Of a stretch of DNA of 64,000 nt, positions 1 through 64,000 are shown piece by piece. Origin of the DNA: Flavisolibacter longurius. Its GTDB lineage: Bacteria > Bacteroidota > Bacteroidia > Chitinophagales > Chitinophagaceae. Numbering within the stretch: position 1 is the stretch's first letter; each line of letters begins with the position of its first letter. Location: NCBI GenBank assembly GCA_014163555.1, contig JACJGO010000027.1, positions 1 through 64,000 of the forward strand, in the 5' to 3' direction. A program made the translations under genes and the position numbers. Below the pieces are notes generated by a model. It was given only the letters and a program-made list of their open reading frames with translations. It was not told where the DNA came from and did not search any database.

Positions 1-126
1 GGAAGAATATAACCAAAGAAGACCACATGAAGGATTGAACAACTTGACTCCTGTGGAGTGGAAAAACAAAACAATTCAAACCGAAAATACTCTAACAACT
101 ACTGTCTGAGAAAAGGGGTACTTACA
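1..126 (+). mobile_element. Right end of an IS3-family insertion sequence (left part outside the window)
   Basis: The window opens inside an insertion sequence. A transposase C-terminus stops at 107-109. Within 20 bp downstream the sequence reads AGAAAAGGGGTACTTACA and ends in CA at about 126, which fits the usual TG...CA termini of IS3-family elements. The end is inferred from this terminal dinucleotide and the short distance from the stop codon. The left inverted repeat lies outside the window, so neither the inverted-repeat pairing nor a target duplication can be verified. Confidence 0.6.
2..109 (+). CDS. IS3-family transposase (OrfB, rve integrase core), C-terminal fragment
   Basis: Thirty-five codons are open from base 2 to the TGA at 107-109. 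They contain the motif YNQRRPHEGLNNLTPVEW, which matches the conserved C-terminal end of IS3-family DDE transposases (typically YN..RPH..L...TP..). This is the tail after the catalytic glutamate, so the rest of the protein lies to the left of the window. The fragment is too short to assign a subgroup. It is cut by the window edge and need not be a degraded copy. Confidence 0.75.
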   Translation, partial: EEYNQRRPHEGLNNLTPVEWKNKTIQTENTLTTTV

Positions 127-461
127 CTTGGACCAGGAGTTCTACAGCCTTCCTATAGTTAAGAAAATTGTCTTTTTGGTGGTTTTACGCATATGAAAGG
201 CATTAATATCAATTTTACCCTTTATTCTTTATTGATACGTGTGTAGCGCTGCTTCCTCGGCATCTGCTTCACTTAAATTTTGTCACGGTTGAATAACTGA
301 CAATCATGTTTCATATATATAAACCGCCTGTATTGGCTATATGTTAACAAATTGCTTGTCTTAGAATCTTTAATTGATTTGCTTCACTTCACCCATCCCA
401 TTCACTATAAAGTATACAAAAATCTGCATGCTTATTCTTAATAATTTTTAAACCCCAATTG
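127..461. other. Intergenic region between the IS end and the first susC gene
   Basis: This A+T-rich stretch of about 335 bp has no convincing open frame. It must hold the promoter and leader of the susC gene at 462 and lies directly beside the IS end, so the insertion may have replaced or displaced original upstream regulatory DNA. No LacI-type palindrome like those elsewhere in the window was seen, and no single promoter could be chosen with confidence. Confidence 0.5.
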
Positions 462-3400
462 ATGAGAAAATTTCTAATGTTAACATGTATGTTGATGATT
501 ACAGGTATTGCCCTGGCGCAACGTACCATTTCAGGAAAAGTTACAGATGCTGAAGGGAAAGCTCTTCCCGGCGCATCCGTACAGATTCAGGGCAGCCAAT
601 CCGGAACGGTTACACGTGAAGACGGAACATTCACACTTACTATTCCGTCAAATGCACGTGTCTTAATTATTTCTTCAGTAGGGCGAAGAACTCAGGAGAT
701 TGCTATTGGAAATCGCACCACAATTGACGTTGTGTTACAACCAGGCGCTGATTCAAATCTACAGGAAGTCGTCGTTGTTGGCTACGGCACGCAGCGAAGA
801 AGAGAGATTACCGGGAATGTGGCAACAATCAAAGGGGAAGCAGTAGAAGACAGGCCTGTTCAAAGTTTTGAGCAAGCACTAGCTGGCCGGGCTGCAGGCG
901 TTCAGATTACGGTTCCAAATGGGCTTCTAAACAACCCGCCGGTATTTCGGATCAGGGGAACAAATTCTATCTCCCTTAGCTCTTATCCATTGGTTGTTAT
1001 TGATGGCGTTCCGACTTATACAGAAAATGCGTTAAGCATCACGGGAGCTCCTGCGAATCCATTGGCCAGTATTAACCCAAATGATATTGAGAGTATCGAT
1101 ATTGCTAAAGATGCTGCCGCCAGTGCCATTTATGGCAGCCGTGCAGCAAATGGAGTTGTTTTCATCACAACAAAGAAGGGGAAGGCAGGAAGAGCAAGGG
1201 TCAGCTATGATGGCTGGGTTGGTTCTAATAAGGCCATGCGTTTACCCGAGGTGATGAATGCAAGTCAATACGTAGCCTATAAGAATGTAGCGCTGGCGAA
1301 TGCCAAAGCAAACAACCCTACTATAACAGGCAGTTTTATCATTCCAAATGATGCGAATGGAACTCCGATCAATACAAATTGGATGGATGAAGTTTACCGC
1401 ACAGGGTTCTCACACAGTCATAATGTAAGTGTTTCGGGTGGCTCAGAAGGAACAACCTATTACTTCTCTGGTGGCTACACAGACCAGGAAGGGATATTGA
1501 AGCGGAATGATTTTGAAAGAGTAAACGCAATGTTGAATGTTGATAGCCGGCTAAACAAAGTTTTGACCATCGGTGGAAAGCTTTCTTATTCGAACGAAAA
1601 AAACTTTACGGGCGGAAGCACTGGATCGCTACCAGGAGAATTGTTTGCCTCTGCCGGAGCGGCTCGTTTGGCATTTGCGTTACCACCGAATGTAGCTCCG
1701 TATAACAACAATGGTACCTACAATACCGGATCAGCCACCGCCATTGGTGGTATGGGTAATTTGGTGAACGGAACGAATCCCTATACGTTTAATAATGTGA
1801 CGATGGTTATGAATTTAAACCGCTCCAATAATGAGGTCAATCACGTTCAGTCCAATGCCTATTTGCAACTAAAACCGTTTAACTGGCTCACCTTACGGAC
1901 AAACTATGGCGTCGATAATTTTCTCATCGATGTTGATATTTTTTACAACCCCTACCATGGCGACGGAGCCCAGACGGGTAACTGGGGACCAGGCGGCGGT
2001 GCTGCAGGTGCCTATACAAAAAATAAGACCTGGCTTTGGACCAATACAGCGCAATTTGATTATAGTTTAAACGAGAGAAACAACTTCAGCTTATTGGTGG
2101 GAAATGAGCAGCAAAGACGTACGCAAATAGGTGCTGGTATTCGTCGGTTGGGATTATCTGATTCGGCTTACAATAATGTACAAGCCGGATTTACCACAGA
2201 GAACATTAATAATGCTCTGCGGTTTGAAAACTATCTGCTTTCGTTGTTCGGTAGGTTGAACTATAACTTCAATCAGAAATACTTTCTGAGCGCTAACATC
2301 AGGCAGGATGAATACTCTGCCCTGGGTATAAAAAAAGGTATATTCTGGGGAGTTTCTGCAGGTTGGGAAATCACGAAAGAAGGTTTCTGGGCATCTGCCA
2401 ACCTGGATCGGGTTTTCAGCAGTTTTCGAATCAGAGGCAGCTATGGAAAGGTCGGAAATATCGGTGGCATCGGGACCTCGTCCACTGTAAGCACCAGTTA
2501 CCCTGCTTTTTCCAGCTATACTTCCAGCTTGTATGGTGGTGTCCCCACGCTTCAGTTCAACTCCGTAGGAAATCCTGAAATTACCTGGGAGACGAGCACA
2601 AAAACGGATGTAGGTTTTAGTTTCGGCTTATTCAACAACCGGTTGACCGGAGATTTTGCTTACTATAAAAATGATATTTACAATCTTCTTCTGAATGTAC
2701 CGCAATCGCCTTCTGCTGGCCTGCCGTCACCAACAGTAGGGGTAGCCGGTAGTCTTTTACAGAACATCGGAAAAATGTACAACAAAGGCGTTGAATTCAG
2801 CCTGACCGGGTCTCCGATCAGTAACAAAAATTTTAGCTGGACATCCTCATTTAATATCTCGTATAACAGAAATGAGGTGACGGCTTTGGCTCCTGGTTTA
2901 ACCCAGATTTTATTTGCAAGTGATCTGGAAACGGTGAACAAAACCACTGTTGGTCAGCCCGTAGGCTACTTGTGGGCTGTTCGTACCGGTGGCGTGGATC
3001 CAGGTACGGGAAGAAGAATTTTTATCAATGCTGCCGGACAGCCTATACATTATGAATTTGGCACAATGCCATCAGGAAAATTCAACTGGCAAACGGCGAC
3101 GGGTACACGTTATGAAAAACTCAATCCCGATGGATCCGTAACACCGCTGCAAATCAATTGGGCTGATGATGCGATTGCTTATGCAAACCCTCATCCCCGG
3201 ATCCTTGGCGGTTGGGATAATTCCTTCCGGATCAGAGATTTTGACGTGAATGTTCTGTTGACTTACCAGGCCGGTTTCTCCGTTTATTATGGGTCCAACG
3301 CCGGTTTGCATGATCAGCGGTTTTGGAACAATGATGTTAATATATTGGACTACTGGCAGAAGAACGGCGATGATGCACAATGGCCAAAGCCGGTTTATGG

Positions 3401-3728
3401 AGACAATGTATCGAACGGGACAACAATGCCGCTAGATATCAACGTTTTCAGAGGCGATTTTGTAAAGTTGAAGAACGTGACGATAGGGTATAGTCTTCCA
3501 AAAAATATATTGAGCCGCGTGAATATTTCAAATGCCCGGTTTTACGTCAGCGGACAAAATCTGGCTATCATCACAAAGTATCCGGGGCCTGATCCTGAAG
3601 TTTCCTCTAACGGAAATGGCAATGTGGTGAATCAGGGTTTGGGAAGCGGTAATCTGAATCCTGGCGTGGACAGGAATACCTTGCCCAATGGTCGCGCCAT
3701 TACAGTAGGTCTGAATCTAAACTTTTAA
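462..3728 (+). CDS. SusC/RagA-family TonB-linked outer-membrane transporter
   Basis: This TonB-dependent outer-membrane transporter of about 1088 residues would import oligosaccharides together with its SusD partner. The ATG at 462 is preferred over the adjacent TTG at 459 because it gives a clean signal peptide ending ITGIALAQ at about residue 20. A carboxypeptidase-regulatory-like beta-sandwich (about 21-107, starting RTISGKVTDAEGKALPG) is followed by the SusC hallmark LQEVVVVGYGTQRR near residue 99, a plug domain with SAIYGSRAANGVVFITTKKG near 220-240, and a long barrel ending in a terminal phenylalanine (VGLNLNF). The gene lies 17 bp upstream of its SusD partner. No hydrolase adjoins the pair, so the substrate cannot be inferred. 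Confidence 0.95.
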   Translation: MRKFLMLTCMLMITGIALAQRTISGKVTDAEGKALPGASVQIQGSQSGTVTREDGTFTLTIPSNARVLIISSVGRRTQEIAIGNRTTIDVVLQPGADSNLQEVVVVGYGTQRRREITGNVATIKGEAVEDRPVQSFEQALAGRAAGVQITVPNGLLNNPPVFRIRGTNSISLSSYPLVVIDGVPTYTENALSITGAPANPLASINPNDIESIDIAKDAAASAIYGSRAANGVVFITTKKGKAGRARVSYDGWVGSNKAMRLPEVMNASQYVAYKNVALANAKANNPTITGSFIIPNDANGTPINTNWMDEVYRTGFSHSHNVSVSGGSEGTTYYFSGGYTDQEGILKRNDFERVNAMLNVDSRLNKVLTIGGKLSYSNEKNFTGGSTGSLPGELFASAGAARLAFALPPNVAPYNNNGTYNTGSATAIGGMGNLVNGTNPYTFNNVTMVMNLNRSNNEVNHVQSNAYLQLKPFNWLTLRTNYGVDNFLIDVDIFYNPYHGDGAQTGNWGPGGGAAGAYTKNKTWLWTNTAQFDYSLNERNNFSLLVGNEQQRRTQIGAGIRRLGLSDSAYNNVQAGFTTENINNALRFENYLLSLFGRLNYNFNQKYFLSANIRQDEYSALGIKKGIFWGVSAGWEITKEGFWASANLDRVFSSFRIRGSYGKVGNIGGIGTSSTVSTSYPAFSSYTSSLYGGVPTLQFNSVGNPEITWETSTKTDVGFSFGLFNNRLTGDFAYYKNDIYNLLLNVPQSPSAGLPSPTVGVAGSLLQNIGKMYNKGVEFSLTGSPISNKNFSWTSSFNISYNRNEVTALAPGLTQILFASDLETVNKTTVGQPVGYLWAVRTGGVDPGTGRRIFINAAGQPIHYEFGTMPSGKFNWQTATGTRYEKLNPDGSVTPLQINWADDAIAYANPHPRILGGWDNSFRIRDFDVNVLLTYQAGFSVYYGSNAGLHDQRFWNNDVNILDYWQKNGDDAQWPKPVYGDNVSNGTTMPLDINVFRGDFVKLKNVTIGYSLPKNILSRVNISNARFYVSGQNLAIITKYPGPDPEVSSNGNGNVVNQGLGSGNLNPGVDRNTLPNGRAITVGLNLNF

Positions 3729-3745
3729 TCAATTTATTTACTAAG

Positions 3746-5191
3746 ATGAGTATTCGAAAAATAATCATAGCTGCCATAGCAGTGCTTTCACTGGCATCTT
3801 GCCGCAGAGACCTGCTTGACGCCATTCCGGAAACAGTGGTATCAGATGCTACTGCGTTTGACCAACCGTATCGAATCACGAACCAGGTGATTTCTTTGTA
3901 TTCTCAATTAAAAAATGGCCAGATATACGGGGGAAGAGTTTTGGTGTATGGCGATATCAGAGGGGAGGATTTTTTAATGGAAGATCCCAATGGAGTTACC
4001 GGAGCGGATATATGGGCACTCAACCCAACCAGTTCCAATAACATCGTCAACAACTTATGGACACAGGCCTACCTTGTTATCAACAATGCCAACGTTTTTA
4101 TTGACGGAATGAATGCAAGAGGCCTTTCCGTTGTAGGAGCAAGCTTGGGCAATAATTATCTCGGTGAGGCAAGACTGATTCGGGCATTGACGTATTATAC
4201 GTTGCTGCAGTTTTATGCCAGGCCATATGCTGATGGGAATGGGAGCAAGCCAGGCGTGCCTTTACGGTTAACCGGAATAAAAGGGCCGGATCAGTCGGAC
4301 ATTGCAAGAAGTACGGTTGCAGAAGTGTATAATCAGATTATTGCAGATCTTGACTTTGCAGAAGCTAACCTGCCCTTGTCCTATGCTACACCATTGCTGA
4401 ATACAACCCGTGCGCATCGCAATACTGCCATTGCTCTCAAAACAAGAGTGTACCTAAGTATGCAGAACTATCAAAAAGTCATTGAAGAAGCCAATAAAAT
4501 AGTGCCTGCAAATGCACCGTTTGTCGCTACATCGGGTGTGGCTCATGCCTTACAGCCCGATATTACAAACGTGTTTAAGACGCCGTACACAACAACGGAG
4601 TCCATATTCTCCATGCCGTTTACGACAACAGCAGGTGATATCCCCGGAACGCAAAATAATCTGCAAGGTTATTACATTGCGAATGCCACAACGGGTGCCG
4701 GTTCTATTTATTCGTTGAACCCTGCCGGTATCATTGGTGATGCAAACTGGAATGCTGCTGACAAAAGACGGTCATTTGTATTTTCAGCACCCAATGGAAA
4801 ACGATACCTGACAAAATTCCCGAATGGCTCTCCTGCCGATTATGTGCCTGTCATCAGATGGGCTGAAGTTTTGTTGAATCTGTCGGAAGCGTTAGCACGA
4901 ACCGGTGGCGGTGTTGATACCAGAGCGGTATCCTTATTGAACGCCGTAAGGCAGCGTTCAGATGCCACTACCACCTTTGCACCAGCAACGCAAGATGAAC
5001 TGATTGCGACTATTTTAAGAGAAAGACGGATTGAGTTTTTGGGTGAGGGACTCAGGAACAACGATTTAATGCGTTTGCTCCAAACCATTCCTGCGAAAGG
5101 ATCGGCTCCAGCCAAATCACCAACGGAAGAAGGATACATCTGGCCCGGACCTTCCACAGAAAAGTCACTGAACAAATTATGGGTTGATTAA
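3746..5191 (+). CDS. SusD/RagB-family outer-membrane glycan-binding lipoprotein
   Basis: This surface lipoprotein of 481 residues would form the lid of the SusC channel encoded 17 bp upstream. It has a lipoprotein signal with lipobox LASC (Cys19), then the SusD_RagB fold with helical TPR-like regions. Typical markers are GEARLIRALTYYTLLQFYARP near residues 140-160, RWAEVLLNLSEALAR near 370, and a C-terminal RRIEFLGEGLRNNDLMRL near 430. The length is normal for the family. A strong terminator follows at 5216, so the transcript probably ends here as a two-gene unit. The glycan is unknown. Confidence 0.93.
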   Translation: MSIRKIIIAAIAVLSLASCRRDLLDAIPETVVSDATAFDQPYRITNQVISLYSQLKNGQIYGGRVLVYGDIRGEDFLMEDPNGVTGADIWALNPTSSNNIVNNLWTQAYLVINNANVFIDGMNARGLSVVGASLGNNYLGEARLIRALTYYTLLQFYARPYADGNGSKPGVPLRLTGIKGPDQSDIARSTVAEVYNQIIADLDFAEANLPLSYATPLLNTTRAHRNTAIALKTRVYLSMQNYQKVIEEANKIVPANAPFVATSGVAHALQPDITNVFKTPYTTTESIFSMPFTTTAGDIPGTQNNLQGYYIANATTGAGSIYSLNPAGIIGDANWNAADKRRSFVFSAPNGKRYLTKFPNGSPADYVPVIRWAEVLLNLSEALARTGGGVDTRAVSLLNAVRQRSDATTTFAPATQDELIATILRERRIEFLGEGLRNNDLMRLLQTIPAKGSAPAKSPTEEGYIWPGPSTEKSLNKLWVD

Positions 5192-5215
5192 GATTTAAGT
5201 CTATTCATTCCATTG

Positions 5216-5243
5216 AAAAGGTAGCAATCATGCTACCTTTTTT
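5216..5243 (+). terminator. Rho-independent terminator of the first susCD pair
   Basis: A perfect 11-bp stem (AAAAGGTAGCA at 5216-5226 with TGCTACCTTTT at 5231-5241) closes a 4-nt loop and runs into a T tract. It starts 25 bp after the susD stop codon. The A-tract on the other arm means it could also act on the opposite strand. Confidence 0.9.
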
Positions 5244-5329
5244 ATTAGCGTTTATCCTGGCTGGTCGTAACTAAAGAGAATCTCTTCATGGTGATTGAGG
5301 CTACAGTTGTGCTTATGTTAGAAGGTGTA

Positions 5330-5344
5330 GCTATCAGTGATAGC
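5330..5344. promoter_or_regulatory. 15-bp perfect palindrome, possible operator
   Basis: GCTATCAGTGATAGC is a perfect inverted repeat of 7+1+7 bp in the non-coding region downstream of the first susCD pair. The odd-centred, non-GC-rich palindrome looks more like a dimeric regulator site than a terminator. No gene starts immediately beside it, so the regulated target is unclear and chance cannot be excluded. Confidence 0.3.
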
Positions 5345-5550
5345 ATTTGTTTGCCTGCAACATTATTTTTGTTTTTAATAATAAAATTGGGGTTACAAGA
5401 ATTTCTGAATCATCCATTGAACGCTTCAGCTAAATGCCTGGACATAAAAACCTGCACATCACGCAGCACCACACTAAAATCCTGGCTAAAAAGGTGAGCC
5501 AGGATACACAGGCCTTAAATTATTGCTTAGAGCAATCTTTCCAGAAACGA

Positions 5551-5578
5551 AAACAGGAACCGAGGTTCCTGTTTCTTT
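5551..5578 (+). terminator. Terminator-like hairpin without an obvious upstream gene
   Basis: AAACAGGAAC at 5551-5560 pairs with GTTCCTGTTT at 5565-5574 across a CGAG loop, followed by CTTTCG. The stem is strong and the flanks partly extend it. It lies about 300 bp beyond the susD terminator, suggesting either a short transcript of 5250-5550 or the remains of a lost gene. Confidence 0.6.
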
Positions 5579-5933
5579 CGCTTACTGTATGGAAAGAGTA
5601 AGGTGTTTTCCGTTTGTGGTTGGCAAACAGAATGTTGAACTTGGGTAGATCTGATCGTACCCATTGGCAATTAGTATTGACTGCACCTAAAATGCAAACC
5701 TGGTGTCTTTAGAGAATGGTGATAGATTGTGACTACGCAAGATTACACCTTTGTTACCTTCAAGGTTTCCGTATTAATACGGGTTCTTAAAATAGATGGT
5801 TTGCTCACCATGATTTGCTCTCCAATCTGCGGCTGGTTTCCGTATTTCCCACATAGTTTGCCTTTCTTCAGAAACCTACCTTGCAGGCAAATAACACATT
5901 CATCGAACCATATGGTGACAAAACCTTTCCACC

Positions 5934-6254
5934 ATGAGAATTTATGATCCTACCGACAGAAATGTTTTTCTACCCAATGATTTATGCCTGAAGCAGGAAA
6001 AGGCAGAACCAACATTACCATTGCCCCTTAATGATTACCAGCGTGTCATTGAAACCCCTGCATGCATCATCGAAATGTCGCCGGAGCACATCTTTTATTT
6101 CCGCTCTGTCGACTGGAATTTTACTGTATTGATTGAAGTGATCTTTGAGCAGGGGGATTGGATAGCCGTTAATTGTCTCAAGAATCCATCCGCCCCCTAT
6201 ATTTCCGTTTTGTTGAAGAGAGGAAAATTTATTCCTGGTTCTGTTCTTGGTTAA
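5934..6254 (+). CDS. Hypothetical protein, 106 aa
   Basis: This small soluble protein has no signal peptide or membrane segment and I do not recognise its family. The composition looks coding, with acidic/hydrophobic alternation, for example IIEMSPEHIFYFRSVDWNF and VLIEVIFEQGDWIAVNC. It converges on the response regulator gene at 6251 and the two stop codons overlap by 4 bp, an arrangement compatible with a real tightly packed gene. The start is the ATG at 5934; no clear ribosome-binding site helps. Confidence 0.5.
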   Translation: MRIYDPTDRNVFLPNDLCLKQEKAEPTLPLPLNDYQRVIETPACIIEMSPEHIFYFRSVDWNFTVLIEVIFEQGDWIAVNCLKNPSAPYISVLLKRGKFIPGSVLG

Positions 6255-6916
6255 ATTTTATAAAGGCCATGCTTAATGGCATATACCACCAGGGCTGCAG
6301 TACTGTTCTCGTCAATTTTGTGCATGACATTTTCTCGGTGCGTTTCAATCGTACGCGGACTTAAAAACAACTTAGCTGCCATTTCTTTGTTGGTCAGTCC
6401 TTCACAGATCATACGGATGATCTGTGATTCCCGCTCATTAAGTTCAACTTTCTTTTTCTTTCGGTAGGGGTTGAAGGAACTTTTGGCAATCAGTTGGGCC
6501 AGTTTGGTGGATGTGGTCTGGCAGTAATAGGTTTTATTCTGGTAAACGGTTTTGATGGCTTCAACAATTTCGCCCTTGTGGGCCGTTTTCAGCAGGTAAC
6601 CCATTGCGCCGGCTTCCAGCATCTCCACAATCAGGTAGTCTTCATCATAATTGGTGAGGGCAATCACGCCAATATGAGGGAAGGCTTTTTTCATTTCCTG
6701 CGCCACTTCAATGCCATCCCGCTTTGGCATTTTAATATCTGTAATCACTACTTCCGGTTGCAGATTTTGTACAAGGGAGAGCAATGCTTCACCATCCTCA
6801 GCTTGTCCTATTAACTCAATCTCGGGTTCTTTGCTCGTCATTACCGAAAATCCATCGCGAAACAGTTCGTGATCATCGGCAAGAACAATTTTGATAGCCG
6901 TGGGTGATTTTTTCAT
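6251..6916 (-). CDS. NarL/LuxR-family response regulator
   Basis: This two-component DNA-binding regulator of 221 residues has an N-terminal receiver domain (about 8-125) with the acidic pair Asp14/Asp15, phospho-acceptor Asp60 in VVITDIKMPKRDG, a Thr/Ser switch region (ALTNYDED) and Lys near 109 (LLKTAHKG). The C-terminal LuxR-type helix-turn-helix (about 155-215) carries NERESQIIRMICEGLTNKEM and SPRTIETHRENVMHKI. It is the last gene of a four-gene minus-strand operon, 27 bp downstream of the histidine kinase at 6944-7687, its probable phosphodonor. The target genes are unknown. Confidence 0.93.
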   Translation of the reverse strand: MKKSPTAIKIVLADDHELFRDGFSVMTSKEPEIELIGQAEDGEALLSLVQNLQPEVVITDIKMPKRDGIEVAQEMKKAFPHIGVIALTNYDEDYLIVEMLEAGAMGYLLKTAHKGEIVEAIKTVYQNKTYYCQTTSTKLAQLIAKSSFNPYRKKKKVELNERESQIIRMICEGLTNKEMAAKLFLSPRTIETHRENVMHKIDENSTAALVVYAIKHGLYKI

Positions 6917-6943
6917 GTTGTTTGGAGCTTTGGTCCTTATTGT

Positions 6944-7687
6944 TTAAACAGGAATTTCAATGGTGTACAGGGTGCCGGCGCCAGGCTTTGTTTCCACAAA
7001 CAACTCGCCATTTAATATATCCGTCCGGCTCAGGAGGTTGCGCAAGCCATAGCCGCCGCCTTCCTGCAACTTCTCTTCATACGAAAAGCCGCGTCCGTTG
7101 TCTTTTGACATAAGAATAAGTTTGTTGTTCTCACTTTTCAGTGAAAACTGCAAAAGGGTAGCGCCGGCATGTTTGAGGGTGTTGTGTACAATCTCCTGCA
7201 CAATGCGGTAGAGGTGGATGCTCCGGAATTCATCCGGGTGAATATCTTCTGCCATCACCTCAATCTGCAACCCATTTGTTTTTGAAACATAGCTGGCCAG
7301 CTCTTTGATCGCTGCCACAAGTCCTTTGCGTTGCAGCGTCACAGGCATCAGGTTAAATGAAATCTCCCGGAGGCGACGCACCACATCATTCAGATGCTCG
7401 TCCGTTTTTTGCTGTTGCTCCTGGTCTTCCGGTTGGTGCAGCTCAAAACTGCTCACCTTTAGCTTGATGGCGGAGACCAGGGGCGAAAGTTCGTCGTGCA
7501 AATCGGCTGCAATGCGGGCCCTTTCTTTTTCAATGGAGGTCAGTTCTGCTGTTATGTTTTGTTTCTTCAGGTCCAGGTTAATCCGGTGTTGGCGAATCAT
7601 GGAAATGAAAAAATACGCCATCACCGCTCCCAGGAACAGCACCAGGGCAATCACGTAAATGTATATCCTGATTTCTTTGGTATCCAT
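6944..7687 (-). CDS. Sensor histidine kinase, HisKA_3 type (NarX/DesK-like)
   Basis: This membrane-anchored kinase of 247 residues has one transmembrane helix near residues 8-31 and almost no extracytoplasmic part. A short coiled coil follows, then the HisKA_3 dimerisation domain with phospho-acceptor His64 in RIAADLHDELSPL. The HATPase domain has an N-box (RIVQEIVHNTLKHAGA) and G-boxes (DNGRGF, GGYGLRNL). Because it lacks its own sensor domain, its input probably comes from the membrane protein encoded upstream, whose 3' end overlaps this gene by 37 bp. Its partner regulator is downstream. Related kinases control NarL-type regulators. The signal is unknown. Confidence 0.92.
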   Translation of the reverse strand: MDTKEIRIYIYVIALVLFLGAVMAYFFISMIRQHRINLDLKKQNITAELTSIEKERARIAADLHDELSPLVSAIKLKVSSFELHQPEDQEQQQKTDEHLNDVVRRLREISFNLMPVTLQRKGLVAAIKELASYVSKTNGLQIEVMAEDIHPDEFRSIHLYRIVQEIVHNTLKHAGATLLQFSLKSENNKLILMSKDNGRGFSYEEKLQEGGGYGLRNLLSRTDILNGELFVETKPGAGTLYTIEIPV

Positions 7688-8340
7688 AGAATTGCTAAGG
7701 CATAAAGAAGGTTGGTGAATAGGTTGACGAACGCTAAAATATACATAACAGCATTCTGAAAGGGTTCACTTAAATGAGTACCATACATGTAACTGATTTC
7801 AACCAGTATCGCATACGTAAAGAAAACAATCCATCCCAGCGAAATCAGGAAAATGGCATTCTTTCGCAATCCTTTTCTCTCTCTTGCAAGAAGGCGGTTG
7901 ATCATTGAAATGCTCAACAGCGTGATCAGAAAAGAATGCAGGATAATAAAGTACGACGAAAAATTGTACAAAGAGCCCAGGAGCAAGGTTTCGCCAACCC
8001 AGAAAACCGGAAAGAAGATCAACAGTGTTTTGTAAAGAACTGGCGATCGATCGAACAACCGCCAATTTTTAAACTGTACCGTTATGAGCAAACTTTCAAT
8101 CAGGTAAAACAGGTTGTTGTTGACCGCATTGGACTTAATCTGCTTTACCAAGTAAATGGTGGCAATTTCATTTAGGAGACCTGCCCAGATGAAAAATAGA
8201 AAAGGATAGTAGGTGGGATTGATTTTAGAAAAACGAATCCCACCTATCACCGCCGGAAGTAAAATGGAAAAACTAAAAGCTGTAACAAGGTAATAGCTCA
8301 TCAGCCCGAAAATAAGGCAACTAAGGATTTTCTTCTTCAT
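7651..8340 (-). CDS. Multi-pass membrane protein, possible sensor of the adjacent two-component system
   Basis: This protein of about 229 residues has roughly six to seven hydrophobic segments, among them SCLIFGLMSYYLVTAF, YYPFLFFIWAGLLNEIATIY, LLIFFPVFWVGETLLLG, FIILHSFLITLLSIS, IFLISLGWIVFFTYAIL and AVMYILAFVNLFTNLLYAL. The ATG at 8340 is chosen because the longer frame would add a soluble stretch covered by the upstream gene. It overlaps the gene before it by 20 bp and the kinase after it by 37 bp, so the operon is translationally coupled. I do not recognise the family. A seven-helix sensor feeding a domain-poor kinase is an inference from context. Confidence 0.7.
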   Translation of the reverse strand: MKKKILSCLIFGLMSYYLVTAFSFSILLPAVIGGIRFSKINPTYYPFLFFIWAGLLNEIATIYLVKQIKSNAVNNNLFYLIESLLITVQFKNWRLFDRSPVLYKTLLIFFPVFWVGETLLLGSLYNFSSYFIILHSFLITLLSISMINRLLARERKGLRKNAIFLISLGWIVFFTYAILVEISYMYGTHLSEPFQNAVMYILAFVNLFTNLLYALAILWIPKKSGYTFT

Positions 8341-8695
8341 CGGGCGGACAAGTGGGCGGACAACGAACCCCGGTTTCGATAAATCCGGTAAAGTCATCTC
8401 CTTCACTCTCCGGATTGCTTTCATCGGTTGAAGCAATGGGCACAATATTGCGGCCATCTTTGTCCACGCCTACAATAATGGCATGTACGTCCAGCTTTTC
8501 ATCCATGCCATAATAAATGCGAAGGGCAGTGCACCCTTCCTGCGCCAATACCTGGTCAAAAGCGGCCCTGTCAAAGGTTTCTGCATCCGGTACCAGGTAC
8601 CGGCCTTTGTACTCCGGTTGAAATACATAGTCCCGGTTTTCCCGGAAACGCCGGGTCATTTCACGGGCTTGCGCATGCGTAATAAAATGCTTCAT
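8321..8695 (-). CDS. Small hypothetical protein with C-terminal CPPxCPP motif
   Basis: This 124-residue soluble protein is basic at its N-terminus (MKHFITHAQAREMTRRFREN) and acidic later. It ends with GVRCPPTCPPDEEENP, a Cys-Pro-Pro pair repeated three residues apart, followed by an acidic tail. The centre (LAQEGCTALRIYYGMDEKL, DVHAIIVGVDKDGRNIV) looks like an alpha/beta domain. There is no signal peptide. It is the first gene of the operon with the membrane protein, kinase and regulator, overlapping the next gene by 20 bp. The start is taken at the ATG at 8695; an upstream extension to 8797 has weak coding character. The function is unknown, and the two cysteines could bind metal or be redox-active. 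Confidence 0.7.
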   Translation of the reverse strand: MKHFITHAQAREMTRRFRENRDYVFQPEYKGRYLVPDAETFDRAAFDQVLAQEGCTALRIYYGMDEKLDVHAIIVGVDKDGRNIVPIASTDESNPESEGDDFTGFIETGVRCPPTCPPDEEENP

Positions 8696-9269
8696 TCGTA
8701 ATTGTTTAGGTAAAGGCTTCAAAGTTGATGAAATAGAGCGAGAAAAAACCCGTACAAATACGGAGAAGAGGTCTTGCTTGTTTTTTGTATTATTCAAAAC
8801 ATAAAATAGCTGAAGCTGTTTAGTAGGCTGTATTTTATATATGCAAAGGCACGACTAGAGAATTGCTATAGCTTACAACCTAAGATCTCATGCCATTCGA
8901 TCGGAAGCGACAAGGCATAAATTCGGATACCTGAAGCAGTTAACCCTTTGATATTTTAGATAGTAGCAGATTCAAGTTTGGTTTACAAAATCTTCCTTTC
9001 TCAGTTTTTTTTCAACAAAGCCAAAACTTATTATTAACCCTCAAAGACGCTCCTTCATAATCCTTAAAGCACAGCCCATACCCTTCAATACAAATTTTCT
9101 TTGCATTTATCCCACAACTAAAGTGTGACTTTGAAAGTGATGTAATTATTCATTCCGAAAAGAGACGCAACTGTTTTTGAGCAAACGTTTGCATCATCAA
9201 CACACTGGGGGAATGACTAGCTTGTCCACACAAATCAAACTTCACAAAACCATTCTAAATAAAAACGGA
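8696..9269. other. Divergent intergenic region (signalling operon / GH20)
   Basis: About 570 bp separates the minus-strand signalling operon from the plus-strand GH20 gene and must carry promoters in both directions. It is A+T-rich with no convincing gene. The only clear site is the LacI-type palindrome at 9181-9192. A frame open from 9177 into the GH20 gene would read through this palindrome and lacks a signal peptide at its start, so it is taken as leader. Confidence 0.5.
9181..9192. promoter_or_regulatory. LacI-type operator palindrome upstream of GH20
   Basis: GCAAACGTTTGC is a perfect 12-bp palindrome with a central CG, the typical core of LacI/GalR-family operators (consensus TGnAAnCGnTTnCA). 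It lies 78 bp upstream of the GH20 start codon, where a repressor or activator could act. Similar cores occur upstream of GH95 (11846) and of the second susC (24903 and 24960). No LacI-family gene is present in the window. Confidence 0.6.
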
Positions 9270-11111
9270 ATGAAATTACACGCATTGAAAAGAATTGTTT
9301 ACATCTCTGCACTTTTTATCACAATTAACGCTACGGCACAAACCAACCTTTCGCTAATCCCGCTACCCAAAACCATTGTAGAGAAGAAAGGCAGTTTTGT
9401 GTTGAATGGAACGGTACGTCTTTACCATCCCAAAAATGTTTCCTCTTCGCTGGTAGCCCTGGCTCTCGCCGGCGTTCGCGATGCCAGCGGACTGCAACTG
9501 CAGGCAAGTACCGGTGTTGCACCGGCAAAAAACGGTAAAGCCATCAGCCTGCAGTTGGATAATTCTATCGGGCACGAAGAAGGTTATGTGCTGGATGTAA
9601 CGCCATCTGCCATCCTTATCAAAGCCAAAAATGAAGCCGGCTTGTTTTATGGTGTGCAAACATTATTGCAACTGATCCCGGTAGAAGGTGCCGCGGCCCT
9701 TCCGGCGGTGCACATTGAGGACGAACCCCGCTTTGCCTGGCGCGGGATGATGATGGATCCCTGCCGGCACATATGGTCGGTAGACTTTATCAAAAAATTC
9801 ATTGACCAACTGGCCTACCACAAGCTCAATAAATTTCACTGGCATCTGACCGAAGACCAGGGCTGGCGCATCGAGATCAAAAAATATCCCCGATTGCAAA
9901 CGGTAGCCGCGTATCGCAACGGAACGCAGGTGGGCTACGACCGAAAAAAAACGGACAGCATTCGCTACGGCGGCTACTATACGCAGGAGCAGATTAAAGA
10001 GGTGGTGGCCTATGCCGCCGCCCGTTACATTGAAGTGATTCCTGAAATTGAAATGCCGGGCCATTCGGTGGCGGCAGTAACAGCGTACCCCTACCTGGCC
10101 TGCAACGAAGTGAGTTTTGAAACCGGCAAACCACACGAAGTACGGCAGGTGTGGGGAGTATCCAGAGACATCTACTGCGCCGGCAACGATTCGGTGTTTA
10201 CATTTTTGCAGGATGTGCTCAGCGAAGTCATGCCGCTGTTTCCCTCAAAATTCTTGCACATTGGTGGCGACGAAGCGCCGCACGAGGCCTGGGCCAAGTG
10301 TGCCAAATGCCAGCAGCGCATGAAGGCCGAAGGCCTGAAAAACGAAGCCGAGCTGCAAAGCTGGTTTGTGCGCCGCATGGAAAAATTCATCAATGCCAGG
10401 GGTAAACGCATTATCGGTTGGGAGGAGATTATGCAGGGCGGTCTTTCGCCTACCGCAACGGTGCAATCCTGGCTGGGCACAAAGAGCGGCATCACCGCAG
10501 CAAAGATGGGCAACGACATCATCATGTCGCCCTACTCCCACATGTACTTCGACGGCTACCAGGCCGAATCGAAAATAGAACCGCAGGCCATCGGTTACTG
10601 GGTACCGCTGGATACGGCCTATGCGTTTGACCCCCGCCACCCGCAGATGAGCGATGACGATGCCAAACGGTTGCTGGGAGTGCAGGCCAATGTGTGGACG
10701 GAGTTTATAAAAACGGAACCCTATTTCCAGTACATGGTATATCCCCGGATGGATGCCCTGGCGGAAGTTGCCTGGACGCCACGGGAGAAAAAAAACTTCA
10801 CCCAATTTCAGCAGCGCCTGCAAACCCAACTGAAACGGTACGACCGCTGGAACATAGGGTACCGCATTCCGGCGCCTTTGCCTAGCGCCAGCTATGCTGC
10901 CGACAGTACGGCCACCCTTTCGTTGCAAAACCGGGCCGCTGGCGGCGTTGTTCGCTACGAACTGAATAATGAAAAAGTAACAGCGCAATCGCCGGTGTAT
11001 ACGTCGCCCCTTACCCTGAAGAAAGGGGAGGTGCTGCACTTTGCTGCGTTTCCGGCTAACGGAGGCCAAAGCTCTACGGAGTATTACCCCAAAAAGCCAC
11101 AAAAGAAATAA
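9270..11111 (+). CDS. Beta-N-acetylhexosaminidase, GH20, secreted
   Basis: This 613-residue enzyme would release terminal beta-linked GlcNAc or GalNAc by substrate-assisted catalysis. Its signal peptide ends FITINATAQ. A GH20b N-domain spans about 25-150 and the TIM barrel about 155-500, with RGMMMDPCRH, HWHLTEDQGWRIEIKKYP and the catalytic Asp334-Glu335 pair in HIGGDEAPHEAW. A C-terminal beta-domain of the chitobiase/Fn3 type ends the protein. The ATG at 9270 is preferred to 9177 because it gives the signal peptide and leaves the operator in the leader. It has its own terminator at 11130 and seems to be a single-gene unit. Confidence 0.93.
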   Translation: MKLHALKRIVYISALFITINATAQTNLSLIPLPKTIVEKKGSFVLNGTVRLYHPKNVSSSLVALALAGVRDASGLQLQASTGVAPAKNGKAISLQLDNSIGHEEGYVLDVTPSAILIKAKNEAGLFYGVQTLLQLIPVEGAAALPAVHIEDEPRFAWRGMMMDPCRHIWSVDFIKKFIDQLAYHKLNKFHWHLTEDQGWRIEIKKYPRLQTVAAYRNGTQVGYDRKKTDSIRYGGYYTQEQIKEVVAYAAARYIEVIPEIEMPGHSVAAVTAYPYLACNEVSFETGKPHEVRQVWGVSRDIYCAGNDSVFTFLQDVLSEVMPLFPSKFLHIGGDEAPHEAWAKCAKCQQRMKAEGLKNEAELQSWFVRRMEKFINARGKRIIGWEEIMQGGLSPTATVQSWLGTKSGITAAKMGNDIIMSPYSHMYFDGYQAESKIEPQAIGYWVPLDTAYAFDPRHPQMSDDDAKRLLGVQANVWTEFIKTEPYFQYMVYPRMDALAEVAWTPREKKNFTQFQQRLQTQLKRYDRWNIGYRIPAPLPSASYAADSTATLSLQNRAAGGVVRYELNNEKVTAQSPVYTSPLTLKKGEVLHFAAFPANGGQSSTEYYPKKPQKK

Positions 11112-11129
11112 ACAGTCTTTCCACTTTAC

Positions 11130-11167
11130 AAGACAACTCCACAAAAATGCGGAGTTGTCTTTTTTTA
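11130..11167 (+). terminator. Terminator after GH20
   Basis: AAGACAACTCC at 11130-11140 pairs with GGAGTTGTCTT at 11151-11161 across a 10-nt loop and is followed by a T tract to 11167. It begins 18 bp after the GH20 stop codon. Confidence 0.9.
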
Positions 11168-11228
11168 TGCCTGCTCCAGTATTTGTCTCTAAGGAAATGG
11201 GTTTTCAAATAGGATCGGAAATGCCAGA

Positions 11229-11581
11229 TCATATCAGGGTCACCACTTTATTAAATAGTGGTTCAGGCTTTCCAAATAGATGTTCGAACGCCAATCGATT
11301 AACCGGCGATGGTTCTAGAAAAAAGTGGCCGTATGTGGAGAGTTCTTTTGTAACCTCCCGGCCAAACGCTGAAAGCAAAGCGGGTTTCTGATTGCTTCCA
11401 GCTCTATCGCCATTTCATAAAAACCAGGTTTGCCATCCGGTATATGATGGATCGCAGGCCAGGGTGTAAAACCCCTGTCTTCGCAAACGGTAAGCAAACT
11501 GGTGGCTGTTTTGTTCTGGTCATCCATTCTATTTCTTCCCTGCAACATTTGTTGCATATACGGCCCCATTTTTCTTCCCAT
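11229..11581 (-). pseudogene. Frameshifted small gene of unknown function
   Basis: Minus-strand coding character runs in two successive frames. The first frame, from a possible start at 11581 (MGRKMGPYMQQMLQGRNRM), reads through VCEDRGFTPWPAIHHIPDG and FYEMAIELEAIRN. Near 11385-11400 the sensible reading moves to another frame, which continues with SAFGREVTKELSTYGHFFLE and PVNRLAFEHLFGK and stops at 11229-11231 (VVTLI then stop). Joined, the two parts give a protein of about 117 residues. I do not recognise the family. The change of frame suggests a recent one- or two-base indel or a sequencing error. Confidence 0.5.
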
Positions 11582-11882
11582 AAAAACATTTGTGCTATTG
11601 GTTTACACAAATGAGCGAGCCTTCGGTGCCTCATAAAACTAGTTTTGAACAGGATAACAAAGCTTTGGCGAAGGATGATAACCGGAGCTTTAAGAGAGTA
11701 ATTGTGGACTACGGAAAGAAGTAGCCAGTGAGAGCATCCAAAAATCCGGAACGTGGCTTAAAGTATAAAACCCGGTTATTCCCGGAAGGCCGCCTGGACC
11801 TTTCCGACACTAAATATACAATCATTGATAATCAACTGCCTTTGATGTAAACGATTTCTCGTATAGCAATCAACTACACGCC
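11582..11882. other. Non-coding stretch with possible gene debris before GH95
   Basis: No intact gene is visible. Two short plus-strand frames look weakly coding: one ending in RSFKRVIVDYGKK then stop near 11723, and one carrying RGLKYKTRLFPEG and [14 protein letters not shown] then stop at about 11850. The terminator at 11883 follows directly, as if a plus-strand gene once ended here. The assignment is too weak to call a gene. Confidence 0.3.
11846..11859. promoter_or_regulatory. Probable LacI-type operator upstream of GH95
   Basis: TGTAAACGATTTCT matches 13 of 14 positions of the LacI/GalR operator consensus TGnAAnCGnTTnCA. It lies about 150 bp upstream of the GH95 start, but on the far side of the terminator hairpin at 11883. 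If transcription starts upstream of that hairpin, the hairpin would lie in the leader. The site is judged by consensus match only. Confidence 0.4.
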
Positions 11883-11910
11883 GTCCGCTGTTTTTACAGC
11901 GGACTTTTTT
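11883..11910 (+). terminator. Strong terminator hairpin upstream of GH95
   Basis: GTCCGCTGT at 11883-11891 pairs with ACAGCGGAC at 11896-11904 across TTTT and is followed by six T residues. No intact plus-strand gene ends just before it. It either belonged to a gene now lost or acts as an attenuator in the GH95 leader. Confidence 0.8.
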
Positions 11911-12008
11911 ACACAAAAAGGATGGTGTATTTTAAACGAGAGATTACCCGGAAGAAAAAAGACAACCACCATACAGGTGGCTTCCAAAAAGGGCAACAGG
12001 AAAAAAGA

Positions 12009-14465
12009 ATGAGAGCACTGCTTTTGATTTTTATTGTTGTAACACAGATTGGCTATGCACAAAACACTGCTTCGCTGAAGCTGTGGTACCGGCAGCCTGC
12101 CGGTACGGTTTGGGAAAATGCTCTGCCGGTTGGCAATGGTCGCATTGGGGCCATGGTTTATGGCAATGTGGAAACGGAAACGATTCAACTAAACGAACAC
12201 ACATTGTGGAGTGGAGGCCCTAATCGAAACGATAACCCGCTTGTTCGGGATTCGCTGTCCTACCTGCGCCAATTGATCTTCAGCGGCCGGCAGAAAGAGG
12301 CGGAAGCAATGGCAAACCGGGTCATCATCAGTAAGGGCTCGCACGGGCAAATGTTTTTGCCGCTGGGTGAAATAAAGCTGGCCTTTCCCGGACATGAACC
12401 TTATACCGAATACTACCGCGAACTGAATATTGAAACCGCCATTGCCAAAACTGTTTATACCGTAAATGGTGTAACCTATACCCGGGAGGTTTTGACCTCC
12501 CTGCCAGACCGGGTGCTGGTCATACACCTCAAGGCAAGCCAGCCGGAACGATTGAATTTTACAGCATTTTTTAAACCCTCTCTGCCCGGTGCCCTGCAGA
12601 CGGTTGCGGCCGGCCAGCTTCATTTGGCAGGAACCACTATCGACCATGAAGGCGTAAAAGGTGCTGTTCGGTACAAAGCCCTTTCCCAAATAAAAACAGA
12701 GGATGGTACAGTGCAGGCAACAGATACTGCACTGCATGTAAAAGGCGCCACCACCGCTACGCTTTATGTTTCCATCGCCACAAATTTCAGGCGCTACAAC
12801 GATCTTGGCGGTGATGAAAGCCGGCTTGCGGAAAGCCATCTTGCCAAAGCCGTTAAAAAGCCCTTTGCGCTTCTTGCCAAAGAACACAAAAAAGCCTACC
12901 AGCAGTATTTCAACAGGGTAAAGCTGGACCTGGGATCTACTGCGGCCGCTTTTCTTCCCACTGATGAACGGCTGAAAAACTTTCGCTCAGGCAACGACCC
13001 GCACCTGGCAGCACTTTATTTCCAATACGGCCGTTACCTCCTGATTTCTTCTTCGCAACCGGATGGCCAACCGGCCAATCTGCAGGGCATTTGGAATAAT
13101 AAAGTCCGTCCTCCCTGGGACAGCAAGTACACCATCAACATCAACGCACAAATGAATTACTGGCCGGCAGAAAAAACAGCCCTGCCCGAGCTGCACCAGC
13201 CTTTTTTGCAAATGGTGAAAGAAATGTCGCTTACCGGGCAGCAAACTGCAAGCGGCATGTATGGCGCCAGGGGATGGATGGCCCATCACAACACCGATAT
13301 CTGGCGGGCCACCGGTGCCGTGGATGGTGCTTTCTGGGGCGCCTGGGTGAATGGCGGCGGCTGGACCAGTCAGCACCTGTGGGAGCATTACCTCTACAAG
13401 GGTGATAAAACATACCTGGCTTCGGTTTACCCGGCGCTGAAAGGGGCCGCCCTGTTTTATGTTGACTTTTTAGTGGAGCATCCCAGCCGCCGGTGGCTGG
13501 TGATCAACCCGGATCAGTCGCCGGAAAATGCTCCCCAGGCGCACGGAGGCTCTTCGCTGGATGCCGGCACTACTATGACCAATCAAATCATCTTCGATGT
13601 GTTTAGCACGGTAATGCAGGCAGCGCATATTTTAAAGATAGATACCGCTTTTAGCGACACCTTGCTGAAACTGCGGAGCCGTCTGCCCCCGATGCAGGTG
13701 GGACGGCACGGGCAATTGCAGGAGTGGCTGGATGATGTGGACGATCCGCAGGACAAGCACCGCCACATTTCGCACCTGTATGGATTGGCGCCGGCGGCAC
13801 AGATATCGCCTTACCGTACGCCGCAATTATATAGCGCTGCCAAAACCACGCTCCAGCACCGGGGCGATGTTTCTACCGGCTGGAGTATGGGCTGGAAGGT
13901 ATCGTGGTGGGCTAGACTGCTGGACGGCAACCATGCATATAAACTCATTCAGGACCAACTGACGCCAGTGGGCACCAACGAAGGCGGCGGCGGTACCTAC
14001 AACAACCTGTTTGATGCCCATCCACCCTTCCAGATCGATGGCAATTTTGGCTGTACTTCCGGCATTGCCGAAATGCTGCTGCAAACTGCAGATGGCCATT
14101 TATTTTTACTTCCGGCCCTTCCCGATGTTTGGAAGAAGAGCGGCAGCGTAAGCGGCTTGCGGGCCCGTGGCGGTTTTGAACTGGTAAAGCTGGCTTGGAA
14201 AGAAGGAAAAGTGACAGAGGCCGTCATTCGTTCCCATTTGGGCGGCAACCTGCGCCTAAGGGTACCAAACGCATTACGATTAAAGAACGGCGCTGCACTG
14301 AAAAAGGCCAGGGGTGAAAACCGCAATCCTTTTTACCGGGTTGAAGCTATTGCGGCGCCGTTGATTGCAGCGAAAGCGGTTGTAACCTTGCCGGTACTGC
14401 CCGAAACGGTTGTTTATGATCTGCCCACAATGAAGGGGCAGTTGCTGACTTTATTAGCAGAATAA
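12009..14465 (+). CDS. GH95 family alpha-L-fucosidase / alpha-L-galactosidase, secreted
   Basis: This 818-residue inverting enzyme of GH95 has a signal peptide ending VVTQIGYAQ. The N-terminal beta-sandwich starts [20 protein letters not shown] and carries [10 protein letters not shown]. The (alpha/alpha)6 barrel holds Asn377/Asn379 in [11 protein letters not shown], Glu506 in NPDQSPEN and Asp677 in [10 protein letters not shown]. By family knowledge these correspond to the base-activating Asn pair, the general acid and an essential Asp. GH95 members cleave alpha-1,2-fucose or alpha-L-galactose, the latter in complex arabinoxylans. The ATG at 12009 gives the signal peptide. It lies 55 bp upstream of the esterase gene and may share its transcript. 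Confidence 0.92.
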
Positions 14466-14502
14466 TTTTTTCCGATTTGGCATTTTCGCTACAAGAAGTT
14501 GA

Positions 14503-16497
<1,995 letters not shown>

Positions 16498-16562
16498 GCT
16501 TCCGGTGTCGAAAACATGTTTGCATTCACTATCATTTTTATAAAAAGGCCAATAGCTCTTTC

Positions 16563-16583
16563 AAAAAAGCCGTTGGCTTTTTT
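16563..16583. terminator. Bidirectional terminator between convergent esterase and hybrid regulator genes
   Basis: AAAAAAGCC at 16563-16571 and GGCTTTTTT at 16575-16583 form a 9-bp stem with a GTT loop, carrying A and T tracts on both sides. It lies 65 bp after the esterase stop and 125 bp before the regulator stop, so it can serve both strands. Confidence 0.75.
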
Positions 16584-16708
16584 CTATCCGCTGGCTCAGA
16601 ATTTTTTTACTAAATGCAGAACAGTCTTTGTAAGTAAACACGATTATTATGTAAATGTCTTTTATTATTTTGTCAATATAACACCCATCCCTAACCGCAG
16701 TTTCTTTG

Positions 16709-19700
16709 CTAACTTTCTACTGCTTTCGGATCTTCTTCTTTTCGCATCTTGGTCATGTACTCCGAAGGCAACAAACCATATTTTGCTTTGAACGATTTGG
16801 CAAAATAGTTGGGTGTGGAGAACCCGGCAGAATACGCTACCTGCGCAACATTCATGTCGCTTTTTTCAAGCATAACGGCTGCTTTTTCAAGCTTTACCGA
16901 ACGGATATATTCCACCGGCGTTTGTCCTGTCAGTTCCAGCAGCCTGCTGTAAAGTGTACTGCGGCTCATGCCCACATGGCGGCTTAATTCTTCCACCGAT
17001 AATTGTGAGTTGGTCAGGTTTTCTTCGAGGTAAACGGCAATGGTTTGCAACAGCTTTTCATCGGCCGATTGAAACGCAGCTTCAGGTGCCAGTACCTTGA
17101 TTTGTTTGGTATATGTATTCTTCAGCACGTTGTTCAGGTGCAGCGTGTTCCTGATCTTTATGTTCAGCACTTCGAAATTGAAAGGTTTGGTCACATAATC
17201 ATTGGCGCCGGTTTGCAAACCTTTTACCTGGTCTTCTTCGGCGGTTAAGGCTGTCAGTAAAATCACCGGGATATGCCCTGTGCGTTTATCAGCTTTTATT
17301 TTGCGGCAAAAACGAATGCCGTCCATCACCGGCATGCTTACATCACTGACAATCAATTGCGGGTGATGGGCCAACGCTTTTTGCCAGCCTTCTTTGCCAT
17401 TGGCAGCTTCCAGTACCTTGTAATGAAGCCGCAAATTGTCCTTCAGGTAAAACCGGAAATCATCGTTGTCTTCTACCAGTAAAATAACCGGCTTTTCGGT
17501 TGCATCAGAGGTAGCATTAGCAAAGGATGCTTCCCCATCATCATTGGATAGCGCAATGGTTTCTGCCGTTGTTAGCGGCAGGGTTTCCGCCAGGGGTTCC
17601 AATGGAAGCAAGAGGGTAAATGTTGTTCCTTTTTCCAGTTCGCTGTCAACTGTAATGGTGCCGCCATGAAGCTTGACAAACTCCCTGGTAATGGAAAGGC
17701 CAATGCCCGTACCCTGGTTTAAAATAGCAACGGGTGTGGAGGATTGAAAAAAGGTTTCAAAGATCTTTTCTTTTTTGTCGGCCGGTATGCCAATGCCCGA
17801 ATCGCATACTTTCAGGCATATCCCTTTTCCGGAAGCTTCAGCAACATTTTCTCTTTCTTCCACCAGGAGGCGAATGCTTCCTCCCAGCAGGGTAAACTTA
17901 AAGGCGTTGGAAAGAAGATTGAAAAGAATGCGTTCGAGTTTGTCGTGATCAAACCGGGTAAAATAACAAGGTAGCTGGCTCTTCACTTCAAAATGGATTT
18001 CTTTTCTTTCCGCAAGGTCTTTGAAGGAATCGCTTACTTCTTCCACAAACGCCACCAGGTTTCCTTCCGTTGCATTCAGCTGCAATTCCTGCTCTTCCAT
18101 TTTACGAAAATCAAGAAGTTGGTTTACCAGGTTAAGGAGGCGTTTGGCGTTGCGTTTCACCAGTCCCAGATGCACAGCCGCCGTAGTGTTTTTTTGTTGC
18201 TGCAACAAGGTTTCCACCGGCCCAAGGATAAGTGAAATGGGCGTCCGGAATTCATGACTCAGATTGGTCAGGAATTTAATCTTCAGCAAGTCCAGTTCAT
18301 GAATTCGTTCCGCTTCTTTTCGTGCCTGCTCTGTTTTCATTTTTTCCTGCTCAAGGGCAAACTTTCGTTTTAGCTTTTGAATGCCTTTGTGCCGGATAAA
18401 CAGCAGGGTGCCCAAAGTAAGCAAGGCATAAGCAATGTAGGCGTAGGTTGTTCGCCAAAATGGCGGGTGAACTTGAATGCGGATAACAGCACCCTGCTCG
18501 TTCCAAACGCCATCGTTGTTGCTGGCTTTAACCCGGAAGGTATAGGTGCCGGGATCAAGGTTAGTATAGGCGGCTGTAGTGGCATTGCCCACATAATTCC
18601 AGGATTTATCAAACCCCTCCAGCCTGTAGGCATATTGGTTTTGTCCCGCCGCGGTATAAGAAAGGCCAACATAACGCAAGGCAAAACTTTGCCCGTAGGT
18701 TACGTTGATCTCATCGGCAATGGAAATATGGGTTTGCAGCGGGCCGTCTTCTGTGGGAGAAACCGACTGGTTGGCAACGGTTAGTCCTGTGAGCAACACA
18801 GCCGGAATGTTGTTGTTCTTTTTCAGGTAGGCGGTAGTAAAAGAATGAAAGCCTTCCAGCCCGCCAAACAACACATTGCCGTTGGAGAGCAGCAGACCCG
18901 CCCCGCGAACGAAGTTGTTTTGCTGTACACCGTTGTGATGATTAAAGTTGCTGATCTTATTTGTATCCGGTTCAATGGCGCTGATGCCTTTGTTCGAACT
19001 CACCCATTTGCGTCCATTGCTGTCTTCGATGATCTTGTAAACTGCATTGTTCTGCAGGCCGTCTTTTTCAGAAAGCACGGTAATAACTCCGGTTTGCCGG
19101 TTCAGAATGCCGATGCCGCCACCAAGGGTTCCCGCCCAAATGTTGCCGGCACGGTCTTCCAGTAAGGTTTGCACTTTATCGTTCGGGAGCTTGCTGTTTT
19201 CGGTATGGTAAATTGCAAACTTTTTTGTTTGTATGTTGTAGCTGGCAATGCCGCCGCCATGGGTGGCCAGCCAGATATTCCCAGTCCTGTCTTCAATTAT
19301 ATCCCGTATAAAACCATTGATCGGCAAAAGCACATCAAGCGGTGTTTTTGGCGCCGGTGTCAGTCGGAATTTTACCTTCCGGTTTTTATCCAGCACATTG
19401 ATCCCATCGCCGTTTGTGCCCAGCCAGAGATTGCCGGCACGGTCTTCCATGGTACAGAAAATGTCGTTTGAATTCAGGTCCTGCGGGTTAGGCCCTTTCA
19501 GCAGTTGCGCAACCTTGCCAGAGCGGGGTTCAAAGATGAACAGACCATCGCCATAACTGCCTACATAAAGCTGCCCGGCCTTGCTCATGGTCAGCGACAG
19601 CACGGGACGATGATTTCCGCCACCAGGCCTTTTTGAGGAGAGCGGAAGCTGCTGAAACCATCTTGTTTGCTGGTCATAAAGACTGAGACCTGCTTCGGTG

Positions 19701-20854
19701 CCCACAAACACCCGTCCGTCCGGCGCTTCGGCAAATGTGTTTACCATGGGTGAGTTCAAGCCTTTTGCATCAAAGACATGGCTTTGAATATGGCTGAACA
19801 GATTCAGGTTTTTGTCGTACTTGTTTACCCCATTGCCCGGCGTACCAAACCAGAAGATGCCTTCTTTATCAAGCCAGAGACTGCGCACAGTTGGTGCACT
19901 GAGGCTGTGAATATTCCGTTGGTCATGCGTAAACCGCCTTGCCTGTCCGGATTTTGTATCAAACAATAAAACGCCGTTGCCGGTAGCCAGCCAGAGTTTG
20001 TCCTTGTCAACTCCAATGTTATTGATGTAATTGGCGCTTTGCATGAGATGAAGGCTTTGCTTCTCGTGCCGGAAGTTTACAAACGACGAACGGCCGGGAA
20101 CCAGTTTGCTCAATCCTCTGTCGGTGCCGACCCACAGATTGCCGGCTCCGTCTTCGACAATAGCATTTACCTCGTTTCCGGCAAGGCTTTGGGTGTCGCT
20201 ATCGCTGTGCAGGAATTGCCGGGTAGTGTTTGTTGCGGGATTGTATTGCCAAAGGCCTTCGCTCGTGCCGATCCAGATCTGTTTTTTGCGGTCTTCCAAA
20301 AAGCAAATGCTGTGCAGGGTAGATGTTGAACCGGTTAATCTTGATGGAAGCCTGATGCGGCTGATTTTTCCTGTTTTCGGATCGAGTCGGTTAACGCCGT
20401 TGTAATGCCCGATCCAGAGATTGCCGGTATGATCGCTGAGGATTGCCCTGATAACATTGTTGTCAATGCTGTTGCCGGAGTTATTTGCCGGAAAGGTGAA
20501 AAAAGCATCTGTCTTCCGGTCGTACAGGCTTAACGATCCGCCACTGGTACCCACCCAAATATTACCGGTTTTGTCTTCGTGCAGCGAAAGAATTTCATTT
20601 GCCTGGAGGCTGGATTTATCACCCGGTTTATGCCGGTAAGCCGTAAAGTGGTTGCCGTCAAATTTATTCAGGCCGTCTTCTGTACCAAACCACATAAAGC
20701 CGTACCGGTCTTTTATAATCGCATTCACCGTGTTCGACGATAAACCGTCTTTAGTGGTGAGGACTGTAAAGTTGATGTTTGGCTGTTGTGCAACAGCAAT
20801 CTGCGCAAGCAGAAAGGCTGAAAAGAGCAGCAGCAGAAATCGAACGTTTCTCAT
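16709..20854 (-). CDS. Hybrid two-component system regulator (HTCS) with Reg_prop propeller sensor
   Basis: This single-protein signalling system of about 1381 residues has a signal peptide (ending IAVAQQ) and a periplasmic sensor of two seven-bladed propellers built from Reg_prop repeats (for example EDRTGNIWLATHGGGIASYN) over about 25-690. A Y_Y_Y domain and a transmembrane helix near 795-815 follow. The histidine kinase part has NLSHEFRTPISLILGP near residue 868 and an ATPase domain with GTGIGLSITREFVKLHGG. The receiver (from about 1121) carries the phospho-acceptor in VSDVSMPVMDG, and an AraC-type helix-turn-helix forms the C-terminus. HTCS proteins bind an oligosaccharide directly and activate the adjacent utilization locus. 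The divergent GH43/GH51 genes are the obvious targets. Start taken at ATG 20854. Confidence 0.96.
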   Translation of the reverse strand: MRNVRFLLLLFSAFLLAQIAVAQQPNINFTVLTTKDGLSSNTVNAIIKDRYGFMWFGTEDGLNKFDGNHFTAYRHKPGDKSSLQANEILSLHEDKTGNIWVGTSGGSLSLYDRKTDAFFTFPANNSGNSIDNNVIRAILSDHTGNLWIGHYNGVNRLDPKTGKISRIRLPSRLTGSTSTLHSICFLEDRKKQIWIGTSEGLWQYNPATNTTRQFLHSDSDTQSLAGNEVNAIVEDGAGNLWVGTDRGLSKLVPGRSSFVNFRHEKQSLHLMQSANYINNIGVDKDKLWLATGNGVLLFDTKSGQARRFTHDQRNIHSLSAPTVRSLWLDKEGIFWFGTPGNGVNKYDKNLNLFSHIQSHVFDAKGLNSPMVNTFAEAPDGRVFVGTEAGLSLYDQQTRWFQQLPLSSKRPGGGNHRPVLSLTMSKAGQLYVGSYGDGLFIFEPRSGKVAQLLKGPNPQDLNSNDIFCTMEDRAGNLWLGTNGDGINVLDKNRKVKFRLTPAPKTPLDVLLPINGFIRDIIEDRTGNIWLATHGGGIASYNIQTKKFAIYHTENSKLPNDKVQTLLEDRAGNIWAGTLGGGIGILNRQTGVITVLSEKDGLQNNAVYKIIEDSNGRKWVSSNKGISAIEPDTNKISNFNHHNGVQQNNFVRGAGLLLSNGNVLFGGLEGFHSFTTAYLKKNNNIPAVLLTGLTVANQSVSPTEDGPLQTHISIADEINVTYGQSFALRYVGLSYTAAGQNQYAYRLEGFDKSWNYVGNATTAAYTNLDPGTYTFRVKASNNDGVWNEQGAVIRIQVHPPFWRTTYAYIAYALLTLGTLLFIRHKGIQKLKRKFALEQEKMKTEQARKEAERIHELDLLKIKFLTNLSHEFRTPISLILGPVETLLQQQKNTTAAVHLGLVKRNAKRLLNLVNQLLDFRKMEEQELQLNATEGNLVAFVEEVSDSFKDLAERKEIHFEVKSQLPCYFTRFDHDKLERILFNLLSNAFKFTLLGGSIRLLVEERENVAEASGKGICLKVCDSGIGIPADKKEKIFETFFQSSTPVAILNQGTGIGLSITREFVKLHGGTITVDSELEKGTTFTLLLPLEPLAETLPLTTAETIALSNDDGEASFANATSDATEKPVILLVEDNDDFRFYLKDNLRLHYKVLEAANGKEGWQKALAHHPQLIVSDVSMPVMDGIRFCRKIKADKRTGHIPVILLTALTAEEDQVKGLQTGANDYVTKPFNFEVLNIKIRNTLHLNNVLKNTYTKQIKVLAPEAAFQSADEKLLQTIAVYLEENLTNSQLSVEELSRHVGMSRSTLYSRLLELTGQTPVEYIRSVKLEKAAVMLEKSDMNVAQVAYSAGFSTPNYFAKSFKAKYGLLPSEYMTKMRKEEDPKAVES

Positions 20855-21207
20855 AATGTATAGCAAGTCAAAAAAGAACGGCGGTGCCGGTAAAGATGAC
20901 TGCCCAATCTAAAACATTTTTTTAAAATAGGTGTCCGGGTCCAAGGAATGAACGGTCGGACGAATAAATCCTTCCCGGTTGGCGATCGGCTGATGGCCTT
21001 CGGCCGGCTATATGTAGCGGATGATATAAACTATACAAAAAGCACTGATCCTTTCCTGCGTTCATGTCTGCCGTAAGCGAATCTTATCCGGAAATAAAAA
21101 CTCTTTGCGTACGGCATCTTCATCTTCAATATTTTCATGGGGTGAGAAAGCGGAATGAAAGATCGTTTTGCAGCGAAAGAATGTTGTTACAAGCCTAATC
21201 AAAAATC
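20855..21207. other. Divergent promoter region between the HTCS and GH43
   Basis: About 350 bp separates the two divergent genes. It should contain both promoters and the DNA sites of the AraC-type domain of the regulator. No LacI-type core is present. I could not pick an AraC-type direct repeat by eye, and no open frame looks coding. Confidence 0.45.
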
Positions 21208-22839
21208 ATGATTGCAGATTTCCGAAAAATACCCCTGAACAAATCACTGTTGACAGTCCTCGTTATCCTGGAGCAGGGCCTTTTTACCGTGCTCACTGCC
21301 CAACAAAAAGGTGCAATAAATCCGGTTCTTTTTGCAGATGTTCCTGACCTGTCCATGATACGGGTTGGCGATACGTATTACATGAGCAGCACCACCATGC
21401 ACATGAGCCCCGGGGTACCCATTATGAAGTCAAAAGACCTGGTGAACTGGCAGTTGGTCAGCTATGCGTACGACACCCTTGTCAGCAACGATGACATGAA
21501 CCTGGAGAATGGCAAATCAACGTATGGGAGAGGTTCATGGGCCAGCAGCATCCGTTACCACAAAGGCCTGTATTATGTTTCCACTTTTGCTGCCACCAGT
21601 GGTAAAACGCATATTTATACAACGAAGAATATTGAAAAAGGCCCCTGGAAGGCCATTGCTTTCCGCCCAAGCTTGCATGACCATTCCTTGTTCTTTGATG
21701 ACGACGGGAAAGTGTACATGTTATACAGCAACAAGAAGCTAACCCTTGTTGAATTAAAAGAAGATTTGTCGGGCTTAAAAGAGGGCGGCGTTAACAAAGT
21801 AGTAATCGAAGATGTTACGGCACCAACGCAACCGATTGGCCCAAGTAATTTAGGCGAGGGCTCACAACTCTTCAAGGTGGCCGGTAAATACTATTTGTTC
21901 AATATCACCTGGCCAAAGGATGGCATGCGTACCGTGGTTGTTCATCGAGCCGAGAAAATCACGGGTCCTTACGAAGGCAGGGTGGCTCTGCAGGATTTGG
22001 GTGTAGCGCAGGGCGGACTGATAAATACCCCCAAATGGGAGTGGTTTGCTTACCTGTTCCGTGACTATGGTGCCGTGGGGCGCATTCCCTACCTGGTGCC
22101 GGTAAAATGGCAGGATGGCTGGCCGGTACTGGGAGAGAATGGTAAGGTTCCGGAAACCCTGGCCTTGCCGGCAAACAAGGGCCTGATACCGGGCATTGTG
22201 GCATCGGATGAATTCAACCGAAAAAAAGGCGATGCAGCCCTGCCGCTGGTATGGCAATGGAACCATAATCCCGACAACCGGCTTTGGTCGCTGGAGGCAA
22301 GAAAAGGTTTTTTGCGCCTCACCACAGGCCGTGTTGACACAGGTTTTTTGCAGGCAAGAAACACACTGACCCAGCGCACCATTGGTCCTGTTAGTTCCGG
22401 AACCACAAGGCTGGATGTGGCGGGCATGAAAGACGGTGATTTTGCAGGATTGAGCCTTTTGCAAAAAAATTATGGGCTGGTGGGTGTGCAGGTGGAAGAC
22501 GGTAAAAAATCAATTGTGATGATAAATGCTTCGGGAGGATCGCCGGTGGTGGCACAAACCATTCCGTTGCAACAACCAACCATTTACTTCAAAGCCGAAT
22601 GCAATTTTACAAACCGCAAAGACGTGGCAAATTTTTATTACAGTCTTGACGGGAAAACCTGGCAACCGGCAGGCACGGAGCTGAAAATGACTTACACCCT
22701 TCCGCATTTTATGGGCTACCGTTTCGGGCTGTTTAACTACGCCACAAAAACAAAAGGCGGCTTTGCCGATTTTGATTTTTTCAGGATCGAAAATAAAATC
22801 GATAATCATTCGACCACTGTCAAAAAACAGGGTAAGTAA
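21208..22839 (+). CDS. GH43-family beta-xylosidase / alpha-L-arabinofuranosidase, secreted
   Basis: This 543-residue inverting enzyme has a signal peptide ending FTVLTAQQ. The five-bladed propeller (about 35-330) carries the three GH43 acids: Asp47 in ADVPDLSMI (base), Asp158 in HDHSLFFDDDG (pKa modulator) and Glu217 in NLGEGSQLF (acid). The C-terminal concanavalin-like sandwich (about 350-530; DEFNRKKGDAALPLVWQWNH) is the beta-xylosidase C2 domain that shapes the active site. It is the first gene opposite the HTCS and 272 bp before GH51. Removal of xylose or arabinose from arabinoxylan oligomers is inferred from the family and its neighbour. Confidence 0.92.
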   Translation: MIADFRKIPLNKSLLTVLVILEQGLFTVLTAQQKGAINPVLFADVPDLSMIRVGDTYYMSSTTMHMSPGVPIMKSKDLVNWQLVSYAYDTLVSNDDMNLENGKSTYGRGSWASSIRYHKGLYYVSTFAATSGKTHIYTTKNIEKGPWKAIAFRPSLHDHSLFFDDDGKVYMLYSNKKLTLVELKEDLSGLKEGGVNKVVIEDVTAPTQPIGPSNLGEGSQLFKVAGKYYLFNITWPKDGMRTVVVHRAEKITGPYEGRVALQDLGVAQGGLINTPKWEWFAYLFRDYGAVGRIPYLVPVKWQDGWPVLGENGKVPETLALPANKGLIPGIVASDEFNRKKGDAALPLVWQWNHNPDNRLWSLEARKGFLRLTTGRVDTGFLQARNTLTQRTIGPVSSGTTRLDVAGMKDGDFAGLSLLQKNYGLVGVQVEDGKKSIVMINASGGSPVVAQTIPLQQPTIYFKAECNFTNRKDVANFYYSLDGKTWQPAGTELKMTYTLPHFMGYRFGLFNYATKTKGGFADFDFFRIENKIDNHSTTVKKQGK

Positions 22840-22955
22840 GGCGTGGCCTTTATGCTGTTAGCCAATCAAAAAAATAGAAAGATTGTGTAAGCTTCGTTTG
22901 CAGTTTCTCATTTTTGCTCCATTAACAACCTGTCTTTCAATGAAAAACGACCGGA

Positions 22956-22969
22956 TGTAAACATTTGTT
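22956..22969. promoter_or_regulatory. Weak LacI-like site upstream of GH51
   Basis: TGTAAACATTTGTT resembles the LacI/GalR operator consensus, but the central CG is CA and one outer position differs. It lies about 145 bp upstream of the GH51 start. It is reported only because clearer versions occur upstream of three other genes in the window. Confidence 0.2.
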
Positions 22970-23111
22970 CCATAAGTTTCAACAAAAAGGCGGGTGCTGT
23001 ATTTTCCAGCTGCCTAGTTTTGAACGAAGCGAAAAAGCATTGCTTGCCGGACAACCATGACCTCAATCAGTGAAAAGCATTGTCTTTTTTCAACCTAAAA
23101 AACAAGCCAGC

Positions 23112-24632
23112 ATGAAATTACTAGCGAGTCTCCTGGCGGCGACCCTTGCGTTGTCGGCCAATAGCCAAAACCAGGTTACCATTCACGCCGACAAGGCAAA
23201 AGATACCATCAGCCGTCATATTTACGGGCATTTTGCCGAGCACCTGGGACGATGTATTTACGGCGGTTTTTATGTGGGGGAAAAGAATACAAAAATTCCG
23301 AATACAGCCGGTGTTCGAAACGATGTGGTGGCAGCGCTTAAAAAGCTAAAGATCCCGAACCTGCGCTGGCCTGGTGGCTGTTTTGCTGATACCTATCACT
23401 GGAAAGACGGGATTGGTCCGAAAGCCAAGCGGCCCAAGATTGTAAACGTATGGTGGGGCGGTGTTACAGAAGACAATTCTTTTGGTACCCATGATTTTCT
23501 GAACATGTGCGAATTGCTGGGGACTGAACCTTACCTGGCCGGTAACGTGGGCAGCGGAACCGTGCAGGAACTGGCCGACTGGGTGAACTATACCAACTTC
23601 AGTGGCGAAAGTCCCATGAGCAAATTGCGCCGGCAGAACGGCCGGGCCAAACCCTGGAACGTAAAATACTGGGGCATTGGCAACGAAGCCTGGGGCTGCG
23701 GGGGCAATATGCGGGCCGAATATTATGCCGATGTGTACCGACAGTACGCCACCTTCATGGGCAACGATGTGTTCCGCATAGCGTCCGGCGCTTCGTCCAA
23801 CGATTACCACTGGACCGAAGTGCTGATGAAGAATGTTCCGGCACAAATGCTCGAAGGTGTAGCCCTGCACCACTATTCCGTTATCGACTGGAACAAAAAA
23901 GGACCATCCACCAATTTTACCGAAGACCATTATTTCACCACTATGCAGCGTGCCTTGGCAATGGATACCCTGATTCAAAAGCACACGGCCATCATGGATA
24001 AATATGATCCGCAGAAAAAGGTGGCTCTTGTGGTGGATGAATGGGGCGGCTGGTACGACGTGGAGCCGGGCACTAATCCTGGGTTTCTATACCAGCAAAA
24101 TACCATGCGTGACGCCATGATTGCCGGTACGACCCTAAATATTTTTCACAACCATGCCGACCGGGTGAAGATGGCCAACCTGGCGCAGGCCATCAATGTG
24201 CTGCAGGCAGTGATCCTGACAGAAGGCGATAAGATGATTCTCACGCCAACCTACCATGTAATGGAAATGTACAATGTGCACCAGGATGCCTTGTTGCTGC
24301 CCATTACTATAAGGAGTGACGACTATGTACTGAATGGGGAGAAGCTGACCGCCGTTTCGGCTTCGGCGTCAAAAGATAAATCTGGGGCCGTTCACATTTC
24401 ACTGGTGAACATTGATGCAAAGCAGCCCAAAGAAATCACGGTTGCTTTGGGCGATCTGCCGGCGACTACGGTTACCGGTCGCATACTGAAAGCAGCATCG
24501 CTGCAGACGCATAACACCTTTGCACAACCGCAAACCATTCGGCCGGAAGCTTTTCAGGGAGCAACAGTAGAAGGCAAAAACCTAAAGGTAACATTGCCTC
24601 CGTCTTCGGTTGTTGTGCTAAAGGTGAAATAA
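23112..24632 (+). CDS. Alpha-L-arabinofuranosidase, GH51, with signal peptide
   Basis: This 506-residue retaining enzyme would remove alpha-linked arabinofuranose. The ATG at 23112 gives a signal peptide ending LALSANSQ; the longer frame from 23070 adds an implausible N-terminus. The TIM barrel begins [20 protein letters not shown] and includes [20 protein letters not shown], acid/base Glu192 in [11 protein letters not shown] and nucleophile Glu310 in [11 protein letters not shown]. The C-terminal beta-sandwich (about 390-506) is typical of GH51. Placement beside GH43 and in front of the susCD pair ties it to arabinoxylan or arabinan use. Confidence 0.95.
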
Positions 24633-24902
24633 GAGCGGTAGTTGAAACGTGTTTTGCTTTTCTAGTCTAAAAGAGTAGGCGGGGCTTCATGAATCTATAT
24701 TGTGCAGCATCGTAAGATTGGAATACGGATCGTATGCACGGTGAAATCATACGAATAACCAATATCACTTTTCATGACAGAAGAATAAACCTCGCTTTTA
24801 GTGAGATTGTTTTCTGGTAATAGCATATAAATGGACTCTGTTAAATAGAAATAGTGTGCCGGCCGGTAGCGGTTGTTAGCCTGTATAAAATAACGTAGTT
24901 GC

Positions 24903-24914
24903 GTAATCGTTTAC
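24903..24914. promoter_or_regulatory. LacI-type operator 1 upstream of susC
   Basis: GTAATCGTTTAC, flanked as TGCGTAATCGTTTACGTGCA, has the central CG and A/T half-sites of LacI/GalR operators. It lies 57 bp (centre to centre) upstream of a second copy, so two dimers or one tetramer could bind. Confidence 0.6.
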
Positions 24915-24959
24915 GTGCATGTTTTAAAGCAAAATTGGTCATGTGTAAAAAAAAATTGC

Positions 24960-24971
24960 GTAATCGATTGC
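24960..24971. promoter_or_regulatory. LacI-type operator 2 upstream of susC
   Basis: GTAATCGATTGC, preceded by TTGC, shares GTAATCG with operator 1. It overlaps the -33-like TTG of a candidate promoter, a position where binding would block RNA polymerase. Confidence 0.6.
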
Positions 24972-24996
24972 ATAAATGAAAAAACTTATTACTTTA
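24968..24996 (+). promoter_or_regulatory. Candidate Bacteroidota-type promoter for the second susC
   Basis: TTG at 24968-24970 and TACTTTA at 24990-24996 are separated by 19 bp, similar to the -33 TTTG / -7 TAnnTTTG spacing of Bacteroidota sigma-ABfr promoters. The -7 match is imperfect. The start site would be near 25003, leaving a leader of about 500 nt. Confidence 0.35.
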
Positions 24997-25268
24997 GTCA
25001 AAGAGATTGCTTTTTTTATCGTCCCTTGAAAATTGAAATGACCCTTGTTGGTCAACCCTATGTTCTCTTAAAAGCTCGGGGATAGCTGATTGACGACTCC
25101 CTTTATGCAAGCGTGTACAGTTGATTGTTAAAAGGTTCTGATTGCGCCAAATGGTAGCCCTGGCAGACCTGTGTTCCTTTGTTGAAACAGCCGTTATGCC
25201 AGGCAGAGTTCGGCCATGAAACCGATGGGTGGTTTTTACACTTACCTGGCGGGAACCTGTATGGGAAA

Positions 25269-25290
25269 ATCAAATTCAAACGAATTTGAT
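25269..25290 (+). promoter_or_regulatory. Hairpin in the susC leader
   Basis: ATCAAATTC (25269-25277) and GAATTTGAT (25282-25290) form a perfect 9-bp stem with an AAAC loop. There is no T tract, so it is not a classic terminator. It lies about 220 nt before the start codon and might be a leader structure or a dimeric protein site. Confidence 0.35.
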
Positions 25291-25511
25291 GGTGCCATTT
25301 AACATCAAACATCATGTAAACGACTTGCTATGACTGCACACAAAACAGCTCCTGTTTTAAACAGGCATTTTCTTCTTTCCATTTTCATTCTGCCACATCG
25401 GTATAGCCACTTACCATTCTGTATGGCGGCATTCCTATACCAGTTTCCGGCTTACAAACCGGTACGCCCATTTCCTGTACTACCTGAATTTTTTTCATTT
25501 TAAAACCCGCT

Positions 25512-28500
25512 ATGCTTATGCTTAGAAGTATGACTATAACAACGAAATCCTCGTGCTTTCTCTTGCTGTTTCTCGGTTTATGCAGCAGTCTTTTTGCGCA
25601 GAACCGGGTTACCGGGAAAGTGATCAATCAAGCCGACAACCAACCGGTAGTTGGTGCAACAGTGCAGGCCAAAGGCAGTGCAAACGGCACACAAACCGGC
25701 AGCGACGGCTCCTTTGCCATTTCGGTTCCGGCAAATGCGACCTTGGTGATTTCCGCAGTGGGACATGTTCCCCAGGAGGTTGCCGTGAACGGCCGTTCGG
25801 AGATAACGGTCTCCATGCAGACCTCTGCTGGCGGACTGGATGAAGTGGTGGTGGTAGGTTACGGTACCCAGCGAAGAACACGGGTCACCGGGGCTATTTC
25901 CAACGTAAACGGAAGAACGCTGAACGAAGTTCCTGTGCCCAGCGTGTCGCAGGCATTGCAAGGCCGCGTGGCTGGCGTTCAGGTAACCAACAACGGAAGC
26001 CCCGGCACGCAGCCTATTGTTCGTATTCGGGGTATCAGCTCTATCAGTTTTGCGTCTGATCCCTTGTATGTGATCGATGGATTTCCCTCCGGCGATCTTT
26101 CCATCATCGACACCCGCGATATTGAATCCGTAGATGTTTTAAAAGATGCCAGTGCGGCCGCTATCTATGGTTCAAGGGCCACTAACGGAGTGATCATGAT
26201 CACCACGAAAAAAGGCCGCAGGGACGGTAAGCTGCAGGTTAGTTTTGATTCTTATGTGGGCACATCAGAGATAACCAAACGCCTCGACCTGTTGAATACC
26301 CAGCAATACGTGCAGTATGCCACCGCCTTAACCGGTGGAAATCTTCCGCCCCGTCTTCAGACGGCTAATTTTAACCAGCCGATTTACAGTGGCACAACGC
26401 AGACCTATGCGCAAACCAATACCGACTGGCAGGATGAGTATTTCCGCAGCGGTATGATGACGCAGCACAACATTGGATTGAGCGGTGGCGGCAACGCCTC
26501 GCGGTTCTATGCATCGGCAGGCTATTTTAAACAGCGGGGCACTACGCCAGCTGTAGGCTACGAACGTTACAACTTCCGCCTGAACTCGGAGCATACCATC
26601 AGCAGGGTCTTCACCTTTGGTGAAAACCTGTACATGGCCCATGGCAACCAGGCCTATGACAACAACGAACAACAAGCCCGTACAAACCTGGTCAATGTTA
26701 TTCGCCAGTTGCCGTACATGCCGGTGTACGACCCCACAACAAACAGCGGCTACCGCAGCTCGAACAACAGCTTCGATGGGGCTGATCCCACCAACCCGAT
26801 CCTCGATGCAGAACTGCGCAATCCGGGCAACCGCAAAACCTTAAAAGTATTGGGGACTGCTTTTCTTGAAATCAACTTTACCAGTTGGCTGAAGTTCCGG
26901 TCTACCTTCGGTCTTGATTATTCCAGTGGCCTGGATTACCGTTTCTCGCCCATCTTCGAGTCGGGTGGTACGGTAAACGGCGCCAGTGCAACCGTGGCTT
27001 CTATCACCAACAACAGGGCCGTTTCAACCGTCAAGCTTTTTACCGAGCAGCTTACGTTTGATAAAACATTCGGCCGGCACCACGTTAACGTGATTGGGGT
27101 GTACGAACAGCAGGAGCAGGATGTGCGGTTGGAGCAAATGTCCGGTCAGCAATCCTCTAACCAGATCCGCACCCTTCTGAATGCAAGCAACATTGCGGCC
27201 TTAACCCGTCGGGAAGGAAACTACCTGATGTCGATCCTGGGTCGTGTCAATTACGACTTTGCCGGCAAATACCTTTTTAGCGCAGCGGTTCGTCGCGATG
27301 GCTTATCCGTTTGGGCACCCGGCCGCAAATGGGCAACTTTCCCTTCGGCATCCGTAGGCTGGCGCATCGACCAGGAAAGCTTTATGCGTAGCATGCCAAG
27401 CATCTCTGAATTCAAAGTAAGAGCCGGTTACGGTATCACCGGTCTTGACGGGCTGGTACTTGGCAACTATCCCTGGTTGGTAGCAGTGGATGCAAACAAC
27501 GCCGTTTACCCCTTCAACAACAGCAATGCCGGCTCGGTTGTAACCTATGGTTCCTCCATCAACCGCCTGGGCAACCCCGAACTGGAATGGGAAAAAACGA
27601 AACAATTGAACATTGGCCTGGACCTGGGCATGTTTGGGAACAGCCTCACCTTATCGGCAGAATATTTCCATCGCAATACCGATAACCTTCTCCTGGATGT
27701 TCCGATTCCGCCTTCCTTTGGTTATTCTACCAGCTCGGTGTTGCAAAACATTGCCGAAATGGAAAACAAGGGCTTTGAATTGCAGCTGGGATATAACAAA
27801 ATGAGAGGTGAATTCAGGTGGAATGCGCAAGGCAATTTCAGCATGATTCGCAATAAGGTTATTGAATTGGCACCCAGCGTAGCCAACATTGAAAGAGGCG
27901 CTGACCAGGACTTTGGTACTTACAACATTACCCGTACACAGGCGGGCCATCCTGTTCAATCGTTTTACGGATGGCTGGTTGATGGTATTTTTCAAACAGC
28001 AGCCGAAGTAGCGGCTGCACCGAAGCAAACCACGGCTACCTCTCCGGGGGATATCCGGTTTAAAGACATCAGCGGTCCTAACGGAAAACCCGATGGCATT
28101 ATTGATGAAAACGACCGCGTATTCCTGGGCAGCTTCTTACCGAAGTTTACCTACGGTTTTAATGCTGGCGCCAGCTACAAGAATGTTGAACTGACCGTTT
28201 TCTTCCAGGGTGTGCAGGGAAACAAAATCTTCAATGCTTCCCGCATTATTTCAGAAGGAATGGTTCGTTTGTTTGGTTCCAGCACCGAAGTATTAAAAGC
28301 TTGGACGCCGAACAACACAAACACGACCGTGCCCAGGGCAATTAACGGCGATCCGAACCAAAATGTTCGTCCTTCCGACAGGTGGATCGAAGACGGTTCT
28401 TTCATGCGTTTGCGGAACATTATCCTGGCCTACCGGATTCCTTCCGGATCGCTCCAAAGCCTCACCAAAGGCGTGGTAAGCGGCCTGCGGATCTATGCTT

Positions 28501-28652
28501 CGGCACAAAACCTCTTTACCATCACCAAGTACAAAGGATACGATCCGGAAGTGGGCAACCGCACACCCGGCGCATCCCTGACAAATGGTATTGATTATGG
28601 AACCTACCCGCAGCCACGTTCCTTCCAGGTGGGCATTCAGGCCACCTTCTAA
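25512..28652 (+). CDS. SusC/RagA-family TonB-linked outer-membrane transporter
   Basis: This transporter of about 1046 residues is the outer-membrane channel of the locus. Its signal peptide ends GLCSSLFAQ. A carboxypeptidase-regulatory-like domain (about 30-117; NRVTGKVINQADNQPVVGAT) precedes LDEVVVVGYGTQRRTRVTGA near residue 108, a plug domain (about 118-245, with SAAAIYGSRATNGVIMITTK) and a barrel ending VGIQATF. In-frame ATGs at 25518 and 25530 are alternative starts. The SusD partner begins 35 bp downstream. Position after GH43/GH51 and before GH3 and the esterases indicates uptake of the hemicellulose oligomers these enzymes act on. Confidence 0.95.
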   Translation: MLMLRSMTITTKSSCFLLLFLGLCSSLFAQNRVTGKVINQADNQPVVGATVQAKGSANGTQTGSDGSFAISVPANATLVISAVGHVPQEVAVNGRSEITVSMQTSAGGLDEVVVVGYGTQRRTRVTGAISNVNGRTLNEVPVPSVSQALQGRVAGVQVTNNGSPGTQPIVRIRGISSISFASDPLYVIDGFPSGDLSIIDTRDIESVDVLKDASAAAIYGSRATNGVIMITTKKGRRDGKLQVSFDSYVGTSEITKRLDLLNTQQYVQYATALTGGNLPPRLQTANFNQPIYSGTTQTYAQTNTDWQDEYFRSGMMTQHNIGLSGGGNASRFYASAGYFKQRGTTPAVGYERYNFRLNSEHTISRVFTFGENLYMAHGNQAYDNNEQQARTNLVNVIRQLPYMPVYDPTTNSGYRSSNNSFDGADPTNPILDAELRNPGNRKTLKVLGTAFLEINFTSWLKFRSTFGLDYSSGLDYRFSPIFESGGTVNGASATVASITNNRAVSTVKLFTEQLTFDKTFGRHHVNVIGVYEQQEQDVRLEQMSGQQSSNQIRTLLNASNIAALTRREGNYLMSILGRVNYDFAGKYLFSAAVRRDGLSVWAPGRKWATFPSASVGWRIDQESFMRSMPSISEFKVRAGYGITGLDGLVLGNYPWLVAVDANNAVYPFNNSNAGSVVTYGSSINRLGNPELEWEKTKQLNIGLDLGMFGNSLTLSAEYFHRNTDNLLLDVPIPPSFGYSTSSVLQNIAEMENKGFELQLGYNKMRGEFRWNAQGNFSMIRNKVIELAPSVANIERGADQDFGTYNITRTQAGHPVQSFYGWLVDGIFQTAAEVAAAPKQTTATSPGDIRFKDISGPNGKPDGIIDENDRVFLGSFLPKFTYGFNAGASYKNVELTVFFQGVQGNKIFNASRIISEGMVRLFGSSTEVLKAWTPNNTNTTVPRAINGDPNQNVRPSDRWIEDGSFMRLRNIILAYRIPSGSLQSLTKGVVSGLRIYASAQNLFTITKYKGYDPEVGNRTPGASLTNGIDYGTYPQPRSFQVGIQATF

Positions 28653-28686
28653 CGAAACAAATCTTGTGATTAAAACACAAAAAGAA

Positions 28687-30177
28687 ATGAAACAAAATCC
28701 CTTCATAATTATCCTGGCTTTTTCATTTACCGTGTGGGCCTTTGCCAACTGTAGCCGAAAGCTGGATCAGACCGATCAGAACCGCCCGACAACAGAGAGC
28801 TATTTTAAAACAGCCGAAGAATTGCAGGCAGGTGTGAATGCCGTGTACTCGGCTATGCGGGCACCGGGCCTGGTGGGTCGCGAATGGTTCTTCCTGCACC
28901 ACACCCGCAGCGATGAACATGCATCCGGCGGTGGCCACCTGGAAGCTCCAAGGCGTGAATTGCTGATACAGCCCACACCTTCCACCTCCAATACTGTAAT
29001 GACAGACGTGTGGCGTTCCCTGTATATCATGATCAACAGGGCCAATGGTGTGATTGGAAAAGCTCCTTCAATTGCCGACAATGCTGCGTTAAGAGACCGG
29101 GTACTGGGCGAAGCAAAATTTCTCCGTGCCTGGGCATATTTCGAACTGGTATCGCAATGGGGGCAGGTGCCGCTGTACACCGAACCGGTAAACAGCCCAA
29201 CAGGCTTTAAAGGCAAATCACCGGAAGCAGATATCTACAATGTGATTGTGGATGATTTGACTGATGCTGCGGCCAAGCTGCCGCTTAGCTACGAGAACTC
29301 CAACCGCGGACGTGCCACAAAAGGCGCAGCCAATGCCTTGCTTGGAAGAGTGCTCATGCAGAAAGGTGATTATGCTGCGGCCAAAACTGCGCTGTTGCAG
29401 GTGGTCAACTCCAATCAATATAGCCTTGTTTCGGAGTACTCAAACAACTTCCTGGAAGAAACAGAGTTTAATGCGGAATCTATTTTTGAAGTGGTGTTCT
29501 TCGACCGTGGTGACGCCAACTTTAACTGGGGCGCCTACAGCACCGGTGATGGCGCATCGGTTCCGGTAAGCACCGTTCGCAATCAGGAATATGCGCCCAT
29601 TGCCTGGCGCAACCTCATTCCTTCAAACTTCTATCTCAATAAGTTTGAGGCCAATGATCCACGCTACAAAAAATCAGTTTACGAAACCGGCGACACGTAT
29701 CTCAATGGTACAAAAACCCTGACAGCAGCCGAGCAAAACGGTGAATCATCAGTAGTGAATGGTGTGACCAAAAAAGTAAGTTGGCGCAAGTTTATGCTGA
29801 TTTACAAAAGCGACAACACGTTCCTGCCGGGCGGCATCAACCAGCGCCTCATTCGGTATGCCGATGTATTGCTGATGCTGGCCGAATGCGAAGCGGAAGC
29901 CGGAACAGTGCCTGCTGCCGTGGGTTATATCAACCAGGTTCGGGCCCGGCCAAGCGTAAACATGCCGCCGGTTTCCGCAACAAACAAGAATGATGTTATC
30001 CGCGCCATCATGCACGAGCGGATGGTGGAACTGGGTGGAGAAGAAGTTCGCAATATCGATATTCTGCGTTGGCGCAAAAAAGGATATTATCCCAGCATTG
30101 TTCCCGATCCCAAACCTGGCCAGGTGGATATGCTGCCAATTCCGTTTGCCGAAACATCAGCAAACCCGAACTTGTAA
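28687..30177 (+). CDS. SusD/RagB-family outer-membrane glycan-binding lipoprotein
   Basis: This 496-residue surface lipoprotein pairs with the SusC just upstream. The ATG at 28687 gives a lipoprotein signal with lipobox FANC (Cys22); the frame is open further upstream but that part overlaps susC. SusD features are GEAKFLRAWAYFELVSQWGQ near residue 145, RLIRYADVLLMLAECEAEAG near 390 and ERMVELGGEEVRNIDILRWR near 445. The C-terminus DMLPIPFAETSANPNL is typical of the family. A strong terminator follows within 20 bp, so the susCD transcript may end or be attenuated there. Confidence 0.94.
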   Translation: MKQNPFIIILAFSFTVWAFANCSRKLDQTDQNRPTTESYFKTAEELQAGVNAVYSAMRAPGLVGREWFFLHHTRSDEHASGGGHLEAPRRELLIQPTPSTSNTVMTDVWRSLYIMINRANGVIGKAPSIADNAALRDRVLGEAKFLRAWAYFELVSQWGQVPLYTEPVNSPTGFKGKSPEADIYNVIVDDLTDAAAKLPLSYENSNRGRATKGAANALLGRVLMQKGDYAAAKTALLQVVNSNQYSLVSEYSNNFLEETEFNAESIFEVVFFDRGDANFNWGAYSTGDGASVPVSTVRNQEYAPIAWRNLIPSNFYLNKFEANDPRYKKSVYETGDTYLNGTKTLTAAEQNGESSVVNGVTKKVSWRKFMLIYKSDNTFLPGGINQRLIRYADVLLMLAECEAEAGTVPAAVGYINQVRARPSVNMPPVSATNKNDVIRAIMHERMVELGGEEVRNIDILRWRKKGYYPSIVPDPKPGQVDMLPIPFAETSANPNL

Positions 30178-30196
30178 ATTCCGAAGAAGAATCATT

Positions 30197-30228
30197 GAAA
30201 AAGCCATTGCAATTGTAATGGCTTTTTC
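30197..30228 (+). terminator. Terminator or attenuator after the second susCD pair
   Basis: GAAAAAGCCATT at 30197-30208 pairs perfectly with AATGGCTTTTTC at 30217-30228 around an 8-nt loop, with a T tract inside the 3' arm. It starts 20 bp after the susD stop and 84 bp before the FG-GAP gene. Read-through would lower expression of the downstream enzymes relative to susCD. Confidence 0.85.
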
Positions 30229-30311
30229 CACTTCGAGCTTTCCGCGATAATGTTGATCCATTAAGTGTAGCTTTCCTTTTACAGAAAGCTGACCTCCGTA
30301 AAGAATCGCCT

Positions 30312-33300
30312 ATGCTTGCCAGAACTTTTTTCTCCGTCAAAATCTGCTGTGTACTTTTCCTGTTGACTGTTGCCTGTACATCCAAAAAAAAGGACACCAT
30401 TTTTTCCAAACTCGAACCATCGGCATCCGGCATCCATTTTCGCAACGAAATTCAGGATACGGATTCCACCAATTCCATCATCAATGAGTTTGGCTACATG
30501 GGCGGTGGCGTTGGTGTTGGAGACTTTAATAACGACGGATTAAAGGACCTGGTGTTTACAGCCAACCAGGTGAGTTCTCGGATCTACATCAACAAAGGAG
30601 AAAATAAGTTTGAAGACATTACGGACAAAGCGGGTTTTAAAACAGACGTATGGGCAACTGGGGTAAGTATTGTTGATGTGAACAACGACGGCTACGATGA
30701 TATTTATGTTTGCACATTTGGTAAAAACCTTTTGCAGCGATCGAAAAATTTACTCTTTGTCAACCAGCGAAACCTCACGTTTAAAGAACAGGCGGCGGAA
30801 TATGGTCTGGCCGATACCGGCTACTCCTCGCAAGCCGTTTTTTTTGATTACGACCGGGACGGCGACCTGGATATGTATCTCGCCAATTATTCGTTCAACA
30901 ACAGCAACGTTAATGCAAACAATATTCTGCCAAGAGACCGGTCGGGCAATTCAATCGCCAACGACCGGCTTTACCGCAACGATGGCGATTCGGCCGTTGC
31001 AGGCCATCCGCGTTTTAGCGATGTAACCTTAACAGCTGGCATCAAAGACGATGGTTATGGACTTGGTGTTTCAGTAAGTGATTTCAACAACGATGGCTGG
31101 CCCGACATCTACGTAGCCAACGATTTTGTTTCAAACGATTACCTCTGGTTGAATAACCAGAACGGAACCTTCACCAACCGCATCGACAAATCCTTGCGGC
31201 ACCAAAGCTATTCCAGCATGGGTGTGGATGCGGCGGACCTGAACAACGACGGTCTTTCTGATGTTGTCACTCTGGACATGCTACCGGAAGAAAACGAGCG
31301 AAAAAAGACATCGTTCTTCTTCATGAATTATGAGCGTTACCAGGCTGAACGCTTTAAAGGCTATGAACCGTCTTTCATGCGAAACATGCTGCAGTTGAAC
31401 AACGGCAACCGCTTTGTTGGTGATACCGCGGTACCTTTTTTTAGCGAGATCGGGCAGATGGCCGGTATTGCCGCCACCGACTGGAGCTGGAGTGTGTTGC
31501 TGGCTGATTACAACAACGACGGCCGCAAAGACATGCACATTACCAACGGCGTGGGAAGGGATTTTATCAACGCCGACTTTTTGGAATACAGCCAGGAAGC
31601 GTTCACCACGATTTCCGATAAAAAAGAACAGCAAAAAGCCATCAAGCAAAAGCTGGCCAGCCTCAACGAAGTGGCGCTTCGCAATTACCTCTACAAAAAC
31701 AACAACGACTATTCGTTTCGTGATATTTCTGTCGATGCCGGCATTGATGAACCTTCACTTTCGAATGGTGCGGCGTATGCTGATTTGGACAACGACGGCG
31801 ACCTTGACCTTATCGTTAACAACATCAACAAGGAAGTGTTTGTTTTTATCAACAACACCGTAACAAATGAAAAACCTGTTGATGTCCATTTTTTGAAACT
31901 GGTGCTGAAGGGAGAGGAGGGCAACCGCCGCGGCGTAGGTACGAAGGTTTGTCTTTTCCAGAATGGCGCCATGCAAATGGCCGAACAAAACCCGGTGCGG
32001 GGTTATTTTTCATCAGTTGACCAGGACTTGTTTTTTGGATTGGGCAAGAATGCAAACATTGACTCGCTTGTTGTGATCTGGCCCAACGGGAGACAGCAAT
32101 CGTTATCCGGAATTCCGGCTGATACAACAGTGACATTGGAACAAAAAAACGCAGCGGAAATGGTGGAGGATGCGAATGCCAATTCCGCATTCCTGTTTAC
32201 TGATATTACTTCATCAGCAGGCATCTCTTTCCGGCATGCAGAATACGAATACAACGATTTTGCCAACCAGCGCCTGCTGCCGCAAAAGTTTTCGCAAATG
32301 GGACCTTATCTCGCTACCGGCGACGTTAACAGCGATGGCACAACAGACTTTTTTATTGGCGCAGGCGGCGGCTTTTCAGGTAAACTTTTCCTGCAGGGAC
32401 AAAACCAGTTTCTTGCAAATGAGCTGGCGAATTCAACCAATCCAACCGACGATATGGATTGCCTGCTGTTTGATGCTGATGGCGATGGCGACCAGGACTT
32501 GTTGCTAACCGCTGGTGATGTGCAACTGCCACCCGATGATTCGGCTTATCGGCCGCGACTTTTTCTAAACAACGGCAAAGGGCAGTTCACATTAAATCAT
32601 GCCGCTATTCCGGCCAACGCAAAAACCATTGCCGGTTCGGTTAGCGCAGGCGATTACGACAGGGATGGTGATATGGACTTGTTTATTGGCGGACGTGTTT
32701 CTAGCCAATACCCCATGTCGCCGCAAAGTTTCCTGCTGCAAAATAACGGCGGCGTTTTTTCGGATGTAACGAAAACCGCTTGTCCGCAATTGCAACAAGC
32801 AGGCATGATCACTTCTTCCGCATGGATGGATGTTGATGGCGATGGCCGAAAAGACCTGGTGATTGCCGGCGACTGGATGCCCTTGCGTTTCTTCCATGCT
32901 ACCGGTGGAAAGCTTACGGAAATAACAGCAGCCACCGGCTTAACCGGAATGAACGGCATGTGGCGCAGCCTGGCTGTTGCCGATATCGATGGTGATGGCG
33001 ATGAAGATATTATTGCCGGCAATCTGGGCCAGAATTGTCTTTACCATGCTTCGGGAGAGCAACCCATGGCGCTGTATGCAAAAGACCTTGACGGCAACGG
33101 CAGCATCGATCCTATTTTCTTTTACCACATCAAAGGCGCCGACGGAAAAAAACAATTGTATCCGGCTATTAGCCGTGCACAGTTTGCCGACCAGGTGCCG
33201 GCCATCCGCAAACAGTTTTTGCAGGCAAAAGATTATGCAAAAGCCTCGTTCAATGAAATTTTTACAGGGTCCAAAAAAGACGGACTGCAACAGCTTACCT

Positions 33301-33725
33301 GCGAGGAAACACGCAGTTGCTTTTTCGAAAACTTGGGCGGCGGGAAATTTAAAAAACAGGCACTGCCTGTAGAAGCGCAGTTTGCCCCGGTAAATGCCAT
33401 TGTTTGCGATGATTTTGACGGGGATGGCTATACTGATCTTTTGCTGGCCGGCAATGAGTACCAATCGGAAGTAATGACAGGCCGGTATGATGCTTCGTAT
33501 GGTTGTTTTTTGAAAGGAGGAAAGGACAAAACGTTTCGCTTTGTGCCGCCAACCAGCAGCGGGTTTTTAATAGATGGTGATGTGAAAGACATGGCGGTTA
33601 TCCAGGGACCGAAAGGCGAGAAGCGGTTGCTGGTGGCTGTCAACAACGATTCGCTCCGGGTGTTCCGGATCAAGCCAAATCTGTTAACCGTTTCAAAGCG
33701 TACGTTCAATTTGTCAGCAAACTAG
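30312..33725 (+). CDS. FG-GAP/VCBS-repeat lipoprotein with ASPIC/UnbV domain (CRTAC1-like)
   Basis: This protein of 1137 residues has a lipoprotein signal with lipobox TVAC (Cys22), so it should sit on the outer membrane, probably at the surface. It holds many FG-GAP propeller blades with calcium-loop motifs such as DFNNDGLKDLVF, DVNNDGYDDIYV, DYDRDGDLDMYLANY and DIDGDGDEDII. An ASPIC/UnbV domain lies near residues 525-605 (RRGVGTKVCLFQNG, DSLVVIWPNGRQQ). Such proteins often follow SusD genes in Bacteroidota. A role in binding or holding glycan is plausible but unproven. It is not a recognised hydrolase; the blade pattern resembles integrin-alpha propellers. Confidence 0.85.
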   Translation: MLARTFFSVKICCVLFLLTVACTSKKKDTIFSKLEPSASGIHFRNEIQDTDSTNSIINEFGYMGGGVGVGDFNNDGLKDLVFTANQVSSRIYINKGENKFEDITDKAGFKTDVWATGVSIVDVNNDGYDDIYVCTFGKNLLQRSKNLLFVNQRNLTFKEQAAEYGLADTGYSSQAVFFDYDRDGDLDMYLANYSFNNSNVNANNILPRDRSGNSIANDRLYRNDGDSAVAGHPRFSDVTLTAGIKDDGYGLGVSVSDFNNDGWPDIYVANDFVSNDYLWLNNQNGTFTNRIDKSLRHQSYSSMGVDAADLNNDGLSDVVTLDMLPEENERKKTSFFFMNYERYQAERFKGYEPSFMRNMLQLNNGNRFVGDTAVPFFSEIGQMAGIAATDWSWSVLLADYNNDGRKDMHITNGVGRDFINADFLEYSQEAFTTISDKKEQQKAIKQKLASLNEVALRNYLYKNNNDYSFRDISVDAGIDEPSLSNGAAYADLDNDGDLDLIVNNINKEVFVFINNTVTNEKPVDVHFLKLVLKGEEGNRRGVGTKVCLFQNGAMQMAEQNPVRGYFSSVDQDLFFGLGKNANIDSLVVIWPNGRQQSLSGIPADTTVTLEQKNAAEMVEDANANSAFLFTDITSSAGISFRHAEYEYNDFANQRLLPQKFSQMGPYLATGDVNSDGTTDFFIGAGGGFSGKLFLQGQNQFLANELANSTNPTDDMDCLLFDADGDGDQDLLLTAGDVQLPPDDSAYRPRLFLNNGKGQFTLNHAAIPANAKTIAGSVSAGDYDRDGDMDLFIGGRVSSQYPMSPQSFLLQNNGGVFSDVTKTACPQLQQAGMITSSAWMDVDGDGRKDLVIAGDWMPLRFFHATGGKLTEITAATGLTGMNGMWRSLAVADIDGDGDEDIIAGNLGQNCLYHASGEQPMALYAKDLDGNGSIDPIFFYHIKGADGKKQLYPAISRAQFADQVPAIRKQFLQAKDYAKASFNEIFTGSKKDGLQQLTCEETRSCFFENLGGGKFKKQALPVEAQFAPVNAIVCDDFDGDGYTDLLLAGNEYQSEVMTGRYDASYGCFLKGGKDKTFRFVPPTSSGFLIDGDVKDMAVIQGPKGEKRLLVAVNNDSLRVFRIKPNLLTVSKRTFNLSAN

Positions 33726-33863
33726 CATGCCGCAGAACATTTCACCCATAAAATTCACCAAATGCACCATTCAAAAAAAGGTCATTGCTGGAAATTTAAA
33801 CACTGATGAAGCAGGCAGCTTTGCTCTATACTGTCTGCGCCACTACACCTAATTAACGAACCG

Positions 33864-33884
33864 GCACCGGCATCAACCCGGTGC
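33864..33884 (+). promoter_or_regulatory. GC-rich hairpin in the GH3 leader
   Basis: GCACCGG (33864-33870) pairs with CCGGTGC (33878-33884) over a 7-nt loop, 39 bp before the GH3 start codon. There is no T tract. It could affect translation or RNA stability, or be the remnant of a terminator for the gene before it. Confidence 0.3.
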
Positions 33885-33923
33885 TTCGGCACCTGCACGG
33901 CAGGCCGTTTTAACGAAGGCAAT

Positions 33924-36515
33924 ATGAAACTGACATTTGTACTGGCACTTTTTCTTTCCACCATTTGCGCCGCGCAAAAGCTGCCCTATCAAAATGGGGC
34001 ACTCAAAACCGAAGCAAGAATCAAAGACTTGATTTCCCGCTTAACCTTGGAAGAAAAAGCCCTGTTGATGCAGGACCAGTCGCCGGCCATCCCGCGACTT
34101 GGAATCAAAAAATTCAACTGGTGGAGTGAAGCCTTGCACGGCCTGGCAAACAACGACAGTGTAACGGTGTTTCCCGAACCGGTTGGCATGGCAGCATCTT
34201 TCAACGATGCCCTCGTGTACAAAATTTTTAACGCGGTTTCCGATGAAACCCGTGCAAAATATAACCAGGCGCAAAGGCGCGGCCAGGAAAACCGGCGCTT
34301 TCTCAGTCTATCGGTGTGGACGCCCAACGTAAATATTTTTCGTGATCCGCGGTGGGGCCGCGGGCAGGAAACCTACGGCGAAGATCCTTACCTCACGTCC
34401 CGCATGGGCATTTCGGTGGTGAAAGGTTTACAAGGCCCGGCCGATGCGAAATACCGCAAGCTGCTGGCCTGCGCCAAACACTACGCGGTGCATTCCGGTC
34501 CGGAGTGGAGTCGCCACCACCTGAACTTAAACAATGTGAATCCCCGCGATTTGTGGGAAACCTACCTGCCGGCTTTTAAAGCACTCGTAACAAAAGCCGA
34601 TGTGCGGCAGGTGATGTGTGCCTACCAGCGCCTGGACGATGATCCCTGTTGCGGCAACACCCGCTTGTTGCAAACCATCCTTCGCGACCAATGGGGCTAC
34701 AAACATTTGGTGGTGGCCGACTGTGGCGCCGTTACCGATTTTTACACCAGTCATAAAGTGTCTTCCGGTCCGGTGCATGCCTCGGCAAAAGCAATGCTTG
34801 CCGGCACCGATGTGGAATGTGTTTGGGCCGGTTATGCATACGCAAATTTGCCCGAAGCCGTGCAGCGGGGACTTCTTACGGAACAAGAGATCGACAAACA
34901 CTTGACAAGGGTATTGGACGGACGCTTTGCACTGGGTGAGATGGATGATGATGCGTTGGTTCCGTGGACAAAAATCCCGGCGTCCATCATTAACAACAAT
35001 GAACACCGTAGCCTGGCACTGGACATGGCCCGCCAGTCAATGACGCTTCTGCAAAACAAAAACAATCTTTTGCCGCTGGGGAAATCGATGAAGAAGATCG
35101 CGGTGATTGGTCCCAATGCCGACAACGAACCGATGCTCTGGGGAAATTACAACGGAACGCCGGTCCGCACTATCACCATTTTGAATGGCATTAAAAGCAA
35201 GTTGACGGATGGCAGTATCGTGTACGACAAAGCCACGGATTTAGTGGAGAACAAAGTGACGCAAAGTTATTTTTCACGAACGCAGAAAGACGGTAAAAAA
35301 GGCTTTAAAGCCACCTATTGGAACAACCCCGAAATGACCGGCAATGTTGTTGCAACCGACCAGATTGTAAACCCGCTGAAACTAACCACGGCCGGCCAGC
35401 ACGAATTTGCTTCCGGCGTAAAACTCGAAGGTTTTTCTGCCCATTACGAAACCGAATTCGAAGCACCGGAAACCGAAGAAATTGTTTTTAAAGTAGGTGC
35501 CACCGGCCGGTTTGAACTATTGGTGAACGACAGCATGCTGGCACGCTACGGCAACTGGCGAACGCTTCCTTCCCGCATTCCTTACAACGTGGAAAAAGGA
35601 AAGAAATACAAATTTCTCATTCGGTATGCCCAGTTGAACAACTGGCAGGCCAACCTTGAATTTGATTTTGGAAAAGAGCTGGACATCGATTTTTCGGGTC
35701 TTGTCAACAAGGTGAAAGATGCGGAGGTTGTGGTGTTTGTCGGCGGACTTTCCACCTTGCTGGAAGGGGAGGAAATGCCGGTATCGTATCCCGGTTTTAA
35801 AGGCGGCGACAGAACCGATATTCAACTGCCCGAAGTACAGCGCAACTGCATCAAAGCGCTGAAAGCTGCCGGCAAGAAAGTGGTGTTTGTGAACTGCTCG
35901 GGTTCTGCCATTGGCCTGGTTCCTGAAACCGAAAATGCCGATGCCATTCTGCAGGCCTGGTATGGCGGCGAGTCGGGCGGACAAGCCGTTGCTGATGTGT
36001 TGTTCGGCGATTACAATCCTGCCGGAAAACTGCCCGTTACGTTTTACAAAGACACCACGCAGCTACCCGATTTTGAAGATTACACCATGAAGGGAAGAAC
36101 TTATCGTTTTCTTACATCAGCACCGCTGTTTCCGTTTGGTTTTGGCTTGAGCTATACAACGTTCGCTATCGGTAACGCAAAGTTGGCGAAAGCTGCTGTG
36201 CGCAAAAATGAGACGGTACAATTAACCATTCCAATTTCCAATACCGGCAACCGCAGTGGTGTGGAAGTGTTGCAGGTATATGTGCGCAAAGCCGGTGACG
36301 ATGATGGTCCGTTGAAAACCTTGCGGGCTTTTCAGCGGGTAGAGCTGGCGGCCGGCCAAAGCAAGCAGGTTTCGTTGTCGTTAGGGGCAGATGCGTTTGA
36401 ATTTTTCGACCGGAAATCGGGCAAGATGACCGTAGCTGCGGAGGACTATGAAATCTGGTACGGCAACAGTTCGGCAACTACTGATTTAAAGAAAGCAACG
36501 GTTTCTGTTCAATAA
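33924..36515 (+). CDS. GH3 beta-xylosidase / beta-glucosidase with PA14 insert, secreted
   Basis: This 863-residue retaining exo-glycosidase has a signal peptide ending LSTICAAQ. The GH3 N-domain (about 25-330) has nucleophile Asp266 in VVADCGAVTDF, preceded by CAKHYAVHSGPEWSRH. The GH3 C-domain starts near 375 (VIGPNADNEP) and is interrupted at about 445-600 by a PA14-like beta domain (KATYWNNPEMTG). It resumes with LLEGEEMPVSYPGFKGGDRT (acid/base Glu in EGEE, about 614-617). An Fn3-like domain ends the protein. PA14-containing GH3s are frequent among plant-wall xylosidases and glucosidases. It probably heads the esterase operon, 57 bp upstream of the first esterase. Confidence 0.93.
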   Translation: MKLTFVLALFLSTICAAQKLPYQNGALKTEARIKDLISRLTLEEKALLMQDQSPAIPRLGIKKFNWWSEALHGLANNDSVTVFPEPVGMAASFNDALVYKIFNAVSDETRAKYNQAQRRGQENRRFLSLSVWTPNVNIFRDPRWGRGQETYGEDPYLTSRMGISVVKGLQGPADAKYRKLLACAKHYAVHSGPEWSRHHLNLNNVNPRDLWETYLPAFKALVTKADVRQVMCAYQRLDDDPCCGNTRLLQTILRDQWGYKHLVVADCGAVTDFYTSHKVSSGPVHASAKAMLAGTDVECVWAGYAYANLPEAVQRGLLTEQEIDKHLTRVLDGRFALGEMDDDALVPWTKIPASIINNNEHRSLALDMARQSMTLLQNKNNLLPLGKSMKKIAVIGPNADNEPMLWGNYNGTPVRTITILNGIKSKLTDGSIVYDKATDLVENKVTQSYFSRTQKDGKKGFKATYWNNPEMTGNVVATDQIVNPLKLTTAGQHEFASGVKLEGFSAHYETEFEAPETEEIVFKVGATGRFELLVNDSMLARYGNWRTLPSRIPYNVEKGKKYKFLIRYAQLNNWQANLEFDFGKELDIDFSGLVNKVKDAEVVVFVGGLSTLLEGEEMPVSYPGFKGGDRTDIQLPEVQRNCIKALKAAGKKVVFVNCSGSAIGLVPETENADAILQAWYGGESGGQAVADVLFGDYNPAGKLPVTFYKDTTQLPDFEDYTMKGRTYRFLTSAPLFPFGFGLSYTTFAIGNAKLAKAAVRKNETVQLTIPISNTGNRSGVEVLQVYVRKAGDDDGPLKTLRAFQRVELAAGQSKQVSLSLGADAFEFFDRKSGKMTVAAEDYEIWYGNSSATTDLKKATVSVQ

Positions 36516-36566
36516 AACAAAACAGAAATTATTAGAAAGTTTGATTCTTCTTCTCATCTTAAATAG

Positions 36567-37703
<1,137 letters not shown>

Positions 37704-37779
37704 TTTTTGTTGTAAGAAAGGATGCCGTTGCAAATGATCTTTTAAAAGAAAAAAGCCCCTAAAAAGAGCAATTTTCCTG

Positions 37780-38721
37780 ATGAAAAATAGTCACCTACAA
37801 TTTGTTTTACTGAAATCTTTCCTGCGCAGCAGCAAACCTGGTTTGTTGGCCCTGGTGTTTTTCATTGCATCAGCTTTCGTAGTTCATACACAGGAAGTGG
37901 TGCCGATTTACCCCAGCGCTATTCCCAATGCAAAAGAGATGGGCAAAAAAGAGAGCTATGGCAACGGAATGTTTCGCGGTGTAACCAAACCCACACTGGA
38001 GATCTATCTTCCGGCAAAAGACAAAAGCACCGGCACGGCAATCGTCATCATTCCCGGTGGCGGTTACAGCGTGGTGGTTTATGACGGCGAAGGCCGCTCC
38101 ACGGCCAAAAGATTTGCAGAAAAAGGTATTGCCGCCTTTGTACTGAAATACCGCCTGCCCGATGATTCAACAATGGTGAATAAAACAATTGGTCCCTTGC
38201 AGGATGCACAACAGGCCATCAAATTTGTGCGGGAGAATGCCGATAGGTGGGGCGTTGATAAAAAGAAGATCGGCATTATTGGCTTTTCAGCCGGTGGCCA
38301 CCTCGCCGCAACAGTAGCCACGCAGTTTGCAAGGCCGCAGGTTGAAAATAAAGCAGGCACCAGTCTTCGTCCTGATTTCCAGGCGCTGGTGTACCCAGTT
38401 ATCAGCATGCAGGACAGCCTGACGCATACTGATTCAAGAAGGGCTTTGCTGGGTGCTTCGCCAACCGACGCTACAAAAAAACTTTATTCTGCAGAGCAAC
38501 AAGTAACGGCAGATTCACCGCCGGCTTATCTCACCCATGCCACCGATGATGCCCTGGTGGACGTAACCAACTGCGTGGCTTATTTCAATGCCCTGCGGCA
38601 GAAAAAAGTACCGGTGGAAATGCACATTTACCAGAAGGGTGGCCACGGTTTTATTTTCCGGCAACCCGATTGGATGGAACCGTTGTTTTTATGGCTGAAG
38701 AAAAACGGCTGGATGCCGTAG
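37780..38721 (+). CDS. Alpha/beta-hydrolase, carbohydrate esterase-like (BD-FAE/acetyl-xylan esterase type)
   Basis: This 313-residue serine hydrolase has an N-terminal signal or anchor segment (LLALVFFIASAFVVHTQ) and lacks the E-set domain of its neighbours. The oxyanion region is IVIIPGGGYSVVVYDGEGR. Nucleophile Ser170 lies in GFSAGGHLAATVATQ, the acid in HATDDALVDV and the His in YQKGGHGFIF. This pattern matches the BD-FAE / bifunctional acetyl-xylan and feruloyl esterase group, often annotated as endo-1,4-beta-xylanase B-like. It lies 76 bp after one CE1 esterase and 51 bp before the next, so its job is probably deacylation of the same glycan. Confidence 0.88.
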   Translation: MKNSHLQFVLLKSFLRSSKPGLLALVFFIASAFVVHTQEVVPIYPSAIPNAKEMGKKESYGNGMFRGVTKPTLEIYLPAKDKSTGTAIVIIPGGGYSVVVYDGEGRSTAKRFAEKGIAAFVLKYRLPDDSTMVNKTIGPLQDAQQAIKFVRENADRWGVDKKKIGIIGFSAGGHLAATVATQFARPQVENKAGTSLRPDFQALVYPVISMQDSLTHTDSRRALLGASPTDATKKLYSAEQQVTADSPPAYLTHATDDALVDVTNCVAYFNALRQKKVPVEMHIYQKGGHGFIFRQPDWMEPLFLWLKKNGWMP

Positions 38722-38772
38722 TGATAAAAATGATTTCATATCACAGCTTCCATTGAAAAATAAAATACGGCT

Positions 38773-39900
38773 ATGAATAAGATTGAAATAAAAAAGGCCT
38801 GGCTTTGCACCGCTTTGCTGGTTATATCAGCAACGGTTTTTGGCCAGCCGCCACGCATTCCGCAGTTTGTTTCGCCGCAGGTGAACAGCGATAACACGGT
38901 AGTGTTTCGCCTGTATGCACCTGCTGCAAAAGAAGTGAAACTGAGTACCCAGTTTCAACAGGGCAATGCACCTATGACAAAGGACAGCAGCGGCGTTTGG
39001 CAGGTTACACTGGGACCGGCAAAGCCTGATATGTATCCGTACAATTTTATCGTGGATGGCATGTCGGTTGCCGACCCGCGGAATTCAGCCATCTTTCCCA
39101 ACGAAGGCTTTCAAAGCAGCATTGTTGAAATCACGGGCAGCACGCCGCTGGTGCACTCGGTACAAAACGTTCCGCATGGCACGGTGTCGTATCGCTACTA
39201 CCATTCGCCGGAGCTGGGCGCACGACCGGTGGTAATTTACACGCCACCTGGTTACGAAAAAAAAGCTTCAAAAAAATACCCTGTTCTTTACCTGTTGCAT
39301 GGCACTACCGATACCGAAGAAACTTGGACGAAAGTAGGCCGCGCCAACATCATCCTCGACAACCTGATTGCACAAAGCAAGGCCGTTCCTATGATTGTTG
39401 TGATGCCCTATGGGCGGGCTTTTCCAACCATCAGTAAATCGGCGGGCAGCCTGCGCAACTGGGACAACCTGCAGGAAATCAAAAAAGATTTTCTTGGCCT
39501 GCTCATTCCTTTTGTTGAACAGAATTACCGGGTGAAAGCCGACAACGACAGCCGCGCCATTGCAGGCTTTTCCGGCGGTGGTGGTACATCGCTGTTTTTA
39601 GGACTGAACAACCCCGATCTTTTCCGTTCAGTAATAGGTTTTGCGCCGGGTATGCTGAAAGAAGAATTCGACCGGAACAACGCTGTGGCTTTTGCCAATC
39701 CGGCCGTTACCAACCAGCGACTAAAACTGTTTTGGATAGGCGTTGGCAAAGAAGACATGCTATATCCCGTGATAAACGATTACCTGAAAGTGCTGGATGA
39801 AAAAGGCATCAAACACGAAACCTTTTTTTCCGAGGGCGGCCACACGTGGATGAATTGTAAACTGTTCCTGTCAACCGTGGCGCAAAAGCTGTTCAGGTAG
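38773..39900 (+). CDS. CE1-type esterase with N-terminal E-set domain (tandem copy 2)
   Basis: This 375-residue secreted esterase has a signal peptide ending ISATVFGQ and an E-set domain (about 30-115; TVVFRLYAPAAKEVKLSTQF). Catalytic-domain landmarks are VIYTPPGYEKKASKKYPVLY, TTDTEETWTKVGRANIILDN, nucleophile Ser267 in GFSGGGGTS and the His in SEGGHTWMNC. It is a clear paralogue of the next two esterase genes, with the same block order and near-identical core motifs. The glycine-rich elbow (GFSGGGG) replaces GLSMGG of the first copy, which hints at altered specificity. Confidence 0.88.
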   Translation: MNKIEIKKAWLCTALLVISATVFGQPPRIPQFVSPQVNSDNTVVFRLYAPAAKEVKLSTQFQQGNAPMTKDSSGVWQVTLGPAKPDMYPYNFIVDGMSVADPRNSAIFPNEGFQSSIVEITGSTPLVHSVQNVPHGTVSYRYYHSPELGARPVVIYTPPGYEKKASKKYPVLYLLHGTTDTEETWTKVGRANIILDNLIAQSKAVPMIVVMPYGRAFPTISKSAGSLRNWDNLQEIKKDFLGLLIPFVEQNYRVKADNDSRAIAGFSGGGGTSLFLGLNNPDLFRSVIGFAPGMLKEEFDRNNAVAFANPAVTNQRLKLFWIGVGKEDMLYPVINDYLKVLDEKGIKHETFFSEGGHTWMNCKLFLSTVAQKLFR

Positions 39901-39943
39901 CATTGTCATCCTCATTTCTTCACGTCAAAATAGTTTAGCCAAC

Positions 39944-41107
39944 ATGCATACAAAACGTTTCTGGTCCTTCTTTTTCGCGGCGGCCGCCGTTTGTTTTTCC
40001 GGCACCGTGAAAGCCCAGCCGCCGAGTGGGCCGTTCGTGGTGTCGCCGCAGGTATTGCCAGATAAGAAAGTTACGTTTCGCTACCTGGCGCCAGCGGCAA
40101 AAGAAGTTAAGCTGGATGGCGGCCAGTTTGGTGCTTCCGGTGTGCCTATGAAAAAAGACAGCATCGGCATCTGGAGTGTTACCGTTGGACCCATACGGCC
40201 GGATATTTATCCTTATGGTTTTGTGGTGGATGGCGTGACGGTGATGGACCCTGCCAATGAAGATTTTTTTCCAAATGAACGCTTCAAAGCAAGCTTGGTG
40301 GATGTACCCGGCTTTACGCCGCTTATTCATGCGGTGCGTGATGTGCCGCATGGTACGGTAAGCTACGAGTATTACCCTTCTTCCGAAGGTACAACCGGGC
40401 AGTTGCTTGTGTACACGCCGCCAGGTTACGATAAGAACAAAACAAAAAAATACCCGGTCTTTTACCTGATCAGCGGCACTACGGACACAGAGGAAACCTG
40501 GTTCAAAGTTGGCCGCACCAACTTCATTCTTGACAACCTCATTGCCGAAGGGAAGGCAAAACCGATGATCATTGTGATGCCGTACGGAAATGTAGCGGCA
40601 AGAATTGCCGAGCAAAAAGGCGGCGCCAAACCGGCCGATCCAAGAGGACGGGAAAGCGCCGATGCCATGGCCCGCATGAGGCAGTTTGCCGACGACATGA
40701 CGAAGAACATCATTCCTTACATCGACAGGAGTTACCGCACACTGGCCAACCGCGAAAGCCGCGCCATTGGTGGTTTTTCCCGCGGTGGCGGACAAACCCT
40801 GCGCACTGCCTTCTGGAACATGGACAAATTTGCCTGGATCTGTTGCTACAGCGCCTACCTGCCGCCCAGTGAAATGGAAAGCAGCTACGCATCGCTTGTT
40901 TCCAATCCATCTGCTATGAACCAGCAATTAAAACTGCTGTGGGTGGGTGTGGGCAACGAAGACTTTTTGTACAACGACACCGCCGAATTTCTCAACTATC
41001 TCTCGGGTAAAAAAATCAACTACAAAAGCCTTGTTACCGGTGGCGGACATACGTGGATGAACACCAAAGTGTTTTTGGCGGAAACCGCCCAACTGCTTTT
41101 TAAATAA
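39944..41107 (+). CDS. CE1-type esterase with N-terminal E-set domain (tandem copy 3)
   Basis: This 387-residue secreted paralogue has a signal peptide ending GTVKAQ and an E-set domain (about 25-115; KVTFRYLAPAAKEVKLDGGQ). The catalytic domain has [40 protein letters not shown], nucleophile Ser279 in GFSRGGGQTLRTA and the His in TGGGHTWMNTKVF. Relative to copy 2 it has an insertion of charged residues (near EQKGGAKPADPRGRESADAM) before the strand leading to the nucleophile. An Arg follows the nucleophile. It starts 43 bp after copy 2 and ends 15 bp before copy 4. Confidence 0.88.
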   Translation: MHTKRFWSFFFAAAAVCFSGTVKAQPPSGPFVVSPQVLPDKKVTFRYLAPAAKEVKLDGGQFGASGVPMKKDSIGIWSVTVGPIRPDIYPYGFVVDGVTVMDPANEDFFPNERFKASLVDVPGFTPLIHAVRDVPHGTVSYEYYPSSEGTTGQLLVYTPPGYDKNKTKKYPVFYLISGTTDTEETWFKVGRTNFILDNLIAEGKAKPMIIVMPYGNVAARIAEQKGGAKPADPRGRESADAMARMRQFADDMTKNIIPYIDRSYRTLANRESRAIGGFSRGGGQTLRTAFWNMDKFAWICCYSAYLPPSEMESSYASLVSNPSAMNQQLKLLWVGVGNEDFLYNDTAEFLNYLSGKKINYKSLVTGGGHTWMNTKVFLAETAQLLFK

Positions 41108-41122
41108 CCAAACCTTTTTTTC

Positions 41123-42199
41123 ATGTTACGGATATTTTCCAGTCTTTGTTTCCTGTTGGCAGCAACCGTTTGCGTGGCACAGCGACCGCCTTCCATCAGT
41201 TCGCCGGATGTGCATGCCGACAACACGGTTACCTTTCGTTATTACTCCCGCAACGCAAGCCAGGTAATGCTCAGCGGCGAATTTCTTTCGGCCAACCAGG
41301 CTATGACAAAAGATACGTCCGGCCTTTGGAGTATTACCGTTGGTCCTATAAAGCCCGATATGTATCCATATTTTTTCGTGGTGGATGGTGTGCAATTGGC
41401 CGATCCCAATAATACTTATCTTTTTGCCAACGAGCGGTTCAAACGCAGCATTTTGGATGTGCCGGGAAGCACACCGTTGCTGCATTCGCTGCAGAACGTA
41501 CCACACGGGAAGATCCACTACCACTATTACAACTCAAAGACATTAGGAACTACGCGGCCCTTACTGGTGTACACGCCGCCGGGTTTTGATGCTTCGGGAA
41601 AAACAAAATATCCTGTGCTCTACCTTATTCATGGCGGGTCGGATACGGAAGAAACCTGGACAAAGGTGGGAAAGGCCAATCTCATTGCCGATAACCTGAT
41701 TGCCCAGCGCAAAGCCGTGCCGATGATCATTGTGATGCCATACGGCAATGTTCGGCCGTCACCGATGCCTGATTTTACCAAAGATGTGATGAATGATATT
41801 ATTCCTTTTGTTGAATCGGCATATCCTGTATTGACAGACAGTAAGAACAGGGCCGTGGCCGGCTTTTCGGTTGGCGGGGGACAAACGCTGAATATTGGCC
41901 TGACCAATACTGACAAATTTGCTTACGTGTTTTCGTATGCGCCGTACACGCAAACGGAAGAATTTCAAAAAAACTTTGGTGCTAACTATGCACCCAACGC
42001 AGGCCAGTTGAACAACCGCCTGAAACTATTTACCATCAGCGTGGGCACGGAGGATTTTCTCTACGAAAGTGTCAAGCAGAACATCGCGATGTTTGAAGGG
42101 AAGGGCATCAAACTGAAAACCTACATCGGTCCCGGCGGACATACCTGGATGAAGTGCAGGGAATTTTTAGCCACTTCGCTGCAGGAAGCATTCAAATAA
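41123..42199 (+). CDS. CE1-type esterase with N-terminal E-set domain (tandem copy 4)
   Basis: This 358-residue secreted paralogue has a signal peptide ending ATVCVAQ and an E-set domain (about 25-110; TVTFRYYSRNASQVMLSGEF). Landmarks are LVYTPPGFDASGKTKYPVLY, GSDTEETWTKVGKANLIADN, nucleophile Ser249 in GFSVGGGQTLNIG and the His in GPGGHTWMKCREF. It is the shortest of the four. Tight spacing on both sides (15 and 42 bp) places it in the same transcript as the other esterases. The exact acyl substrate cannot be told from sequence. Confidence 0.88.
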   Translation: MLRIFSSLCFLLAATVCVAQRPPSISSPDVHADNTVTFRYYSRNASQVMLSGEFLSANQAMTKDTSGLWSITVGPIKPDMYPYFFVVDGVQLADPNNTYLFANERFKRSILDVPGSTPLLHSLQNVPHGKIHYHYYNSKTLGTTRPLLVYTPPGFDASGKTKYPVLYLIHGGSDTEETWTKVGKANLIADNLIAQRKAVPMIIVMPYGNVRPSPMPDFTKDVMNDIIPFVESAYPVLTDSKNRAVAGFSVGGGQTLNIGLTNTDKFAYVFSYAPYTQTEEFQKNFGANYAPNAGQLNNRLKLFTISVGTEDFLYESVKQNIAMFEGKGIKLKTYIGPGGHTWMKCREFLATSLQEAFK

Positions 42200-42241
42200 C
42201 AAGCAAAACAAATTTCATTTTTTAAATCAACACCTCGTTTT

Positions 42242-43189
42242 ATGACGTACAAATTAAACCGGCTGTTTACAGCAACCATTTTCTCCGCGCTGCTGGTGCT
42301 TTCAACGAGCGGCAATGCGCAGGACGGAACCATCTATCCGCTCAATGCTCCCCCGGAGCCAAATGCGATTCCGCTAAATACCGGTGGCGTTGCCAATCAG
42401 CCTGCATCAGAATCTTGGTTTCGCCAGTGGGGCGACCCGATGGCACGCAACATTACGGCCGCTACGCTTACGCCTTTTCTTCCGAAAGCGGGTAAGGCCA
42501 ATGGGGCAGCTGTGATTGTCGCACCTGGCGGCGGTTTCCGGTGGCTCTCAATGGGCAACGAGGGCTGGGAAGTGGCACAGGCGCTGGCAGACAAAGGCAT
42601 TGCCGCCTTCGTACTCAAGTACAGGCTTCATCCAACGCCAGCATCGCTGGAAGAATTTACAGCCTGGATGAATCGTCCCCGCCCGGCAACGCCGCCGCCT
42701 TCCGATTCGTCACGAACAACAACAACACCGCCGCCAATGCAAATAGACCTGTCGAACCAATTGGCAGACGCCGAAGCGGCGTACGCCATGATCATCAAAC
42801 GGGCCAAAGAATGGGGCGTGGATACAGCCCGCATTGGCATGATTGGTTTCTCGGCCGGCGCCGGTTTAACCATGCATTCTACGCTGAACTCAAAGACGAT
42901 GAAACTTGCCTTCATTGGTCCGATTTATGGCGGAATGGGGCCGGTGGCCGTTCCGAAAAATGCGCCTCCTATGTTTAATGTAATTGCCAGCGATGATTTT
43001 CTTTTCCGTGGGCAAACGGGAGTGATCGAGTCCTGGTACAAGGCAGGCATACCTGTCGAGTTTCATCTTTACCAGAACGGTGGCCATGGCTTTGGTCTTG
43101 GTAATCCCGACAGAACAAGCAACCGCTGGTTTGATGCCTTCATGCACTGGCTGGAAGTAAACCGTTTTCTCAAACCCAAATCCAGCTAA
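42242..43189 (+). CDS. Alpha/beta-hydrolase, carbohydrate esterase-like (second BD-FAE-type copy)
   Basis: This 315-residue secreted serine hydrolase has a signal peptide ending STSGNAQ. It is a distant relative of the gene at 37780: AVIVAPGGGFRWLSMGNEGW forms the oxyanion region, nucleophile Ser204 is in GFSAGAGLTM, the acid is in IASDDFLFRG and the His in YQNGGHGFGLG. A Pro/Thr-rich insert (RPRPATPPPSDSSRTTTTPP near 142-162) lies in a lid-like position and is unusual for the group. It is the last gene of the esterase operon, with 187 bp before the GH9 gene. Confidence 0.86.
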   Translation: MTYKLNRLFTATIFSALLVLSTSGNAQDGTIYPLNAPPEPNAIPLNTGGVANQPASESWFRQWGDPMARNITAATLTPFLPKAGKANGAAVIVAPGGGFRWLSMGNEGWEVAQALADKGIAAFVLKYRLHPTPASLEEFTAWMNRPRPATPPPSDSSRTTTTPPPMQIDLSNQLADAEAAYAMIIKRAKEWGVDTARIGMIGFSAGAGLTMHSTLNSKTMKLAFIGPIYGGMGPVAVPKNAPPMFNVIASDDFLFRGQTGVIESWYKAGIPVEFHLYQNGGHGFGLGNPDRTSNRWFDAFMHWLEVNRFLKPKSS

Positions 43190-43376
43190 CAAAATAGGGT
43201 AAAGACATTGTGTCTATTAATGATAAGAAGAGTAGCAGACAATAAATGGTGATACTCATCCATTGAAATAATACGTGGCATGTCTTAGTTTTCATTTTCA
43301 TTTAATGATCGTGTGCAGGCTTTTTGGTTTCCGTTGATGGTTAGCAACCGGGTCGGCAGAACAATTTTTTTTCAAC

Positions 43377-45905
43377 ATGAAAAGATTATCATTTTTATTC
43401 GTCGTAGTGCTGTTTTCGGCAGCAGGCAAGGAGGCTTTTGGCCAGGAGTTGAAGCTCAATGATCTTGAATATTTCGAGAAGCAGGGCGTCAATGTGCTGG
43501 TGTACAACAATCTTTTTACCGGGGGTTTTAACGATGAGAAGAACGCCGGCATTGAATTGATTCACCACGGCGTACGGACAGCGCAAGGTGGCGCTGTACG
43601 GCTCTCCAACACCCCCGAGCAGTGGGATCTTGTGCCGGACATACCAACTAGAAAAGTTGACCGTGCCTCAAAAACCATTGAGACGACCTTACGGTATAAA
43701 GATTACGATTTTGATTCGCGGGTGGTTGTTACACCAAAGGGAAAAGGGGTGGAGATCTCTGTTTACCTGGACAAGCCTCTTCCCAAGCCCCTTGAAGGGG
43801 CGGCCGGGTTTAACCTTGAATTTTTGCCCTCGCAATATTGGGCCAAAACCTATCTGATGGATGGTCGCTATAACCGGTTTCCGCGTTATGTGGTTGGCAA
43901 CACCATCACGCGGCCCAATGCTGAAAAACCAAAGCAGTTCAAGGGATACAACACATCCGACGACAGGGGAACCGGACGCTTTATCGATCCGCTTCCGCTT
44001 GAAAAAGGACGTAGCCTTTTGCTGGCACCCGATGAACCTTCCCGGTTGGTAAAAATAACGTCGCAGGATGCCGATCTGCTGCTGTTCGACGGTCGAATGC
44101 TGGCGCAGAACGGCTGGTTTGTTGTACGCAGTTTGTTGCCGGCCGGAAGAACAGGCAAAGTTCTCACATGGACGGTTGAACCCAATGCCATTCAGGGTTG
44201 GATAAGAGAGCCGAATATTGGTTTCTCGCAAGTGGGCTACCTTCCCTCACAACCCAAAGTGGCCGTCATTGAACTGGACAAAAAAGACAAACCACTCCAA
44301 AAAGCCTCGTTGTATAAAGTGGGCGTCGACGGCACTGCTACTGAAGTTTTTAGCGGCAACATTACACCCTGGGGGCCCTATTTCAAATACCACTATGTAA
44401 AATTTGATTTTACTTCTGTTAAAACCCCTGGCATCTATTATATCCAGTATGGAAAGCAGAAGACCAACAACTTCCTCATCGAAAATAGTGTGTATGATAA
44501 GATCACGGATGCCACCAGTGATATCTGGATTCCGATACACATGAATCACATGGCCGTGAACGAGGGTTACCGGGTATGGCACGGCGAACCGTTTAAAGAA
44601 GGCTATCGCCAGGCGCCACCCAACACCGATCACTTCGATCTTCATGCACAGGGACCCACAACAGATACAAAGTACAAATCGCTTGAACTGATTCTGGGGT
44701 TAAACGTGGGTGGGTTTTTCGACGCCGGCGATTTTGATATTGAAACGGGGGCGAATATCAACGTGGTGCAAAACTTTGTCAGGACCTGGGAATATTTCAA
44801 ACCCTTGCGTGACCAGACCTTTGTTAGCCAGAAGCAACGTTATGTGGATCTGCATCGGCCCGATGGAACGCCGGACGTGTTACAGTTTATTGAACACGGA
44901 ACCCTGAACCTGGTGGCACAGGCCGAGATCATTGGCCATATGTCGCAAACACTTTCCAACTCGGTTCTGGACAATTATCATCACCTTGGCGATGCCGCCT
45001 CGCTAACCGACGGGCTTCCTTTTAATCCAGCCCTTGGTCCTTATGAAGTAGCCCCCGATGGCCGGTCAAGTGGCGTGAAGGATGATATGTGGGCCTTTAC
45101 CACCCGTAATCCCAGTCTTGACCTCAGTGCTGCCACGATGCTGGCCGCCGCAAGCCGGGCCCTGAAGGGCTACAACGAAGACCTTTCGGCAAGAGCCCTG
45201 CAACAGTCGAAACGATTGCTGAAAGAAGCAGCGGACTTATTGGCTAACCGGCCGCCGGATACACTCGGCTGGCGGAGAGGCGCCAATATTTCCACCAATC
45301 TTCAATTGTACATTGCCACCGGAGAGCAGCAGTACCGCAACAAGTTCCAGGAACTTTTGTGGCCGGCATTGGACCGTAACGCTACGTTCATTCTTTTAAC
45401 GGCATTGGATGCCATACCGCATATGGATTCAGCGTATAAAGAAAAGCTGCGGCCCTATGTTGTAAAATTCAAGGAATATATCCTTGGTCTTGAAAAGAAC
45501 AATCCCTACGGCGTGCCCATTGGTCTTGGCAACTGGGCCGGTAGCGGCGAGGTGATGAACTTTGGTACCACTGTCTGTTTTGCCAGCAAATATTTTCCTG
45601 AGATTATCGAGGCCAGCCATGCGTTTAAGGCAAGCAATTATCTTTTTGGCTGCCATCCCTATCATAATTATTCCTTAGTGGCCGCGGTGGGGGCTGCTCG
45701 TCCCAAAGCCGTTTTTTATGGCAATAACAGGGCTGATTTTTCCTTCATCCCGGGCAATGTTGCGCCGGGCCTGTTATTCAGAAAGCCTGATCATTTTGAA
45801 AACTACGACGACTGGCCATTTTTGTGGGGACAAAATGAGGGCACCATTGCCGGCAATACCAGCTATTTAATTTTTGGATCCGCATTCAAGAATTTGGTGA
45901 AATAG
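43377..45905 (+). CDS. GH9-family glycoside hydrolase with Ig-like N-domain, secreted
   Basis: This 842-residue protein has a signal peptide ending GKEAFGQ. An N-terminal beta-rich region (about 25-275) of unknown role is followed by the CelD_N immunoglobulin-like domain (near 280-370; FSQVGYLPSQPKVAVIELDK). The (alpha/alpha)6 GH9 barrel has Asp449 and Asp452 in FFDAGDFDIETGANIN and Glu821 in GQNEGTIAGN, matching the family's base and acid. GH9 enzymes are usually endo-beta-glucanases. Its substrate here could be mixed-linkage glucan or xyloglucan backbone associated with the xylan. The extra N-terminal module is longer than in typical GH9 enzymes. Confidence 0.85.
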   Translation: MKRLSFLFVVVLFSAAGKEAFGQELKLNDLEYFEKQGVNVLVYNNLFTGGFNDEKNAGIELIHHGVRTAQGGAVRLSNTPEQWDLVPDIPTRKVDRASKTIETTLRYKDYDFDSRVVVTPKGKGVEISVYLDKPLPKPLEGAAGFNLEFLPSQYWAKTYLMDGRYNRFPRYVVGNTITRPNAEKPKQFKGYNTSDDRGTGRFIDPLPLEKGRSLLLAPDEPSRLVKITSQDADLLLFDGRMLAQNGWFVVRSLLPAGRTGKVLTWTVEPNAIQGWIREPNIGFSQVGYLPSQPKVAVIELDKKDKPLQKASLYKVGVDGTATEVFSGNITPWGPYFKYHYVKFDFTSVKTPGIYYIQYGKQKTNNFLIENSVYDKITDATSDIWIPIHMNHMAVNEGYRVWHGEPFKEGYRQAPPNTDHFDLHAQGPTTDTKYKSLELILGLNVGGFFDAGDFDIETGANINVVQNFVRTWEYFKPLRDQTFVSQKQRYVDLHRPDGTPDVLQFIEHGTLNLVAQAEIIGHMSQTLSNSVLDNYHHLGDAASLTDGLPFNPALGPYEVAPDGRSSGVKDDMWAFTTRNPSLDLSAATMLAAASRALKGYNEDLSARALQQSKRLLKEAADLLANRPPDTLGWRRGANISTNLQLYIATGEQQYRNKFQELLWPALDRNATFILLTALDAIPHMDSAYKEKLRPYVVKFKEYILGLEKNNPYGVPIGLGNWAGSGEVMNFGTTVCFASKYFPEIIEASHAFKASNYLFGCHPYHNYSLVAAVGAARPKAVFYGNNRADFSFIPGNVAPGLLFRKPDHFENYDDWPFLWGQNEGTIAGNTSYLIFGSAFKNLVK

Positions 45906-45914
45906 ACAGATTGG

Positions 45915-45961
45915 ATGGAACGGTTTAGACTCCATTACGGATTCAAAACCGTTCCATTTTT
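45915..45961 (+). terminator. Terminator after GH9
   Basis: ATGGAACGGTTT at 45915-45926 pairs perfectly with AAACCGTTCCAT at 45946-45957 around a 19-nt loop and continues into a T tract. It begins 10 bp after the stop codon and marks the end of the polysaccharide locus. Confidence 0.85.
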
Positions 45962-46069
45962 AAGGCTGGTATAAAGTCTGTCGATATGAATTTTATGACC
46001 GTTTTTTTCCGGTTTGCCGGTTGGTATATGGATACGAATGAGCCGCACGAAGATTAACCTGTGGCAGCC

Positions 46070-46645
46070 TCAATCGGATGTTCCGGACTTTAGTTTCTGC
46101 ACTTCTTCTTTCAACACAGAATTTTGTTGCGACAGATCACTAACTGTATTCTTAAGTACCCTGTTTTCCTTTCTGAGTGTCATCAGGCTGACGACTTGTT
46201 TTGCCAGTTGCTTCAGGGCGGTAAGTTGAATAGGTGTCAGCGTATGCTCCTGCACATCAAGTACGCATAGTGTGCCCAGTGCCTGACCTGTTTCTGTTAC
46301 CAGGGGCATGCCTGCATAAAAAACAATATGCGGCTCACCGGTTACAAATGGATTGTTGGCAAACCGTTCGTCTTTGCGACTATCAGGCACCACCATTATC
46401 TCGGAGGGATTCTGAATGGCATAGCTGCAAAATGCGTATTCAATGGGGGTTTCTTTTACTTCCAGACCCGCTACTGATTTAAACCATTGTCGTTGTTCAT
46501 CCAGAAGGGTGATCAGCGAAATGGGCGTGCCGCAAATGCGGGAAGCCAGCGATGTAATATTGTCATATTCTTCTTCCGGAGGCGAATCCATGATCTCAAA
46601 TTCTCTGAGTGCCTCCAGGCGCTTTTGTTCATCGGTATACAACAT
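46070..46645 (-). CDS. GAF-domain protein
   Basis: This cytosolic protein of 191 residues (start at ATG 46645; a longer frame would need a TTG) is a single GAF domain. It begins DEQKRLEALREFEIMDSPPE and continues ISLITLLDEQRQWFKSVAGL, AFCSYAIQNP and YAGMPLVTETGQALGTLCVL. A C-terminal coiled coil (QNSVLKEEVQKLKSG) follows. This is the GAF subtype usually found at the N-terminus of sensor kinases or diguanylate cyclases. Here it stands alone and could be a ligand-binding or redox sensor for an unlinked kinase. It has no clear operon partner. Confidence 0.88.
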   Translation of the reverse strand: MLYTDEQKRLEALREFEIMDSPPEEEYDNITSLASRICGTPISLITLLDEQRQWFKSVAGLEVKETPIEYAFCSYAIQNPSEIMVVPDSRKDERFANNPFVTGEPHIVFYAGMPLVTETGQALGTLCVLDVQEHTLTPIQLTALKQLAKQVVSLMTLRKENRVLKNTVSDLSQQNSVLKEEVQKLKSGTSD

Positions 46646-46803
46646 ATTCCTTTTCGTATTAGGGTGATTCAATCGTTATTAAAAATAGAGAAAAGTATAA
46701 AGTTGAGGAATACAATCTTCTGCCTTTTACAAGGCTAAGAAAAGGAGGGAACGATTCGGCTCCCATTCACTTGATTACTTTATTTGGCAACCAATAAAAA
46801 CAA

Positions 46804-46829
46804 AAGCCCGCAAATTGGATTGCGGACTT
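46804..46829 (-). terminator. Terminator of the minus-strand membrane-protein genes
   Basis: AAGCCCGCAA (46804-46813) pairs with TTGCGGACTT (46820-46829) with one mismatch. On the minus strand the hairpin is followed by CTTTTGTTTTT. It lies about 60 bp after the stop of the 139-residue protein gene. Confidence 0.65.
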
Positions 46830-46890
46830 CTATATCGTCATCTTCAGAAAACCAATCCGGTTTCTTCAGCGTAAATGAAGCCATCACCAC

Positions 46891-47310
46891 CTACCAGGAA
46901 AGCTGTTTATCATTGATCAGCCATCCAAGAATCATCAAGGCAAGCCCCGACAGTCCGATCACCAGATGCAGGGGATGAAAGATGGTTACCATCAGCAGTT
47001 GTATCACTATCCACCCCAGAAGAATACACCCTTGTGCAAATACCAGAAAAGGGTAATGACTGCTTTGGGTAAAAGCCATAACCGCTACGGCCGCACCCCA
47101 TACACCAATAACGCAAAACAACACAAGTCCCGGAATGAAATAGGTATTGAAAGGTGCAGAGTGCTTAAGGTACGTGGTTGAAATGCCAAGGCCATTTCCC
47201 GAAGGATCGGTGATAAAACTATAGCCGGCTGCCAGTGCATTGAGCGAAACCACCGCCAGCAGTAGGATTGCGGTGATACGAACGCCTTTAGGCATAGGTT
47301 GCTTTTTCAT
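46891..47310 (-). CDS. Small membrane protein of unknown function, 139 aa
   Basis: This four-helix membrane protein has hydrophobic segments at ITAILLLAVVSLNALAAGYS, YFIPGLVLFCVIGVWGAAVA, GCILLGWIVIQLLMVTIF and LVIGLSGLALMILGWLI. Its first 23 bases overlap the end of the 302-residue membrane protein gene upstream, so they are probably translated together. I do not recognise the family with certainty. The four-helix plan with GYSFITDPSGNGLG after the first helix resembles small integral membrane proteins found in many Bacteroidota. Confidence 0.7.
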   Translation of the reverse strand: MKKQPMPKGVRITAILLLAVVSLNALAAGYSFITDPSGNGLGISTTYLKHSAPFNTYFIPGLVLFCVIGVWGAAVAVMAFTQSSHYPFLVFAQGCILLGWIVIQLLMVTIFHPLHLVIGLSGLALMILGWLINDKQLSW

Positions 47311-48196
47311 GTGGTTTTATTTTTTGAGGGATGAAAGGTTCGGTTAGATTTCGGAGGATAACGACTGTACAGAAAATCGTTACCAGGTTAAAGGCTGGAA
47401 TGATAAAAATGACAGGAATGACCGGGTATCCGAAAGAGGCCATGGCCAGCACCTTTGCCGTTAAGGAAGTCATCAAAACGGAAAGAAAAACAAAATAAAC
47501 TGGTGTCAGTAAAAATCCCAATGGTGCTCTCCTGATCCAAAGCAAGCCGCAAAGAAAAGCACCCGGCAAAAGGATGCCCAGGTCCAGTCCCTGCACAATC
47601 AGCGTTGTGTAATGCTCCACTTGTGGAGGGATGATGGTGCCATTCAAAAGCGGAGGGATCACGATACTAAGCCAAAGCAAAGCAATCGAAATGGCATTGA
47701 AAAGAAGGAAACCTCCGGTAGCGTTATAGGGCGTGGTTTGTTTAAAGCGAGAGGCTACTGTTTTTGTGTCAAATGTGAGCAGCAGCGCTATAAAAGCATA
47801 AAAGGAAAGACCCATCAGGACGACATAAACAAGAAACATTTTGTTGTACATGCCCATGACGGTGTAGAAAAGATAGGTGACCAGAAAATAACCCACGGTG
47901 CCTGTAAGCAGGTACCGTCCCCGTATAGATCCCTTCCGTGCCCGCCAAAGAGAAAAGAGCAGGATTGGAATGCCAATCAGCAGCGTTACATAATCCTGTG
48001 CAATGCCCTGCGGTGCCACTTCTGCTGACATGTCTTTGTACAGTCCTTTGCCGTAGATAATTACTTCTTCGCCCCGTATAGACCTGTACGAATAAGGCCC
48101 CGGACCCTCCTGTGAGAAGATGCCTTCTGTGGTGGCAACAACGGCACCCAAAGCAAGGAATATTACAAGGAGGGTAATAGTTTTTTTGTTTTTCAT
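47288..48196 (-). CDS. Multi-pass membrane protein of unknown function, 302 aa
   Basis: The ATG at 48196 begins MKNKKTITLLVIFLALGAVV, a hydrophobic helix, followed by an extracytoplasmic loop (YSYRSIRGEEVIIYGKGLYK). Six to seven further transmembrane segments include DYVTLLIGIPILLFSLW, MFLVYVVLMGLSFYAFIALL, LLFNAISIALLWLSIVIPP and IPVIFIIPAFNLVTIFCTVV. No known transporter or enzyme motif is evident. It overlaps the 139-residue membrane protein gene and follows the frameshifted membrane gene by 85 bp, so the three may form one membrane-associated operon. Confidence 0.72.
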   Translation of the reverse strand: MKNKKTITLLVIFLALGAVVATTEGIFSQEGPGPYSYRSIRGEEVIIYGKGLYKDMSAEVAPQGIAQDYVTLLIGIPILLFSLWRARKGSIRGRYLLTGTVGYFLVTYLFYTVMGMYNKMFLVYVVLMGLSFYAFIALLLTFDTKTVASRFKQTTPYNATGGFLLFNAISIALLWLSIVIPPLLNGTIIPPQVEHYTTLIVQGLDLGILLPGAFLCGLLWIRRAPLGFLLTPVYFVFLSVLMTSLTAKVLAMASFGYPVIPVIFIIPAFNLVTIFCTVVILRNLTEPFIPQKIKPHEKATYA

Positions 48197-48281
48197 CGTA
48201 AGAAAATTTAGAGACGTTTTACCCTTGCAGAAAATGCATGAGATCACTACCTCGCTGCTACTTGAAACCACTCCTATCCAT

Positions 48282-48997
48282 CTATGTCCTGTTCACGGAA
48301 GCGCTGGCCTTTTCATACGCTTGTGGGGCTTGCATACCCGTCTTTGATTTTATTATCTGTATGCCTTTCTTCTCAACCGGCTTTTGTTTTTTCAGAAAAA
48401 CGGCCAGCAGAAAGATAAACAGTGGTGCCGTGATGGCCCAGGGATAACCAAGGGCCAACAGCCGATAGGAATACGACGGGTAGAAATACACAATAGAATA
48501 AAAGGTGTCACAACGGCATGTGCAAGAAGTGAGATCCGGACCCATTGCTGAAAGCCTGTTTTTTCAAACCGCGGAAACAGCGTTGCTGCGGCCAGTCCCA
48601 TGAAAATATAGCCAAGCGCATCAAAGTTCCAGAACAGGGAATGTGGTGTTTGTTGCAGAAGACGGACCTCGTCCAGCTTTCCTTTTATCGTCATGGGAAT
48701 AACCGTTGCCAGTTGCACAACATAATTGGCCGTCACAAAAACAGCATAGATGGTGGTGAAAAGCAAGGCTGCATGCGACCAGAATTTTTTCCGTTGCGGC
48801 GTGGTATAATGAATGGCGAGTATCAGCAAAAGAAAAGGAACCACAATAAGCAGCGAGGTGCCGTAGATAAGTTTTTCATCCAGGGGAAATGACAAAACAC
48901 CTTTTACCTGCAGTAACTGCACAATGCAGTAAGTACAGGTGGCGGTGCATGCGAAAAGACCTGACCAAAAGCCAATGGTGTGGACAGTGGGTTTCAT
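48282..48997 (-). pseudogene. Frameshifted multi-pass membrane protein gene
   Basis: Translation from ATG 48997 gives membrane helices (HTIGFWSGLFACTATCTYC, IYGTSLLIVVPFLLLILAIH, HAALLFTTIYAVFVTANYVV, NFDALGYIFMGLAAATLFPR) up to LAHAVVTPFIL. Then it turns into a Cys/Arg/Pro-rich tail uncharacteristic of a membrane protein. The frame shifted by one base instead continues with VYFYPSYSYRLLALGYPWAI and TAPLFIFLLAVFLKKQKPV and stops at 48282. One missing base near 48490-48500 accounts for this. It could be a real inactivating mutation or a sequencing error; the site is not a long homopolymer. The restored protein would be about 238 residues. Confidence 0.75.
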
Positions 48998-49208
48998 TTC
49001 TTTTCTTTGTATAAAGATATTTTGTGGTCTGTCGGTTTTCCCATGACCGGTGAGGAGTGGGCTTATGATAGTGGTCAGTTTGTGGCATCAAAAAGCAAGA
49101 AGAAAGGAATAACGCAATGGCTGCCACTTTGCTTTTTGAAAAATGATTGCACAGGGGCTGCCGCACGGTGGCCTGGTTTTATCAGCTAAACGTTCAAAGT
49201 AAAACTGT

Positions 49209-50363
49209 ATGAATGAAATGCCGCTGACGGTACGAAGGGCAATTGAACTGATGGGATTGTATTTTTTAGGCACCATCATCTTTATCGGCAGGGATGTGAT
49301 CACCCCACTGGTAATGGCGTTTTTTCTCTCTATTATTGTTCTGCCCATTTACCGCAGATTGCGTAGCCGCGGACTGGGCGAAGGACTTTCCATTTCGCTT
49401 TCGCTGTTTCTGCTAATCATTGTTCTGGCACTGGTGGTTTGGTTTTTCTCTTCGCAGATTGGCAACCTTGTTTCGGACTTTCCCCAAATCAAAAACAATG
49501 TGCAGACCCATTTGAATTCCTTAAGCGAATGGGTTGGACAGGCCTTTGGCATTTCTACCCAGCGGCAAACCCAAATGATCAATGATTACAACGACAAGCT
49601 GCTCACCTTTGCCACGGGCTTGCTGGGCGGGGCAGCTTCATCACTCACGGGGATCTTTATTTTTATCGGACTTCTGCCCATCTATATTTTCCTGTTCTTG
49701 TTCTACAAAAACCTCCTGCTGCGTTTTGTGTTTTTGTGGTTTCCAAAAGAAAACCATCCAAAGGTGGAGGAGGTCATGCGGGAATCGGAGATCATCATCA
49801 AAAGTTACCTGGTAGGACTGCTCATTCAGATCACCTATATAACCATTCTGTTGGGTGGCATCCTGCTGGTGTTCGGCATCAAGCATGCCATCCTGATCGG
49901 GGCCATCTTTGCTGTGCTGAACCTCATTCCTTATGTCGGTGCTCTTATCGGGAACATTATCGGTGTGCTGTTGACGATTTCCTCCACCACTGAAATCTGG
50001 CCCATCTTTATTGTGCTGGGCACGATTGCGTTAGTTCAGTTCCTCGACAACAATATCCTTATGCCGCGGATTGTCGGCTCCAAAGTAAAGATCAATGCCC
50101 TGGCCACCATCGTAGGCGTGATTATAGCCGGTGCTTTAGCCGGTGTATCGGGCATGTTTCTTTCGCTGCCCGTGATTGCCGTGATGAAAATCATTTTTGA
50201 CCGCACAGACAGTTTGAAGCAATGGGGTGTATTGCTAGGTGACGAAAAGCCAAAGCGGAGCCCGATGCAATGGCCGGTTCTTCGGTCGAAAAGCAGGGAG
50301 GTGCAAAAGAAACTGGAAAGGCAGAATGATGTGGAGCCACCCCGGGAGGAAGGAAGCGAATAA
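49209..50363 (+). CDS. AI-2E family transporter (PerM/YdiK-like)
   Basis: This integral membrane protein of 384 residues has about eight transmembrane segments, for example GLYFLGTIIFIGRDVITPLV, ISLSLFLLIIVLALVVWFF and GIFIFIGLLPIYIFLFLFY. It also has the family C-terminal block AILIGAIFAVLNLIPYVG followed by FLDNNILMPRIVGSKVKINA. The large loop between helices 3 and 4 (VSDFPQIKNNVQTHLNSLSE) is typical. Members are proposed exporters, with TqsA linked to autoinducer-2, but most have unknown cargo. A charged tail (LGDEKPKRS, REVQKKLERQNDVEPP) extends the C-terminus. It is transcribed away from the frameshifted membrane gene. Confidence 0.9.
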   Translation: MNEMPLTVRRAIELMGLYFLGTIIFIGRDVITPLVMAFFLSIIVLPIYRRLRSRGLGEGLSISLSLFLLIIVLALVVWFFSSQIGNLVSDFPQIKNNVQTHLNSLSEWVGQAFGISTQRQTQMINDYNDKLLTFATGLLGGAASSLTGIFIFIGLLPIYIFLFLFYKNLLLRFVFLWFPKENHPKVEEVMRESEIIIKSYLVGLLIQITYITILLGGILLVFGIKHAILIGAIFAVLNLIPYVGALIGNIIGVLLTISSTTEIWPIFIVLGTIALVQFLDNNILMPRIVGSKVKINALATIVGVIIAGALAGVSGMFLSLPVIAVMKIIFDRTDSLKQWGVLLGDEKPKRSPMQWPVLRSKSREVQKKLERQNDVEPPREEGSE

Positions 50364-51412
50364 CACGTTGTGGTTTAAAAATATGCTGTCCGGAAGTCTT
50401 ATCGGGAGAAGGGGGCAAAAGAAAAGCACCGAAATAAGAAGTAAAAAGCCGAAGCTTATTTGCTGCCTACCCGATGCTTTCTGAAGAAGATCACTGTTTT
50501 TCCGGTGAAGGAGGACAGCAACCCTTTCTGATTTCTAAGGTACAACAAAGGGGTACCCGAAAGCAAATTTTTCTTTGGGTTTTTGGGCCTTTTTCCGCAC
50601 AGCTTCAGTGGCTTGATTATAAGCGATAAGCAAAGCAAAAAGAGGGTTATCCACAATTCGTTTACAGCTATCTGGCCTTACCATGACAATGGTTGCCGTA
50701 GCCTTCTGCTTTTCTGAACAATGACAATGAACGATAGCCGCATCGTCCCGTTATTTTCTATGACAAAACCCCTAGCTTTTCATTGGTTTTTACTTCCCCT
50801 TATCATCGCTTCAGGGTAAACACCTAGGGTATGATTTGCCCTCATTTTCCCCTATTGACTTTATCTGCAAGGGAGGGCCTGTCCGCCTTTGCTTTCTTCT
50901 ACTTCACCGAAGCAAATTGAACTACCGCTACAAGGGCTTCTATCTTTGTGTTGTCAATGATTCAATACCTAAGGAAAACACCAATTCAATATCCAATTTT
51001 AAAACCGAAACGAACTGTAACCCGTATCCTGTAAAAGCCCGTTTTCGTCCGTACCTGTTGTGAAATAAATCCAATCTATGAAAAACAAAGGCGTCCAGGT
51101 TGTCCCATGAAAAACCAAACCTAAAACCACCAAACGCCTTACAGCTGATCCCCTCCCCACCAGGAGGGGATCATCGTTTTAACTGGGATTTATTTCGTTA
51201 GGTTACAATGGAACAAAAGACAATTGGCTGTCCAATACTGATAGCACCCCCATTAGCCCTCGCGTGGTGAAGGATGAATAAAACGACCCGTACTCACCAC
51301 TGATATTTCACCGTTCGTATAGCAAACAAGCATACTCCTGATAGGTTTCTTGCGGGAGGTTTTTATACTTTCGATGTTCTTCCGGCGGATCCATGCGTGA
51401 AGCCAATACACA
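50364..51412. other. Gene-free 1-kb region before a GH2 gene
   Basis: About 1050 bp carries no convincing coding frame on either strand; the short frames present are rich in rare-looking residues and lack start signals. The notable content is the nested inverted-repeat structure at 51062-51196. Between 50500 and 51050 I see no recognisable gene debris or RNA family. The last 210 bp must include the promoter and leader of the GH2 gene at 51413. Confidence 0.5.
51062..51196. ncRNA. Candidate structured RNA or palindromic element with three nested stems
   Basis: An outer perfect 11-bp inverted repeat (GAAATAAATCC at 51062-51072 with GGATTTATTTC at 51186-51196) encloses two separate inner stems. 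They are AAGGCGT 51088-51094 with ACGCCTT 51134-51140, and TGATCCCCTCC 51146-51156 with GGAGGGGATCA 51163-51173. The order is consistent with a three-way-junction fold. Alternatives are a small palindromic mobile element (terminal inverted repeats without transposase) or a terminator-like hairpin with chance repeats. No T tract follows the GC-rich stem. No flanking target duplication was seen. Confidence 0.4.
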
Positions 51413-53830
51413 ATGGGTATGAAAACATTTCTGACGATAATCTTTGCTGCCTTATTACTGGTATCGCTTTCTGTTTCGGCGCAGCATGCCACAAGAACAA
51501 AATTTAATAGGAACTGGAAGTTCAAGCTGGATAATGTACAGTCGTATGCACAGCCCACGATCAATGATGCTGGCTGGCGAACCCTTAACCTTCCGCACGA
51601 CTGGAGCATCGAAGGCAGTTTCAGCAAAGACCATCCGGCCGGCACCGGCGGTGGGGCCCTGCCGGGTGGAATGGGTTGGTACCGAAAAACTTTTACGCTG
51701 CCGCTTTCGCAAAAAGGAAAGAATGTTTACATCGAATTTGATGGGGTCTATCATAACAGTGAAGTGTTCATCAACGGCCATTCACTCGGTGTTCGGCCCA
51801 ATGGCTACATCTCGTTTCAGTACGAGCTGACACCACACTTGAAATACGGCGGCGGAAAAAATGTGATTGCGGTAAAGGTGGACAATTCGCAGCAACCCAA
51901 CAGCCGGTGGTACAGCGGTTCGGGCATTTACCGCAATGTATGGCTGACGACCTTGTCCTCTTCGCACATTGATCATTGGGGAACCTTCGTAACCACACCA
52001 TCCATTACGCAAAAGGAGGCAACTGTTTCCATTAAAACAAAGCTGGTGCTGGAAGGCAATACACAGCCGGTGCTGGTCACTACAATCTTAGATGCTGCCG
52101 GGAGGAAAGTTGCCTCTTCGTCCATGGCTGCAAAAGGCGAAACGGCGCAAACTCTTTCTGTGCCCGATCCGCACCTTTGGTCGGTTGACAAACCGTATTT
52201 GTACAAAGCTGTTTCGCAGTTAAAGAGCGGTAACACTGTCCTGGATACCTATGAAACCACCTTTGGTATCCGCAGTTTTTATTTCGATCGGGAGAAAGGA
52301 TTCTTTCTCAATGGTAAGCCCCTGAAAATCCTGGGCGTTTGCCAGCATCACGACCTGGGTGCACTGGGTGCGGCCATCAACACCAGGGCACTCGAACGGC
52401 AGTTGGAAATTTTAAAAGCCATGGGCTGCAACGGCATCCGCACAGCGCACAATCCACCGGCGCCGGAGCTGCTGGAGCTTTGCGATAAAATGGGTTTTAT
52501 CGTGATGGATGAAGCCTTTGATATGTGGGCAAAGTCAAAGAATAGATATGATTACCATCTTAACTGGGAGCAGTGGCACAAAAACGATCTGGAAGACCTG
52601 GTACGCCGCGACCGCAACCATCCTTCCGTTTTTATCTGGAGTGTAGGCAATGAAATCGGTGAGCAATGGGGCGATGCGCAAAAAGGTGATACAACGGGAA
52701 GAGTCATCTCCCGGGACTTGGTGCGCATCGTGCAATCGCTGGATACCACGCGACCCATCACCACGGCCAACAACGAGGTCAATCCCTGGAATAACCTGAT
52801 ACAATCCGGCGCATTTGAACTCATTGGTTATAATTATAACCACCGTAAGTGGGGCAGCTTTTTGCAGGACTGGCTGGGAAAGAAATTAATTGTTACAGAA
52901 AGCATATCGGCGCTGCAATCAAGGGGCAGTTACGACTTGGTTCCCGTTGATACGGTCCGCCGCTGGCCCGAAGCCTGGGACAAGCCCATTCCCGGTGGCG
53001 GCAACAAGGATCTTTCCGTTTCGGCCTACGATCATGTAAGCACACCCTGGGGTTCAACCCATGAAGAAAGCGTAAAGGAGCTCAAAAAATGGCCGCATGT
53101 TTCGGGCATGTACATCTGGACTGGTTTTGATTACCTCGGCGAACCGACGCCCTATCCCTGGCCGGCCCGCAGTTCCTATTTCGGTATCATCGACCTGGCA
53201 GGATTTACCAAGGATGTGTACTACATGTACCAAAGCGAGTTTACAGATAAACCCGTGCTGCATCTTTACCCGCATTGGAATTGGAAAAGAGGCGATACGG
53301 TGGACGTAGTGAGCTATTACAACAATGCCGATAGAGTCGAACTTTTCCTCAATGGAAAATCACTTGGCAGAAAAGCTAAATCGGGCGATGACCTGCACGT
53401 TAAATGGCGGGTACCTTTTGTAGCGGGTGAGCTGAAAGCAGTATCGAAAAAGGGCGACAAGATTGTATTGACAAAGACGGTGAAAACTGCGGGTGTTCCT
53501 CACCGTTTGGTGCTCAAAGCCGACCGCAGCCGTATCAAAGCGGATGGCGAAGACCTGTCGTTTGTAACCGTGGAGATTGTCGACCAAAACGGTGTGCTTG
53601 TACCCAGGGCCGATAACTTTGTTCGCTTTGCTATCAGCGGAACCGGAACGATCGCGGGTGTAGACAGCGGCAGCCCGGTGAGTTTGGAGTCGTTCAAAGG
53701 AACCAGCCACACAGCCTTCAACGGAAAGGTGCTTTGCATTGTGCAATCCAACGGTAAAAAGGGCAACATCACCCTATCAGCATCCGCCGATGGCTTGCAA
53801 TCCGCCAATCTTCTACTCACTGCCAACTAA
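51413..53830 (+). CDS. GH2-family beta-galactosidase-like enzyme, secreted
   Basis: This 805-residue enzyme has a signal peptide ending SLSVSAQ; ATG 51419 is an alternative start. Jelly-roll sugar-binding domain (about 25-185; GWRTLNLPHDWSIEG, KNVYIEFDGVYHNSEVFING), Ig-like domain (about 190-285) and TIM barrel (about 290-580) follow in order. The barrel has acid/base Glu414 in SVGNEIGEQWG and probable nucleophile Glu496 in IVTESISAL. Next are a DUF4982-like beta domain (PHWNWKRGDTVDVVSYYNN) and a C-terminal Ig-like domain (ADGEDLSFVTVEIVDQNG). GH2 enzymes of this layout act on beta-galactosides or related side chains. It stands alone between the gene-free region and a terminator. Confidence 0.92.
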   Translation: MGMKTFLTIIFAALLLVSLSVSAQHATRTKFNRNWKFKLDNVQSYAQPTINDAGWRTLNLPHDWSIEGSFSKDHPAGTGGGALPGGMGWYRKTFTLPLSQKGKNVYIEFDGVYHNSEVFINGHSLGVRPNGYISFQYELTPHLKYGGGKNVIAVKVDNSQQPNSRWYSGSGIYRNVWLTTLSSSHIDHWGTFVTTPSITQKEATVSIKTKLVLEGNTQPVLVTTILDAAGRKVASSSMAAKGETAQTLSVPDPHLWSVDKPYLYKAVSQLKSGNTVLDTYETTFGIRSFYFDREKGFFLNGKPLKILGVCQHHDLGALGAAINTRALERQLEILKAMGCNGIRTAHNPPAPELLELCDKMGFIVMDEAFDMWAKSKNRYDYHLNWEQWHKNDLEDLVRRDRNHPSVFIWSVGNEIGEQWGDAQKGDTTGRVISRDLVRIVQSLDTTRPITTANNEVNPWNNLIQSGAFELIGYNYNHRKWGSFLQDWLGKKLIVTESISALQSRGSYDLVPVDTVRRWPEAWDKPIPGGGNKDLSVSAYDHVSTPWGSTHEESVKELKKWPHVSGMYIWTGFDYLGEPTPYPWPARSSYFGIIDLAGFTKDVYYMYQSEFTDKPVLHLYPHWNWKRGDTVDVVSYYNNADRVELFLNGKSLGRKAKSGDDLHVKWRVPFVAGELKAVSKKGDKIVLTKTVKTAGVPHRLVLKADRSRIKADGEDLSFVTVEIVDQNGVLVPRADNFVRFAISGTGTIAGVDSGSPVSLESFKGTSHTAFNGKVLCIVQSNGKKGNITLSASADGLQSANLLLTAN

Positions 53831-53847
53831 CCAAAAAATCTAAAAAG

Positions 53848-53877
53848 AAAAAGACAGTTCACCAGAACTGTCTTTTT
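53848..53877. terminator. Bidirectional terminator after GH2
   Basis: AAAAAGACAGTTC at 53848-53860 pairs perfectly with GAACTGTCTTTTT at 53865-53877 around ACCA. The A and T tracts on both sides allow it to stop both the plus-strand GH2 transcript and the minus-strand efflux operon. Confidence 0.9.
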
Positions 53878-53881
53878 GCTA

Positions 53882-53951
53882 ACTACAAACCACAAACCAC
53901 TAACTACAAACTTCAAATTGCTTATTGCAAATTGCTCATTGCCTATTACTC
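53882..53951. repeat. Degenerate heptanucleotide (7-bp period) repeat tract
   Basis: Ten consecutive 7-mers can be read in register from 53882 to 53951, all of the form A-[CT]-[CT]-[AG]-C-[ACT]-[ACT], with units such as ACTACAA, ACCACAA, ATTGCTT and ATTGCAA. The tract begins just after the terminator and runs through the stop codon of the TolC-like gene (53946-53948). A second tract with the same period is at 60980-61021. Confidence 0.7.
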
Positions 53952-55382
53952 CTCACTTCCTCCCAACGAACGGTACAAATGAATCGTCGAGTGAAAGATA
54001 TCCCGCTTCAGCGCTACCTGCTCCATCTCGGCCTGCAGTACGCTGCCCTGCGCCACAATCACTTCCAGGTAGCTGGCATAACCGGCGAGGTAAAGATCAT
54101 TGGCCGTTGCCACCGCATCGGTCAGCGTTTGCACTTCTTCCGTTTTGAGGGCATAGGCCTGCTTCAGGTTTTCGATCCGATTTAATTGCGTCACCACTTC
54201 CTGGAAACCGGCCACAATGTTTTTTTGGTAATTGTAAAACGCCGTGGCCTGTTCAGCGTTGGCAATGGCCACGCCACCGATGATGGCACCGCGGTTCAGG
54301 ATAGGGGCCGCCAGCGAACCTGCTGCGCCGGCAGCAAGGGAACTGCCTGAAAACAGGAGCGGGGCTTTAAACGCATTCAGGGCCAGGTAAGGACTTAGCG
54401 TCAGCGAAGGCAGGAAAGCCTTGCGGGCTGCACTGATATCGGCCTTGGCGGCCATCAGTTCCAGTTCTGCCTGTTGAATGTCGGGCCGGCGCAGGAGCAC
54501 TTCCGAAGGAATGCCGGCACCAATCCGTACCGGTATGCTTCGGGTGATAAAGGAACTGTCTCTGCGGATAGGCGAAGGGAATCGACCCAACAAGGCGTTC
54601 AGTTCATTTTCCGTTTGCACAATCGCCTGGCGAAGCTGCACTTCTGTTTCCCTGGTGTGCAGGATCTGCGCTTTAAATTGTCGCACCGCAAGCGCCGTAG
54701 CACGGCCGCCGGCCATCTGCGCTTCCACCACTTCCAGTCCGCGTTGCTGCAGGGCGATGTTTTTTTGCAGGATGCGCCGCTGGAAATCCAGTGCCTGCAA
54801 TTCATAATACATCCGGGCCACTTCGGTGGTGATCTGCGTGGCCAGCCACTGCCGTCCTTTCTGGCTTGCCAGGTAACGGGCATAAGCGGCCCGGCTGCGG
54901 TCTTTCAGTTTGCCCCAGATATCAATTTCCCAGGAGCTGCGAAAGCCCAGGAAAAAGTCCGGCGTCGGGCTGGTTGGTATCTTCTGATCCTTGTTGATGT
55001 TGGGTGAAAGATTGGTGTCGTAGTTGCCCACACCGTTCAGTGTGTAGTCGCCGTATTTATCTACCGCTACGCCGGCGACGGCCGCTACCTGCGGAAAACG
55101 GGCCGCATCCGCCACACGGGTATTGGCCCTTAGCAGGGCAATACGCTGCACGGCTGCCTGCAGGTCGTAGTTGTTCACCAGTGCCGTATCAATCAGTCGC
55201 TGCAGGGTGGTATCGGTAAAAAACGATTCCAGTACCCGGGTGGTTACCGTGGTATCGTTGCTGTTGTTAGAAAAGCGGGACGGCAACTGTCGCCGCTCCG
55301 GTAATTCGGCTTCCCGCAGGGTAGAACAGCCGGTGCCGGCGGCTACCACAAGGAGGAAAGCGATCTTTATGGGGAGTTTCAT
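53946..55382 (-). CDS. RND efflux outer-membrane factor (TolC/NodT family lipoprotein)
   Basis: This outer-membrane channel of 478 residues is a lipoprotein with lipobox GTGC (Cys19). The two OEP repeats are visible: DLQAAVQRIALLRANTRVAD near residue 72 and RRPDIQQAELELMAAKADIS near 300, with the family hallmark GIPSEVLLRRPDIQQAE. It is the third gene of the efflux operon, 32 bp after the pump. With the periplasmic adaptor and inner-membrane pump it would export drugs, bile-like compounds, phenolics or other toxic substances. The cargo cannot be assigned. The 3' end lies in the heptamer repeat tract. Confidence 0.92.
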   Translation of the reverse strand: MKLPIKIAFLLVVAAGTGCSTLREAELPERRQLPSRFSNNSNDTTVTTRVLESFFTDTTLQRLIDTALVNNYDLQAAVQRIALLRANTRVADAARFPQVAAVAGVAVDKYGDYTLNGVGNYDTNLSPNINKDQKIPTSPTPDFFLGFRSSWEIDIWGKLKDRSRAAYARYLASQKGRQWLATQITTEVARMYYELQALDFQRRILQKNIALQQRGLEVVEAQMAGGRATALAVRQFKAQILHTRETEVQLRQAIVQTENELNALLGRFPSPIRRDSSFITRSIPVRIGAGIPSEVLLRRPDIQQAELELMAAKADISAARKAFLPSLTLSPYLALNAFKAPLLFSGSSLAAGAAGSLAAPILNRGAIIGGVAIANAEQATAFYNYQKNIVAGFQEVVTQLNRIENLKQAYALKTEEVQTLTDAVATANDLYLAGYASYLEVIVAQGSVLQAEMEQVALKRDIFHSTIHLYRSLGGSEE

Positions 55383-55414
55383 GTTTTTGTTTTTCTGATT
55401 TTTAGAAACGGTTT

Positions 55415-58400
55415 TTAGGCTTCTGCCATCTGGTGTTGTGATGACGTGGTTGTCTCAGCCGGCTTGCGGATCTTTTTGCCTTTGCCCCTTCCCATGGAAG
55501 CAAAAATGACATAGAGACCCGGGATGATGATCACCCCAAACAGGGTTCCGAAGAGCATACCCCCGGCCGAAGCCGTACCGATGGAGCGGTTGCCCAGGGC
55601 ACCGGCACCCGTAGCAATACAGAGCGGAATCAGGCCCGCAATAAAGGCAAAAGAGGTCATGAGGATGGGCCGCAAACGCGACACGGCGCCGGCTTTGGCA
55701 GCTTCCAGCACTGATAGGCCTTCTTTGCGTTTGAGTTCGGCAAACTCCACGATCAGGATAGCGTTCTTACCCAAAAGACCGATCAGCATCACCAGCGCCA
55801 CCTGTGCATAGATGTTGTTTTCAAGTCCGGCTAATTTCAGCGTAAGGAAGGCGCCGAAAATACCCGCCGGAAGGGAAAGGATCACCGGCATCGGGAGCAG
55901 GAAACTTTCATACTGCGCCGCCAGCAGCAGGTACACAAACACCAGGCAAATGATAAAGATGAACACGGCCTGGTTGCCCGATTCGATCTGTTCCCTTGTC
56001 ATGCCCGACCACTCGATGGTATAGCCTTTCGGCAGCACTCTTGCGGCAGTTTCTTCCACGGCCTGGATGGCCTCACTGCTGCTATAGCCCTGTGCCGCCT
56101 CGCCGTTGATCATGGCCGATGTGTACATGTTGTAACGGGTGATCTGCTCCGGGCCAAAGATGCGTTCCATGCGAACAAACGTAGAGTAGGGCACCATCTG
56201 GCCATCCTTGTTTTTCACATGCAGGCGCAACACATCTTCGGGTTTGCCGCGGTACTCGGGGCTGGCCTGCAGCATTACTTTGTACATCTGCCCAAAGCGG
56301 ATAAAGTTGGTGGCGTAATACGAACCCACCAGTGTTTGCAGGGTGCTCATGGCATTGTCGATGCTCACGCCTTTCTGCGCCGCCATGTCCTGGTCCACAT
56401 GGATCATGTATTGCGGGAAGTTGGGATCAAAACCGGTAAAGGCGCCGGCAATGGTCTTGTTCTTGTTCAGGGCTTCCAGGAAATTTTGGGTGACCTCGGC
56501 CGTTTGTTCCAGGGTATTGGCCCTGTTCTTATCCAGCAGGCGCATTTCAAAGCCCGAAGCGTTACCAAAACCAGGTACGGTTGGGGGTGAGAAGAACTCG
56601 ATCGACGCATCGGAAAGATGCTTTGTCTTTTCCTGCAAAAGGCTGATCATATCCTGCACCGAAGCTTCGCGGTCGTCCCAGGCTGACAGGTTGATCATTG
56701 CCATGCCGTACGAAGCACCAGTGATCTCGCTCATCAGCGAATAACCGGCAAGGGTAGAAATGTTCTCTACCGATTCCAGGTCACGTGCTGCCACTTCCAG
56801 CTCGTCCAGCACTTTCTCTGTCCGCTCTACCGTAGAACCGGCCGGCGTGGTCACGTTTACGTAGATCATGCCCTGGTCTTCAGTAGGGATAAAGCCTGTC
56901 GGCAGAATGGCACTGGCACCCCAGGTACCTACCAGGAAGAACAACAGCATCGCAATGGTAACCGGTTTACGTACGACAATCCTTCCTACCAGTGAACCAA
57001 ATTTGCGTTCGGTAGCATCGTAGCGTTTGTTGAAGCCAGAGAAAAATTTATCCAGCCAGCTTGTTTTCTTTTTCGGTCCGTGTTCGTGTTTCAGCAGCAG
57101 GGCACAAAGCGCAGGCGTTAACGTCAGGGCGTTGATACCGGAGATAACAATAGAGATGGCAAGTGTTAGCGAGAACTGCCGGTAGAAAACACCCACCGGT
57201 CCGGAGAGAAATGCCACCGGCACAAACACCGCCGACATCACCAGCGTAATGGCTAGGATAGCCCCGCTGATCTCTTTCATGGCGGCAACGGTGGCATCCA
57301 TGGCATTCATGCGTTGCGTGGTCATCTTTACATGCACGGCTTCCACCACCACAATGGCATTGTCCACCACAATTCCAATGGCAAGCACCAGGGCAAACAG
57401 GGTGAGGATGTTAATGGAAAAACCCAATGCCAGCAGGAAAGCCAGTGTCCCAATAAGAGCCACCGGCACAGCCAGGGCCGGAATCAGCGTGGAGCGAAAA
57501 TCCTGCAGGAAAAGAAAGATCACGATAAACACCAGGATAAAGGCTTCGATCAGCGTATGCAGCACCGAATCAATACTGGCATCGAGGAAGCGGGAAACAT
57601 CATAGGCGTAGTTGTAGTCCATGCCCGGCGGAAAGCTAGTTTCTTTCAGCTCCGCCATTTTTGTTTTGATGTTATCGATCACTTCCTTGGCGTTGGAGCC
57701 GGGGCGTTGCTTCACCATGATCGAAGCCGAAGGGCGGCCATCGGTTTTGGAAACCATGTCGTAGCTCATGGTTCCAAATTCTACATCGGCAATATCTTTC
57801 AGCCGAACGAGGCCGCCATCGACTTCTGCTTTCAACACCACGTTTTGATAATCTTCCGGCGTATTGAACTTGCCGGTATACTTCAGTACATATTGTTTCA
57901 CCTGTTTGTCCTTGCCCGAGTTTTCACCGGCCACACCGGGTGCAGCCTCAATGTTCTGGGCCCGCAGGGCATTGATCACTTCTTCGGAGGAAAGATTATA
58001 AGCCAGCATGCGGTCGGGCTTCAACCATACCCGCATAGAGTAGTCACGGGCACCCATGATATCCACAAAGCCTACCCCATCGATCCGCTTTAATTCCTGC
58101 AGCACGTTGATGTCGGCAAAATTGTAAATGAACTCCTCGTTCATGCTCGTATCCGTACTGAGTACGTTCAGGTAAAGGAGCATGCTGTTCACCTCCTTCT
58201 CGGTGGTTACACCGGCTTTGATGACTTCTTCGGGTAATTCATCCAGTACAGTTGTCACGCGGTTTTGCACGTTCACCGCCGCCTGGTCAGGATCAGTGCC
58301 CACGGCAAAGAACACCTGTATTAAGGTCACCCCGTTGTTGGAGCTCACGGAGTTCATATAGGTCATGCCGGGCACACCATTAATGGCTCTTTCGAGCGGC

Positions 58401-58588
58401 GTAGCCACAGCCTTGGCACACACATCGGCATTGGCGCCGTTGTATGTAGCCGTTACCACCACTGAAGGTGGCACAATGTCGGGAAACTGGGTAATGGGCA
58501 GCTTGAAAAGAGCCAGTACACCCAGCAAGGTTATAATCAGCGTTATTACCAGTGAAAGCACCGGCCGCCGGATAAAGGTTTCTACCAT
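55415..58588 (-). CDS. RND efflux pump, HAE1 family (AcrB/MexB-like)
   Basis: This inner-membrane proton-driven pump of 1057 residues starts with TM1 at FIRRPVLSLVITLIITLLGV. It has porter-domain motifs (QNRVTTVLDELPEEV), the large periplasmic loops and the twelve-helix plan. The TM4 relay acid pair is in LALVLAIGIVVDNAIVVVEA. The second half repeats the pattern (VYLLLAAQYESFLLPMPVI, LLGKNAILIVEFAELKRKEG). The hydrophobic/amphiphilic-efflux (HAE1) group exports antibiotics, detergents and solvents. Only one pump gene is present. The C-terminal tail is rich in K/T/S. Confidence 0.96.
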   Translation of the reverse strand: MVETFIRRPVLSLVITLIITLLGVLALFKLPITQFPDIVPPSVVVTATYNGANADVCAKAVATPLERAINGVPGMTYMNSVSSNNGVTLIQVFFAVGTDPDQAAVNVQNRVTTVLDELPEEVIKAGVTTEKEVNSMLLYLNVLSTDTSMNEEFIYNFADINVLQELKRIDGVGFVDIMGARDYSMRVWLKPDRMLAYNLSSEEVINALRAQNIEAAPGVAGENSGKDKQVKQYVLKYTGKFNTPEDYQNVVLKAEVDGGLVRLKDIADVEFGTMSYDMVSKTDGRPSASIMVKQRPGSNAKEVIDNIKTKMAELKETSFPPGMDYNYAYDVSRFLDASIDSVLHTLIEAFILVFIVIFLFLQDFRSTLIPALAVPVALIGTLAFLLALGFSINILTLFALVLAIGIVVDNAIVVVEAVHVKMTTQRMNAMDATVAAMKEISGAILAITLVMSAVFVPVAFLSGPVGVFYRQFSLTLAISIVISGINALTLTPALCALLLKHEHGPKKKTSWLDKFFSGFNKRYDATERKFGSLVGRIVVRKPVTIAMLLFFLVGTWGASAILPTGFIPTEDQGMIYVNVTTPAGSTVERTEKVLDELEVAARDLESVENISTLAGYSLMSEITGASYGMAMINLSAWDDREASVQDMISLLQEKTKHLSDASIEFFSPPTVPGFGNASGFEMRLLDKNRANTLEQTAEVTQNFLEALNKNKTIAGAFTGFDPNFPQYMIHVDQDMAAQKGVSIDNAMSTLQTLVGSYYATNFIRFGQMYKVMLQASPEYRGKPEDVLRLHVKNKDGQMVPYSTFVRMERIFGPEQITRYNMYTSAMINGEAAQGYSSSEAIQAVEETAARVLPKGYTIEWSGMTREQIESGNQAVFIFIICLVFVYLLLAAQYESFLLPMPVILSLPAGIFGAFLTLKLAGLENNIYAQVALVMLIGLLGKNAILIVEFAELKRKEGLSVLEAAKAGAVSRLRPILMTSFAFIAGLIPLCIATGAGALGNRSIGTASAGGMLFGTLFGVIIIPGLYVIFASMGRGKGKKIRKPAETTTSSQHQMAEA

Positions 58589-58738
58589 CTCAAAAGATTT
58601 TCTTTTGTGACCGATAGTTCAGGTCACATGTGGTGTTGAAAAATGTTTGTTGAAAGCACGTGAGAAAGGGGCATAACGCATCACCATACCTGCTTTCCGG
58701 AATGGGGAGGCAACAGGCGCTGACAAGCAGCAGCCTTT

Positions 58739-58761
58739 CTGCCGGCGCTACATGCCGGCAG
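58739..58761 (-). promoter_or_regulatory. GC-rich hairpin between adaptor and pump genes
   Basis: CTGCCGGC (58739-58746) and GCCGGCAG (58754-58761) form a perfect 8-bp stem in the 206-bp gap between adaptor and pump genes. There is no T tract on the transcribed strand, so it may act as an RNA-stability or attenuation element that sets the adaptor/pump ratio. Confidence 0.4.
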
Positions 58762-58794
58762 GCTTTGTCCACGCCGTGTTACAGGTGAAACTGT

Positions 58795-59910
58795 TTAATT
58801 GGCTGCCATCAGCTTTCCTTCCTGGAAGCGGGGCTTGACAGGCGCTCCGTCGCGGATGTTCTGAACGCCTTCGTACACGATCACATCACCCGGTTGCAGG
58901 CCGTCTTCCACCACGAAATAATCGGCAATGCGCAGGTTGGGGGTAAAGCTTTTCATCTTTACCGTATTGTCGGCGCCCAACACAAACACAAAGCTTTTGT
59001 CCTGGATCTCCAGCACAGCTTTTTGCGGCACCAGCAGCTTTTGCTCCAGGGCCGTGATCAGTTGCACCTTGCCCGAAGAACCGTGTTTTAGCATGGCTTC
59101 CGGATTCGGGAACTTTGCCCGGAAGGCAATGGAGCCCGTGTTATCGGAGAACTCGGCTTCCTGGGTTTCAATCAGTCCCTTGTGCGGGTAAGGGGTACCG
59201 TCAGAAAGCACCAGTGCTGCGGCACCATTGGCTTTCAGCCGTTCGCTGGTGGCTTTTTTGTGTTGCAGGTATTCGTTTTCCGACACGTTGAAGTAAGCAT
59301 ACATATGGTTGTAATCGGAGAGGGTGGTGAGTAAGGTGCCGTCCGTGATCAGGCTTCCTGACTTCATCGGGATGCGGTCAATCACGCCGTTAAACGGTGA
59401 GCGGATAGAGAGATAACTAATCTTGGTTTGGGCATCGGCCACTTCGGCGGTAGCCTGTGCAATCCGTGCATTGGCATCGTCCAGGCGGGCTGCCGCCAGG
59501 TCCAGTTCCGATTTGGCGATAACTTTTTTCTCCACCAGAACTTTCACTCTTTCCATTTCCAGTTCTGCAATTTTAGCGGCGGCTTTGGCGCTTTGCACAC
59601 TGGCTTTGGCCTTGTTCAGTTCATTGAAAAGTTCCTGGTTGCTGAGCTGGAAAAGCACCTGGCCTTTACGCACGGGGCTTCCTTCGTCCACGTAAATTTT
59701 TTCCAGGAAGCCATTGGTTTTGGCGCGGATCTCTACATTTTTTACGGCCTGGATATCCGCTACATAATCCAGGTGAAAGGCGGTGTCGGTTTGTGCTAAT
59801 TTGATAACAGGAACTTCGGTAACGGCAGGGGTCTCATTTTCTGTGGCGTTGCTGGCGCATCCGGCCATAACAACGGAGGCGGCCACAACGGCTGTCCAAT
59901 AAAGTCTCAT
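58795..59910 (-). CDS. RND efflux periplasmic adaptor (membrane fusion protein, AcrA-like)
   Basis: This 371-residue lipoprotein (lipobox MAGC, Cys18) has a lipoyl/barrel-sandwich domain (KNVEIRAKTNGFLEKIYVDE, GSPVRKGQVLFQL near residues 65-95). An alpha-helical hairpin follows (NELNKAKASVQSAKAAAKIA), then the second half of the lipoyl domain (YLSIRSPFNGVIDRIPM) and beta-barrel and membrane-proximal domains. It is the first gene of the minus-strand efflux operon. It bridges pump and outer-membrane channel. No regulator gene lies beside it. Confidence 0.94.
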   Translation of the reverse strand: MRLYWTAVVAASVVMAGCASNATENETPAVTEVPVIKLAQTDTAFHLDYVADIQAVKNVEIRAKTNGFLEKIYVDEGSPVRKGQVLFQLSNQELFNELNKAKASVQSAKAAAKIAELEMERVKVLVEKKVIAKSELDLAAARLDDANARIAQATAEVADAQTKISYLSIRSPFNGVIDRIPMKSGSLITDGTLLTTLSDYNHMYAYFNVSENEYLQHKKATSERLKANGAAALVLSDGTPYPHKGLIETQEAEFSDNTGSIAFRAKFPNPEAMLKHGSSGKVQLITALEQKLLVPQKAVLEIQDKSFVFVLGADNTVKMKSFTPNLRIADYFVVEDGLQPGDVIVYEGVQNIRDGAPVKPRFQEGKLMAAN

Positions 59911-60042
59911 ATGTATCGGTTTTTTTGTCTTGCTGATTGCTGATGAAAAGAAAAATAAGAGTGCATGCGGTGTAGCCGCAGCAAAATGGTACAGTCAACC
60001 ACGGTAATGATTAGCTGTAAATAGAGAAATCGTGAAAACCGA

Positions 60043-60450
60043 TTAAAAAGGGGTCAGCCGGAAGAGGAACCGGTGAAGGGGAGAAATGAAAAAAGGTTTG
60101 CTGTAGGTTTCCTTAATGTAAATATTCTGCGGAATGATGTCGATATCCCGGACCGGTTGCCGCAGGGTAGAAGAACCCGGCAGGATTCGTTTGTACTTTT
60201 TTTTCTGCTTGCAAATTTTCGGCACCACCACTTCCTCCGTTTCAAAAGCAGGAAAGTCGGCTACAGTAACATGAATGTTGCCAAAAAGAAAAAGAAATTT
60301 GGAAGTGGATACGGTATTAGAAGCTTTTTTAGAAAAAATCCGTTGGGGACTTGTGGATGCCGATACAGAACTGGCGACCCCTGCCAATGCAGGCAGCGTC
60401 AACAATACCAGGCTAAGCGTCAGTAAAGAAATTTTTTTCCGTAATCCCAT
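60043..60450 (-). CDS. Small secreted hypothetical protein, 135 aa
   Basis: The ATG at 60450 gives a signal peptide (MGLRKKISLLTLSLVLLTLP, then ALAGVASSVSAS). The mature part of about 100 residues has a basic stretch (KICKQKKKYKRILPG), a region predicted as beta-rich (RDIDIIPQNIYIKETYSKP) and ends HRFLFRLTPF. The aromatic C-terminus resembles the last strand of a small outer-membrane or periplasmic beta protein, but I do not recognise the family. It lies upstream of the efflux operon in the same orientation, 132 bp from the adaptor gene, and could be co-regulated with it. Confidence 0.55.
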   Translation of the reverse strand: MGLRKKISLLTLSLVLLTLPALAGVASSVSASTSPQRIFSKKASNTVSTSKFLFLFGNIHVTVADFPAFETEEVVVPKICKQKKKYKRILPGSSTLRQPVRDIDIIPQNIYIKETYSKPFFISPLHRFLFRLTPF

Positions 60451-60789
60451 GCTTCGTCGGCTTAAGGCTCCAATGCTGCGCAAAAGTAAGAGGATTCAAA
60501 AACCTTTTAACAAAAACGACCCTGTTTTGCGCAAGCTTATAACATATCTTAACATTCTGCCGCTTATTTAGTTTAAAAAAACATGAGGATGTAAGCGTAT
60601 CCTCTTAGCGGCTTCTTCCGCGAAAGCTCTTTGTAAATAGTTGGGAAAGAATTTTTTATCCCGGCACCAATCTTCAGCGCAGCATTCTGTATTTTTTTAT
60701 GGATAGACAGTTTTAAAATTTTGCAAAACTGCTCCCTCCACTGAAACGAATGGGCGCTACCGGTTGTCAAAAGAGCAAAACAAAGCACC

Positions 60790-60876
60790 ATGCTTCTCAC
60801 CCTTTTTACGATACTGATCATCTGGCACTGGCGGGCCATTAAAAAAGAAGCCGCTGCCTGGAAAGAAATGGAATAA
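60790..60876 (+). CDS. Candidate membrane microprotein, 28 aa
   Basis: An ATG at 60790 opens 28 codons that read as a short hydrophobic helix (MLLTLFTILIIWHWR) followed by a charged amphipathic tail (AIKKEAAAWKEME). This has the layout of a single-span small membrane protein with an N-out or N-in anchor and a cytosolic helix. The ribosome-binding region is A-rich and inconclusive, as is usual in Bacteroidota. Such short frames can occur by chance, and no operon partner supports it. Confidence 0.3.
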   Translation: MLLTLFTILIIWHWRAIKKEAAAWKEME

Positions 60877-60979
60877 GTGAAGACGCTGTAAGCACAGTAG
60901 CCTTCATTTATCCCACTTGCGTCTTTTTACAAGGACCATATTCAACTGTCTTTCCTGCAGGGTCAGTACCCTTGAAATG

Positions 60980-61021
60980 ACCCACTCAACACTGACCATT
61001 CACAACTCACCATTCACCCCG
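60980..61021. repeat. Second degenerate 7-bp-period repeat tract
   Basis: Six consecutive 7-mers can be read in register, including CAACACT, CACAACT and CACCATT. An octamer CCATTCAC recurs exactly 14 bp (two units) apart at 60996 and 61010. The same period and C/A-rich bias occur in the tract at 53882-53951. It lies about 80 bp upstream of the GH2 start codon. Confidence 0.6.
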
Positions 61022-61102
61022 AAAATTTTTGTTTTACTTTCATGCGGCCGGTAACCCCGGTTCTTTTTTAACCCTTCTATTTTCTTTTAACTGAAAGATG
61101 CT

Positions 61103-62950
61103 ATGAAACGTCACGTTATTCTTTTTGTTTCCGCTTTTCTCTTTTTTCAAACCACCTTTGCCCAGCAGGCCTGGAAACCGGTTCCGGGAAAGATCGCTTC
61201 ACACTGGGCCGAAAAACTGAATACTGCGGCCCCTTTACCCGAATATCCCCGTCCGCACATGGTGCGCAGCAACTGGTCCAATCTGAATGGCCTTTGGCAA
61301 TACGCCATCCTGCCAAAATCAGCAGAAACCATTCCGGCCCAAACCCAGGGAACCATCCTTGTGCCCTTTGCCGTGGAATCGTCTTTATCCGGTGTGGGCA
61401 AAACCGTGGGAAAAGACAGCCTGCTCTGGTACAAGCGAACGGTAACGGTGCCGGACACACGGGGGAAAAGGATACTCCTGCATTTTGGTGCGGTTGATTG
61501 GCAGTGCACCGTGTTTGTCAACGGCAAACAGGTAGGAGAGCACAAAGGTGGGTATGATCCTTTTTCCTTTGACATTACCAGTGCATTGAAAAAAGGCGCC
61601 AGCCAGGACATTGCCGTGCGGGTATGGGATCCTTCGGATAGCGGCCCACAGCCCCGTGGCAAGCAGATTAAAAATCCGCACGCCATCTGGTACACACCGG
61701 TAACAGGCATCTGGCAAACAGTGTGGCTGGAGGCCGTGCCGACAACCTACATTACTGCTACCATACAAACACCTGACCTGGATGCAGGTGTTGTGCATAC
61801 GGAAGCCAGCATGGAAGGAGCCAGGCCGGGTGACAGGATTAGAATCACCGCTTGGGACGGTACCACCAAGGTGGCCGAACAAACCGTTGATGGAAACAGC
61901 AAAACATCCCTGCCCATAGCCAATGCCAAACGGTGGACGCCGGCCAGTCCCTTTCTTTACGATCTCACGTTTACGGTTGTCCGTAACGGTAAGGTTGTAG
62001 ATGAAGTGAAGTCCTATTTCGCCATGCGCAAAATTTCCATGGCACCCGACAGGGCAGGTATACAGCGTATGCTACTTAATAATGAATTTGTTTTCCAATA
62101 TGGTCCACTCGACCAGGGCTGGTGGCCCGATGGCCTGTACACCGCCCCTACAGACGAAGCCCTGAAGTTTGATATTGAAAAGACCAAGGAAATGGGCTTC
62201 AACATGATTCGGAAGCATGTAAAAGTGGAGCCGGCCCGCTGGTACACCCACTGCGACAAGTTGGGCATCCTGGTTTGGCAGGACATGCCCAGCGGCGACA
62301 TGGGCAACCGCTGGGAAAGCCGCCCCGGTGTGTACGGTACCGCCAGCGAAAAGGACCGCACAGCCGAATCGGAGCAGATCTTTCGCACCGAATGGCAGGA
62401 GATCATGACCGACTTCCATAACTTCCCAAGCATCGTGGTATGGGTTCCTTTTAATGAAGCCTGGGGACAGTTTAAAACAAAAGAAATTACGGAATGGACG
62501 GCAAAGCAGGATCCTTCCCGTCTGGTAAATTCGGCCAGTGGTGGCAATTTTGAAAATACAGGACACATGATCGATTTGCACAACTATCCCGATCCTGCCA
62601 TGCCCGATCCGGAGCTGTTTGGCAAGGGCCGCATCCTGGTGCTGGGCGAATTTGGCGGACTGGGCCTGCCGGTGGAAAACCATACCTGGCAGGACAAAAA
62701 CAACTGGGGTTATCAAAGCTTCAAGAACAAGGAAGAACTGGAAAAGCGCTACGCAGAATTTATCAACCGTATGCCACACCTGATCGAAAAAGGACTGTCA
62801 GCAGCCGTGTACACGCAAACCACCGACGTAGAAATTGAAACCAATGGCCTGATGACCTACGACCGGAAGGTGATCAAGATTCCGGAGGCCAGGCTCAGGG
62901 AACTGCATGGCAAACTGTATAACCCGGCCCTGGTAACAGCAGGGAAATAA
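61103..62950 (+). CDS. GH2-family glycoside hydrolase (short form), secreted
   Basis: This 615-residue enzyme has a signal peptide ending FFQTTFAQ. It has a sugar-binding jelly roll (about 50-215; RSNWSNLNGLWQYAILPKSA, DWQCTVFVNGKQVGEHKGGY), a short Ig-like domain and a TIM barrel. The barrel carries acid/base Glu452 in VPFNEAWGQF and nucleophile Glu516 in LGEFGGLGLP. It lacks the DUF4982 and later domains of the GH2 at 51413. Related short GH2 proteins act on beta-galactosides, beta-glucuronides or beta-mannosides. The substrate here is not resolved. It is a single-gene unit with its own terminator. Confidence 0.9.
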   Translation: MKRHVILFVSAFLFFQTTFAQQAWKPVPGKIASHWAEKLNTAAPLPEYPRPHMVRSNWSNLNGLWQYAILPKSAETIPAQTQGTILVPFAVESSLSGVGKTVGKDSLLWYKRTVTVPDTRGKRILLHFGAVDWQCTVFVNGKQVGEHKGGYDPFSFDITSALKKGASQDIAVRVWDPSDSGPQPRGKQIKNPHAIWYTPVTGIWQTVWLEAVPTTYITATIQTPDLDAGVVHTEASMEGARPGDRIRITAWDGTTKVAEQTVDGNSKTSLPIANAKRWTPASPFLYDLTFTVVRNGKVVDEVKSYFAMRKISMAPDRAGIQRMLLNNEFVFQYGPLDQGWWPDGLYTAPTDEALKFDIEKTKEMGFNMIRKHVKVEPARWYTHCDKLGILVWQDMPSGDMGNRWESRPGVYGTASEKDRTAESEQIFRTEWQEIMTDFHNFPSIVVWVPFNEAWGQFKTKEITEWTAKQDPSRLVNSASGGNFENTGHMIDLHNYPDPAMPDPELFGKGRILVLGEFGGLGLPVENHTWQDKNNWGYQSFKNKEELEKRYAEFINRMPHLIEKGLSAAVYTQTTDVEIETNGLMTYDRKVIKIPEARLRELHGKLYNPALVTAGK

Positions 62951-63295
62951 TTTTTCAAAAGAGCAAGAGGACCGGCTGCCCATTCGTGAGAAAGGGTTAG
63001 CCGGTTTTTTTGTTTTCGGCTATGAAGAATAACTGGGAGTCTGTTGATGCGCTACCTGTTGATAAAAAGATTTCCGAAAGCTTGCAGGAGTTCTGAATTC
63101 AGACTAATATTGAAACAGGCATCACACCTGTGCGAATGAACCGTGTCTTCTCCTGCACGATCCTGTAAACGGTGACGCCGCTCGGCCCTCTGAACAAGTT
63201 TTTTTAAGTCAGATCCTTCCACCCACCAGAAAGCTGCGTTTTCGTGTACCCCTAAACGTCAGGTATCATCCTTTTCACCATAAGAAAAACAATTC
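62951..63295. other. Intergenic region before the terminal partial gene
   Basis: About 345 bp holds the GH2 terminator (62971-63011). Beyond that I saw no gene and no clear operator. It should contain the promoter of the partial gene starting at 63296. Confidence 0.5.
62971..63011 (+). terminator. Terminator after the second GH2
   Basis: ACCGGCT at 62971-62977 pairs with AGCCGGT at 62999-63005, with a second CCC/GGG helix inside, followed by a seven-T tract. It begins 20 bp after the stop codon. Confidence 0.85.
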
Positions 63296-64000
63296 ATGGC
63301 AAAAAAACTCATCGTGAACGGCAGTCTTCATCCTGCCAACGACACCCAGGCCCTGTTCACAACCGACTTCGAAGAGTTTCAAAACTTCACCTTAGCAAAA
63401 TCTGTGATGGTCAGCAACAGCCGCAGCCTGTCGGCGCGGCACGAACTGGAGATCACCGACAACGGCGATATCGTGGAGATCCGGTTTGAGGACGAAACCA
63501 CCTGGATCGGCAATGCGCAGGAGTTTCACGAAATCTTCAACATTCCCCTGAACCGGGGGCTGGATGAGGATGTGCTGGAAGTGCCCGGCGTTTTGCAGGC
63601 TTCCACCGAACGCGGTGTGCTGCAGGACCTTGCCATTAACATGATCTCCCTGTTCAAGCCCAAAAAAAATATAGTGGGGGCAGCTGTGCAGCAGATTGCC
63701 CGGCGACTGGAAGAAAAAGTGCAGCCCCAGCCCGGTCTTTACCTGCTGGATGCCCTTTTTCGCAAACGCACCGCAGATGTTTTTCCCGACCTGGCAAAAC
63801 CCTTTCTGCTCCTCATCCACGGCACCAACTCCAATGCTACCGGTGCCTTTGGTGGCCTGCTCGACAAACCCGATCATGGCTTATGGAAGACCATCACCGA
63901 TGCCTACGGTGAAAACATCCTGGCCTTTGAGCACAAAACCCTGACCGAATCACCCCTGCAAAACACAAGGCAACTGCTCGAACTGCTGCCTTCCAACAGT
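63296..64000 (+). CDS. Alpha/beta-hydrolase-like protein of the CHAT-associated type, N-terminal part only
   Basis: The frame is open from ATG 63296 to the window end (235 codons). The first 110 residues look like a small beta-rich domain (KKLIVNGSLHPANDTQAL, ARHELEITDNGDIVEIRFED). After a linker, an alpha/beta-hydrolase starts: PFLLLIHGTNSNATGAFGGL, with the HG oxyanion motif, then LWKTITDAYGENILAFEHKT and LTESPLQNTRQLLELLP. Domains like this occur in Bacteroidota at the N-terminus of large proteins that end in a CHAT (caspase-like) protease domain. The nucleophile elbow and any CHAT domain lie beyond the window, so the assignment is provisional. There is no signal peptide. Confidence 0.6.
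   Translation, partial: MAKKLIVNGSLHPANDTQALFTTDFEEFQNFTLAKSVMVSNSRSLSARHELEITDNGDIVEIRFEDETTWIGNAQEFHEIFNIPLNRGLDEDVLEVPGVLQASTERGVLQDLAINMISLFKPKKNIVGAAVQQIARRLEEKVQPQPGLYLLDALFRKRTADVFPDLAKPFLLLIHGTNSNATGAFGGLLDKPDHGLWKTITDAYGENILAFEHKTLTESPLQNTRQLLELLPSNS

Follow-up and report, generated by a model that had tools for sequence, protein, structure and literature searches.

A conserved four-gene locus of Bacteroidota that probably joins a stand-alone seven-helix receptor and a Cys-Pro-tailed partner to a sensorless histidine kinase

Four adjacent genes of Flavisolibacter longurius probably encode a four-component system made up of a stand-alone seven-transmembrane (7TM) receptor, a small partner protein with a CPxxC tail, a histidine kinase that lacks a sensor domain, and a LuxR-type regulator. 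We give this reading a probability of about 0.7. The window analysed is a stretch of 64,000 nucleotides, and all four genes, called the quartet here, lie on its minus strand (Table 1). The gene order, the conservation of the tail, the predicted 7TM topology, a chain-like co-divergence and a positioned palindrome were computed in this work. The quartet combines two nameless protein families with a kinase and a regulator, and its gene order holds across several families of Bacteroidota. Because receptor, partner and kinase are separate genes, signalling from a 7TM protein to a kinase becomes testable part by part. Bacteroidota are rich in SusC/SusD uptake systems, and the quartet points to an additional means of regulating these.

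Table 1. Features of the quartet locus, in positions of the window
Feature	Positions	Strand	Description
SusC-like gene	459..3728	+	convergent neighbour of the quartet
SusD-like gene	3746..5191	+	convergent neighbour of the quartet
Second exact copy of palindrome CCGTAnnnnTACGG	5769..5782		beyond the regulator end
Response regulator, REC + LuxR/GerE HTH	6251..6916	-	221 aa
HisKA_3 histidine kinase	6944..7687	-	247 aa; one TM helix, no sensor domain
Stand-alone 7TM protein	7651..8340	-	229 aa; predicted N-out/C-in; AF2 and positive-inside pattern
Small protein	8321..8695	-	124 aa; alpha/beta domain, acidic linker, C-terminal RCPPTCPP tail; AF2
Tail codons C112-P118 (CPPTCPP)	8342..8362	-	C112, P113, C116, P117 invariant in alignment A2
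Palindrome CCGTAnnnnTACGG	8750..8763		candidate operator; centre 61 nt before the ATG of the small gene

The genes of the quartet are tightly packed. The small-protein and 7TM genes overlap by 20 bp, as the 7TM reading frame begins at the ATG at 8340; the 7TM and kinase genes overlap by 37 bp, as the kinase gene spans 6944-7687; and a gap of 27 bp separates kinase and regulator. A first-pass annotation of this DNA had reported these three spacings, which proved exact to the base when the coordinates were rechecked. Of 121 distinct membrane-kinase gene pairs, 44 overlap by exactly 40 nt; of the 84 pairs whose overlap falls within 31-60 nt, 83 keep one reading-frame relation. This fixed-frame overlap is more than chance. 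A 106-aa ORF at 5934-6254 was considered as a further part of the module and rejected: of 98 genomes, its own and just one more contained a match.

The quartet recurs widely. Besides the window, the small-protein search gave 89 rows, from which 60 loci were fetched, with five more places added later. The four genes stand in identical order at 51 of the 60 fetched family loci, at all 35 named loci (which partly repeat the 60 and include the isolates Niabella drilacis and Terrimonas ferruginea), and, beyond the family, at 26 of 31 loci; L159 is the same locus as L084, and L160 the same as L040. Outside the family, no kinase match was found at L123, L130, L135 and L155, and L152 stops at a contig end. 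The survey was also anchored on the 7TM protein. Among the 20 best-scoring 7TM matches that had no row in the small-protein profile, a kinase was present at 20 of 20 places, and an upstream small ORF at 19 of these 20, with CPxxC near its end in 19 of 19. A second set of 20 weaker or more distant places (18 outside the own genome chosen by hand, the rest from the own genome) had a kinase at 16, the exceptions being L232, L239, L241 and L242, and a CPxxC small ORF at 8. The small gene was not detected beside the 7TM gene at L195, nor at L227, L245 and others in the second set. Counts from the genome scans are to be read as "at least", since only part of the first-look candidates was scored (12 in one scan, 10 in another). 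A single-protein search of the genome contigs found no relative. L086 was considered as a fusion of small protein and kinase; tail, 7TM protein and kinase start are all absent, so we read it as a deletion remnant. The first-pass annotation had named two outcomes that would refute its reading, and neither was borne out. The first was that the small or the membrane protein would mostly lack the kinase and regulator in related genomes; in these surveys both proteins mostly occur with them.

Co-divergence orders the four proteins as a chain. Across 101 distinct quartets, the partial correlations of divergence were 0.66 for small protein and 7TM, 0.32 for 7TM and kinase, and 0.72 for kinase and regulator, with 0.20 for 7TM and regulator, -0.05 for small protein and kinase, and -0.17 for small protein and regulator. 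None of 500 permutations reached the value of 0.66. A shared history that the other genes leave in these values may contribute to the chain. These data bear on the possibility that the small protein does something unrelated and shares no more than the operon with the others. The few loci without the small gene (L195, L227, L245) would fit such ordinary co-transcription, yet the linkage persists outside the family and the small protein co-diverges with the 7TM protein, not with the kinase or regulator. We regard this explanation as highly improbable.

The membrane protein is confidently predicted to form a 7TM bundle. The AlphaFold2 (AF2) model has seven helices at a pLDDT of 94.1. Lys and Arg residues per sequence (n=50) average 3.2, 3.1 and 2.8 in the inner loops and 2.2 at the C-terminal end, and 0.7 in each of the three outer loops, which by the positive-inside rule places the N-terminus outside and the C-terminus inside. 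The 50 membrane proteins scanned have no Pfam or NCBIfam family in common. In the list of 15 families that these 50 members gave at E 0.1, neither 7TMR-DISM nor 5TMR-LYT appeared, and the listed families included no LiaF-family match; the scanned libraries contain LiaF models. No column is invariant in alignment A3, where W114 alone reaches 90% or more, and N206 is invariant in alignment A6. In the structure search, the 50 listed of 627 matches were GPCRs and were weak, with an E of 0.029 at best and a TM no higher than 0.50; no match reached E 0.001. In the preferred reading, this separate 7TM protein would be the receptor for a HisKA_3-class kinase without a sensor of its own. The proposal that it is the input module fits the predicted topology and the co-divergence.

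The small protein ends in RCPPTCPPDEEENP. Its AF2 model has a mean pLDDT of 76.9, with the linker below 50. No Pfam or NCBIfam family was common to the 59 small proteins scanned; a search of solved structures with the small-protein profile yielded a single hit, at E 0.75, which we regard as noise. A PAS/LOV fold was rejected, the Foldseek matches being mostly PAS/LOV at a TM of about 0.2 with a best E of 0.39. The tail is the conserved part. All 35 rows of alignment A2, which comprises small proteins without a signal peptide, share C112, P113, C116 and P117 (CPxxCP), and all 33 rows of alignment A5 share C112, P113 and C116. The consensus across small proteins is E-x-G-x-[RP]-C-P-x-x-C-P. Of 131 distinct loci anchored on the kinase, 108 carry CPxxC, compared with 10 of 1559 other genes at the same loci; the tail is conserved, contrary to the second refuting outcome named in the first-pass annotation. 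Of the remaining loci, eight have CxxxC and one CPPC (117 of 131 with a Cys pair and prolines), 12 have none of the three motifs in the last 75 residues, although some retain one Cys, and two lack the small ORF. At L214 the tail sits on a protein that otherwise fails to match the family. The small protein would be a dedicated partner of the 7TM protein, acting via this tail, which would either dock on the 7TM bundle or serve as a thiol- or metal-sensitive switch.

Under the switch reading, a tentative possibility, CPxxC would respond to a metal ion or to redox state, and the module would govern envelope genes with a redox or metal role. This reading is favoured by the widespread Cys pair and by neighbouring genes: MauE (PF07291) adjoins the quartet at 19 of 135 loci and a redoxin (AhpC-TSA) at 14 of 135, duplicates included. 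Several tails also contain CPDxCP, which we take to resemble the copper motif of Sco1, as a lead only. Against it, the MauE/redoxin cassette was found at part of the loci only and not in the window, A2 has no further invariant Cys or His, the first Cys alone is retained (CPPxxDPxSPL) in L136, L142, L144, L147 and L148, and the small proteins of L065, L071 and L081 terminate without the pair. Docking or a tethered peptide is likewise a tentative possibility for the tail, and a role other than switch, docking or tethered peptide, or released peptide is unlikely. The first-pass annotation called the small protein cytosolic, which is unsafe because a crude test marks 24 of 129 small proteins as apparently exported. 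The remaining 105 are not so marked, so one docking side does not fit all of them. The test misses proteins that appear exported by eye: L208 is unflagged, and L130, L134 and L135 are unflagged or outside its set; an earlier lipobox test was dropped for its false positives L064 and L078. A bolder version of docking, decidedly unlikely in our judgement, would be a bacterial counterpart of peptide-receptor signalling, present throughout Bacteroidota, in which a large family of such separate 7TM receptors reads the co-encoded Cys-Pro tail as a tethered ligand, varied sensor domains sit on a constant tail (as in L214), and the state is passed to the sensorless kinase.

The kinase carries HisKA_3 and HATPase_c above their gathering scores, with no other domain above its cut-off. 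Its sequence has one hydrophobic N-terminal segment and the H-box His at residue 64; the domain scan and sequence confirm the earlier description of a kinase with one anchor helix and no sensor domain of its own. The regulator carries Response_reg and GerE above gathering scores, and its sequence has Asp60. By their domains the two form a putative two-component system, and the kinase would phosphorylate the LuxR-type regulator. We infer this phosphotransfer, together with physical contacts between the proteins, the direction of the signal and autoregulation.

The regulator probably controls its own operon via a palindrome that lies 50-79 nt upstream of the leading gene. Palindrome centres fall in this interval in 22 of 57 loci, with a shuffle mean of about 2.2; these are 57 of 77 upstream regions, the 20 omitted being lipoprotein-type loci and L060, L062, L084 and L087. 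Over all 77 regions, the best exact dyad had arms of at least 6 in 43, compared with 17-26 in six shuffles. The whole genome has 10 sites of CCGTAnnnnTACGG against 11 for the reversed control, and no regulon can therefore be read from it. That two of the ten sites lie 3 kb apart at the quartet locus is their sole unusual feature. The SusC/SusD genes again adjoin the quartet in some relatives, where the regulator may perhaps control the neighbouring SusC/SusD-redoxin-MauE genes. The small gene stands first behind the candidate autoregulated promoter, as would suit an accessory protein or a negative feedback regulator comparable to LiaF or QseG, with the 7TM protein alone sensing the stimulus. 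Published accounts of LiaF and QseG offer precedents, and L195 and L227 (own genome) have 7TM, kinase and regulator with no small gene detected. Retention of the tail in L214 is left without a reason by this explanation, which we consider rather doubtful.

The agrBDCA system also consists of four genes, for a small protein, a multi-pass protein, a kinase and a regulator. The quartet has the same kinds of parts, and one MAG carries five quartet loci; both would suit a pheromone cleaved and released from the small protein and processed or received by the 7TM protein. However, it is the tail that is kept, and the linker (at some loci the domain too) that varies, the opposite of what is expected of a pheromone precursor. 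The 7TM alignments A3 and A6 have no invariant AgrB-like Cys/His pair, and the listed flanking clusters include no recurring gene for modification or export; a RiPP precursor was rejected, with no recurring modifying enzyme in those clusters. The quartet kinase and regulator also belong to other classes than those of Agr. An Agr-type pheromone is thus very unlikely.

The preferred four-component reading can be set beside other known systems; the earlier claim that no described system has this composition agrees with our finding no published description. LiaFSR combines a membrane accessory protein, a HisKA_3-class kinase and a LuxR-type regulator. With the window kinase, the LiaS model scores 95.7 bits (3e-27), its cut-off being 450. 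LiaF is not known to be a 7TM protein, LiaFSR is not known to include a CPxxC partner, and the families listed for 50 of the 7TM proteins include no LiaF match. LiaF has been described as an accessory protein. The UhpB model matches the kinase at 2.9e-21 (75.8 bits against a cut-off of 408). In UhpABC, a multi-pass partner acts upstream of a HisKA_3-class kinase and a LuxR-type regulator; UhpC is transporter-like, UhpB has its own multi-pass domain, and no small protein is known there. The best NCBIfam matches are MctS (kinase, 5.2e-34) and MctR (regulator, 4.2e-45), both far below cut-off, so by NCBI cut-offs they are not the same equivalogs; we are aware of no 7TM or small partner of MctS/MctR. 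We know of no 7TM receptor in QseG-QseE. QseG is described as a lipoprotein accessory that acts on a histidine kinase (PMC12691602). BtsS has seven helices and a periplasmic N-terminus (PMC10653868). The predicted seven helices and N-out orientation of the window protein resemble BtsS/LytS-type kinases and 7TMR-DISM. In BtsS, however, the 7TM domain lies within the kinase and holds 5TMR-LYT, whereas in the quartet the 7TM protein, without a 5TMR-LYT match, is encoded by a gene of its own.

The four genes form a genuine, widely conserved four-component system. In the window, the four-gene geometry claimed by the first-pass annotation is borne out: on the minus strand the genes overlap by 20 and 37 bp and are then separated by a gap of 27 bp. 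The kinase carries HisKA_3 and HATPase_c domains and the regulator Response_reg and GerE domains, all above Pfam gathering scores. The small protein and the seven-transmembrane (7TM) protein have no Pfam match at E 1; the 7TM protein has no NCBIfam match, and that of the small protein is at E 0.19. Among 59 small and 50 membrane proteins, each matching family was hit by one member only and none was common, the best being MreD (E 0.0003, one membrane protein). The quartet is two-component signalling plus two protein families without names. No paper on CPPXCPP or CPPxC/CPXXCP motifs or on DUF6520 was found in the open-licence literature, nor, among the matches listed there, a published account of the system.

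Features of the window
Feature	Position	Strand or reading	Basis or remark
Regulator gene	6251-6916	minus	
Kinase gene	6944-7687	minus	
7TM gene	7651-8340	minus	
Small-protein gene	8321-8695	minus	
Palindrome CCGTATTTGTACGG	8750-8763	read in operon direction	pattern match
Second exact copy of the palindrome pattern	5769-5782		pattern match
ORF past the second palindrome	5934-6254	plus	106 aa; matches in 2 of 98 genomes of the family, own included
Protein resembling, by sequence, a hybrid two-component regulator	16709-20866	minus	1385 aa; kinase, receiver, AraC-type HTH; surrounded by carbohydrate-active genes and esterases

The small protein is matched once in its own genome and occurs in 66 of 195 Chitinophagaceae genomes at E 0.001. 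Sixty loci of relatives (L-numbers) were fetched out of 89 further match rows, and single-sequence searches placed the complete quartet, ordered and on the same strand, at 51 of them and in the window. Two incomplete quartets (L061, L076) are cut by contig ends, and at L058 and L078 the regulator lies nearby on the opposite strand. L062 has two membrane ORFs, by eye diverged 7TM genes, followed by kinase and regulator. At L084 (the same place as L159) and L087 the 7TM gene was detected by profile only and the regulator is divergent; by eye just the beginning of the 7TM gene is left at L060, and L086 is a deletion-like remnant. The ordered quartet was present at all 35 loci from named genomes, including Niabella, Terrimonas, Lacibacter, Parafilimonas and Ferruginibacter; some coincide with fetched family loci, five come from one Flaviaesturariibacter MAG, one small gene is truncated at a contig end and one kinase is split over two frames.

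Beyond the family, the small-protein and 7TM profiles matched at least 28 and at least 49 of 296 Bacteroidota genomes, respectively. Of 39 further loci fetched, 31 lie outside the family and 8 within it; at one of the latter, L155, the small domain stands without other quartet genes adjoining. Outside the family the kinase follows at 27 of 31 loci (not at L123, L130, L135 and L152, the last a contig end), and at L124 it follows with no regulator seen. The ordered quartet is present at 26 of the 31, and with the family count (51 of 60) the claimed composition of small Cys-Pro-tailed protein, membrane protein, kinase and regulator holds. The 7TM profile was silent at 12 of these 26 quartets (L125-L127, L131, L136, L141, L142, L144-L148), where the 7TM position is occupied by an ORF that is 208-229 aa long and has 6-7 hydrophobic segments. 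One small gene precedes two or three tandem 7TM genes at L123 (no kinase within its stretch), L139, L150 and L153. In L146:5494-7290 a single operon encodes a small protein lacking a signal peptide together with a lipoprotein-like protein of 249 aa whose tail carries CPPLC, and the small-protein domain is duplicated within one ORF at L137 and L155 (250 and 277 aa).

Linkage was also followed from the 7TM gene. In 79 genomes, with the matches of the two profiles compared by eye, a small-protein match lies immediately upstream of 33 of 34 7TM matches at E 1e-40 or better, the lone exception being in one scanned genome (G021). Among the 20 best 7TM matches lacking a small-protein row, the kinase follows at 20, the regulator at 18 (the other two are contig ends), and a small ORF lies upstream at 19. 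All 19 have CPxxC in their C-terminal part, 8 have a second conserved end after it, and 9 weakly match the small-protein profile in a search restricted to the short locus; L214 encodes a 262-aa CPxxC protein without such a match. A second set of 20 weaker or more distant matches (2 from the own genome, 18 hand-picked) gave the kinase at 16, not found at L232, L239, L241 and L242, and a CPxxC small ORF at 8, L242 among them; the Cys-Pro end is shortened at L228, L229 and L244. Close to the window linkage is therefore strict, and it loosens with distance. The own genome has two further 7TM-kinase-regulator loci, on contigs C58 (L227, with no small ORF reaching 75 aa ahead of the 7TM gene) and C21 (L228, an 88-aa ORF with CPKPPC near its end).

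At 131 distinct kinase-anchored loci, CPxxC lies in the C-terminal 75 residues of the small ORF at 108, with CxxxC at 8, CPPC at 1, none of these at 12 and no small ORF at 2; other genes there carry CPxxC in this region in 10 of 1559 cases (before duplicate removal). The 7TM-anchored test is the fairer one for the tail, since most of the 131 loci were fetched via the small protein. The motif consensus is E-x-G-x-[RP]-C-P-P-x-C-P-x-x-S-P-L-N (100 small proteins with the short end). A crude test flags the N-terminus as export-like in 24 of 129 small proteins, with a lipobox in many of these, and not in the remaining 105.

Upstream of the small gene, dyads were counted in 57 of 77 regions, leaving out lipoprotein-type loci, L060, L062, L084 and L087. 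N5-n4-N5 dyads centred 50-79 nt upstream numbered 22, one a locus, where 200 shuffles gave about 2.2 on average; some of these loci are close relatives. The arms vary by locus (CCGTA, GCGTA, TACAA, CAGTA and others) with pairing kept. Copies are paired at 21-22 nt spacing at L059, L067 and L073, and L031, L053 and L057 have a further copy beyond the regulator. Genome-wide, the palindrome pattern occurs at ten sites, not above a control pattern.

Small AraC-type HTH (34), SusD (22), MauE (19), redoxin (14) and SusC (11) genes recur as neighbours in 135 loci, duplicates included. In the window SusC and SusD are convergent with the quartet, and MauE and redoxin are absent beside it. A cassette comprising AraC-type HTH, MauE, small secreted Cys protein, redoxin, SusD and SusC accompanies the quartet, in full or in part, at L036, L039, L078, L165 and others; the small secreted Cys protein of L078 matches DUF6520 below cut-off. 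As SusC and SusD are large families, common descent of this neighbourhood is a possible reading only.

Partial correlations of pairwise divergence across 101 distinct complete quartets were 0.72 for kinase-regulator, 0.66 for small-7TM (attained by 0 of 500 label permutations), 0.32 for 7TM-kinase, 0.20 for 7TM-regulator, -0.05 for small-kinase and -0.17 for small-regulator. These sequence-based values are consistent with a chain order of contacts. Of 121 pairs, 44 have a 7TM/kinase gene overlap of exactly 40 nt; of the 84 overlaps measuring 31-60 nt, 83 share a single frame relation. The ORFs searched include no 7TM-kinase fusion.

For the 7TM protein AlphaFold2 predicts seven helices (mean pLDDT 94.1, pTM 0.89). 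In 50 sequences, K+R averages 3.2, 3.1 and 2.8 in inner loops, 2.2 at the C-end and 0.7 in each outer loop, and inner helix halves are more conserved (0.42) than outer ones (0.33). In an alignment of the closer set (A6), the outer-half residues E58, N76, W114 and E181 are conserved at 94-97%. The annotation's idea that the membrane protein would be the input module holds, on predicted topology and co-divergence. All 50 Foldseek matches listed, of 627, are GPCRs, none of those listed below E 0.001. BtsS, a published example of a 7TM kinase, has its N-terminus in the periplasm and its ligand residues on the periplasmic face (PMC10653868).
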